38,538 nt of DNA, from assembly GCF_000235425.2 (NCBI RefSeq), contig NZ_KI912266.1, positions 6,677,241 to 6,715,778 on the forward strand, given 5' to 3'. Each line of letters opens with the position of its first letter. The first letter of the stretch is position 1. The notes under the pieces were generated by a model. It did no database searches and was not told the DNA's origin. It was given only the letters and a program-made list of their open reading frames with translations. Shown one piece after another: positions 1 to 38,538 of the stretch. A program made the translations under genes and the position numbers. Source of the stretch: Pseudofrankia saprophytica (lineage in GTDB: Bacteria; Actinomycetota; Actinomycetes; Frankiales; Frankiaceae).

Positions 1-204
1 GCGCCCGCCGGTGCCGCGTGCCGGTGCCGCGGGTTCCCGCCGGGCTCCGGCCAGGGCGGCGGGCCCGACGGCGGCGGCGCGGCCGGCCAGGGCACAGGAA
101 TGCCCCCGGTGTCACCGAGATCCTCCAGACCGATGTCGACGAATGCCGACGAGCCGGCTCCAGAGGAACCACCCAAGGAACTATCAATACGGCCGAGATC
201 CTGA
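1..204 (+). CDS. Possible 3' end of a gene entering from the left (partial, uncertain)
   Basis: Frame 1 is open from the first base to a TGA at 202-204. It encodes a Gly/Pro-rich stretch followed by an acidic, Pro-rich tail (NADEPAPEEPPKEL). Third codon positions are almost all G or C for the first 30 codons, which is typical of genes in this window but weak evidence in DNA this GC-rich. No domain is visible. It may equally be non-coding; the other two plus-strand frames are also open here. Confidence 0.2.
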   Translation, partial: APAGAACRCRGFPPGSGQGGGPDGGGAAGQGTGMPPVSPRSSRPMSTNADEPAPEEPPKELSIRPRS

Positions 205-464
205 AGACCGTCATGGCCCAGATCCCGAAGACCGTTATCTACAGCGGAGTACTGGTTGGATTCCACATCCGTGTAGATTTGATCTCGAGCCGCATTTTGC
301 CCGGCGGGCCCCTCCCCTGGTTCGCGCATATTCGCCCCCACGCGCCGCTCTTCCAGTCGCCAGCCGTCAGCCCGATCGGCCGCCCCCGGCCAGCCCATTT
401 CATTGAGTTGATTCTGTGCGCAGAGGTTCCGCACAGACGGTTCACAGTAGCGGCACATGCGGTG

Positions 465-478
465 CGCACCCGGGTGCG
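465..478. repeat. 14-bp perfect palindrome
   Basis: CGCACCCGGGTGCG reads the same on both strands. It lies in the gene-poor left edge, about 270 bases beyond the end of the dehydratase gene. Its role is unknown; a chance palindrome is possible in such GC-rich DNA. Confidence 0.4.
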
Positions 479-632
479 GTGGACGGCGATTCGAGGACGT
501 CACCCGGAGTTAACAGAAACGCGAAGAGGCGATCTGGCGGCCAACACGAAGCGTCGTTAGTCGACCACGTAGCCAACAGATTCCTCACCCAAAGTGAAGA
601 ACCTGGCACACAAAGCGGCAACGAAGAGTCCA

Positions 633-652
633 CCGTCGGCCATGACCGACGG
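633..652. repeat. 20-bp near-palindrome downstream of the dehydratase
   Basis: Arms CCGTCGG (633-639) and CCGACGG (646-652) pair perfectly around a six-base centre. It lies about 95 bases beyond the stop of the minus-strand gene at 748-1068, so it could be a weak terminator for that gene or a protein-binding site. No U-tract follows on the minus strand. Confidence 0.35.
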
Positions 653-747
653 GCATCACCGTTCGTCCACCAGCGATCCCTTGGCCGGCGGCGAATCGCC
701 CGGTCGAATCCTCGCCCTCCCCGAGACGGGGCGTAGCGATGGAATCG

Positions 748-1068
748 TCAGGAGGCGCCGTCGGCGGCGGTCAGCTCGTCGACGAGACCGTCGATCAGCC
801 GGGCCTGCTCCAGGTCGAGGAAGGTGACGCCGCCGGCGTCATGGGTCGCGAGCGCGAACGTGACCCGCCGCCAACGGATGTCGATGTCCGGGTGGTGGTT
901 CATGCCCTCGGCCACCTCGGCGACCTGCCGGACCAGCTCGACGCCGGCGAGGAAGGTCGGCGCCGTCACCGTGCGGCGGATCGCCCCGTCCACCAGCGAC
1001 CAGGCGGGCAGCCCCCGCAGCCCTTCGGCGATCTGCTCGGCGGACAGCGCGTCGGGAACGTCGGCCAT
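748..1068 (-). CDS. Pterin-4a-carbinolamine dehydratase
   Basis: A 106-residue protein of the PCD/DCoH family, which dehydrates 4a-hydroxytetrahydrobiopterin during recycling of the pterin cofactor of aromatic amino acid hydroxylases; in bacteria lacking such a hydroxylase its role is less clear. The family signature is present: NHHPDIDIRW at residues 57-66 supplies the two active-site histidines, TH at 75-76 the third, and GGVTFLD follows at 79-85. Length is normal for the family. The ATG at 1066-1068 is preceded six bases upstream by GAGGAG, which decides the start although the frame stays open further up. The gene is 144 bases downstream of the LCP gene on the same strand. No partner hydroxylase is visible in the window, so function rests on the motif alone. 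Confidence 0.9.
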   Translation of the reverse strand: MADVPDALSAEQIAEGLRGLPAWSLVDGAIRRTVTAPTFLAGVELVRQVAEVAEGMNHHPDIDIRWRRVTFALATHDAGGVTFLDLEQARLIDGLVDELTAADGAS

Positions 1069-1212
1069 CGCGGACTCCTCCCGCTGACACCCGGAATGGC
1101 GACCTGGAACGGGTCTCGGGACCCCAGGACTGCGCCGTAGGTGCGCGACCACAAGGTACGCCAGGACCCGGCGCGCGGACCGGCCATCGGCGCGTCGGCC
1201 CGAGCCGGCCCA

Positions 1213-2676
1213 CTACTTGATGCAGCGCCCGGTGGCCGAGACCGGCGCCTGGGTGTAGTACGGCGTGGGCGCCGCCGTGGCGCCGCTGGACGACCCGCCC
1301 GTCGCGGCGGCGATGACGGTCGTGTCGCCGTCGGCGATGTCCTGCCCGACGACCAGGGTGATCCCGCCGGCGGCGGCCCCGCCCGCGCTCGTGTCGGCCG
1401 TGGCACTCGCGGCCGCGCTCGCCGGGAGCTCGGCCGGCACGGCCTGAGCGCCGGGGATGTCCGCGAGCAGCCGGCTGCCGGCGGCGGCGTCGGCCGCGGG
1501 ATAACGGATCTCGGTGCGGGCCAGGTCCCGGCTGTCGGCGGTGTCGACCTTGACCACCTGATACCCGGCCGCGCGCAGCTTGCTCGCCACCGTCGAGGCC
1601 GCCCCGGCCTTGCGGCTGCCGTTCAGGACGGTCACCTGGACCTGGCTCGGAGCCAGCGTCGGGCTGGCGGCGGGAGTCGGGGTCGGTGGCTCGCCGCCCG
1701 CGGCGGTGTCGCTCTCGGCGACGATCTGATGGAAGAAGCCGCGCACCATCGCGGGGTCGTAGAGCGCGTAGTAGGCCTGCCCGTTGCCTCCGGTCGCGCC
1801 GGACAGCGGGATCGTCGTGAACTGCACCTGGCCGGTGCTCAGTCCCTGCATCCGCTCGGCCAGCGCCCTCAGATCCGTCAGATCGGTCTCCGAGTCGACC
1901 ACCATCGAGCTGGTGACGGCGTTCAGGAGGCCGGTGACCTTGCCCGGGCTGGTGAGCAGGCCGGTGCTCTTGGCCTTGCGGAAGACGGCGGCGAGGAAGG
2001 CCTGCTGGCGCTGGATCCGGGAGTAGTCGCCGTTGGCGAAGCCGTGCCGCTGGCGGACGAAGGCGAGGGCGTTGTCGCCCGTCAGCACGTTCGTCCCCTC
2101 CTGGCCGACGAACCCGGACATCGGGTCGTTGAGGTTGGTCGACCGGTGGCCGTTCTCGGACACGTACTCACTGAAGCGGTCCTTGACCAGGCAGACCTCG
2201 ACGCCACCGAGCACGGTGCTCATCTGCCGGAAGCCGTTGAAGTCGATCTCCGCGAAGTGGTCGATCCGCAGGTCGCTGATGTTCTCCAGGGTGCGCAGCA
2301 GCAGCGCGGGCCCGCCGAGGTTGAACGCCGTGTTGACCCGGTCCTTGCGCGCGGAGTGGCGCTTGCCCTTGGAGTCGGTGTAGGCCGGGATGGTCACCTT
2401 CAGGTCACGCGGGATGGAGACCAGCGTCGTCTTCCCGTTCGACCCGAGGTAGGCGATCATCATCGTGTCCGAGCGGGCGCCGCCGACCTCGGCCGCGTCC
2501 GAGCCGGTCCGCACGTCCGAGCCGACCAGGAGCCAGACCTCGTTGCCATGCGCGACCCGCGGCGGGCGGGTGCCCTCGACGTCGCCGTCGCTCAGGTCGG
2601 TCCTGTCCACCCGCGAGTCGTAGTACTTCGTCGCGCCGTAGCCGAGACCGATGACGAGGAACAACGCGCAGGACAC
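1213..2676 (-). CDS. LCP-family (LytR-CpsA-Psr) cell-wall ligase with C-terminal LytR_C domain
   Basis: A membrane-anchored, extracytoplasmic phosphotransferase type that attaches arabinogalactan, teichoic acid or similar polymers to peptidoglycan. LCP hallmarks: GSDVRTG near residue 52, RSDTMMI near 67, IPRDLKV near 87, DFNGF near 144, and the arginine-rich GDYSRIQRQQ near 216. After a Pro/Thr linker a LytR_C domain begins at VQVTVLNGSRKAGA (about 345). The tail is Ala/Ser/Thr-rich and ends in Lys. The start given (GTG, 2674-2676) is the only ATG, GTG or TTG I find in the frame, but it cuts the signal-anchor helix in half. The frame stays open upstream to 3189 and supplies RRRR plus the other half of the helix (GLFGALFLGLAAIV). 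The true N-terminus is therefore probably longer; see the next entry. No obvious terminator was found beyond the stop. Confidence 0.85.
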   Translation of the reverse strand: MSCALFLVIGLGYGATKYYDSRVDRTDLSDGDVEGTRPPRVAHGNEVWLLVGSDVRTGSDAAEVGGARSDTMMIAYLGSNGKTTLVSIPRDLKVTIPAYTDSKGKRHSARKDRVNTAFNLGGPALLLRTLENISDLRIDHFAEIDFNGFRQMSTVLGGVEVCLVKDRFSEYVSENGHRSTNLNDPMSGFVGQEGTNVLTGDNALAFVRQRHGFANGDYSRIQRQQAFLAAVFRKAKSTGLLTSPGKVTGLLNAVTSSMVVDSETDLTDLRALAERMQGLSTGQVQFTTIPLSGATGGNGQAYYALYDPAMVRGFFHQIVAESDTAAGGEPPTPTPAASPTLAPSQVQVTVLNGSRKAGAASTVASKLRAAGYQVVKVDTADSRDLARTEIRYPAADAAAGSRLLADIPGAQAVPAELPASAAASATADTSAGGAAAGGITLVVGQDIADGDTTVIAAATGGSSSGATAAPTPYYTQAPVSATGRCIK

Positions 2677-3189
2677 GATCGCCGCGAGCCCGAGGAAGAG
2701 CGCTCCGAACAGCCCGCGGCGGCGGCGCTCGTCGTTCGGCCCGCGGGGGCTCAGCCCAGGCGGAAGGTCCGAGTCGTCGCCGCCGTCGCCAGCGCCGGTC
2801 TCGGCTTCGTGGTCCGGCCCGGCGCCCGGGCCCTCGGGCGCCGCGCCCGCGTCGTCGGCGAGGGCAGGCTCGTCGGCCAGGCCGACACCCTCGGCGCCAG
2901 CCGTGGCGACGGCGACGGCGACGGCGCCCGCGCCCGCAGCGTGGGCATCGGCCGCGACCGGCTCCGCGACCGCGGCGGGCCTGGCGAGCAGGTCCGGCCG
3001 GGTGGACGCGCCGCGCGCTGACCTGGAGCCGCCCTGGGCTAGGCCGCGGCGCGGGCGTGGGAGGGCGGTCGTGGCCGGCGCGTCGACGGGGATGTTCGCA
3101 CGTCTTGGAATCGGCCGTCGCGGCCGGCTCCTGGTACCCTTCGGGAGCCGCCGGCCAGGCGCGGAAGCCGCGCAGGTGGCGAGAGCCGC
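2677..3189 (-). other. Open in-frame extension upstream of the LCP gene, lacking a normal start codon
   Basis: The LCP frame is open from the stop at 3190-3192 down to the GTG at 2676. It encodes an Ala/Pro/Gly/Asp-rich cytoplasmic-type segment, then NDERRRR, then a hydrophobic run that completes the membrane helix. Codon use looks coding (nearly all G/C third positions, acidic low-complexity sequence typical of actinobacterial LCP N-termini). I find no in-frame ATG, GTG or TTG in the 171 codons; only CTG codons (for example at 2991, 2880 and 2754) are present, none with a clear ribosome binding site. A rare start codon or a sequencing indel near the start would explain this. From 2905 to 2925 there is a short GAC-GGC hexamer repeat. 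Confidence 0.5.
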
Positions 3190-3603
3190 TCATGGGCGAG
3201 GGAAGCCCCTCCTGGGGGCGGGGGCGCGGCACCGGCGGCCTCGGACACCATCGGCCAGGCCCGCCGCCGCGGCGTCAGGCGCGACTCGCCCGTCCCTGGC
3301 CCCGGGCGACCCATCGGACCGAGCAGTCGCCACTGGCGGGATCCAGCCTCCGAGCCGCAGGGTGCCGCCGGGGGCGCGGCCGTGGGAGCGGCTCGCGCGG
3401 CCATGGGCGACGGATGAATTCGCTCGACGTTCGTAAGTCGCTCAACACGACTACAACGCGACTGTACCGACTGTAGCCGCCGGTGAAACGTCCCAAACGG
3501 GAACAGCCCGGTCGTGCCCTGTGCCCGCAGGGGGCTGGCGGGCTGCCCCACCTGGAGACAGCGCACCGACCACCCGACGGAGAGTGACCGGATCGTTCCG
3601 GCG

Positions 3604-3644
3604 GGCGGCGGCGGGCGGCCGGTGGCCGGGCGCCCGCCGCCGCC
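3604..3644 (-). terminator. Probable terminator of sdhCAB
   Basis: A perfect 14-bp inverted repeat (arms 3604-3617 and 3631-3644, loop 13 bases, arms made of GGC/GCC repeats) starts 20 bases beyond the sdhB stop. There is no U-tract, as is common in actinobacteria. The rest of 3190-3603 holds no gene I can support; it should contain the LCP promoter, but I see no clear -10 box. Confidence 0.65.
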
Positions 3645-3663
3645 GCGGGTACTGGCGGGAGTA

Positions 3664-4409
3664 CTAGCGGCGACGCCCCAGCGAGGCGCGCAGGTACTCC
3701 TTGTTGAGCCGGGCGATGCTCGCCTGCGGGATGCCCTTCGGGCAGGCGTTGGTGCACTCTCCGGTGTTGGTGCAGCCGCCGAAGCCCTCGACGTCCATCT
3801 GCTCGACCATGCTCACGACCCGGGACTCACGCTCCGGCTGGCCCTGCGGCAGCACGTTGAGGTGCGAGACCTTGGCCGAGACGAACAGCATCGACGAGCC
3901 GTTGGGGCAGGCGGCGACGCAGGCGCCGCAGCCGATGCACTCGGCGTTCTCGAATGCGAGGTCCGCGTCCGGCTTCGGCACCAGCTGGGTGTTCGCCTCG
4001 GGCGCGCTGCCGGTGGTGACGCTGACGTAGCCGCCTGCCTGGATGATCCGGTCGAACGCCGACCGGTCCACCATCAGGTCCTTGACCACCGGGAACGCCG
4101 CCGACCGCCACGGCTCGATGACGATGGTGTCGCCGTCGGAGAACGTGCGCATGTGCAGCTGGCAGGTGGTGGTCAGGGTCTGCGGACCGTGCGGCGCGCC
4201 GTTGACCACCATGCCGCAGGCGCCGCAGATGCCCTCGCGGCAGTCGTGGTCGAAGGTGACCGGGATGTCCCCGTCGAGGATGAGCTTCTCGTTGAGGACG
4301 TCGAGCATCTCCAGGAACGACATCTCGGGGCTGACGTCGTCCAGCACGTAGTCGACGAGCGTGCCCTTCGCGTCGGGACCGCTCTGCCGCCAGATGCGCA
4401 GGGTGAGTT

Positions 4410-4413
<4 letters not shown>
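3664..4413 (-). CDS. sdhB: Succinate dehydrogenase iron-sulfur subunit
   Basis: A 249-residue subunit that carries electrons from the flavoprotein to menaquinone in complex II at the inner face of the membrane. All three cluster sites are visible: the plant-type [2Fe-2S] ligands C58, C63, C66 and C84 ([10 protein letters not shown]), and the ferredoxin-type ligands C159, C162, C165 and C169 ([12 protein letters not shown]) and C214, C220 and C224 ([14 protein letters not shown]). The N-terminus is a short ferredoxin fold without a signal. ATG at 4411-4413 overlaps the sdhA stop by four bases (ATGA), indicating translational coupling. Gene order C-A-B with a single large cytochrome subunit is the Bacillus-type menaquinone enzyme. 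The sequence also resembles fumarate reductase B subunits, so direction of catalysis cannot be read from sequence alone. Confidence 0.95.
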
Positions 4414-6356
<1,943 letters not shown>

Positions 6357-6358
6357 GC

Positions 6359-7075
6359 TCAATCCACCAAACCGGCCATGACGGCGATCGGGACAGACAG
6401 GAAGCCGAGCGTGATCACGACGGCGAGGACCCCGGCGGTCGCCTTGTAGGCGGTGGCCCGGGTCGCGCTGGTGACGGCACCGAGGGTGCGCGCCGCGCTC
6501 CAGAAGCCGTGCGCGATGTGCAGGCAGAGGGCGAGCATCGCGACGATGTAGGCGAGCGCGATGTACCAGTGCGAGAAGTCCGCGACGACGTTGTCGTAGG
6601 CCTCGCCCTCGACCCCGTTCGGGTTCGCGACCAGCGCGGTCAGGTCGAGGATGTGGTAGATCACGAACAGGCCGATGATGATGCCGCCGAAGCGCATCGT
6701 GTTGGTGGCGTAGCTCGCGGTCGGGCGCAGCCGGTGGGCGTACTTCGCCGGGCGAGCCTTGAGGTCCCGCCTGCTCAGCTGGTAGGCGCTGATCGCGTGC
6801 AGCGCGATGGCGACCAGCAGCACGAAACGCTGGATCCAGAGGAACCAGGCGTTGTGCAGAACCGGGCTGCCGATCGTCCGCAGCCAGTGGGCATACGAGT
6901 CGAACTCGTCCCTTCCAAAGAAAATCTTGAGGTTGCCCGCCATATGGAGGATCAGGAAGAGCAACATGATGATGCCTGTGACGGCCATCACTGCCTTCTT
7001 GCCGATGTTCGACCGCCAGAGGGTCGTCACGGCCGAGGTGCGCCCTACCTGGGTCGCCGGAGTCGCTACTGCCAC
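6359..7075 (-). CDS. sdhC: Succinate dehydrogenase cytochrome b558-type membrane subunit
   Basis: A 238-residue membrane anchor of complex II that binds haem and reduces menaquinone. About five hydrophobic helices are visible (near 31-48, 80-98, 129-150, 170-190 and 213-235). Histidines suited to haem binding lie inside helices at H44 (LILHMAGN), H93 (ALHAISA), H141 (VIYHILDL) and H186/H189 (LHIAHGFW). One long subunit of this kind, rather than separate SdhC and SdhD, defines the Bacillus/actinobacterial type. The start is GTG at 7073-7075, leaving 83 bases to the divergent lysR start. No strong ribosome binding site precedes it, so a very short leader is possible. Confidence 0.93.
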
Positions 7076-7134
7076 GAATGAGCAACGTACGGACCGTCAA
7101 GCCCCCGGTCCAAGACATGAAAGTGCTCGTGTCA

Positions 7135-7149
7135 ATAGTCGAGGACTAT
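7135..7149. promoter_or_regulatory. LysR-type T-N11-A palindromic site between sdhC and lysR
   Basis: ATAGTC-GAG-GACTAT is a perfect six-plus-six inverted repeat with a T-N11-A core, the classic binding motif of LysR-type regulators. It lies 10 bases before the chosen lysR GTG and about 60 bases before the sdhC start, where a regulator could control both directions. Binding by the adjacent LysR protein is inferred from position and motif. Confidence 0.65.
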
Positions 7150-7158
7150 CGTCTGGGC

Positions 7159-8187
7159 GTGCAGTTGCATCAGCTCGCTTACTTCGTCGCTGTGGCCGAG
7201 ACAAAACACTTCACCAGGGCCGCTACACGCGTTCACGTAGCCCAGCCGTCACTGTCCGCACAGATCCGGGCGTTGGAGACCGAGCTTGGAAGCCCGCTGT
7301 TCAACCGGGCTAGGGGGAATATCACACTGACCGCGGCCGGCGAGGCGCTGCTACCGCTGGCCCGGCGGATCCTCGCCGATACCGACACCGCCCGCCGCGA
7401 GGTCCAGGAGCTGACCGACCTGCGCCGCGGGAAGGTCCGCGTCGGCGCCACCCCGAGCCTGTGCACCGGGATGCTGCCCGAGGTGCTGCGGTTGTTCCGC
7501 CAGCGCTACCCAGGCATCCAGCTGCTCGTCGAGGAGGGCGGCTCGCGCGACCTGGTCGGCGAGCTCGCCGTCGGCGCGCTCGACCTCGCGCTGATCATCC
7601 TTCCGTTGCAGGGCAGCGACCCGGCGCTGGCGACGACGCCGCTGCTGCGGGAGGACCTCGTCGTCATCTCCTCCCCCGACGGCCCGCCGCCGGTGCGGGG
7701 TGCCCTGATGGCGGTGGGCGATCTGCGCGACCGGCCGATGGTGATGTTCCGCCGGGGCTACGACCTGCGTGACTTCACGGTGGGCGCGTGCCGGGCGGCC
7801 GGGTTCGAGCCACGGTTCGCCGTCGAGGGCGGGGAGATGGACGCCGTGTGCGGGTTCGTGATGGCCGGTCTCGGGATCGCCGTCATCCCGAGCATGGTGG
7901 CCTTCCGCCAGCCGCTGCGGACGACGCCGTTCGCCCCGCCCGGCCTACACCGCACGATCGGCCTGGCGCACCGGCGCGACGTCGAGCCGCCGCGGGCAGC
8001 CCGCGAGCTGCGCGCGACCCTCGTCGACTTCGTCGCCAACGCCGCCGCGGCCGACATGCTCCCCCCGGGCGTCCGCCCGGCCCCGAACATCCATCGCGGG
8101 GCCGCGGCGGTCGACCTGGTCCCCGAGGTGGTCGGCGGCCCGTCGGACGCCCTCGGACACGCGGGCCCTGACCAGGACCGCCACTAG
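7159..8187 (+). CDS. LysR-family transcriptional regulator, divergent from sdhCAB
   Basis: A 342-residue regulator. The N-terminal winged helix-turn-helix is clear (QLHQLAYFVAVAETKHFTR, then RVHVAQPSLSAQIRALE). A periplasmic-binding-protein-like effector domain follows from about residue 90. The GTG at 7159-7161 gives the standard LysR N-terminus; an ATG at 7078 in the same frame would add 27 residues that do not resemble the family and would swallow the operator. The C-terminal 30 residues after the effector domain are Pro/Ala/Gly-rich. It is divergent from sdhC and so a likely regulator of complex II in response to a small acid, but the effector is unknown. Its TAG stop overlaps the convergent clamp-gene TAG within a shared CTAG (8184-8187). 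Confidence 0.9.
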   Translation: MQLHQLAYFVAVAETKHFTRAATRVHVAQPSLSAQIRALETELGSPLFNRARGNITLTAAGEALLPLARRILADTDTARREVQELTDLRRGKVRVGATPSLCTGMLPEVLRLFRQRYPGIQLLVEEGGSRDLVGELAVGALDLALIILPLQGSDPALATTPLLREDLVVISSPDGPPPVRGALMAVGDLRDRPMVMFRRGYDLRDFTVGACRAAGFEPRFAVEGGEMDAVCGFVMAGLGIAVIPSMVAFRQPLRTTPFAPPGLHRTIGLAHRRDVEPPRAARELRATLVDFVANAAAADMLPPGVRPAPNIHRGAAAVDLVPEVVGGPSDALGHAGPDQDRH

Positions 8188-9365
8188 CCAGGATCGCCGC
8201 TGCGGACGACCGGCATGAGGACGTAGCGGAAGCCGTCGTCGTCCTTGCCGGTGAGGATGGCCGGCGAGCTGGCTGCCTCGGCCGGGTCGGTGGAGGCGAA
8301 GCCGATCGTCACCTCGTCGCCGTCGATCGCGCCCAGCCCGTCCAGCAGGTACCCGGGGTTGTACCAGGCCACCAGGTCGGGTCCGTAGTAGTCGATCGGC
8401 ACCGAGTCGGTGGCCGAGGCGAGGCCCAGCGGGCCGGAGTCGGTCTCGGCCGTGGTGCCCGCGTCGGGGCCGACGTCGGCGGTGAGGGTGCCCCCCGAGA
8501 GCGTGACGCGCACGACCGGGCCGGTGCGCGGCGCGACGACGGACACCCGGCGGATCGCGGCGGCCAACGGAGCGATCTGGGCGCTCGCGACCAGTGGGAC
8601 CGAGTCGGGGAACAGCCGCCGGTAGTGCGGGAACGCGCCCTCGACGAGCCGGACCACCACCCGGCGCGACCCGGTCGACAACCCGAACCGCGGGCCGCTG
8701 TCGTCGTCGGCGCCGAGGCCGAGCGCGAGCCGGGAGGCCGCGGTGGGGATGCGGACGAGATCGGAGAGGATCCGGGCGGGCACGTGCGCCACCGCCTCGG
8801 GCGCCCGTACCGACGGCTGCCACGGGATCGCGCGCACCGCGAGGCGGTAGCGGTCGGTGGCGACCAGCGTGAGGCCCCGACCGGTGAGCTCGAGGCGCAG
8901 TGCCGTGAGCACCGGGAACGTCTCGTCCCTGGCCGCCGCCGGGGCGACCTGGCTGACGGCGGCGGCGAAACCAAGCGTGTCCACCTGGCCGACCGGAGGG
9001 GGGAACGCGGGCAGCGCCGGGTAGTCGTCCAGCGGCAGGGTCGGCACCCGGTAGTGGGCGCCGGCGGCGCGGACCAGCAACCAGCCCTCGTCGACGGTGA
9101 GCCGCACCGACTCGTCGGGCAGGCTGCGCACGATCTCGGCGACCAGCCGGCCGGGCAGCAGCGCCCTTCCGGGCACCGCCGCGGCCACGTCGACGGTCGC
9201 GGTCACGGCCACCTGGTAGTCGAACGCGGACAGCGTCAGCTGGTCCGCGGCGTCCACCAGCAGGCCGCCGCCCACCGCCGACCCGGGCGCCGTCCGCGCC
9301 GGCAGATGGCGCGCCACCCAGCCGGCGGCCTCCGCGAACTCCGCGCGCGGCACCGTCAGCCTCAC
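8184..9365 (-). CDS. DNA polymerase III beta sliding clamp paralogue
   Basis: A 393-residue DnaN-family protein. The three repeated clamp domains can be followed: the first from MRLTVPRAEFAEAAGW, the second with FPVLTALRLELTGRGLTLVATDRYRLA at about 144-170, the third ending in GFRYVLMPVV, which matches the clamp C-terminus around the peptide-binding pocket. Length is slightly over the usual 365-380. The gene is not in a replication-origin context (no dnaA, recF or gyrB nearby), so it is probably a second clamp beside the housekeeping copy; this is inference because the rest of the genome is not visible. The start is GTG at 9363-9365 with GAGG eight bases upstream, both embedded in a 14-bp tandem repeat. 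It is convergent with lysR. Confidence 0.88.
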   Translation of the reverse strand: MRLTVPRAEFAEAAGWVARHLPARTAPGSAVGGGLLVDAADQLTLSAFDYQVAVTATVDVAAAVPGRALLPGRLVAEIVRSLPDESVRLTVDEGWLLVRAAGAHYRVPTLPLDDYPALPAFPPPVGQVDTLGFAAAVSQVAPAAARDETFPVLTALRLELTGRGLTLVATDRYRLAVRAIPWQPSVRAPEAVAHVPARILSDLVRIPTAASRLALGLGADDDSGPRFGLSTGSRRVVVRLVEGAFPHYRRLFPDSVPLVASAQIAPLAAAIRRVSVVAPRTGPVVRVTLSGGTLTADVGPDAGTTAETDSGPLGLASATDSVPIDYYGPDLVAWYNPGYLLDGLGAIDGDEVTIGFASTDPAEAASSPAILTGKDDDGFRYVLMPVVRSGDPG

Positions 9366-9473
9366 GACGTCAACCTCACGACGTCATCCTCATGGTGCCG
9401 TCCTCACGCTGCCATCCTCACCGGGCTGTCATCACGACTGGGCTGTCATCACGCAGCCAACCTCAGAGCGGCC
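9359..9473. repeat. Degenerate 14-bp tandem repeat spanning the clamp start codon
   Basis: Eight units with a period of 14 bases: 9359-9372, 9373-9386, 9387-9400, 9401-9414, 9415-9428, 9429-9442, then after three extra bases 9446-9459 and 9460-9473. Plus-strand consensus is roughly YCCTCACGACGTCA; the first two units differ at one base only and later ones decay. On the minus strand each good unit contains GTCGTGAGG, so the real ribosome binding site (GAGG) and the GTG start come from neighbouring copies. Confidence 0.75.
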
Positions 9474-9901
9474 GCCGTCAAGCTGACCGTCATGGTGAAA
9501 TTCTGACGCGTCACGAGCCGATTTCCCGGTATATCGCCCGTGTCGCCGGCAGTACACGGTGACCACGCTGCGCCACCGCGCTCACCTCGCTCACCCAGCG
9601 CGCTCCCACCACGCCCGCCAGAGCGGTGGATCCGCACTCGCGGCCTCGGCCGTCGCTCGCCGGGAGCCCACCGAGAGCAGCCGGAGGCGACGGAACGCGG
9701 GCCGACGACCGCCGACCGACGATCGGGAACGGTCGCCATCGAAGGCTCTGATCGTGGTCCCCCCGATCGACCAGTTCCACTCCTCAATCACAGCGTGGAA
9801 GCTGACAGAAGCCAAAGGACTACCACCAGAGACCCACTTGACGGCCCTCTGCCATCACGATCCCAACAGATCCGCACCGCGATGGCGCGATTCGGGCCAT
9901 T
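9474..9901. other. Intergenic stretch between the clamp gene and the binding lipoprotein
   Basis: No gene supported. The sequence is divergent-promoter territory for the clamp gene (minus) and the binding lipoprotein (plus). A locally AT-richer segment (around 9500-9535, with GGTATATCG) could hold the clamp promoter, but I cannot define boxes with confidence. Confidence 0.4.
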
Positions 9902-11263
9902 GTGAGGGACGTGAGGACGAGCCTGGACCACCCGTCCCGATCCCTGACCCACCAGCCCTCTGATCGCCGAACTTCGGATCGGCGGTCTCGGGACCATCGG
10001 CCTCCGGGCCACCGGGACGCGAGCCACCGGCCCGGGCGCCGGCGCCGGGCGCGGGCCCTCGCGGCCCTGTTCCTCGCCGCCGTGGGCGCCCTCGTCGGCT
10101 GCGGGACGTCCAGCGAGACCGGCTCGGCGCAGGTGGGCGGCGCGTGCGGATCACCCGGCGTCACCGCCGACAAGGTTCGGCTCGGCCTGCTCTTCCCGGA
10201 CTCCGGCAGCGCGCAGTCGCTGTTCGGTCCGTTCCGCGCCGGGGTGGACGCCCGGCTCGGCGTCGCCAACGCCGCCGGCGGCGTCCACGGCCGACAGGTG
10301 ATCTACGACTGGGAGGACGACGCGTCGGACCCGAAGACGAACCTCGCCGGCGCGGCGACGCTGGTCGATCGAGGAGTGTTCGCCGTCCTCGAGTCCACCT
10401 CGGCGTCCAGCGGATCTGCCGAGTTCCTGCACAGCAGGGGCATACCGGTGACGGGAACATCGCTGGAGGAGCCCTGGACCGTCTACGACAACATGTTCAG
10501 CTACTCGAACCTGCTGTCCGACTCGGGATCGGTGTCCACCTACGGCGATTTCGTGGCCGAACACGGCGGGCACAGCGCGGTCATGGTCGTCTCCCAGTTC
10601 ACCGAGACATCGCTGGACTTCGCCGCCGAACTGACCGCGAGCCTGAAGGCGGCTGGCATCCCGGTGGTCGCCACCGTGGACGCGACGGCACCGATCAACT
10701 TCGAGGGTCTCGGCCGCAAGATCAAGGACAGCGGCGCGGACGTCCTCATCGGCGCCGTCACCGGCAGCTCGTTCGGGCAGGCCGTGCTCGCCGCCCGCGG
10801 CGCCCAGGCGAACCTCCAGGTGATCCTCTCGCCGGCGGGCTACGACGAGCGGATGCTCAACGTGTTCAAGGGGATCATCGCGGGCGCCTACTTCGTCGCT
10901 GACTTCCTGCCGTTCGAGGCGGCCCGCCCGGCACACCGCGAGTTCCTGCAGGCGATGGCGCGGTATGCCCCCGAGACGCAGCCGGCCGGCCAGCAGGCGG
11001 CCCTGTCCGGTTGGATCTCGGCCGACATCATGCTGCGCGGCCTACAGGTCTCGGGCGACTGTCCGACCCGCGCCGGCTTCATCTCGGCGTTGCGGGCGGT
11101 GCGCGGCTACACCGCCGACGGCCTGCTCACGCAGCCGATTGACTTCCGGGCCGATTTCGGCAAACTCACCCGTTGTCTCGCTTTCGTCCAGGTCAACGCG
11201 GACGGAACGCGGTTCACCCCGGTGGACCCACTCCCCCGGTGCGGCCAGCCGGTGGCCCGATGA
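9902..11263 (+). CDS. Substrate-binding lipoprotein of the branched-chain amino acid (Peripla_BP_6) type
   Basis: An exported solute-binding protein of about 450 residues. A basic N-terminal region (GRRRRARALAALFL) leads to a lipobox ALVGC with the modified cysteine at residue 67. The mature part shows the type I fold: VRLGLLFPDSGSAQSLFGPFR after the linker, AANAAGGVHGRQV-like sequence, and a second lobe around HSAVMVVSQFTETSLDFA. Family members bind amino acids, amides or other small polar compounds for an ABC importer. No permease or ATPase gene is adjacent, so it may serve a distant transporter or act as a sensor. The start is uncertain: GTG at 9902 or 9911, both giving an unusually long N-terminal region before the signal peptide, and no ATG or GTG lies closer. 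It ends 66 bases before a strong hairpin. Confidence 0.82.
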   Translation: MRDVRTSLDHPSRSLTHQPSDRRTSDRRSRDHRPPGHRDASHRPGRRRRARALAALFLAAVGALVGCGTSSETGSAQVGGACGSPGVTADKVRLGLLFPDSGSAQSLFGPFRAGVDARLGVANAAGGVHGRQVIYDWEDDASDPKTNLAGAATLVDRGVFAVLESTSASSGSAEFLHSRGIPVTGTSLEEPWTVYDNMFSYSNLLSDSGSVSTYGDFVAEHGGHSAVMVVSQFTETSLDFAAELTASLKAAGIPVVATVDATAPINFEGLGRKIKDSGADVLIGAVTGSSFGQAVLAARGAQANLQVILSPAGYDERMLNVFKGIIAGAYFVADFLPFEAARPAHREFLQAMARYAPETQPAGQQAALSGWISADIMLRGLQVSGDCPTRAGFISALRAVRGYTADGLLTQPIDFRADFGKLTRCLAFVQVNADGTRFTPVDPLPRCGQPVAR

Positions 11264-11276
11264 CCCGGCCGACGTC

Positions 11277-11326
11277 TGGCACTACCTGGCACTACCTGGC
11301 ACTACCCGGCACTACCCGGCACGTAC
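11277..11326. repeat. Five copies of a 10-bp tandem repeat
   Basis: Units TGGCACTACC (11277-11286, 11287-11296, 11297-11306), CGGCACTACC (11307-11316) and a decayed CGGCACGTAC (11317-11326) stand head to tail just beyond the stop of the binding-lipoprotein gene and immediately before its terminator hairpin. Near-identity of the copies suggests recent slippage; copy number may vary between strains. Confidence 0.8.
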
Positions 11327-11329
11327 GGT

Positions 11330-11376
11330 GCCCGGTTCGCCGATCGCCGAACGGGTCCGCGATCGGCGAACCGGGC
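11330..11376 (+). terminator. Strong terminator-type hairpin after the binding-lipoprotein gene
   Basis: A perfect 18-bp inverted repeat (arms 11330-11347 and 11359-11376, 11-base loop) 66 bases after the stop. The left arm reads GCCCGGTTCGCCGATCGC. No U-tract follows. The remaining intergenic stretch up to the amt start at 11793 holds the GlnR boxes and nothing else I recognise. Confidence 0.7.
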
Positions 11377-11641
11377 CGAGGCTCGGAGCGAAGCCACGGA
11401 GACACAATCGGTGACGATGGAGTCACTGACCCTGCGTGGCGATCCCACGGCCGGGTGCGACCAAGCGCCGCCGGCCAGCGACAACCCGTCCGCAACCTCC
11501 GCTCGGTGACGCGGGTCACTCGCCCATCACCTCACGGACGGTGACCACAGCTCACCATCAGCCGACCCGACGAGCAACCACGCCACCCGCGATACACACC
11601 GCCCACCGACGGTCAAGCCACACCCAGCCCAAATCTCCGTC

Positions 11642-11679
11642 GTTACACGACCGACATGGAAGTGTCACCACACCGGAAC
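11642..11679 (+). promoter_or_regulatory. Double GlnR-binding site upstream of amt
   Basis: GTTAC-N6-GACAT-N6-GTCAC-N6-GGAAC matches the actinobacterial GlnR consensus gTnAC-N6-GaAAC repeated twice with exact 22-base periodicity (first a-site 11642, second 11664). Only the second half-site of box 1 (GACAT) is weak. It ends 113 bases before the amt start. GlnR activates ammonium uptake and assimilation genes when nitrogen is limiting, so this placement fits the gene. The promoter itself should lie just downstream; GGTAAT at 11681-11686 is a possible but unproven -10. Confidence 0.8.
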
Positions 11680-11792
11680 GGGTAATGCGCAACCTGCCCC
11701 CTTGGGTCCCCTGTCGGTGTGATGATCCGGTACCGCGCCGTCCAGGAGGCCGGCCGTTATCGAATCCCCTCAAGCCCCAGGACAGGCGGGAC

Positions 11793-13037
<1,245 letters not shown>

Positions 13038-13074
13038 CCTCTCACCTCACCGCTTCGCGTCCTCGCCGGCGCCA

Positions 13075-13120
13075 GGCGTCCGGCCGGCCAGGCATCCGGC
13101 CGCCTGGCCGGCCGGACGCC
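13075..13120 (+). terminator. Strong terminator-type hairpin after amt
   Basis: A perfect 19-bp inverted repeat (arms 13075-13093 and 13102-13120, loop of 8 bases), 37 bases after the amt stop. The left arm reads GGCGTCCGGCCGGCCAGGC. It separates amt from the next gene, which has its own ribosome binding site. Confidence 0.75.
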
Positions 13121-13237
13121 GATTGCCGGCCGGTTTCGACCGCGGCGCCCCATCTGGGCCATCCGCATGGGAACGGGTAGGGTCCGCGGGCGACGGGCCA
13201 GCGACGAGGGGCCGTCCCTGACCCAGGAGGAGGCACG

Positions 13238-13720
13238 TTGAGCGTCGGCATGCAGGTGGTCGTCGGCGTCCTCATGGTCGTCGGCCTGGTCGGGGTCGTC
13301 CTGCCGGTGCTGCCCGGCCTGCTGATCATTCTCGGCGCCGGGCTGTGGTGGACCATCGCGGACGGCGGCGGGGGCCGCTGGGCGGTCTTCGCGGTGATGG
13401 TGGTGCTCGCCGCCATCGGCACGGTGGCCAAGTACGTGCTGCCCGCCAAGGCCACCGCCGGCCGCGGCGCGCCGCCGACGACGCTGCTGCTCGGCGTCGC
13501 CGGCGCCATCGTCGGCTTCTTCGTGATCCCGGTGCTCGGAGTCCTGATTGGCGGTCTGCTCGGCATCTACCTGGCGGAGGTGGTCCGGCTCAAGGACTGG
13601 CGGGCCGCCCTCGGCTCGACCTGGGCCGCCCTCGTCGCGATCGGCATCGGCATGGTCATCGAGCTGGCCGCCGGTGTCCTCGCCTCGCTCTCCTGGCTCA
13701 TCGCCGCCCTCGTCTTCTAG
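13238..13720 (+). CDS. DUF456-family small membrane protein
   Basis: A 160-residue, very hydrophobic protein with roughly four to five membrane segments (near 4-40, 48-65, 82-108 and 128-158). It has the DUF456 look: VGVVLPVLPGLLIILGAGLWW near the N-terminus and glycine-rich IVGFFVIPVLGVLIGGLLGIYLAE in the middle. The function of the family is unknown. The start is TTG at 13238-13240, chosen because AGGAGG lies seven bases upstream (13225-13230); the next in-frame ATG at 13250 would be too far from it. The gene stands alone between two hairpins. Confidence 0.85.
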   Translation: MSVGMQVVVGVLMVVGLVGVVLPVLPGLLIILGAGLWWTIADGGGGRWAVFAVMVVLAAIGTVAKYVLPAKATAGRGAPPTTLLLGVAGAIVGFFVIPVLGVLIGGLLGIYLAEVVRLKDWRAALGSTWAALVAIGIGMVIELAAGVLASLSWLIAALVF

Positions 13721-13749
13721 GCGGATGATCGTGGATCTTGCTCGGCCGT

Positions 13750-13775
13750 CCATGGATGCGAACGGGCATCCACGG
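13750..13775 (+). terminator. Possible terminator after the DUF456 gene
   Basis: Arms CCATGGATGC (13750-13759) and GCATCCACGG (13766-13775) pair over 10 bases with one mismatch around a six-base loop, 29 bases after the stop. The rest of the 303-base gap up to 14023 contains the promoter region of the SGNH gene but no boxes I can define; ACGGCCACCC occurs twice in it (near 13832 and 13857). Confidence 0.5.
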
Positions 13776-14023
13776 TAGGCAGCGGCGGCTCCCGGGACTC
13801 CACCTGAGACGCCGGTCACTCTGAGCATGTGGACGGCCACCCTAGCTAGCGCCGTGACGGCCACCCGGCAGAATGACCCTGCCGGGCTGGTCGTCGCCCG
13901 GCCCGGGATTGTGGACGGGCGTTCGGCCACGCTGGCTTCGCCACTGTCGTGCGGCCTTCGGGCGCGGGCTCCGACTCGATCGTCCAATCCAGGCGGACAT
14001 CGACGTCGGGGTGGAGGACGCGC

Positions 14024-15127
14024 GTGGGTAGGACAACCAGCCCCTTCGCCGCCTTCAGCGCGCTCGTCGCCCTCGCCGCGGCCGTGCTGGTCGCCGGCTG
14101 TGCCGGCGACGCCGCCCAAGGCCGCCCGGCCGCGGCCTCCCCGCCCCGACAGCGAGTCATGATCGTCGGAGACTCGATCACGCACGAGTCCGCCGGCGAC
14201 TACACCTGGCGCTATCGGCTAGCCGAGCACCTCACCCACACGGCGCCGGGACGGGTGGACTTCGTCGGCGATCGCGACGACATCTGGGACAACGTCGCCG
14301 ACAAGGGCGGCTCACACGACTACGCCGATCCCGACTTCGACAGCGAACACCACGCCCGATGGGGCGACTCTCTGCGGGAAGAGGTGCCGCGGATCGAGGC
14401 CGTCGTCCGGGCGCACCCGGCCGACGTCATGCTCATCGCGATCGGCGCCAACGACCTGACCTACTGGACCCAGCCACCCGACACCGCCGTGCTGATGAGG
14501 CAGCTCATCGACAACGCGCGCCGGGTGAATCCGAACATGACCTTCGTCGTCGGTCACGTGCTCACCAGGGCCGACTTCCGCGACAACAGCATGAACCTGC
14601 CGGGCGCGCCGCCGTTCAACGCGATCCTCGACGCGCAGGCACCCGGCTGGTCGACGCCTACGTCCAGGGTGGTCGTCGCCCAGACGGACGTCGGCTGGGA
14701 CCCACTCCGCGACGCCTGGGACGGCTCGCACCCGACTCCGGACGGGGAAGTGATCATCGCGCGCGGCTTCGCCGACGCGCTCGCCGGTCTGGGCATCGGC
14801 GCCCCCTACGGCCCGCTGCCCGCCCACATCCCGTGGCCGGGGACCGGCCGCAGACCCACTGTGGTCCGGACCGCCCTCGGCGGCACCCGCGTCACCGTGT
14901 CCTGGCCGGCCACCCCGGGCGCGACCCAGTACTTCGTCGAACGCCAGGTCATCTCCTGGCAGGAGCCGGACTTCGTCCGGGCGCCGGCATCGGTCACCGG
15001 CTACAGCTGGACCAGCGAGCCGCTGCTCCCCAACGTCACCGTGGCCTACCGCGTCGTCCCCATGAAGGGCCGCATGGCCGGCGCCCCCAGCCCGGCCACG
15101 ACCTTCACCGTCAGCGCGTTACCATGA
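14024..15127 (+). CDS. SGNH/GDSL-type esterase lipoprotein with C-terminal fibronectin-like domain
   Basis: A 367-residue exported hydrolase. The signal peptide ends in a lipobox VLVAGC (C26). SGNH blocks are present: VGDSIT with the nucleophile S51, the GAND block around residue 148, and DGSHPTPDGE (the Asp-x-x-His of block V) near 238. After about residue 275 a beta-rich segment (RVTVSWPATPGATQYFVE ... TVAYRVVPMKG) resembles a fibronectin type III domain, often found on secreted polysaccharide-acting enzymes. The likely role is ester hydrolysis (deacetylation or lipid ester cleavage) at the cell surface; the substrate is unknown. The GTG at 14024 is preceded by GGAGG at six bases, so I prefer it over upstream codons in the same frame. 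Its stop overlaps the convergent next gene by nine bases. Confidence 0.85.
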   Translation: MGRTTSPFAAFSALVALAAAVLVAGCAGDAAQGRPAAASPPRQRVMIVGDSITHESAGDYTWRYRLAEHLTHTAPGRVDFVGDRDDIWDNVADKGGSHDYADPDFDSEHHARWGDSLREEVPRIEAVVRAHPADVMLIAIGANDLTYWTQPPDTAVLMRQLIDNARRVNPNMTFVVGHVLTRADFRDNSMNLPGAPPFNAILDAQAPGWSTPTSRVVVAQTDVGWDPLRDAWDGSHPTPDGEVIIARGFADALAGLGIGAPYGPLPAHIPWPGTGRRPTVVRTALGGTRVTVSWPATPGATQYFVERQVISWQEPDFVRAPASVTGYSWTSEPLLPNVTVAYRVVPMKGRMAGAPSPATTFTVSALP

Positions 15128-15688
15128 TCGCCCCGTCCGGCCGTCGGGAATGAGACGCGCGTGCTGGGCGAGCAGCGCCATCAGGGCCGGGCGGCCGGCC
15201 GCGTCCACCGCCTTGAGCGGAAGGATCAGAGCCTGGGCATACCGGCCGGGTCCGGTCAGCAGCAGCACGAACCCGTCGGTCTCGATCCGGAACGGGTAGT
15301 GCTGCCAGCTCATCGACGCGGTTGCCGTCGCCGTCTGGGTACGTACCCCCTCCGGCCAGAGCTCTACGGTGATGGGACTCGCGAGCCACGGGTTGTCGCG
15401 CAGCTGGTTGCCCACGGCCTTGTCGGCCAGCCGCCGGGGCGTGAGCAGCGCGAACAGCATGAGGCACATCGGCACCAGGAGGATCGCCGTGATCACGGCG
15501 CCGACCACGGTCGGGCCACCCTCACTGACGTACACGACCAGCAGCGAGCAGACGACCACGACGATCATCACGATCCGCTGCCGGGCGACCAGCCCATGGA
15601 CCCGGGCCGCCGTCGCGGCGGCGATGTCGTCGGGACTCAGGAAGAACATCAACCGGATGACCCCGGGCGAGACTCCGATTTCGCTCAT
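15119..15688 (-). CDS. Two-helix membrane protein, YcxB-like
   Basis: A 189-residue protein of unknown function. An N-terminal cytoplasmic segment containing SPDDIAAATAARV precedes two adjacent membrane helices (about residues 35-54 and 58-80), followed by a soluble C-terminal half with SWQHYPFRIETDGFVLLLTGPGRY. That arrangement, two helices then a small domain ending in a membrane-facing strand pattern with Trp and aromatic residues, resembles the YcxB/DUF family seen across actinobacteria; the match is by eye only. ATG at 15686-15688 chosen; an upstream in-frame codon would add 14 residues without improving the fit. It is convergent with and overlaps the SGNH gene end. Confidence 0.65.
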   Translation of the reverse strand: MSEIGVSPGVIRLMFFLSPDDIAAATAARVHGLVARQRIVMIVVVVCSLLVVYVSEGGPTVVGAVITAILLVPMCLMLFALLTPRRLADKAVGNQLRDNPWLASPITVELWPEGVRTQTATATASMSWQHYPFRIETDGFVLLLTGPGRYAQALILPLKAVDAAGRPALMALLAQHARLIPDGRTGRSW

Positions 15689-15704
15689 ATCGGACACCGC
15701 GTCG

Positions 15705-15710
15705 AGTATA
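15705..15710 (-). promoter_or_regulatory. Candidate -10 box for the YcxB-like gene
   Basis: On the minus strand TATACT lies 16 bases before the ATG at 15688, close to the TANNNT -10 consensus of actinobacterial housekeeping promoters. It would give a leader of about ten bases, which fits the lack of a ribosome binding site. No -35 box is evident. Confidence 0.35.
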
Positions 15711-15784
15711 GGAGCAGCCGCGCACCGCACCCGTGCTGCTCGCCAGCCATCCGACTCGCCCCTGGGGGGAGGGGGAGGAGGAGG

Positions 15785-16639
15785 TCAGTACCAGATGAGG
15801 ATCGGCTCCGCGCGGTCGTCGAGCTGGACGGGGTCGGTGGCGGGCAGCCGGCCGGCCTGGCCGGTGGCGATCCGGTGCGCGCTCCAGGCGGCGGCCGCGG
15901 CGTCGAGGACGTCGACCGGCGGTACGAGGTTCGCGCCGCCGAGGTCGTCGGGCAGCACGATGCCGGCGGCGCGCAGCAGGGCCCGCCGGCGCGCCGCGCC
16001 CGCCCAGGTCGTCTTGGCATGGGCGAGCGGGGCGTGTGCGGGCACGGCCGGGACGCTGCCGCGGGCGACGACCGCGCGCACGTCGCTGCCCAGGATGTCG
16101 CCGGGGATGAGGTCGCCGGTCTCCCGACCCGCGGCGACCATCGCCAGCCAGGCCTCGGCCGGATCGGTGCGCGGGCGGACGGCCATCGCGGCGAACGCGA
16201 CCTCCGGATGCACCTCGTAGAGGCGGCCGGGCATCGACTCGCGCAGCACGTCGGCCTCGAGGACCTTGTGGCGCAGGCCCCAGGTCTGCTGGGTGAGGCC
16301 GGCGCCGGTCAGCGCCCGGCAGTGCGCGTTCGCGGCCGCGAAGTCGGCGTGCGCCCACACCGGGCGAGGCGGGACCAGGAAGACGCTCGCCCGGCGCGGG
16401 CCGAGTACCGCGCGGGCGGCATGGTCAGCGGCCCGCCAGCCCTGCTGGAGCAGGCCGAGCGGCATGTCGACGCCGATCACCGCGACCGTCGTCGTGTCGA
16501 CGAGGGTGCGCAGCTCGGCGGCGAAGCGGGCGCCGACGAACGCGCCGTCGGCCAGCTCGATGGCCACCCATCCGCCGGGGCAGGCGTCCACGCCGAGCAC
16601 CCTGACCGGACCGGCCAGTCCGCCCGCTGACGACGACAT
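15785..16639 (-). CDS. DUF429-family protein (predicted RNase H-like fold)
   Basis: A 284-residue cytoplasmic protein. It begins with VRVLGVDACPGGWVAIEL, the beta-strand/Asp/Gly motif of the family, then VIGVDMPLGL with a second conserved Asp, and the conserved region RRASVFLVPPRPVW ... GLRHKVLEADVLRE ... YEVHPEVAFAAM. The family is predicted to have an RNase H-like nuclease fold, but activity is not established. ATG at 16637-16639 sits just before the first strand; the frame is open further upstream into repeat DNA that is not coding-like. It runs divergently from the FHA-ABC gene, with 876 bases between them. Confidence 0.85.
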   Translation of the reverse strand: MSSSAGGLAGPVRVLGVDACPGGWVAIELADGAFVGARFAAELRTLVDTTTVAVIGVDMPLGLLQQGWRAADHAARAVLGPRRASVFLVPPRPVWAHADFAAANAHCRALTGAGLTQQTWGLRHKVLEADVLRESMPGRLYEVHPEVAFAAMAVRPRTDPAEAWLAMVAAGRETGDLIPGDILGSDVRAVVARGSVPAVPAHAPLAHAKTTWAGAARRRALLRAAGIVLPDDLGGANLVPPVDVLDAAAAAWSAHRIATGQAGRLPATDPVQLDDRAEPILIWY

Positions 16640-16686
16640 GCCGGTCACCCTGCCAGACAACGAGTGCCAGGTACACCGAACCCGTC

Positions 16687-16726
16687 GGCCGGCCCGGACG
16701 GCGGCCGGCCCGGACGGCGGCCGGCC
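16687..16726. repeat. 16-bp tandem repeat, two and a half copies
   Basis: GGCCGGCCCGGACGGC occurs at 16687-16702 and again at 16703-16718, followed by the first eight bases of a third copy. It lies about 50 bases upstream of the DUF429 start. Confidence 0.7.
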
Positions 16727-16909
16727 GACGCAGCGAGTGGCGGACGCCGGCGCGTGCCCGGCGAGCGGCCCACGGCGTGGATCCCGCTGCACGCCGATCT
16801 GACCTCCTACACTCGGAGTTCGGGCCGTCATCGGCCGGCTCGACGAGAAAGAAACAGAAATCCGGGCTGCGCCGCCGCTCCGCTGGCGCCGGGCCTGGTG
16901 TCTCGGGCG

Positions 16910-16954
16910 CCCCGCTCCCGACCAGGATCCGGGAAATCCTGGTCGGGAGCGGGG
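16910..16954. other. 19-bp perfect inverted repeat in a divergent intergenic region
   Basis: Arms 16910-16928 (CCCCGCTCCCGACCAGGAT) and 16936-16954 pair perfectly around a seven-base loop. It has terminator form, but the flanking genes both point away from it, so there is no annotated transcript for it to end. It could terminate an unannotated small RNA or be a mobile palindromic element or binding site. Confidence 0.7.
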
Positions 16955-17515
16955 GTAACACGGCGGCGCTCAGCCGACCGATTTCTCGACGCTTCCCGCG
17001 ACGGCACGGTATTGGCATCCGCCCGCGCGGCGAACAGCGCCGGCAATGCGGCGAGCGGCCGGGAATTCGGCCGAGGCCGGGAATGGCCCGCCGCGCCGTC
17101 ACCGCCGCGTCGCCAGGAAGCCCCGGCTGCGAGGCGACAGCCCGGTGCCAAGGGTGTCAGGCGCCGGTCGGCCGATCGCAGTGGGCCCGACACAGCAACA
17201 GAAGCGTGCGCCGCGCGTCTAACCCCTCGACGGCCAGAGGGGCCGTCACCCCCGGGCGCGGCTGTCGCGGGTATGACAGGTCGTGGAAAACCCTGAAAAT
17301 GATGGTGCTCGGGGCCGTATCACGCCAGCATGGGGACGACCCGTGAGTCTCCGGGTGGGCGGTGTGAGGGGGGACGGCAATGCCGTACGCAGGAGGCTGG
17401 CCCGGTGGCCGGTATCAGCTTGTGGGTGTGAGCGGGCCTGGTGCGCCCGTTTCGCCGAGGTCAGTCGCTGTTTTGGGCGTGTTCCCGGCCGCCCCGTCCG
17501 TGGCGTCGTAGCGCC

Positions 17516-20224
17516 ATGTCCGAAGGACTGACGATCAGTGTCGGCGGTCAGGCCGTCTCCGTGCCGCCGGACAGGCCCTTCGTCGTGGGCCGCGCGGCGG
17601 CCTGCGACCTGGTGGTCGCCAACACCAAGGTGTCACGCCGTCACCTGCTGCTGGAGCCCGCGCCGGACGGCTGGGCCGCCGTCGACATCAGCACGAACGG
17701 GACGTGGCTGACCGGACGGCGCATGCACCGGGTGCGCATCCACGAGGAGTGCCGCTTCCAGCTCGGCGCGGAGGACGGCCCGGAGGTCGTGGTGATGCTG
17801 GCGGCGGCGCCCACCGCCCCGACCGACCTGCGCGCCGCACCCGCGGCGGGCGGCCGGGCTCCCGCGGCCCAGCCGGCGCGGCCACGCGTCGCCGACGACC
17901 CGCCGCTGGCGCCCGCCGCGCCCGCCAGGACCGCGACGACGCCGGCCGCTCCCGCCGCGCGGCCGGGAGCGGCGGCCCCGCGGACACCCGCGCCGCCGCC
18001 CGCCCCGCCGAGAGCTCCCCGCCCGCCCCGGCAGGCCGACGCGGGCGACGTCTGGTCCGAGCGGCCGACGCTGTTCCCCCACGGCCAGCAGGTGGGCCCG
18101 ATCCTCCCGCCGACCGACTGGGACGACGCCGACGACCGGGACGGCCAGGCCCGCACGCACCCGCTGCAGATGGGCCGGATGTCGATCGGCCGGGGACTAT
18201 CCAACGACATCGTGGTCAACGACCTGCTGGCGTCCCGGGAGCACGCGGAGCTGCTGGTCGGCCGCGGCGGTGCCCAGATCGTCGACCTGGGCTCGGCGAA
18301 CGGGACGTTCGTCAACGGTCAGCGCGTCGACCGGGCGGTTCTCAAGCCCGGCGACGTGATCGCGATCGGCCACCACATGTTCTACGTGGCCGACCAGTAC
18401 CTGGCCGAGCACATCGAGACCGGCGACGTGGAGTTCGAGGTCGACGGCGTCTCCGTCGACCGCGACGGGAACCGGCTGCTGCACGACCTGACGTTCAAGC
18501 TGCCGGCCCGGTCCCTGCTGGGCGTGATCGGCCCGAGCGGGGCGGGCAAGTCGACGTTGCTGGGCGCGCTGACCGGCTTCCGCCCGGCGAACATCGGCAC
18601 GGTGCGCTACGCCGGCCGTGACCTCTACACCGAGTACGACGAGCTGCGCCGCCGGATCGGCTACGTGCCGCAGGACGACATCCTGCACACCTCGCTGACC
18701 GTCCGGCAGGCCCTCGAGTACGGCGCCAAGCTGCGGTTCCCGGCCGACACGACCAGCGAGGAGCGCCGCAGGCGGATCGACGAGGTGCTGGCCGAGCTCA
18801 GCCTCACGAACCGGGGCTCGAGCGGGGCCGGCGGGCCGAACGGGCTCGCCGCCGACCCGGCACAGCTGCGCTTCCTCGACGACGACGACGCGTCCGCGAC
18901 GAGCGGCGGTGACCTCGCCGACCGGCAGGTCGCCAAGCTGTCCGGGGGACAGCGCAAGCGCACCAGCGTCGCCCTGGAGCTGCTCACCCAGCCGACGCTG
19001 CTCTTCCTCGACGAGCCGACGTCCGGCCTCGACCCGGGCCTGGACAAGGAGGTCATGGAGACGCTGCGCCGGCTCGCCGACGGCGGCCGGACGGTCGTCG
19101 TCGTCACCCACAGCGTCGCCCAGCTGAACCTGTGCGACTACCTGCTGGTACTGGCCAAGGGCGGCCACGTCGCCTACTTCGGGCCGCCGCAGCACGCGCT
19201 GGAGTTCTTCGACGAGGCCGACTGGGCCGACGCCTTCCGCGTCCTGCAGACGAACAAGGGCGCGAAGCAGCTCGCGAACCAGTTCCGGGCCTCGGACCTG
19301 TTCATGCGGGGCTCGGCGGTCGTGCCGTTCGCGCGGCCGGCGCCGGCCGCGCTGCCGAGCATCCGCCAACAGTCGGTGCTGTCCCAGCTGGTCACGCTGT
19401 CCCGGCGATATATGAAGGTCATCGCCTCCGACAAGTCCTACCTGCGGCTGCTCATCGCCTACCCGATCGTCCTCGGGGCGATCCCGTGGACGATCAAGAC
19501 AAGCGCCAAGTTCGGACTGCCGCCCGGCGGCAAACCGAACCTGGACGCGCCCCGGGCGCTGCTCGTGCTGATCCTGATGGCCTGCTTCATGGGCATGTCC
19601 AACGCGGTCCGCGAGCTCGTCAAGGAACGGGAGATCTACCGCCGAGAACGGTCGATCGGCCTGTCCACCACCGCCTACCTCGGCTCCAAGGTCGTCGTCC
19701 TGACGCTGATCACCGGGCTGCAGGGTGCCCTGCTGACGGCCATCGCGCTGGTCACCCGGTTCCCACCGGAGGGCGCGGTGTTCAGGCACGCCGCGTGGGC
19801 GGAGATGCTCATCGCCGTCGGCCTCACCGCGGTCGTCTCGACGATGGTGGGCCTGATCGTCTCCGCGGTGGTGGACAACGCGGACAAGACCATGCCGCCG
19901 CTGGTCGTGCTGACGATCTCGCAGTTGGTCTTCACCGGGGCGCTGCTGGTGCTGCCCGGCGCGAAGGGCCTGGAGCAGCTGTCCTGGCTGTTCCCCGGCC
20001 GGTGGGGCTACGCCGCGGCGGCGTCGACGGCCGACCTCAACAACATCCAGCTGTCCGGCACCGAGGCGAACCCGGCCGTCAAGGTCGACCCGCTGTGGAA
20101 ACACACCGCGTCGACCTATGTCGGTGACCTGGTGGGTCTGCTGATCATCGGGTTCGTCGCCCTGATCGTGACGGCCCTGCTGCTGCGCCGGCTCGACCCG
20201 CGCCGCGCCCGCAACCGCCGCTGA
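17516..20224 (+). CDS. FHA-FHA-ABC transporter (Rv1747-like), ATPase and permease fused
   Basis: A 902-residue membrane protein with two phosphothreonine-binding FHA domains, one ABC ATPase and an ABC-2 permease. FHA1 (about 1-95): VGRAAACDLVV, SRRH at 40-43, NGTWL. A Pro/Ala-rich linker covers about 100-200. FHA2 (about 215-290): IGRGLSNDIVV, SREH at 240-243, ANGTFVNG. ATPase: Walker A GPSGAGKST (339-347), Q-loop VPQDD, signature LSGGQ (475-479), Walker B LLFLDEP, H-loop VVTHS. The permease, about 620-900, has six helices. M. tuberculosis Rv1747 has this layout and is phosphorylated by the kinase PknF; it exports a cell-envelope component. Here an acidic, Gly-rich stretch of roughly 40 residues (about 433-472, with DDDD) sits just before the signature motif and is unusual. 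ATG at 17516 fits the FHA start, without a good ribosome binding site. Confidence 0.93.
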   Translation: MSEGLTISVGGQAVSVPPDRPFVVGRAAACDLVVANTKVSRRHLLLEPAPDGWAAVDISTNGTWLTGRRMHRVRIHEECRFQLGAEDGPEVVVMLAAAPTAPTDLRAAPAAGGRAPAAQPARPRVADDPPLAPAAPARTATTPAAPAARPGAAAPRTPAPPPAPPRAPRPPRQADAGDVWSERPTLFPHGQQVGPILPPTDWDDADDRDGQARTHPLQMGRMSIGRGLSNDIVVNDLLASREHAELLVGRGGAQIVDLGSANGTFVNGQRVDRAVLKPGDVIAIGHHMFYVADQYLAEHIETGDVEFEVDGVSVDRDGNRLLHDLTFKLPARSLLGVIGPSGAGKSTLLGALTGFRPANIGTVRYAGRDLYTEYDELRRRIGYVPQDDILHTSLTVRQALEYGAKLRFPADTTSEERRRRIDEVLAELSLTNRGSSGAGGPNGLAADPAQLRFLDDDDASATSGGDLADRQVAKLSGGQRKRTSVALELLTQPTLLFLDEPTSGLDPGLDKEVMETLRRLADGGRTVVVVTHSVAQLNLCDYLLVLAKGGHVAYFGPPQHALEFFDEADWADAFRVLQTNKGAKQLANQFRASDLFMRGSAVVPFARPAPAALPSIRQQSVLSQLVTLSRRYMKVIASDKSYLRLLIAYPIVLGAIPWTIKTSAKFGLPPGGKPNLDAPRALLVLILMACFMGMSNAVRELVKEREIYRRERSIGLSTTAYLGSKVVVLTLITGLQGALLTAIALVTRFPPEGAVFRHAAWAEMLIAVGLTAVVSTMVGLIVSAVVDNADKTMPPLVVLTISQLVFTGALLVLPGAKGLEQLSWLFPGRWGYAAAASTADLNNIQLSGTEANPAVKVDPLWKHTASTYVGDLVGLLIIGFVALIVTALLLRRLDPRRARNRR

Positions 20225-20252
20225 ACCAGCCAGGCACGGACCAACACCGCGC

Positions 20253-20283
20253 GGCGGGCGCCTGGCCAACCCGGGCGCCCGCC
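20253..20283. terminator. Bidirectional terminator between two convergent genes
   Basis: Perfect 10-bp arms GGCGGGCGCC (20253-20262) and GGCGCCCGCC (20274-20283) with an 11-base loop, 29 bases after the FHA-ABC stop and about 70 bases from the CoA-transferase stop. Its symmetry allows use in both directions. Confidence 0.6.
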
Positions 20284-20350
20284 CTCGCGCCCGCAGCCCG
20301 TCGCCGTCGCCCGTCGCAGGACAGGACAGCGCCCGTACCCGGCCGGGCCG

Positions 20351-21571
20351 TCAAAGGACCGCGCCGCGCTCCTTCAGGTCCGTGATCTCCTGCCAGGTCA
20401 GGCCGAGCTCGAGCAGCACGGTCTCGGTGTGCTCGCCGTGCTCGGGCGCGCGGGTCGGCTGGCCTGGCTGGCCGTCGAACTGCACGGGTGTGGTCACCAT
20501 CGGCAGTCCGAACCCGGCGCCCATCTCGACGTCCGCGATATAGCCGTTGGCGAGCACCTGCGGGTCGTCGTGGACCTCGCGCGGGGTCTGCACAGGTGTC
20601 CACTCCCCCGCGAACTGGGCCAGTGCCGCCTGCCAGGCCGCGAGCGGCCGGGTCGCGAAGAGGGCGTCGAGCTCCTCGACGCAGGCGGCGGCGTTGCGGC
20701 GCCGGGCCGCCAGGTCGGCGAACCGCGGGTCGACGGCGAGCTCCGGGTGCCCGAGCGCGGCGCACAGGTCGGGCCAGTGCCGGTCGGGCGAGAGCATCAT
20801 CAGCGCGACGTAGCGGTCGTCGGCGGTGCGGTAGGTGAGCATCAGTGGGTTCCAGACCGCCTGCCGGTCGATCCGGGTTCCGGTGCGGCCGGCCGCGTCG
20901 AGCCGGGCGTTGACGACGTCGGGCTGGACCTGCCAGAGCCCCGCGGCGAGCAGCGACGAGTCGATGACCGACGGCTCCCCCGTCGTCGCCCGCCGGTAGA
21001 GGGCGGTGCTCACGGCGCCGGCGAGCGCGAGGCCCGCGACGAGGTCGCCGAAGGCGGGGCGCGGCGACCCCGGCCACTCGTCCGGCGCGGTGTGCAGGTG
21101 CTGCATCCCGCTGCGCGCCCAGTAGGCGCCCGTGTCGTAGCCACCGCGGTCCGCGTCCGGCCCGCGGGCGCCGAAGGCGGTGCCGCGCACGTAGATGACC
21201 GACGGCGCGTCGGCCCGCACGTCGTCGACGTCGACGCGCAGCCGGCGGCGGGCGCCCGCGCGCAGACTGGTCACGAAGACGTCGGTGTCGGCGAGGAGCC
21301 GCCCGAGCAGCGCGCGCCCGTCGGGGTGCCCGAGGTCGACACCGACCGACCGCTTGCCCCGGTTGGCGGACTGGAAGAAGGGGTCCACCCCGCGGTAGAC
21401 GTTGTGCAGCCCGACGGTGGTCAGCGCCCGGTACGGGTCGCCCGTCACGGGATGCTCCACCTTGACCACCCGGGCGCCCCACTCGGCGAGCACGGCGCTG
21501 GCCATCGGCACGAACACGTGCGTCGCGACCTCGAGCACCCGCACCCCGACCAGTGGAGCCACCTCAGGCAA
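20351..21571 (-). CDS. Class III CoA-transferase (CaiB/BaiF family)
   Basis: A 406-residue cytoplasmic enzyme that moves CoA between carboxylic acids through an aspartyl-CoA anhydride. Motifs: GVRVLEVATHVFVPMASAVLAEWGARVVKVEHP at the N-terminus (two pieces of the family signature), NRGKRSVGVDL at 70-80, and GPDADRGGYD with the likely catalytic D146. The C-terminal small domain (ELAVDPRFADLAARRRN ... LAAWQAALAQF) is complete. The start is TTG at 21569-21571 because GGAGAGGG lies about eight bases upstream and the protein then begins right at the first strand; a GTG at 21625 would add 18 residues. No acyl-CoA dehydrogenase, thiolase or racemase is adjacent, so the substrate cannot be inferred. 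It is convergent with the FHA-ABC gene. Confidence 0.9.
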   Translation of the reverse strand: MPEVAPLVGVRVLEVATHVFVPMASAVLAEWGARVVKVEHPVTGDPYRALTTVGLHNVYRGVDPFFQSANRGKRSVGVDLGHPDGRALLGRLLADTDVFVTSLRAGARRRLRVDVDDVRADAPSVIYVRGTAFGARGPDADRGGYDTGAYWARSGMQHLHTAPDEWPGSPRPAFGDLVAGLALAGAVSTALYRRATTGEPSVIDSSLLAAGLWQVQPDVVNARLDAAGRTGTRIDRQAVWNPLMLTYRTADDRYVALMMLSPDRHWPDLCAALGHPELAVDPRFADLAARRRNAAACVEELDALFATRPLAAWQAALAQFAGEWTPVQTPREVHDDPQVLANGYIADVEMGAGFGLPMVTTPVQFDGQPGQPTRAPEHGEHTETVLLELGLTWQEITDLKERGAVL

Positions 21572-21669
21572 GATCGAGCCCTCTCCGCCAGGCCAACTGC
21601 CAAGTAACCGCTCACTAAGTATCACCGAGCCCGCCGACCAGCGCCACGGGTGCGCCGGTCCGAGGTCCA

Positions 21670-21719
21670 CCCGTCCGCCCGGTGCCAGGACCGGGCAGCC
21701 GAGCGGACGGGCGGACGGG
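21670..21719 (-). terminator. Possible terminator after the large propeller lipoprotein
   Basis: Arms CCCGTCCGCCC (21670-21680) and GGGCGGACGGG (21709-21719) form a perfect 11-bp stem with a long 28-base loop, 29 bases beyond the stop at 21748. An imperfect 8-base repeat of GGACGGGC type runs through 21705-21735. The long loop makes the terminator call tentative. Confidence 0.45.
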
Positions 21720-21747
21720 CAGACGGGCAGACGCCGCCCAGGACGGG

Positions 21748-23766
21748 TCAGGTGCCGTTGGCCGGCTGGCGGTAGGCGTGGCCGTCGACCGTGGTGGTCA
21801 GGGTCCCGGCCGCGTCGAAGATGTTGGTGAGCACGTCGATCGTGAGGTGGAACCCGTCAGGGCTGGACTTCTTGGTGACGGTCTCGCCGCCGCCCGTCTC
21901 CGTGAGGTCCGAGAACCAGTCGACCTTGTTGATGGTCAGGCTCGGGTTGGCCAGGGTGACCTTTTCCGTGCCGTTCAGGATGTGGACCCCGTCGTCGGAA
22001 TAGCCCGTGTAGGTGACGGCGACCGTCTGGATGGCGACCTTGTCCGGTGTCTCGGTGATCTCGACCTCGGCGAAGCCGGCCTTCGCGCCGGGCAGCGTGT
22101 AGGTGCCGGCCGGCGGGTGCGGGCGGGTCGGGGTCGGGCTGCCCGGCACGTACTTCACGCCCCAGGGGACGTCGTCCGAGATCGGCGCGACCCTCGGCGC
22201 CGGGCTTGCCTGACGGCTGGTGAACCGCGCGATCATCATCCGGGCGGTCCGGCCGCCGGGCTCGGTGGACGTCTCGCAGGGCAGCGGGTTCGCGCCGCCG
22301 CAGGCGGGCGCGACCGCCAGCGCCTGCCAGTAGACGACGGCGGTGCCGTCGGGCGACCAGCGCGGGTCGGCCATGCCGTTCCAGTTCGGGTCGTCGACGG
22401 CGCCCGGGGAGCCGTCACCCGAGCCGTTGATCCGCTGGCCCTGGTAATCGCCGCGGTCGCCGTACCGGTCGATCAGGATCGGCTGGAAGAACCGGCGCAC
22501 GCCGTTGTTGCGAGTCGACGAGGTGGCGCTGGTGGTGACCAGGTCGGTGAGCGGCGGGATGTTCCGCATCCCGGCGAGGAACATCTGCCGGTCCGAGCCG
22601 CGAGTGTCCATGGCGACGAGCCATTTCCCGTCGGGGGACAGGTCGATCGGGTCGACGTACTCGGGGTTGGCGGTCAGCCGGCGCACCTTCCCGGTGGTCA
22701 GGTCGGCGGCGAACACGTCGATGTTCGACGACTCGGCCGGGGACCCGATGTAGGCGACCTCCTTGCCGTCCCTGCTGAAGCCGCGCAGCTCTCCGACGGA
22801 GAGGGCATCCAGGTTGACGCGCAGCCGGGTCGGGTCGGCCGGGTCGACCTCGACCGGCTGCCGGTCCGCCGGGTCGAACAGCCGGGTGACGTCGGTGAGG
22901 TCGTAGCGGGGCGCGAGCGGGACGCCCGTCCTTGGGGCCGGATCGAAGGCGAGCCGGCCGAGGTAGGCGAACTGGCCCAGCTTGCCGTTCGTGAGCGTGA
23001 AGCTGTTGAACCCGAGGTGGACGCCGTCGGGGTGGATGCGCAGCTCCCGCAGGTTTCCGCCCTTGCCCGAGTCGTCGGCGGTGTTCTGCCACCGGATCGG
23101 GTAGACGTGCGTCTCGGCCGGGGTGCAGGCCGGGTCCGCGAGCGGATGCGTCCCACAGTCGACGACGTTGGTGCCGACGAGCACACGCCTGCCGTCGTTG
23201 AACGGCTGCGGGTAGTCCATCGGCTCGTTGCGGCCCGCCGCGTTCGCGTCCGGGAGGCCGCAGGTCACGCACTTCCACGCGTCGCCGTTCGGGAACGTGG
23301 TGCCGTCCGTCTTCACGAGGATCAGCTGATGGCCGGTGTAGACGCTCGCCGGGTCGGGAGCCGCCGGCGCGCCCACGAAGGTGACGACGGCGCTGACGGC
23401 CTTGCCGTCCGGCAGGTAGCCGCCGGACTGGAGGCCGACCTGCCTGCCGACGCAGCCGGTGCCCCGAGAGTTGATCTCCTTGGTACAGGCGCCCGGGTCC
23501 TCGCTCGGGGCGACGGGCGGCAGCGGCAGTTCACTCACCGAGACCGGCTCCGGCCTAGGCGGCGCGGGCACCCCACCCGCCGCGCCGGCCGATCCGGAGG
23601 CCGCGGGCGACCCGGTGGGGCCGTCCGAGCCCGAGCACGCCGCCAGGGCGAGCGCCAGCCCCACGGCCACGCCGGGCAATAATCTCCGGCAATGCCGGCG
23701 CGCACCGCCCGCCCCAGCAGCACGCTTTGGTTTCCCACTCGTTCCCATCAGCATTTCCACTCGCAT
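21748..23766 (-). CDS. Large exported beta-propeller (PD40/TolB-like) lipoprotein
   Basis: A 672-residue lipoprotein. A basic N-terminus (GARRHCRRLLPG) and hydrophobic stretch end in the lipobox LALAAC (C44), then a Ser/Gly/Pro-rich spacer. The mature protein shows propeller-blade repeats: LRELRIHPDGVHLGFNSF, GELRGFSRDGKEVAYIGSP, DPIDLSPDGKWLVAMDTRG and DPRWSPDGTAVVYWQA. Cysteines are paired and close (GACTKEINSRGTGC, KCVTCG, DCGTHPLADPAC), so disulfides are likely. A separate beta-sandwich-like C-terminal domain follows after about residue 540. The function is unknown; such proteins often act in binding or sensing. I chose ATG 23764-23766; ATG codons at 23754 and 23748 and a GTG at 23784 are also possible. 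It is divergent from a histidine kinase gene across a palindromic site. Confidence 0.8.
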   Translation of the reverse strand: MRVEMLMGTSGKPKRAAGAGGARRHCRRLLPGVAVGLALALAACSGSDGPTGSPAASGSAGAAGGVPAPPRPEPVSVSELPLPPVAPSEDPGACTKEINSRGTGCVGRQVGLQSGGYLPDGKAVSAVVTFVGAPAAPDPASVYTGHQLILVKTDGTTFPNGDAWKCVTCGLPDANAAGRNEPMDYPQPFNDGRRVLVGTNVVDCGTHPLADPACTPAETHVYPIRWQNTADDSGKGGNLRELRIHPDGVHLGFNSFTLTNGKLGQFAYLGRLAFDPAPRTGVPLAPRYDLTDVTRLFDPADRQPVEVDPADPTRLRVNLDALSVGELRGFSRDGKEVAYIGSPAESSNIDVFAADLTTGKVRRLTANPEYVDPIDLSPDGKWLVAMDTRGSDRQMFLAGMRNIPPLTDLVTTSATSSTRNNGVRRFFQPILIDRYGDRGDYQGQRINGSGDGSPGAVDDPNWNGMADPRWSPDGTAVVYWQALAVAPACGGANPLPCETSTEPGGRTARMMIARFTSRQASPAPRVAPISDDVPWGVKYVPGSPTPTRPHPPAGTYTLPGAKAGFAEVEITETPDKVAIQTVAVTYTGYSDDGVHILNGTEKVTLANPSLTINKVDWFSDLTETGGGETVTKKSSPDGFHLTIDVLTNIFDAAGTLTTTVDGHAYRQPANGT

Positions 23767-23912
23767 TCTGGCCCGGCTTTCCACTCATTTTTCTCGGCCG
23801 TCCGCCGAGGTCACAGCTCAGGAAGAAGAATTTCCGGCCCGACGGTCGCGGCCGACAGAAAAGACACGTCAGAACCCTGCCGAGGGCCTGGAGGGCCGTC
23901 AATCGGCTGTTT

Positions 23913-23950
23913 GCAGTACATGCGTCGCACGGCATACTGCGATCGCAGTA
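23913..23950. promoter_or_regulatory. Palindromic operator candidate between propeller lipoprotein and histidine kinase
   Basis: TACTGCGATCGCAGTA at 23935-23950 is a perfect 16-bp palindrome, and a third half-site GCAGTA lies at 23913-23918. The array is 58 bases before the kinase start and about 150 bases from the lipoprotein start, so it can control both directions. A dimeric regulator is implied; the adjacent NarL-type response regulator is the obvious candidate, by position only. Confidence 0.6.
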
Positions 23951-24008
23951 GTCCACGCCCGCGCCATAGCAGGAACCGACAGCCGCCAAGCCGAGGAGGA
24001 GCGGGCCC

Positions 24009-25298
24009 ATGAGCACCGCCTGGTCACTCACCCGCCGCCAGCTCACCACCGCGGCCGTGGCCGCGGCGGCCTTCGCGACTGCCGTCGTCGGCAGCAGGAT
24101 CCAGGGGCCGCACCATTCCGACACGCGGGTGTGGTGGCCGGCGGCCGTCACCCTGGCCGGGGTCGCGAGCGCCGCGCTGCCGCTGCATCGCCATCACCCG
24201 CGGGCGGCCGCCGCGCTCGTCGGCGCCTGCACGCTGGCGCTGGCGGTGCTGGGCGCGCTGCTCACGCCGATGCTGCTGACGCCGTTACTGGTCGCGCTGT
24301 ACTGCCTGGCCAGCCAGTCCGGGTGGCGAACCGCCGCCGGGTTCGGCGCGGTACTGGGCGCCCTGCTCGCCACCGCGGCGGTGGCCGCCGGCCCGGCCGA
24401 GCGCCCCTGGCAGCTGGAGACCATCGCGCCGCTGTCCTGGCTGACCGAGCCGGTGATCCTCGGCGGCTGGGCGCGGCTGCGACGCGCGTACCTGCGGGTC
24501 GAGCGGACCCGCGCCGAGCAGGCCGAGCGCACCCGCGAGCAGGAGGCCCGCGTCCGCGTGACCGAGGAGCGCGCCCGGATCGCCCGCGAGCTGCACGACG
24601 CCGTCACCCATCACCTGGCGCTCGCCAACGCCCAGGCAGGCACCGCCGCACATCTGATGCGCACCCATCCCGACAAGGCCGCGGCGATCCTGACCGAGCT
24701 CACTCGCGGCACCTCGGCGGCGCTGCGCGACCTGAAGGCAGCCGTCGGCGTGCTGCGCCGGCCCGAGGATCCGGACGCCCCGCTGGAGCCGGCGCCTGGG
24801 CTCGCCCGGCTGGCCGACCTGACCTCCGCCTGCGCCTCCGCCGGGCTCGCCGTCACGGTCAGCACCGAGGGCAGGCCGCGACCGCTGTCCGCCGGCGTGG
24901 ACCTGACGGCGTTCCGCGTCGTCCAGGAGGCGCTCACCAACGTCAGCAGACACGCCGCCACCCCAGCCGCGCACGTCCGCCTGGCCTACGCGCGCGACCG
25001 GCTCACCGTCACCGTCACCGACGCCGGCCCCGCCGTCGCGCGCACCCGCGCGCAGGTCGCCGCGGGCACGGACACCGGCCTGGCCACCCGGGTGGACGCC
25101 GGTTTCGGCCTCGTCGGTCTGCGCGAACGCACCCGCTCCGTCGGCGGCCAGCTGCGCGCCGGTCACCGCGCGGGCGGCGGCTTCGAGGTACGCGCCGAGC
25201 TTCCACTGCCGCCCGACGACGCCCTGTCCGCCGGCGACCCCGCGAGATCCCCCGCCGACCCGGTGTGGCCTGGCCACGGAACGGGGTGGGCACGATGA
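24009..25298 (+). CDS. NarL-type sensor histidine kinase (HisKA_3)
   Basis: A 429-residue membrane kinase. The N-terminal 130 residues hold about four hydrophobic helices with very short loops, so the signal is probably sensed in or near the membrane. A coiled-coil-like Arg/Glu stretch (160-190) leads to the dimerisation box RIARELHDAVTHHLALA with the phospho-accepting H196. The ATPase domain follows with VVQEALTNVSRHA (N box, about 310) and GFGLVGLRERTRSVGGQL (G box). The tail is Pro/Asp-rich. ATG at 24009 has GGAGGAG nine bases upstream. The TGA stop overlaps the response regulator ATG (ATGA), so the two are translationally coupled. The likely function is control of the flanking lipoprotein genes; the stimulus is unknown. 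Confidence 0.92.
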   Translation: MSTAWSLTRRQLTTAAVAAAAFATAVVGSRIQGPHHSDTRVWWPAAVTLAGVASAALPLHRHHPRAAAALVGACTLALAVLGALLTPMLLTPLLVALYCLASQSGWRTAAGFGAVLGALLATAAVAAGPAERPWQLETIAPLSWLTEPVILGGWARLRRAYLRVERTRAEQAERTREQEARVRVTEERARIARELHDAVTHHLALANAQAGTAAHLMRTHPDKAAAILTELTRGTSAALRDLKAAVGVLRRPEDPDAPLEPAPGLARLADLTSACASAGLAVTVSTEGRPRPLSAGVDLTAFRVVQEALTNVSRHAATPAAHVRLAYARDRLTVTVTDAGPAVARTRAQVAAGTDTGLATRVDAGFGLVGLRERTRSVGGQLRAGHRAGGGFEVRAELPLPPDDALSAGDPARSPADPVWPGHGTGWAR

Positions 25299-25987
25299 CG
25301 GTCCGGGTGCTGCTCGCCGACGACCAGGCGCTGCTGACGGCGACCTTCCGGCTGCTGATCGACGCCCAGGACGACCTGGAGGTGGTCGCCGAGGCGGCCG
25401 ACGGGGCGGAGGCGGTCGCGCTCGCCCGCGCCCACCGGCCCGACGTCGCCGTCCTGGACATCCGGATGCCGGGCACCGACGGCCTGGCCGCCACCGCCGC
25501 GATCCACGACGACCCGGCGCTCGCCCACACCCGCGTGCTGATCCTGACCACCTTCGAGACCGACGAGTACGTCGCCCTGGCGCTGCGCGCCGGCGCCAGC
25601 GGGTTCGTAGGCAAGGACATCAGCGCGGACGGGCTGCTGGCCGCGATCCGGACGGTGGCGACCGGCGAGGCGCTCCTGTCGCCCACCGCGACCCGGGCGC
25701 TGATCGCCCGTTTCCTCGCCGCCCCCGATCCGGAGGCGCACGCGGACGGCGCCGCCGCGACCGACCGGCTCGCCGGTCTTACCAGCAGGGAACGGGAGGT
25801 GCTGACCCTCGTCGCGCGCGGGCATCCGAACGGCGAGATCGCCGGGCTGCTCTCCATCAGCCCGTTCACCGTGCGCACCCACGTCCAGCGGGCCATGGCA
25901 AAGTTGGACGCCCGTGACCGAGCCCAGCTCGTCGTCATCGCCTACGAGTCCGGCCTCGTTCGGCCAGAAAAGTCAGAAATCCGATAA
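25295..25987 (+). CDS. NarL/FixJ-family response regulator
   Basis: A 230-residue DNA-binding partner of the preceding kinase. Receiver domain 1-125: acidic pair D9/D10, phosphorylation site D55 (VAVLDIRMPG), T85/T86 and K107 (GFVGKDIS). A linker of about 35 residues follows. A LuxR-type helix-turn-helix occupies 166-228 (LTSREREVLTLVARG, NGEIAGLLSISPFTVRTHVQRAMAKL). All key residues are intact. Start ATG overlaps the kinase stop by four bases. The last residues (RPEKSEIR) reach into DNA of different composition just before the intergenic stem at 26040. Confidence 0.94.
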   Translation: MTVRVLLADDQALLTATFRLLIDAQDDLEVVAEAADGAEAVALARAHRPDVAVLDIRMPGTDGLAATAAIHDDPALAHTRVLILTTFETDEYVALALRAGASGFVGKDISADGLLAAIRTVATGEALLSPTATRALIARFLAAPDPEAHADGAAATDRLAGLTSREREVLTLVARGHPNGEIAGLLSISPFTVRTHVQRAMAKLDARDRAQLVVIAYESGLVRPEKSEIR

Positions 25988-26039
25988 GGCTACCCAACGC
26001 CGCGACTCCACCCTATTCCGGCGATAAGTTCTGGCCCGT

Positions 26040-26085
26040 CGGCCGCCAAGGCAGGAATTTCGGACAAAAACGGGCTTGGCGGTCG
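26040..26085 (+). other. 11-bp stem between the response regulator and the second propeller lipoprotein
   Basis: CGGCCGCCAAG (26040-26050) pairs with CTTGGCGGTCG (26075-26085) with one G-U pair and a 24-base loop that is locally A-rich. It may end the kinase-regulator transcript or form in the leader of the next gene; the long loop argues against a classical terminator. Confidence 0.4.
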
Positions 26086-26090
26086 CCGAA

Positions 26091-27260
26091 ATGTTGTCCG
26101 GGCAACAATGCTCCTCGGCCACGAAAGCGAGCCTGCCGGTGGCAAAGGCACAGAGCACAAGGTCGACGACGCCCGGGTCTGGCCCCGAGGGGCGTGGCCG
26201 GCGGCGTTGGCTCGCGAGGGCGCGACCGCGGCCGGCCTTCGCCCTGGTCCTGGCGGCGGCGTTGGTCACCATCGGCATCGCCGGCTGTTCCGGCTCGAGC
26301 GAGTCGCCGGCACCCCCTTCGTCGACGGGCACCGCCGCGTCTGGCGCCGAGGGCTCGGCGGGCGGGCCGGCGCGGCCGCGCATGTTGGCGGCCGTCACCA
26401 CCGACGGCGCCCTGGTGCTGCTCGACCCGGAGACCGGCAAGCCGGCTCGCACGCTGCGCCCGAACGGCGTCGCCGGCGACGCGCTCGCGCTCACCGCCGA
26501 CGGCAAGACGGTGTACTACGAGGTCGGTACCGGCTGCGAGCACGAGATCTGGCGGATGGGCACGGACGGCGGCACCCCGGCGAAGATCACTTCGATGGGC
26601 AGCAGGCCGGCGCTGAGCCCGGACGGCACCCGGCTCGCGTACGCCTCGCAGTACTTCCTCTCCGACGGCTTCGACTGCGTCCCCGACGGCAACTCGGCCA
26701 CGCATTTCCAGGTCGTGGTCGTCGACCTGGCGACGGACAAGACCCAGCACTATCCGATGCCGCCCGAGCTGGTCTCGTCGGGACTGCCCGCTCCGGTCGG
26801 TCACCTGTCCTGGTCCCCGGACGGCACGCGCCTGGTCGTGTCGATCACCTCGGTCCAGGACAACGAGGGCTGGCGGCTGTCCGTCATGAATCCGTCCACC
26901 GACAAGAGCTATTTCCGCGAGGACGGATCGACCGACGTCCCGCTGCCCGGCGTCGACTCGAACGACTACTTCTACAGCGAGGGAATCTTCCTGCCGAACG
27001 GGCACCTGTTCGCGGTGCGGCAGTGCTGCGACGGGTATCCCCCGCACACGACGTCGGTGGACATGCTGGAGATCGACCCGGCGAGCGGCGCGCACATCCG
27101 CCAGGTCGCGATCGGCCTGACCGACCGCACGCACACCAGCCTGTCCGCTAGCGCCGACGGGCACTGGCTGCTCTACCTGTCCGGAACCGACCTCCAGATC
27201 TCCCAGGACGGAGCCCGACCGACGACCCTCGCCTCCGGCTTCCAGGCCGCCGCCTGGTAG
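26091..27260 (+). CDS. Smaller beta-propeller (TolB-like) lipoprotein
   Basis: An exported lipoprotein of about 389 residues. A basic run (GRGRRRWLARARPRP) and hydrophobic segment end in lipobox GIAGC. The mature part has propeller repeats: RPALSPDGTRLAYASQY, GHLSWSPDGTRLVVSIT, FLPNGHLFAVRQCC and SLSASADGHWLLYLSG. Its cysteines (GTGCEHE, DCVPDG, QCCDG) suggest disulfides. It shares fold, export mode and blade motifs with the large lipoprotein at 21748-23766 on the other side of the two-component system, though the two are not close copies. Start unclear: ATG 26091 is given; TTG 26076 and GTG 26139 are alternatives and none has a strong ribosome binding site. It lies 103 bases downstream of the response regulator in the same direction and may be co-transcribed or be its target. 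Confidence 0.78.
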   Translation: MLSGQQCSSATKASLPVAKAQSTRSTTPGSGPEGRGRRRWLARARPRPAFALVLAAALVTIGIAGCSGSSESPAPPSSTGTAASGAEGSAGGPARPRMLAAVTTDGALVLLDPETGKPARTLRPNGVAGDALALTADGKTVYYEVGTGCEHEIWRMGTDGGTPAKITSMGSRPALSPDGTRLAYASQYFLSDGFDCVPDGNSATHFQVVVVDLATDKTQHYPMPPELVSSGLPAPVGHLSWSPDGTRLVVSITSVQDNEGWRLSVMNPSTDKSYFREDGSTDVPLPGVDSNDYFYSEGIFLPNGHLFAVRQCCDGYPPHTTSVDMLEIDPASGAHIRQVAIGLTDRTHTSLSASADGHWLLYLSGTDLQISQDGARPTTLASGFQAAAW

Positions 27261-27273
27261 CCACTCATCGGCC

Positions 27274-27291
27274 GGCCGTCAGGGGACGGCC
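27274..27291. terminator. Bidirectional terminator between convergent genes
   Basis: GGCCGTC (27274-27280) and GACGGCC (27285-27291) form a 7-bp stem with a four-base loop in the 36-base gap between the lipoprotein stop and the convergent hydrolase stop. Confidence 0.5.
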
Positions 27292-27296
27292 AGCCG

Positions 27297-28319
27297 TCAG
27301 CCGCGACGGGTGCGGCCGCCGGCGACGTGGCTGACGAACTCGTCGAGGCGGCCCCACAGCGTCGCGCGGGTGGCGGCGAAGTTGTGCATGTGGGCCATGC
27401 GGCGCACGACGAGGACCGAGAGGTCGGTGGCGGCCCTGAAGCCGGCGATCTCCTCGGCGGGCGGGCGGCAGACGTCGCGCTCGCCGCTCGCCAGCAGGAT
27501 GGGGACGTCGATCAGCGCGGTCTGCTCCGCCAGGGCCCCCGGTGCCATCAGCGCCATGCTGAAACCCGGGTAGGAGGCCGTGCCCCATGGCGGGGGCGTG
27601 TGGCGGGCGGGTACCCCGGCGGCGACGTCGGCCGCGACGAGGGCCGCGCGCGCGGCGTGCTCGCCGCCATCCGGCGTCTCGGACCCGGCGGGCGCCGACG
27701 GCTGCTCCCAGTGGAAGATCCAGGCCCAGTCGGCGCCAGCCATCCGGGCAAGCGTGGCCTGCTCGGCGGTCGCGCCGTCCGGGACCCGCACGGTGAGGCC
27801 CGGCCGCAGCGGCAGAGTCGTGCCCGCCATGCTGCTGCCGAGCATCGCCACGCCGTCGAAGGTGCGGTGGTAGGCCTGCATGCCGGCGAGCGCGTGGCCG
27901 CCCAGCGACTGGCCGGCGCCGACGACGGCCACTGGCTGGAACGGCGCGACGCCCTCGGCCAGGGAGCCGGCCCGCATGCGGTCGAGGATCGTCACGACCG
28001 CGGCGTGGTTCGCCGCTGCGACCGTCGCCAGGGTCGTCACCTCGGCCGGCAGGATGGTGCTTTCGCCGACGCCGAGATGGTCGATCGCCACGACGACCGT
28101 CCCACGCGAGGCGTGGTGCTCGGCCTGGCTGAATCCCGGAGCCGGCAGGTCGAAGTAACGCCGGTTGTACCCGCCGCCCGGCATCAGGACGAGCACGGGC
28201 GGGCCGGCCGCCAGCGCCTCGCCCGCCGGCAGGTGGACGCTCGCCGCGATCCGCCAGTCCTCGCCGCCGTCCGCCGACGCGACGGCCACCTTCAGGTCCA
28301 TGCGCCGCGCGGGCGTCAT
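27297..28319 (-). CDS. Alpha/beta-hydrolase fold protein
   Basis: A 340-residue cytoplasmic hydrolase. VLVLMPGGGYNRRYFDLP (42-59) supplies the oxyanion region, DHLGVGES the strand after it, and VVGAGQSLGGHAL (133-145) the nucleophile elbow with S138. The acid is probably the Asp of LLASGERDV and the base the His of MAHMHNF near the C-terminus. Substrate is unknown; esterases and lactonases have this form. ATG at 28317-28319 with GAGGAGG about six bases upstream. It follows the luciferase-like oxidoreductase by 60 bases on the same strand, so the two probably form an operon in a catabolic or detoxifying role. Confidence 0.87.
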   Translation of the reverse strand: MTPARRMDLKVAVASADGGEDWRIAASVHLPAGEALAAGPPVLVLMPGGGYNRRYFDLPAPGFSQAEHHASRGTVVVAIDHLGVGESTILPAEVTTLATVAAANHAAVVTILDRMRAGSLAEGVAPFQPVAVVGAGQSLGGHALAGMQAYHRTFDGVAMLGSSMAGTTLPLRPGLTVRVPDGATAEQATLARMAGADWAWIFHWEQPSAPAGSETPDGGEHAARAALVAADVAAGVPARHTPPPWGTASYPGFSMALMAPGALAEQTALIDVPILLASGERDVCRPPAEEIAGFRAATDLSVLVVRRMAHMHNFAATRATLWGRLDEFVSHVAGGRTRRG

Positions 28320-28379
28320 CCCGTTCCTCCTCTGCTTCCGCTGCTTCTCGGACGTTCCTTCCGCCGCGGGAACATGTGC

Positions 28380-29411
28380 TCAGGCGTCGGCGGGAGCCGC
28401 GGCGGCGGCCCGCACGGCCGCGGCGAAGTCCGCGATCAGGTCGTCACCGGCCTGGTAGCCGGGGAAGTAGGCGCAGATACGGTCGCAGTCGCCATAGCGG
28501 GCGACGATCTCGGCCGCCACCTGGTCGGGAGTGCCGTACACCCCGAGCGTGCGCAGCATGTCGTCGTCGATCAGCTTCGTCATCGCCGCCCATTCACCGC
28601 GCTTGGACAGGGCGTTGAGTTCGGGTTGCAGGTCACCCCAGCCCTCGACGTCGAGAACGGGCCGGTAGGCGGGGGTCGAGCCGTAGAACGCGAGCAGGAA
28701 CGTCGCCGCCCGCGCCGCGGCCAGCTCCTGGTCGGTCCGGCCGACGGCGACGATGACCTCGGCCGTCACCTCGAGGTCGCCGCGGGCGCGGCCAGCCGCC
28801 ACGAGGCCGGCCTCGATGGCGGGCATCGTGCGGGTGCGCATGTGCCGGTCGCTGTTGAACGGCATGACGAGAATGCCGTCGGCGACCTCTGCGGCCATCT
28901 GGTTCATCCGCGGCCCGAGCGCGCCGACGAGCACCTTCGGCACGCCGTACGGGTTCGGGCCCGGGTTGAACGCCGGCGTCATCAGCGTGTGGGTGGTGTA
29001 CTCACCGCGGAAGTCCAGCCGGGTGCCGTGCTGCCAGCTGTCCAGGATCGCCTTGGTCGCTAGCACCCACTCGCGCATCTGGCCGACGGGCCGCCCCCAG
29101 CGGGCACCGAACCGCTTCTCGACGTGCGCCCGCACCTGCGAGCCGAGGCCGAGGCGGAACCGGCCCTTTGAGAGAAGCTGCAAATCGTAGGCGGCGTGCG
29201 CGAGGTGCATCGGGCTGCGCGGGAACGCGATCGCGACGTTCGTCATCAGGTCGAGCGAGCACACCGGCGCCGCCGCGACCAGTGGGAAGAACAGGTCGTG
29301 GGAGTTCTCGAAGGTGAAGACCCCGTCGACGCCGGCCTTCTCCAGCGCCCTGGCCCGCTCGGCGGCCTCCACGACCGAGTTCGCCAGCATCACGTCGATC
29401 TTTAACGGCAT
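28380..29411 (-). CDS. Luciferase-like (F420-type) oxidoreductase
   Basis: A 343-residue TIM-barrel enzyme of the bacterial luciferase superfamily, which in actinomycetes mostly uses F420 rather than FMN. Features: MPLKIDVMLANSVVEAAERARALEKAGVDGVFTFENSHD at the start (in pieces typical of the family), ALAFPRSPMHLAHAAYDLQ-like strand, SKGRFRLGLGSQVRAHVEKRFG, and GVPKVLVGALGPRM. The C-terminus has TPDQVAAEIVARYG, common in the TIGR03617-like F420 subgroup; that subgroup assignment is by eye. The ATG at 29409-29411 has GGAGGAG eleven bases upstream. Likely action is oxidation or reduction of a small organic substrate. It is followed by the hydrolase and preceded by a TetR gene on the same strand. 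Confidence 0.9.
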   Translation of the reverse strand: MPLKIDVMLANSVVEAAERARALEKAGVDGVFTFENSHDLFFPLVAAAPVCSLDLMTNVAIAFPRSPMHLAHAAYDLQLLSKGRFRLGLGSQVRAHVEKRFGARWGRPVGQMREWVLATKAILDSWQHGTRLDFRGEYTTHTLMTPAFNPGPNPYGVPKVLVGALGPRMNQMAAEVADGILVMPFNSDRHMRTRTMPAIEAGLVAAGRARGDLEVTAEVIVAVGRTDQELAAARAATFLLAFYGSTPAYRPVLDVEGWGDLQPELNALSKRGEWAAMTKLIDDDMLRTLGVYGTPDQVAAEIVARYGDCDRICAYFPGYQAGDDLIADFAAAVRAAAAAPADA

Positions 29412-29536
29412 ACGCGACAAGCTCCTCCGCCAACCCCACCGCCGGCCCTGGCAGTGGTCGTCACGGTGGCACCAGCTCCGCCGTGGCCGCAACAGGTAGC
29501 GGCACTCCCTGCCCGGCCGGCCTCGCGAAGCCCGCC

Positions 29537-29616
29537 GGCTCGAATCCGACCAGGTCGAAGCCGGTCCTGGTCGAAGCCGGTCCTCGTCGAAGCCGGTCCT
29601 CGTCGAGACCGGCCGG
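29537..29616. repeat. 16-bp tandem repeat between the oxidoreductase and tetR
   Basis: Period-16 units GGTCGAAGCCGGTCCT at 29553-29568 and 29569-29584, CGTCGAAGCCGGTCCT at 29585-29600, with decayed units before (29537-29552) and after (29601-29616). They lie in the 217-base gap upstream of the oxidoreductase and just beyond the tetR stop. GACCAGG and CCTGGTC arms within it can also pair. Confidence 0.75.
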
Positions 29617-29628
29617 GATTCGGCGCGG

Positions 29629-30288
29629 CTATTGCGCCGCTGGCCGCGCGACCGGCAGGTTGCGGGCGCCGGCGAGCAGCAGGGCGGCGCGTTCACGCAG
29701 CACGTCACACAGGTCGGCGGGGTCGGCCAGCGCCCAGTCCCGGATCGCGTCCATGACGAGCGAGGTCAGCATCAGTGCCAACGACCGCGCCGCGGGATGT
29801 CCGGGAAGCCCACCGGTCTCCTGGGCGTGGGCGAACACGGCCGCGAACGCCCGCTCGAAGCCGAACCGCGCCCCGTCCTCCGGCTGGTGACAGACGTCGC
29901 CCACGTTCTGCGCGGCGAGCATCCGACGCACCGCCACCCGCGGCACCTTCTCGACCCGCCGGCCGATGCCCGCCATCAGCTCGGCCAGGACCTCGTCGAC
30001 GGCGTGGTTCCCGGCGAGCTCGCGCCGCGCGTCCTCATAGGCGACCCGAGCGGTCAGCCAGCCGGTTTCCAGGAGGATGTCTTCCTTGCGCGCGAAATGA
30101 AAATAGAAGGTGGCCTTCGAGATACCGGCGCGGGCCGCGATCTCCTCGGCGGTCGTCTCGTCGATGCCGGTCTCGTACCCGCGCTGCGCCCACAGGTCGA
30201 GCGCGGCCTTGACGATGGCGCGCCGGGTGTCGCGTGACCGTTCCTGGACCAGCAACGACCGCTTCGGTCCCGGACGTTGTGCGGGCAC
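29629..30288 (-). CDS. TetR-family transcriptional regulator
   Basis: A 219-residue repressor type. The helix-turn-helix spans about 20-68 (RRAIVKAALDLWAQRGYE, TTAEEIAARAGISKATFYFHF). The C-terminal ligand-binding domain is all-helical and less conserved. The start is GTG at 30286-30288, decided by a near-perfect ribosome binding site GGAGGTGAT (30295-30303 on the plus strand as its complement) with a six-base spacer; the open frame further upstream has no such signal. It lies upstream of the oxidoreductase-hydrolase pair on the same strand and divergent from the dehydrogenase gene, so it could control either or both. I find no convincing operator palindrome in 30289-30554 beyond CCGGATCCGG at 30505. 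Confidence 0.92.
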   Translation of the reverse strand: MPAQRPGPKRSLLVQERSRDTRRAIVKAALDLWAQRGYETGIDETTAEEIAARAGISKATFYFHFARKEDILLETGWLTARVAYEDARRELAGNHAVDEVLAELMAGIGRRVEKVPRVAVRRMLAAQNVGDVCHQPEDGARFGFERAFAAVFAHAQETGGLPGHPAARSLALMLTSLVMDAIRDWALADPADLCDVLRERAALLLAGARNLPVARPAAQ

Positions 30289-30554
30289 GCCTTTATCACC
30301 TCCGAAAGGCCGAGCGTAGCCCAACCGACACCGCGCGAACATCCGTCCGCGACCGCGGAGCCCAGGTCCGGGCGGGGCGGTGAGGCCCGGGCGCAGGGGT
30401 GTCGGGGAGGGGTACCGCGCGGGAGGCGAGTCCGGACGAGGGCGCCCACGATGGCTCGCATTTCCCGACGTGGACGTCAATACTCCGATAGCACGCACCA
30501 TGGACCGGATCCGGCCCGCCCAGCTGCCCCACCTCGCGACGACGGGAGAAACGG

Positions 30555-31400
30555 ATGACGACTGTAGGAATCGCGACCGGAGCGGGCCGCGGCATGGGCC
30601 TGGCCTGCGCGCGGCGGCTCGCCGACTCGGTGGACGCGCTGGTGCTCGTCGACCGCGACGAGACCACCGTGACGGCGGCGGCGGCCGACCTCGCGGCGCA
30701 GGGCCGCCGGGCCGCCGTCGAGCCGTTCGTCGTCGACGTCACCGACGCCGAGGGCCTCGGCCGGCTCGCGGCTCGCGTCGGCGAGCTCGGCACGCTGCGG
30801 TCGGTCGCGCACGTGGCCGGCATCTCGCCGACGATGGCCGACTGGCGCCGGATCTTCACCGTCGACCTCGTCGGTACCGCCCTGCTGACCGAGGCACTGC
30901 GGCCGCTGTTCACGGCGGGCAGCGCCATGGTGTGCTTCGCGTCGCTGGCCGCGCACCTCGCCGGCCCCGGCCCGCACCCGACGATCGACCCGGTGCTGGA
31001 CGAGCCGCTCGACCCGCGCTTCCTCGACCGGGTCCACGAGGCCCTCGGCTCGTCGGTCGAGGACACCGGCGTCGCCTACACCTTCGCCAAGCGCGGCGTG
31101 CACCGGTTCGTCCAGCGGGAGGCGGTGCGGCTCGGCCCGCTGGGGACGCGCATCGTCTCCCTCTCCCCCGGCCTCATCGACACCCCGCAGGGCCGCCAGG
31201 AGGCGGCCGAGCACACCGCGATGGCCACCATGGTGAAGGCGACCCCGCTCGGCGCCCGGGAGGGGAACGCGGACGAGATCGCCGCCGTCGTCGCCTTCCT
31301 GCTCTCGGACGAGGCCAGCTTCGTCACCGGTATCGACGTCCTCGTCGACGGCGGGGTCCTCGCCGCCCTGCGCAGCCCCGGAGCCCCCACGCTCGGCTAG
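30555..31400 (+). CDS. Short-chain dehydrogenase/reductase
   Basis: A 281-residue NAD(P)-dependent oxidoreductase with Rossmann fold. The cofactor motif is GAGRGMG (9-15), HVAGIS replaces the usual NAG, and the catalytic residues are S130 (CFASLA), Y175 and K179 (YTFAKRG). SPGLIDTP after the active site and FVTGIDVLVDGG at the C-terminus are family standards. The loop between S130 and Y175 is longer than usual and may form the substrate lid. The ATG has GGGAG eight bases upstream. Substrate unknown; a role beside the oxidoreductase and hydrolase in a small degradative set under TetR is plausible. Confidence 0.92.
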   Translation: MTTVGIATGAGRGMGLACARRLADSVDALVLVDRDETTVTAAAADLAAQGRRAAVEPFVVDVTDAEGLGRLAARVGELGTLRSVAHVAGISPTMADWRRIFTVDLVGTALLTEALRPLFTAGSAMVCFASLAAHLAGPGPHPTIDPVLDEPLDPRFLDRVHEALGSSVEDTGVAYTFAKRGVHRFVQREAVRLGPLGTRIVSLSPGLIDTPQGRQEAAEHTAMATMVKATPLGAREGNADEIAAVVAFLLSDEASFVTGIDVLVDGGVLAALRSPGAPTLG

Positions 31401-31516
31401 CCATGGGCCGCCACCGGCGGGGGCTCGCGCGGCGGTCCTGACCACGCAGCGCAGGCCAGGGAACGCGGCGCGACGCGGGACGGTCGCGGTGGGCTCTGTT
31501 TCGGACGCGTTAAGCA

Positions 31517-31534
31517 CTGTCAGCTAGCTGTCAG
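31517..31534. repeat. CTGTCAG direct repeat around CTAG, upstream of glnX
   Basis: CTGTCAG-CTAG-CTGTCAG (31517-31534); the centre CAGCTAGCTG (31521-31530) is also a 10-bp palindrome. It lies 36 bases before the glnX start, a suitable place for a regulator of the sensor-kinase operon. No known protein is matched. Confidence 0.45.
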
Positions 31535-31562
31535 GTTTCGAGCCGGTCCGTCCGGGTCGCCC

Positions 31563-31568
31563 TAAGAT
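31563..31568 (+). promoter_or_regulatory. Candidate -10 box (TAAGAT) at the glnX start
   Basis: TAAGAT fits the actinobacterial TANNNT -10 pattern. Transcription would begin around 31575, that is at the in-frame GTG 31576, which suggests a leaderless messenger starting with that GTG rather than the ATG at 31570. The -35 region is not clear. Confidence 0.35.
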
Positions 31569-31569
31569 C

Positions 31570-32934
31570 ATGAATGTGACCCTCGCCACGGCACTGCCGC
31601 CGACGTCGGGCAGCGCCACCGACCGGGCGTCCGGCCCGGCGCGGGCGGCGGCCTGGCTGCGGGCGCGGGCCGGGACGACCCCCGGCCTGCTGCGCATCCT
31701 GTCGGTGGCACTGGGCGTGTCCATCGCCCTGTTGTGGGCGGCCGCCCTGGCCGCGGTCCTCGTCCGCGACGACGCGGTCCACGCGGTGAGCGCCGACGCC
31801 GCCCCGGCCTTCGCCGCCGCTCAGCGCCTGCACGCCGACCTGTCGGAGGCGGACGCCACGATCGTCAGCGCCTTCCTCGCGGGCCCGGTCGAGCCACCCG
31901 AGCAGCGCAAGGCCTACGACGACAGCATCGCGGCGGCCGAGGGCGAGTTGCGCACGCTCGCCAGGGCTGGCGACGGTTCGCCCGCGGCGCGCGGCGCGCT
32001 GGACACCCTGCACCAGAAGATCCCGGCCTACACGGAGCTGGTCGGCCAGGCCCGTGCCAACAACCGGCAGGAATACGTCGTCGGTGGCGCCTACCTGCGG
32101 CAGGCGTCCCTGCTCATGCAGGGGACGATCCTGCCCGCCGCGGACAGTCTCGCCGTAAGCAGTGCCGAGCAGGTCGACGACGGGTACCGGCGGGCGACGT
32201 CCTCGGTCCATGTCGCGCTGGTCTCGGCGGCGGGCGTCATTAGCCTGGTCGCGCTGGCCGGCGTGCAGCTCTGGCTCTTCCGGCGAACCCACCGGCTGCT
32301 GAACGTCCCGCTGCTCGTCGCGACCGGGCTCGTCATGGTGGTCTTCGCCGTCACGCTGAGCGCCTTCTCGGCCGAGCGAGCCCGGCTGCTCGACGGCCGC
32401 GACGACGGCTTCGTCCCGATGTCCGAGATCGCCCAGGCCAGGGTGCTCGGGCTGCGGGCCTGGGGCGACGAGGGACTGTCGCTGATCGCGCGCGGCGACG
32501 GCGCGGCCCTCGACGCGGACGCGGACGCCGCCATCGCGCGGCTCGGCTACACCCCGGACGGCCGGCCGACGGGCTCGGGAATCCTCCCGACGATCACGGC
32601 CTACCTTCACGGCGAAGGCTTCCGCGAGGGCGACCTCGACGCGCTGTGGCGGGACTACCAGTCCACCAGCATCGAGGTACGCAGGCAGGTGACGAGCGCG
32701 GGCGGCTTCGACAAGGCGCTGGAGCTCGCGCAGGGCGACGGCGCGGAGGCCTTCGGGCGGTTCGACCAGGCGGCGGACCAGGCGCTGACCGCGAGCCAGC
32801 AGCGCTTCGGCGAGCGGCTCTCGGCCGCGGGCGACCGGCTCGGCGGCCTCGCGGCCGTCGTCATCGTGCTCTCGGCGCTGGCGATCGCGCTGGCGCTGGC
32901 CGGGATCCAGGCACGGATCAACGAGTACCGGTGA
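31570..32934 (+). CDS. GlnX-like four-helix membrane sensor protein
   Basis: A 454-residue membrane protein. Four hydrophobic helices lie at about 41-64, 214-236, 246-267 and 425-447. They bracket two extracytoplasmic helical domains of about 150 residues each (65-213 and 268-424), rich in Ala, Asp and Glu like four-helix sensor bundles. The C-terminal cytoplasmic tail is only about seven residues (RINEYR end). This layout and the position before a GlnH-like and a PknG-like gene match mycobacterial GlnX (Rv0412c-type), which with GlnH relays extracellular aspartate or glutamate to PknG. It carries no kinase, HAMP or guanylate-type output domain of its own. ATG 31570 is used; a leaderless GTG at 31576 is possible. 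An 11-base gap leads to glnH. Confidence 0.82.
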   Translation: MNVTLATALPPTSGSATDRASGPARAAAWLRARAGTTPGLLRILSVALGVSIALLWAAALAAVLVRDDAVHAVSADAAPAFAAAQRLHADLSEADATIVSAFLAGPVEPPEQRKAYDDSIAAAEGELRTLARAGDGSPAARGALDTLHQKIPAYTELVGQARANNRQEYVVGGAYLRQASLLMQGTILPAADSLAVSSAEQVDDGYRRATSSVHVALVSAAGVISLVALAGVQLWLFRRTHRLLNVPLLVATGLVMVVFAVTLSAFSAERARLLDGRDDGFVPMSEIAQARVLGLRAWGDEGLSLIARGDGAALDADADAAIARLGYTPDGRPTGSGILPTITAYLHGEGFREGDLDALWRDYQSTSIEVRRQVTSAGGFDKALELAQGDGAEAFGRFDQAADQALTASQQRFGERLSAAGDRLGGLAAVVIVLSALAIALALAGIQARINEYR

Positions 32935-32945
32935 GGGGGCTACCG

Positions 32946-34004
32946 ATGACGCGCGGCCATCAGCTCCCACCCGCCCGTCGCGCGTGGCCCGCCGGCAGGC
33001 GCACGAGCCTCGGCTTCGCCCTGGCCTCGGCGCTGGTCGCGATGCTGGTCGCGGCCTGCGGCACGGTCGCGAGCCCGCTGCCCGACGCCGGCCGGCCGCT
33101 GCCGCTGGCCACCGCGCCCGGCGACGACCCGGCCTCGGCCGGGCCCACCCCGGACTGCGGCAACCCCGAGGTCAGCCTGCGCCCACCCGCGGTCCTGCCC
33201 GGGCCGGGCACGATCCCCGCCGGCGGCCACCTGGCGAAGATCGTCCAGAACGGCTACCTCACCGCGGGAGTGCTGTCCGGCGCGCCTCCGTTCGGCTCGA
33301 TCAACCCGAAGACCGGGAAGTTCGAGGGATTCGACGTCGACATCGCCAGGGAGATCGCGAAGGCGATCTTCGGCCCCAACGGAGACGACCCCGCGCACCT
33401 GAGGTTCCGGGCCATCACCACCGCGGAGCGCATCCCGGTGATCCGTGACCACGAGGTGGACATCGTCGTCGCCACGATGACGACGAACTGCGCGCGGCGC
33501 ACCCTGGTCGACTTCTCCGTGCCCTACTACCGGGCGGTCGCGAGGGTGCTCGTCCTGCGGGACTCGGACTACCAGGGGATCGACGACCTGGGCGGCAAGC
33601 GGGTGTGCGCGCCGGCGAACACCACCTCGTTGCAGCACATCGCGGACGCCCCGTCGCACCCGATCCCGGTCGGGCTGCCGAACGACTCCGACTGCCTGCT
33701 CGCGCTGCAGAACGGCGACGTGGCGGGCATCCTCACCGACGACACGATCCTCATCGGGATGGCCCAGCAGGATCCGCAGACGCGGCTGACCGGCGACGTC
33801 GTCCTCGACGGCAAGGTGGTCGAGGAGCCGGACGCGGTCGCGGTCAGCCTGGACCATCCCGACCTGACACGGTTCGTCAACGGCGTGCTCGCGCGCATCG
33901 CCGCGAACGGCCGCTGGAACCAGATCGCCGACACCTGGCTCGGCTCGCTCGATCCTCCGCTGCTCCCGGCCCCGACGCAGCCGACGCCGCTCTACCGGGA
34001 CTGA
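32946..34004 (+). CDS. glnH: GlnH-like extracellular solute-binding lipoprotein (amino acid type)
   Basis: A 352-residue lipoprotein with a type II periplasmic-binding fold. The signal peptide ends in lipobox LVAAC (C38). The binding domain starts around residue 100 (LTAGVLSGAPPFGSINPKTGKFEGFDVDIAREIAKAI, in pieces typical of polar amino acid binders), continues with RIPVIRDHEVDIVVATMTTNCARR and VDFSVPYYRAVARVLV, and ends in RFVNGVLARIAANGRWNQIADTWLG. In mycobacteria the orthologue binds aspartate or glutamate and signals through GlnX rather than feeding an importer; no ABC permease is adjacent here either. Ligand is not readable from sequence. ATG 32946 has GAGGGG eight bases upstream. Seven bases separate its stop from the next start. 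Confidence 0.88.
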   Translation: MTRGHQLPPARRAWPAGRRTSLGFALASALVAMLVAACGTVASPLPDAGRPLPLATAPGDDPASAGPTPDCGNPEVSLRPPAVLPGPGTIPAGGHLAKIVQNGYLTAGVLSGAPPFGSINPKTGKFEGFDVDIAREIAKAIFGPNGDDPAHLRFRAITTAERIPVIRDHEVDIVVATMTTNCARRTLVDFSVPYYRAVARVLVLRDSDYQGIDDLGGKRVCAPANTTSLQHIADAPSHPIPVGLPNDSDCLLALQNGDVAGILTDDTILIGMAQQDPQTRLTGDVVLDGKVVEEPDAVAVSLDHPDLTRFVNGVLARIAANGRWNQIADTWLGSLDPPLLPAPTQPTPLYRD

Positions 34005-34011
34005 GGGCGTG

Positions 34012-35394
34012 ATGGCGGCCGGGTCGCTGTCCGCGCTGGACAGGACGCTCGACCAGCTGCGCGCCGGCGCGGCCGGGCTCGCCGTCGCGCTCCTCGAGCT
34101 CGACACCGACGCCAACCGGGCCCTGCTCGACCCGGCGGCGCGGACCGGCGCCGCGGCCGTGCGCGCTGGGGCGGTGCGTGCCCGGCTCGACTGGCTGTGG
34201 GAACGTCACCGGCTGCTGTCCGACGTCATCCGCCGGGCCGAGACACTGCGGGGCGACCGGCCCTGGCTCAGCCCGCGCCGGCTCGCGGACCTGGAGGCCC
34301 TCCTGCACCGCGCGTCCCAGCCGACCCCGCCGCCCCCACCGCCCCTGCCGGCCGTGGCCGCCGCCCCGCCGCCGGCTGGTGCCGCCGCCGGCATCGCCGT
34401 CTACCCCGAGGACCTGCTGGACGGGACGAACGAGGTCGTCGAGGCAGTCCGGGTGGACGTGAACGCGATCGTCGCGGCCTGGGCGTCGAGCGTCGGGCAG
34501 CTGTCGAGCGCCGAACGGCGGCTGGCCGAGCTCGCCGTCACCGCCACCCGGCTGGGCCTGGCCGATCTGCCGGAGCTCACCGCCGCGCGCGCCGCGGTAC
34601 GCGCGTACGGGTCGGCCATCGGCGCCGACCCGCTGTCGGCCCAGGCGACCGAGCTCGCCGCCGTCACCGCGGCGGTGGACGAGGCCGGCGCGGTCCTCAC
34701 CGCGCTCGCGCGGGCCCGCGGCTCGCTCCCCGCGGACCTGCGCGCCGCCGAGACGCTGCTGGCCGAGATCCTCACCGTCGCGGCGGAGGGGGAACGCCAG
34801 GCGCGCAGGACGGTGGAACGGATCTCGGGGGCGCGGGCGGGACTGGCACGGCTGGACGACGGCTGGCTGGCCGACCCGCGCCACGGCCTGCGCCCCTGGC
34901 TGGACCGGCTCGTCGACGCGGCGGCCCGCGGCGACTGGCCGGACGCGGCCCGCGGGCTGCTGGCCTGGCGCGGCTCCGCCGAGACGACCCTGACGAGGGC
35001 CCGCGAGGTCGCCGAGAGGAATGCCGCGCCGCTGCGCCGGCGCGACGAGCTGCGGGGGCTGCTCGGGGCGCTGCACGCGAAGGCCGCCGCCGACGGCAGC
35101 GCCGAGGACCCGGATCTCACGGCGCTCCACCGGCGGGCCCATGATTCGCTTTACATCGCTCCCAGCGACCTGGACGTCGCCGGCGAGCTCGTCCACCGGT
35201 TCGCGGTTCGGGTCACCGCCGGCCCGAACGGCTCCGCCGGGAAGCGGGGCCGGGTGTCATCCGCCGCGCCGTCGGCCCGCTCCGGCGGACGGACAGAGGG
35301 CACCGCGGACGAGGGCGGCGTGACCAGCGGCGGCGCGCGGCACGGCGTCGCCAGGGACCACGGCGTCGCCAGGGACACGGAGGAGGCGGGATGA
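34012..35394 (+). CDS. Unrecognised helical cytoplasmic protein in the PknG operon
   Basis: A 460-residue protein I cannot assign to a family. It has no signal peptide and no membrane helix. Residues 1-101 are helical, rich in Leu, Ala and Arg (LAVALLELDTDANRALLD, WLWERHRLLSDVIRRAE). A Pro-rich linker with six consecutive prolines runs from 104 to 124. Residues 135-400 are again long amphipathic helices (EVVEAVRVDVNAIVAAW, SSAERRLAELAVTATRLGL, LRRRDELRGLLGALHAKAA), like coiled-coil or scaffold proteins. The tail (405-460) is Ser/Gly/Arg-rich, with an HGVARD repeat. ATG 34012 has GAGG five bases upstream; a GTG directly before it is an alternative. It ends in ATGA overlap with the kinase gene, so it is translated together with it. 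Its position between membrane sensor and kinase suggests an adaptor or scaffold; this is inference. Confidence 0.8.
   Translation: MAAGSLSALDRTLDQLRAGAAGLAVALLELDTDANRALLDPAARTGAAAVRAGAVRARLDWLWERHRLLSDVIRRAETLRGDRPWLSPRRLADLEALLHRASQPTPPPPPPLPAVAAAPPPAGAAAGIAVYPEDLLDGTNEVVEAVRVDVNAIVAAWASSVGQLSSAERRLAELAVTATRLGLADLPELTAARAAVRAYGSAIGADPLSAQATELAAVTAAVDEAGAVLTALARARGSLPADLRAAETLLAEILTVAAEGERQARRTVERISGARAGLARLDDGWLADPRHGLRPWLDRLVDAAARGDWPDAARGLLAWRGSAETTLTRAREVAERNAAPLRRRDELRGLLGALHAKAAADGSAEDPDLTALHRRAHDSLYIAPSDLDVAGELVHRFAVRVTAGPNGSAGKRGRVSSAAPSARSGGRTEGTADEGGVTSGGARHGVARDHGVARDTEEAG
35341..35376. repeat. 18-bp perfect tandem duplication inside the helical protein gene
   Basis: CACGGCGTCGCCAGGGAC stands twice, head to tail (35341-35358 and 35359-35376), duplicating HGVARD in frame in the flexible C-terminal tail. 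Perfect identity suggests a recent slip event. Confidence 0.85.
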
Positions 35395-37799
35395 CAGCCA
35401 GCGGCATTCCCTGTCCGCAGGGAGACTGCCCGGACGGCACGATCGACGCCGACGGCTACTGCGACACGTGCGGTACCGCCTACCAGCCGCCCGCCACGGC
35501 CGGCCCGGCGTCAGTAGCGCCAGGCCAGCCCAGCGCCCAGGGCCCCAACGGCTGCCCGGACCCCACCTGCGAGGGGCGCATCGTCGACGGCTACTGCGAC
35601 GTCTGCGGGCTCGCCGCGGGCCCGGCCGGTGGCGGGAGCGCGCAGGCGGGCGCGGGCTCCGCCGTCCCCGCGAGCACCACCCCCGGCGCCGGCGCCAGCG
35701 CCAGTGAGAGCGGCACCGGAAGCTCCAGCGGGTCCGGGGCCAGCCGGTCCGGCCGCTCCCGCCGCTCGACGCGCACGACCGGGCCGCGCAGCCGGCTCGG
35801 CGCCGGCCTCGTCCAGGTGCCGGAGCTGCCCGCGCCCGACCCGACCTCGATGCTGCTCGACGACCCGCAGGTTCCGGAGGACCACCGATACTGCCCGAAC
35901 CCCGACTGCAAGCAGCCGGTCGGCCGCGCCAGCGCCAAGCGGCCGGCCAGGGCCAAGGGGTTCTGCGGCAAGTGCCGGACGCCGTTCTCGTTCGTGCCGG
36001 CGCTCACCAAGGGCGACCGGGTGGGCCAGTACCAGATCGAGGGCGCGATCGCGCACGGCGGCCAGGGCTGGATCTACCTCGCCCGCGACACCGGCGTGCA
36101 CGAGACCTTCTGGGTCGTGCTCAAGGGCATCCTCGGCACGGGCGACGCCGACGCCTACGCCGCGGCCGTCGCCGAGCGCCGGTTCCTCGCCTCGGTCAAC
36201 CATCCCGCGATCGTCAAGATCTACACGTTCGTGGAGCACGCGGGCAGCGGCTACATCGTCATGGAGTACGTCGGCGGGACGTCGCTGCGCGCGCTGCTCA
36301 AGGCGCGGCGCGACGAGGCCGACGGCACGCCGAACCCCCTGCCAGCCGCCGAGGCGATCTCCTACGTCCTCGCGATGCTGCCCGCGTTCGCCTACCTGCA
36401 CCGGGGCGGCCTGGTGTTCTGCGACCTGAAGCCCGACAACGTCATGCTCGCCGGGGACTCGGTGAAGCTCATCGACCTCGGCGCCGTCCGCCGGCTCGAC
36501 GACGACGGTGGAGTGATCTACGGCACGCCCGGCTACCAGGGGCCGGAGGTGGCCAGGCAGGGGCCGTCGGTCGCCTCCGACCTGTACACGGTCGGGCGCA
36601 CGCTCGCGGCGCTGATCCTGAACTTCCGCGGCAACACCTCCACCTACCGGTACCGCCTCCCGCCCGCCTCGGAGCACCCGCCGCTGAACGAGTGCGACTC
36701 GCTCTACCGGTTCCTGCGCAAGGCGACCGCGCCCGTGCCCGACGACCGGTTCACCAGCGCGGACGAGATGCACGACGAGCTGCTGGGTGTGCTGCGCGAG
36801 ATCGTCGCCAGGAAGGACGGCAGGCCGCTGCCGGCGCCAAGCCGGCTGTTCGCCGGCGACAGCCACCTCACCGGCGAGGAACTGGACGGCACCAGGGCCG
36901 GGCCGCCGTGGGCGGTGCTGCCGGCGCTGCGGGTCGACCCCGCCGACCAGGCGGCGAGCACCCTGGCGGCCCTGCCGGACAGCGACCCCGCCACGCTCGC
37001 CCAGCTGCTCGCCGCGATCAGCCCCCAGACAGTCGAAGTACGGCTGCGTCGGGCCCGTGTCCTGATGGAGGCGGGCGAGGCGGCCGAGGCCGGCCGCGTG
37101 CTCGACGAGGTCGCGGACGAGGACCCCTGGGAGTGGCGGGTCGAGTACTACCGCGGGCTGCTCGCGCTCACGGGAGGCGAGGCGGCGACGGCCAGGGGCG
37201 CCTTCGACCGGGTCTACTCCGAGGCACCGGGGGAGCTCGCGCCCAAGCTCGCGCTCGCGCTCGCCGCCGAGGTCGACGGCGCCCTGGCGGCCGCCGAGGC
37301 GATGTACGACATCGTGTCGCGCACCGACGACGGGTACACCAGCGCGGCGTTCGGGCTCGCCAGGGTCCGCGCCGCCCGGGACGACCGGACGGGGGCGGTG
37401 GAGGCCTACCAGCGGGTTCCGCCGTCCTCCGCGGCATACCTGGACGCGCAGATCCGGCTGGCGAGGGTGCTCGGCACGGTGAAGCCCAGCCGGGACGACA
37501 TCGCCGCGGCGGCACGGGTGTTCGACCGCCTCAGCGGCGGCCAGGGGCTCAGGCTCGACGAGGTACGGCGCGCGGCGCTCGCCCGCGACCTGCTCGACGC
37601 CGCGCTCAAGCTGGTCATCGCGGACGCGGGGATGGGCGCCGACGACGTCCGGGTCGCCGGAGCCCGACTGCGGGAGCCCGACCTGCGGTTCGCCCTGGAG
37701 CGGGTCTACCGCGAGATGGCCAAGCAGGCGCCGACCGCCGCCATCCGGTACGAGCTGGTCGACCTGGCGAACAGCTTCCGTCCCAGGACGCTGGTCTGA
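35391..37799 (+). CDS. pknG: PknG-like serine/threonine kinase with zinc ribbons and TPR domain
   Basis: An 802-residue soluble kinase. Two N-terminal zinc ribbons (C8, C13, C24, C27 and C55, C60, C69, C72) are an addition to mycobacterial PknG. A Ser/Arg-rich linker with several Thr (about 95-137) follows, then the PknG-type rubredoxin-like module C168, C173, C192, C195. Kinase (about 213-480): AHGGQGWIYLA glycine loop, VVLKG with K245, LVFCDLKPDN with D345 in place of the HRD motif, IDLGAV with D362 in place of DFG, and YGTPGYQGPE; all are PknG peculiarities. A TPR-like helical repeat region occupies about 530-740. PknG phosphorylates the FHA protein GarA/OdhI, releasing inhibition of 2-oxoglutarate dehydrogenase and shifting glutamate metabolism. 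The gene overlaps its upstream neighbour by four bases and its TGA shares one base with the phosphatase ATG. Confidence 0.93.
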   Translation: MTASGIPCPQGDCPDGTIDADGYCDTCGTAYQPPATAGPASVAPGQPSAQGPNGCPDPTCEGRIVDGYCDVCGLAAGPAGGGSAQAGAGSAVPASTTPGAGASASESGTGSSSGSGASRSGRSRRSTRTTGPRSRLGAGLVQVPELPAPDPTSMLLDDPQVPEDHRYCPNPDCKQPVGRASAKRPARAKGFCGKCRTPFSFVPALTKGDRVGQYQIEGAIAHGGQGWIYLARDTGVHETFWVVLKGILGTGDADAYAAAVAERRFLASVNHPAIVKIYTFVEHAGSGYIVMEYVGGTSLRALLKARRDEADGTPNPLPAAEAISYVLAMLPAFAYLHRGGLVFCDLKPDNVMLAGDSVKLIDLGAVRRLDDDGGVIYGTPGYQGPEVARQGPSVASDLYTVGRTLAALILNFRGNTSTYRYRLPPASEHPPLNECDSLYRFLRKATAPVPDDRFTSADEMHDELLGVLREIVARKDGRPLPAPSRLFAGDSHLTGEELDGTRAGPPWAVLPALRVDPADQAASTLAALPDSDPATLAQLLAAISPQTVEVRLRRARVLMEAGEAAEAGRVLDEVADEDPWEWRVEYYRGLLALTGGEAATARGAFDRVYSEAPGELAPKLALALAAEVDGALAAAEAMYDIVSRTDDGYTSAAFGLARVRAARDDRTGAVEAYQRVPPSSAAYLDAQIRLARVLGTVKPSRDDIAAAARVFDRLSGGQGLRLDEVRRAALARDLLDAALKLVIADAGMGADDVRVAGARLREPDLRFALERVYREMAKQAPTAAIRYELVDLANSFRPRTLV

Positions 37800-38538
37800 T
37801 GGCGGGCACGAGGACCACGGCGGCGCGGCTCTGCCCGGTCTGCTCGGCGGAGGCGGCCGACGCGGACGTCTACTGCGAGGAGTGCGGAGCCGACCTGCCC
37901 GCGACCGATCTACCTCCGACCGACCTGCCCGCGACCGACCTGCCGGCTGCCGACCTGCCGGCTGCCGACCCCTCCGGGGTCTCCGACGAGCCGCGGGGCG
38001 CCGCCAGCCGACCCGCGCCGCCTGCCCAGGACGCGGCGCCCGGGACCGGTGCGGCGGGCGATGCCAACGGGACACCGCGCGCCCCGGCGCCGCCGGAGCC
38101 GACCGTCTCGCTGGGCTCCACCGCCTCCCTCGGGTCGACGGTGTCACTGGAGACCCCAACACCCGCCGCCAGTCCCCGGTTCGCCAGTCCGGGCAGGTCG
38201 TGCCCGGCGTGCTCCTCGGCCGCGGTCGGCGACGACGGTTACTGCCTCGACTGCGGCCTGTGGCTGGGCTCGGCCCACCCCGGCGACCACGTCGAGGTGG
38301 ACCTCGGACGGCTCGCCGGTGTCAGCGACCGCGGACTCGTCCACCGGCACAACGAGGACGCGATGGGCCTGCGCCTCGTCGCCTGGCCGGATCCCGCGAC
38401 GGCGGACGGAACCGGGACGGCCGCCATCGCCGTCGTCTGCGACGGCGTCTCCACCGTGCCCGGCTCGGGACCGGCCGCCGCGCTGGCGGCTCAGGCGGCG
38501 ACGACCACGCTCGCGGACTGGCTCGCCGCGGCGCGGCC
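37799..38538 (+). CDS. PP2C-type protein phosphatase with zinc ribbons (cut by the right edge)
   Basis: The first 246 codons of a gene running off the window. It begins with a zinc ribbon (C12, C15, C26, C29), an Asp-Leu-Pro pentapeptide repeat (about 32-57), a Pro/Ala-rich stretch, a SLGST repeat (104-117), and a second zinc ribbon (C135, C138, C149, C152). The phosphatase domain starts near 170 with SDRGLVHRHNEDA (the R-x-x-N-E-D motif 1, 177-188) and VVCDGVST with metal-binding D215/G216, both PP2C hallmarks. The rest of the catalytic domain lies beyond the edge. Its ATG overlaps the pknG stop by one base (TGATG), so kinase and phosphatase are made together, suggesting that it removes phosphate placed by the kinase. 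Zinc ribbons with the same GYCxxCG spacing occur in PknG. Confidence 0.85.
   Translation, partial: MAGTRTTAARLCPVCSAEAADADVYCEECGADLPATDLPPTDLPATDLPAADLPAADPSGVSDEPRGAASRPAPPAQDAAPGTGAAGDANGTPRAPAPPEPTVSLGSTASLGSTVSLETPTPAASPRFASPGRSCPACSSAAVGDDGYCLDCGLWLGSAHPGDHVEVDLGRLAGVSDRGLVHRHNEDAMGLRLVAWPDPATADGTGTAAIAVVCDGVSTVPGSGPAAALAAQAATTTLADWLAAAR

Follow-up and report, generated by a model that had tools for sequence, protein, structure and literature searches.

A seven-gene locus of Pseudofrankia saprophytica that may encode a nutrient-responsive Ser/Thr phosphorylation switch around PknG

Introduction

Among the closest described relatives of the locus is the GlnX-GlnH-PknG-GarA/OdhI system of Mycobacterium and Corynebacterium, whose published operon has three genes. 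The PknG papers found concern these bacteria and this three-gene operon (here and below, published work is cited for the passages and sections covered). The step from the sensor to PknG has been described for mycobacteria and C. glutamicum (PMC6069109, PMC9769921, PMC8546545), and the axis leading to GarA is established in relatives (PMC6069109, PMC9769921, PMC5448819).

A second system is the Arn switch, whose output in archaea is motility. In Sulfolobus, ArnA, a protein with a zinc finger and an FHA domain, binds ArnB in a nutrient-dependent complex. ArnC, a kinase with a TPR-like stretch, places phosphate on the C-terminal region of ArnB, and PP2A removes it; the ArnB paralogue vWA2/ArnE has neither this C-terminal extension nor the sites that are phosphorylated (PMC6509490, PMC7472852, PMC12852372). 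No single phosphosite of Sulfolobus ArnB is essential, and the same 2026 paper describes the ArnB blueprint as widespread, mostly outside multi-phosphorylation-dependent processes, and names a C. acidiphila protein (PMC12852372). PDB 4FX5, a VWA protein of Catenulispora acidiphila, is a solved structure that others call ArnB-like (PMC6509490, PMC12852372); a function was not found named for it in the literature covered. Finally, in the TerY-P triad a VWA protein, a PP2C and a Ser/Thr kinase with a zinc ribbon are encoded in one operon (PMC11090510).

Gene organization of the locus

The window is the whole stretch of DNA that was analysed, 38,538 nt of Pseudofrankia saprophytica (G000:C1:6677241-6715778), from a genome of 9.98 Mb in two contigs. 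Its end cuts the PP2C gene, the remainder of which was read on in a second stretch, L031, where a coordinate equals the window position minus 37759. The signalling unit consists of seven genes, all on one strand:

glnX, 31570..32934, + strand: membrane sensor/transducer, 454 aa, with four transmembrane-like segments (NF058618, hydrophobic windows)
glnH, ATG 32946-34004, + strand: lipoprotein amino-acid-binding protein, 352 aa (SBP_bac_3, 6h1u, lipobox)
ORF3, ATG 34012-35394, + strand: all-helical cytoplasmic protein, 460 aa, a proposed adaptor (AlphaFold2, alignment of 30)
pknG, 35391..37799, + strand: Ser/Thr kinase, 802 aa, with rubredoxin, kinase and TPR domains and, N-terminally, two additional zinc-ribbon-like motifs (Pfam, 2pzi)
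PP2C phosphatase gene, 37799..38538 in the window and ending at L031:1413, + strand: two N-terminal zinc ribbons, 457 codons in all
VWA gene, L031:1413-2687, beyond the window, same strand: 424 aa, Pfam VWA_3 and VWA_3_C
FHA gene, L031:2684-3634, beyond the window, same strand: 316 aa, Pfam FHA

The initial annotation had described the first five of these genes as a complete-looking operon. Their common direction, with gaps of 11 and 7 bases and then overlaps of 4 bases (ORF3-pknG) and 1 base (pknG-PP2C), is confirmed by the coordinates. However, the unit does not end with the fifth gene, as the overlapping VWA and FHA genes outside the window also belong to it: the VWA start lies on the last base of the PP2C gene, a 1-base overlap, and VWA and FHA overlap by 4 bases. 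The 11-base gap applies to the glnH ATG at 32946; an alternative in-frame GTG at 32931 gives a 4-base overlap with glnX, which is the commonest glnX-glnH junction among relatives (29/51). Likewise, the 7-base gap between glnH and ORF3 becomes 4 if the GTG at 34009 is the start. The whole PP2C gene, L031:40-1413, includes a masked stretch. About 345 bases downstream of the FHA gene lies a catalase-like gene, named by eye. An Rfam search of 31200-38538 gave no match, and scans for sigma-70 consensus promoters and for terminators found none, a promoter result that says little in a GC-rich phylum.

Compared with the mycobacterial and corynebacterial system, the families and the order of glnX, glnH and pknG are the same, whereas ORF3, PP2C, VWA and FHA are four additional genes. 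The reading that we favour, with slightly better than even confidence, is that the seven genes encode a nutrient-responsive Ser/Thr phosphorylation switch that writes, reads and erases phosphate, with the VWA/FHA pair as effector and GarA as a second client.

Conservation of the operon

PknG_TPR was matched in 27 of the 35 genomes of the order, in 142 of 393 genomes of a class sample (140 over cut-off) and in 49 of 396 genomes of a phylum sample (31 over cut-off). Eighty loci were chosen manually so as to cover many families: 31 came from the 47 other over-cut-off rows of the order, where one gene can account for several rows, and 49 from the class and phylum samples. With the locus itself they make 81, some cut by contig ends. 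All were scored with profiles built up from the seven proteins. Family labels are inferred: f1, the own family, as Frankiaceae, f3 as Streptomyces, f4 as mycobacteria, corynebacteria and kin; for f90 the evidence points to Streptosporangiaceae rather than a Pseudonocardiaceae-like family.

All seven families lie on one strand in 29 of the 81 PknG loci (own family 10, f90 9, f3 5, f4 2, f8 2, f84 1). The order is as here in 19 of these, rotated to ORF3-pknG-PP2C-VWA-FHA-glnX-glnH in nine, and in the last one ORF3 is split and is scored away from its usual position. PknG, PP2C, VWA and FHA occur together in 41/81 loci. Twelve loci have glnX, glnH and pknG alone (eight of f4, two of f113, L071 and L124), and a PP2C was not found in the fetched stretches of the three-gene loci of mycobacterial/corynebacterial type. 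Many other arrangements exist; in 7/32 loci of the own family PknG is convergent to a glnH-glnX pair, with nothing else of the set.

Named genomes were also scanned with the VWA alignment. The best 80 loci of more were kept; they are thus chosen for VWA, and several are on short contigs. They include Pseudofrankia, Streptomyces, Actinoplanes, Cellulomonas, Kineosporia and Actinomadura, as well as MAGs of Acidimicrobiia and Solirubrobacteraceae. Among these best 80, PP2C is present in 78, FHA in 79, PknG in 67 and all seven families in 38, one of the latter being a Solirubrobacteraceae MAG.

At the junctions, overlaps of 4 or 1 bases are found for PknG-PP2C in 35/42 loci measured, ORF3-PknG in 34/43, GlnX-GlnH in 36/51, PP2C-VWA in 16/39, VWA-FHA in 19/43 and GlnH-ORF3 in 2/17, with the nearest start codon chosen, which favours small gaps. 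Thus the view of the initial annotation that sensor, kinase and phosphatase form a tightly packed unit is borne out by the PknG-PP2C junction, and the gene order, whose absence in relatives it had named as a point against that view, is conserved across families. The long form or its core is also found in other classes (L114, L200, L242, L252, L254), mostly in MAGs. This distribution suggests that the long operon is the older, and that the three-gene mycobacterial form is derived by stripping down.

The sensor proteins GlnX and GlnH

GlnX scores 344.8 bits with the GlnX family NF058618, over the cut-off of 250, and 114.4 bits with the equivalog NF041460 (protein kinase G-activating protein GlnX), below the cut-off of 780. 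By these profile scores it is a member of the GlnX family and not that equivalog. Hydrophobic windows are at residues 46-70, 213-231, 248-266 and 428-446.

GlnH matches SBP_bac_3 (93.2 bits) and M. tuberculosis GlnH, 6h1u (E 6e-55), and has the lipobox VAAC. In M. tuberculosis GlnH the side-chain contacts with the ligand are Arg147, Thr162 and Trp232 (PMC6069109). The equivalents of Arg147 and Thr162 are kept here, but that of Trp232 is Asp, so that the three contacts are not all retained. In a pocket alignment of 72 rows, in which the own sequence is counted twice, the Arg147 position is Arg in 72/72, the Ser164 position Ser or Thr in 72/72, the Thr162 position Thr in 65/72 and the Trp232 position Trp in only 12/72. 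Asp or Glu as the ligand is therefore uncertain: from the pocket residues the ligand is likely to be an amino acid, but specificity for Asp/Glu is not assured.

The kinase and the phosphatase

PknG matches PknG_rubred, Pkinase and PknG_TPR, all three over cut-off, and PDB 2pzi with E 1.3e-136. With NF058618 for GlnX and SBP_bac_3 and 6h1u for GlnH, these matches bear out the original naming of genes 1, 2 and 4. Aligned to 2pzi, the catalytic Lys, Asp and DLG are present (VVLKG, CDLKPDN, IDLGAV). Cysteine pairs at residues 8, 55 and 168 are all N-terminal to the kinase domain. The catalytic residues are kept in 36/36 loci without PP2C, three-gene loci included. Four relatives depart: in L079 residues are changed, and L082, L083 and L084 are gapped, probably through the cutting or alignment of the sequences. 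No conserved motif was found for the N-terminal threonine pattern of PknG (13/81 loci).

The part of the PP2C gene within the window gives PP2C_2 with E 0.12, and the whole gene 40.4 bits (cut-off 24). PP2C motifs are at residues 176, 214, 321, 399 and 441. The genome has six PP2C matches; PstP-type PP2Cs are also present. A second PP2C-FHA pair is encoded elsewhere in the same genome. In a profile search for the ribbon-type PP2C, taking the best match in each of 49 genomes, 42 reached at least 179.3 bits and seven (G074, G288, G733, G278, G621, G726, G409) at most 112.5 bits.

The VWA protein, its C-terminal tail, and the FHA protein

The VWA model (pLDDT 94.6) matches 4fx5 over its full length, including an S-T-K-T tail (E 1.6e-58, TM 0.94), and ArnB 8s05_A with E 1.1e-21, TM 0.69/0.76 and 17% identity. 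The fold matches to 8s05 and to the ArnB paralogue 5a8j span 435-437 columns, and are followed by other VWA proteins and Sec24. The protein scores 46.8 bits with VWA_3_C, and by fold it has the Arn-type build of a VWA domain with an inserted beta-sandwich and a C-terminal helical domain. At the sequence level the match to 8s05_A (E 3.1e-8) is limited to profile positions 43-215, the VWA domain; thus the ArnB likeness of the remainder rests on the fold.

The C-terminus of the VWA protein, DEMDLDAQSTKTVPAPR, is a conserved acidic S-T-x-T tail. Its last Thr is invariant in 21/21 sequences of alignment A5. Among the best 80 named proteins a strict pattern, set beforehand, finds the tail in 73, and a pattern relaxed after viewing the misses in 80. 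The model predicts an ordered tail (helix 406-415, pLDDT about 95), which might need to open before phosphorylation.

The FHA protein has a zinc ribbon at residue 127, a further N-terminal Cys/His motif, and the Arg, Ser, His and Asn of a phosphothreonine-binding FHA domain; no ArnA chain was among its PDB matches. After dropping hits below 150 bits and L113, Ser, His and Asn are kept in 43/43 loci. The arginine, which we take to be the phosphothreonine-binding residue, is kept in 37 of the 38 loci that have PP2C, the other having Lys, and is replaced by Ala or Ser in all 5 that do not. The latter five form two groups of loci and thus few independent events, and some have an Arg one position on, so that a shifted alignment is conceivable.

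The VWA tail behaves similarly. Of the 52 VWA proteins with at least 300 bits, a set that contains the own protein but not the fragments L113 and L123, 38 loci have both PP2C and tail, 12 neither, one PP2C only and one the tail only (Fisher value 8e-10, which ignores descent). It should be noted that the PP2C-only locus, L103, actually has a tail, ELDTRSSKTVR, and that the tail-only locus, L115, is counted by a widened pattern. On the VWA tree each trait changes 4 times, PP2C differs within no more than 3 independent starred pairs, and a sign test is not significant. The putative acceptor tail, reader residue and eraser thus tend to be lost together in these sequences, while the kinase residues stay. 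Five VWA-bearing loci (L172-L176) have no PknG, a broken one or only a fragment of it, and all five keep PP2C and tail, two of the tails being read by eye. The tail thus tracks PP2C more than PknG, and PknG need not be the only kinase acting on it.

Features shared with the Sulfolobus Arn switch are an ArnB-fold VWA protein with a threonine-bearing C-terminus, a zinc-ribbon FHA partner, a kinase with a TPR or TPR-like part, a phosphatase and a nutrient input. However, the phosphatase here is a PP2C and not of PP2A type, the FHA protein has the extra Cys/His motif, and the sensor is encoded within the operon.

That the locus is instead a stress or defence triad of the TerY-P kind, which captured the PknG sensor genes, is highly improbable in our judgement, although the same three protein types, VWA, PP2C and a zinc-ribbon Ser/Thr kinase, share one operon here as there. 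Among PADLOC models, PDC-M21C is hit weakly by the PP2C (23.2 bits), and kinase models such as PD-T4-6 (116.6 bits) are hit by the kinase, which was judged a generic result; VWA, FHA and ORF3 hit none. The kinase ribbons are N-terminal here and C-terminal in TerY-P, the VWA is of the ArnB kind, and the genomic company differs, with restriction or tellurite genes not recognised by eye downstream. Membership in TerY-P and assignment as a defence system were both rejected.

The helical protein ORF3

ORF3 was originally described as an unknown helical protein. Its AlphaFold2 model (pLDDT 85.7) is all-helical, and no family match was found in Pfam or NCBIfam, nor a significant fold match in Foldseek (best E 0.72). 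Weak coiled-coil or helix-bundle matches (Pfam; PDB profile, best E 0.00047; Foldseek) were taken as noise. Across an alignment of 30 sequences seven residues do not vary, and all but one of these lie in a C-terminal RRDELRG...PxDL block. An apparent ORF3-pknG fusion in L080, where ORF3 is split over two frames, was taken as a frameshift. A TGA is noted inside some ORF3 matches; in L101, checked by coordinates, the match extends one codon beyond the stop of the gene.

In the class sample ORF3 is present in 95/393 genomes, and PknG in 92 of those 95 (the exceptions are G419, G645 and G673). This association, together with the overlaps of 4 or 1 bases that PknG has with both its neighbours in most loci measured, argues against ORF3, PP2C, VWA and FHA being a separate module that is only a neighbour of PknG and depends on other kinases. 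Such a module would be consistent with L170-L176, where it persists whole or in PP2C-bearing parts after loss or breakage of PknG (L170 and L171, of f3, keep ORF3, PP2C and FHA and have no VWA or PknG match), and with the second PP2C-FHA pair of the genome. We regard it as improbable.

GarA and metabolic targets

The genome encodes a single GarA (L033:4729-5283), which matches 6i2p with E 1.7e-49 and NF041660 with 193.6 bits, just under the cut-off of 200. It adjoins a MerR gene, recognised by eye, presumably as in mycobacteria. E1o and NAD-GDH are also encoded. The absence of a GarA orthologue, which would have told against the initial annotation, is thus not the case. Each of the 49 genomes tested has a single GarA match with E of 1e-20 or lower. 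Six of these, all Frankiaceae (G424, G426, G429, G421, G409, G410), have no PknG match.

The protein here differs from mycobacterial and corynebacterial GarA by a zinc ribbon at its N-terminus and by the lack of an intact ETTS. Its motif is DQTSS, and QTSx is found in 20/20 Frankiaceae, most sites read by eye. The alignment allows two readings: Gln stands in place of the first Thr of ETTS, or Gln stands in place of Glu and Ser in place of the second Thr. In OdhI the PknG site is Thr14 (PMC9769921), which is the first Thr of the motif when counted on the f4 relative L195. The ribbon is found in 40/49 genomes and agrees with the ribbon-type PP2C in 45/49, 39 with both and 6 with neither (exceptions G409, G719, G650, G451; Fisher value 4e-5, which ignores descent). 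The six come from two families, so that the agreement perhaps reflects one or two events.

These data bear on a simpler explanation, in which the locus is the GlnH-GlnX-PknG-GarA axis known from relatives, the operon PP2C is the GarA phosphatase, and VWA, FHA and ORF3 ride along or fine-tune it. We consider this unlikely, though less so than the alternatives above. The presence of GarA in all 49 genomes, and of E1o and GDH, is in its favour, as is the phosphorylation of S. erythraea GarA at ETTS (PMC12321487). However, Frankiaceae GarA carries QTSx, GarA persists in the six genomes without a PknG match, and PstP-type PP2Cs are also available. The specific claim that the operon PP2C acts on GarA, in a genome with six PP2C matches, is therefore not supported as it was put. 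The presence of PP2C tracks the VWA tail and the FHA arginine, which makes the VWA protein at least as good a candidate substrate. The earlier interpretation of the locus was right in outline, but its target was too narrow; in the switch that we favour, GarA is a probable second client.

Discussion

From the gene set and order, families, folds, conserved residues and co-variation we infer the ligand and every phosphorylation and binding event of the proposed switch. The lipoprotein GlnH would bind an extracellular amino acid, and GlnX in the membrane would relay this to PknG via the TPR domain, as published relatives suggest. PknG would write phosphate on threonines, and the zinc-ribbon PP2C of the operon would remove it. 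The VWA protein, an ArnB-fold scaffold, would offer its C-terminal S-T-x-T tail as acceptor, and the FHA protein, with its zinc ribbon and phosphothreonine-binding domain, would be the reader; the pair would form a dedicated effector, working much as ArnB and ArnA do. ORF3 may be a helical adaptor. GarA, encoded elsewhere, would tie the switch to 2-oxoglutarate and glutamate metabolism.

A wider reading should also be considered, tentatively, as we lean against it while holding it possible. In most PknG-bearing Actinomycetota outside mycobacteria and corynebacteria (39/51 such genomes of a hand-picked set), PknG may serve a bacterial Arn-type switch as its kinase, with the VWA tail as acceptor, FHA as reader and PP2C as eraser. 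Mycobacterial PknG would be a remnant without the module, GarA there having lost a zinc ribbon that may earlier have docked on VWA in the manner of ArnA and ArnB. The present operon is also a candidate exception to the generalisation that the ArnB blueprint lies mostly outside multi-phosphorylation-dependent processes.

The sensor-kinase core is known, and the extension by PP2C, VWA, FHA and ORF3 was not found discussed in the passages and sections covered. No link between PknG and this VWA or FHA protein was met in them, and none of the papers listed in a search for both PknG and ArnB contains the two together. The proposed switch, if true, would join the PknG and archaeal Arn fields, give the solved structure 4FX5 a setting, and pinpoint a residue, the C-terminal threonine of the VWA protein. 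If the long operon is indeed the older, antibiotic-producing and plant-associated actinobacteria would hold the fuller circuit, with sensor, writer, eraser and reader in one unit.

Zinc ribbons of GarA, PP2C and VWA proteins

GarA, the FHA protein coded apart from the operon, begins with a zinc ribbon, and a second PP2C-FHA pair of the operon type, also with a zinc ribbon, lies elsewhere in the same genome.

L033:4729-5283, GarA with N-terminal zinc ribbon
L169:6254-9206 (positions 1931253-1934205 of the contig that holds the operon, G000:C1), second zinc-ribbon PP2C-FHA pair

An N-terminal ribbon is present on GarA in 40 of 49 genomes; the ribbon-less forms belong to family f4, probably mycobacteria, corynebacteria and kin (6 genomes), to family f113 (2) and to genome G451. 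The P. saprophytica GarA ribbon weakly resembles that of the Sulfolobus protein ArnA (chains 5a8i and 8s05_C). The second PP2C-FHA pair is flanked by cysS-like and rRNA-methyltransferase-like genes, both named by eye. Counted per genome, whatever the locus, a ribbon-type PP2C is found in five of the six Frankiaceae genomes that lack a PknG match. PknG-like/VWA pairs occur at three Streptomyces-like loci (L081, L117, L118), where a zinc-ribbon-like stretch (FCEECGH, FCEKCGH) at the end of the VWA frame replaces the S-T-x-T tail.

Other forms of the operon and of PknG

A further pairing of binding protein and kinase is seen at locus L034, where a GlnH-like lipoprotein gene is close to that of a PknB-like kinase.

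L034:6841-7932, second GlnH-like lipoprotein (66% DNA identity)
L034:3409-5625, PknB-like transmembrane kinase (named by eye)

In Parafrankia colletiae (L199 / L176) only fragments remain of the glnX, glnH and pknG matches, and good matches persist for ORF3, PP2C, VWA and FHA. Genus g238 has a second PknG type, convergent to a glnH-glnX pair (L064-L066, L072, L074, L076, L078); at these loci no PP2C, VWA or FHA match was detected on the same strand. Two f4 genomes, G719 and G650, carry the seven-gene form alongside other PknG copies (L094, L119), and its presence there possibly reflects transfer or an old paralogue.
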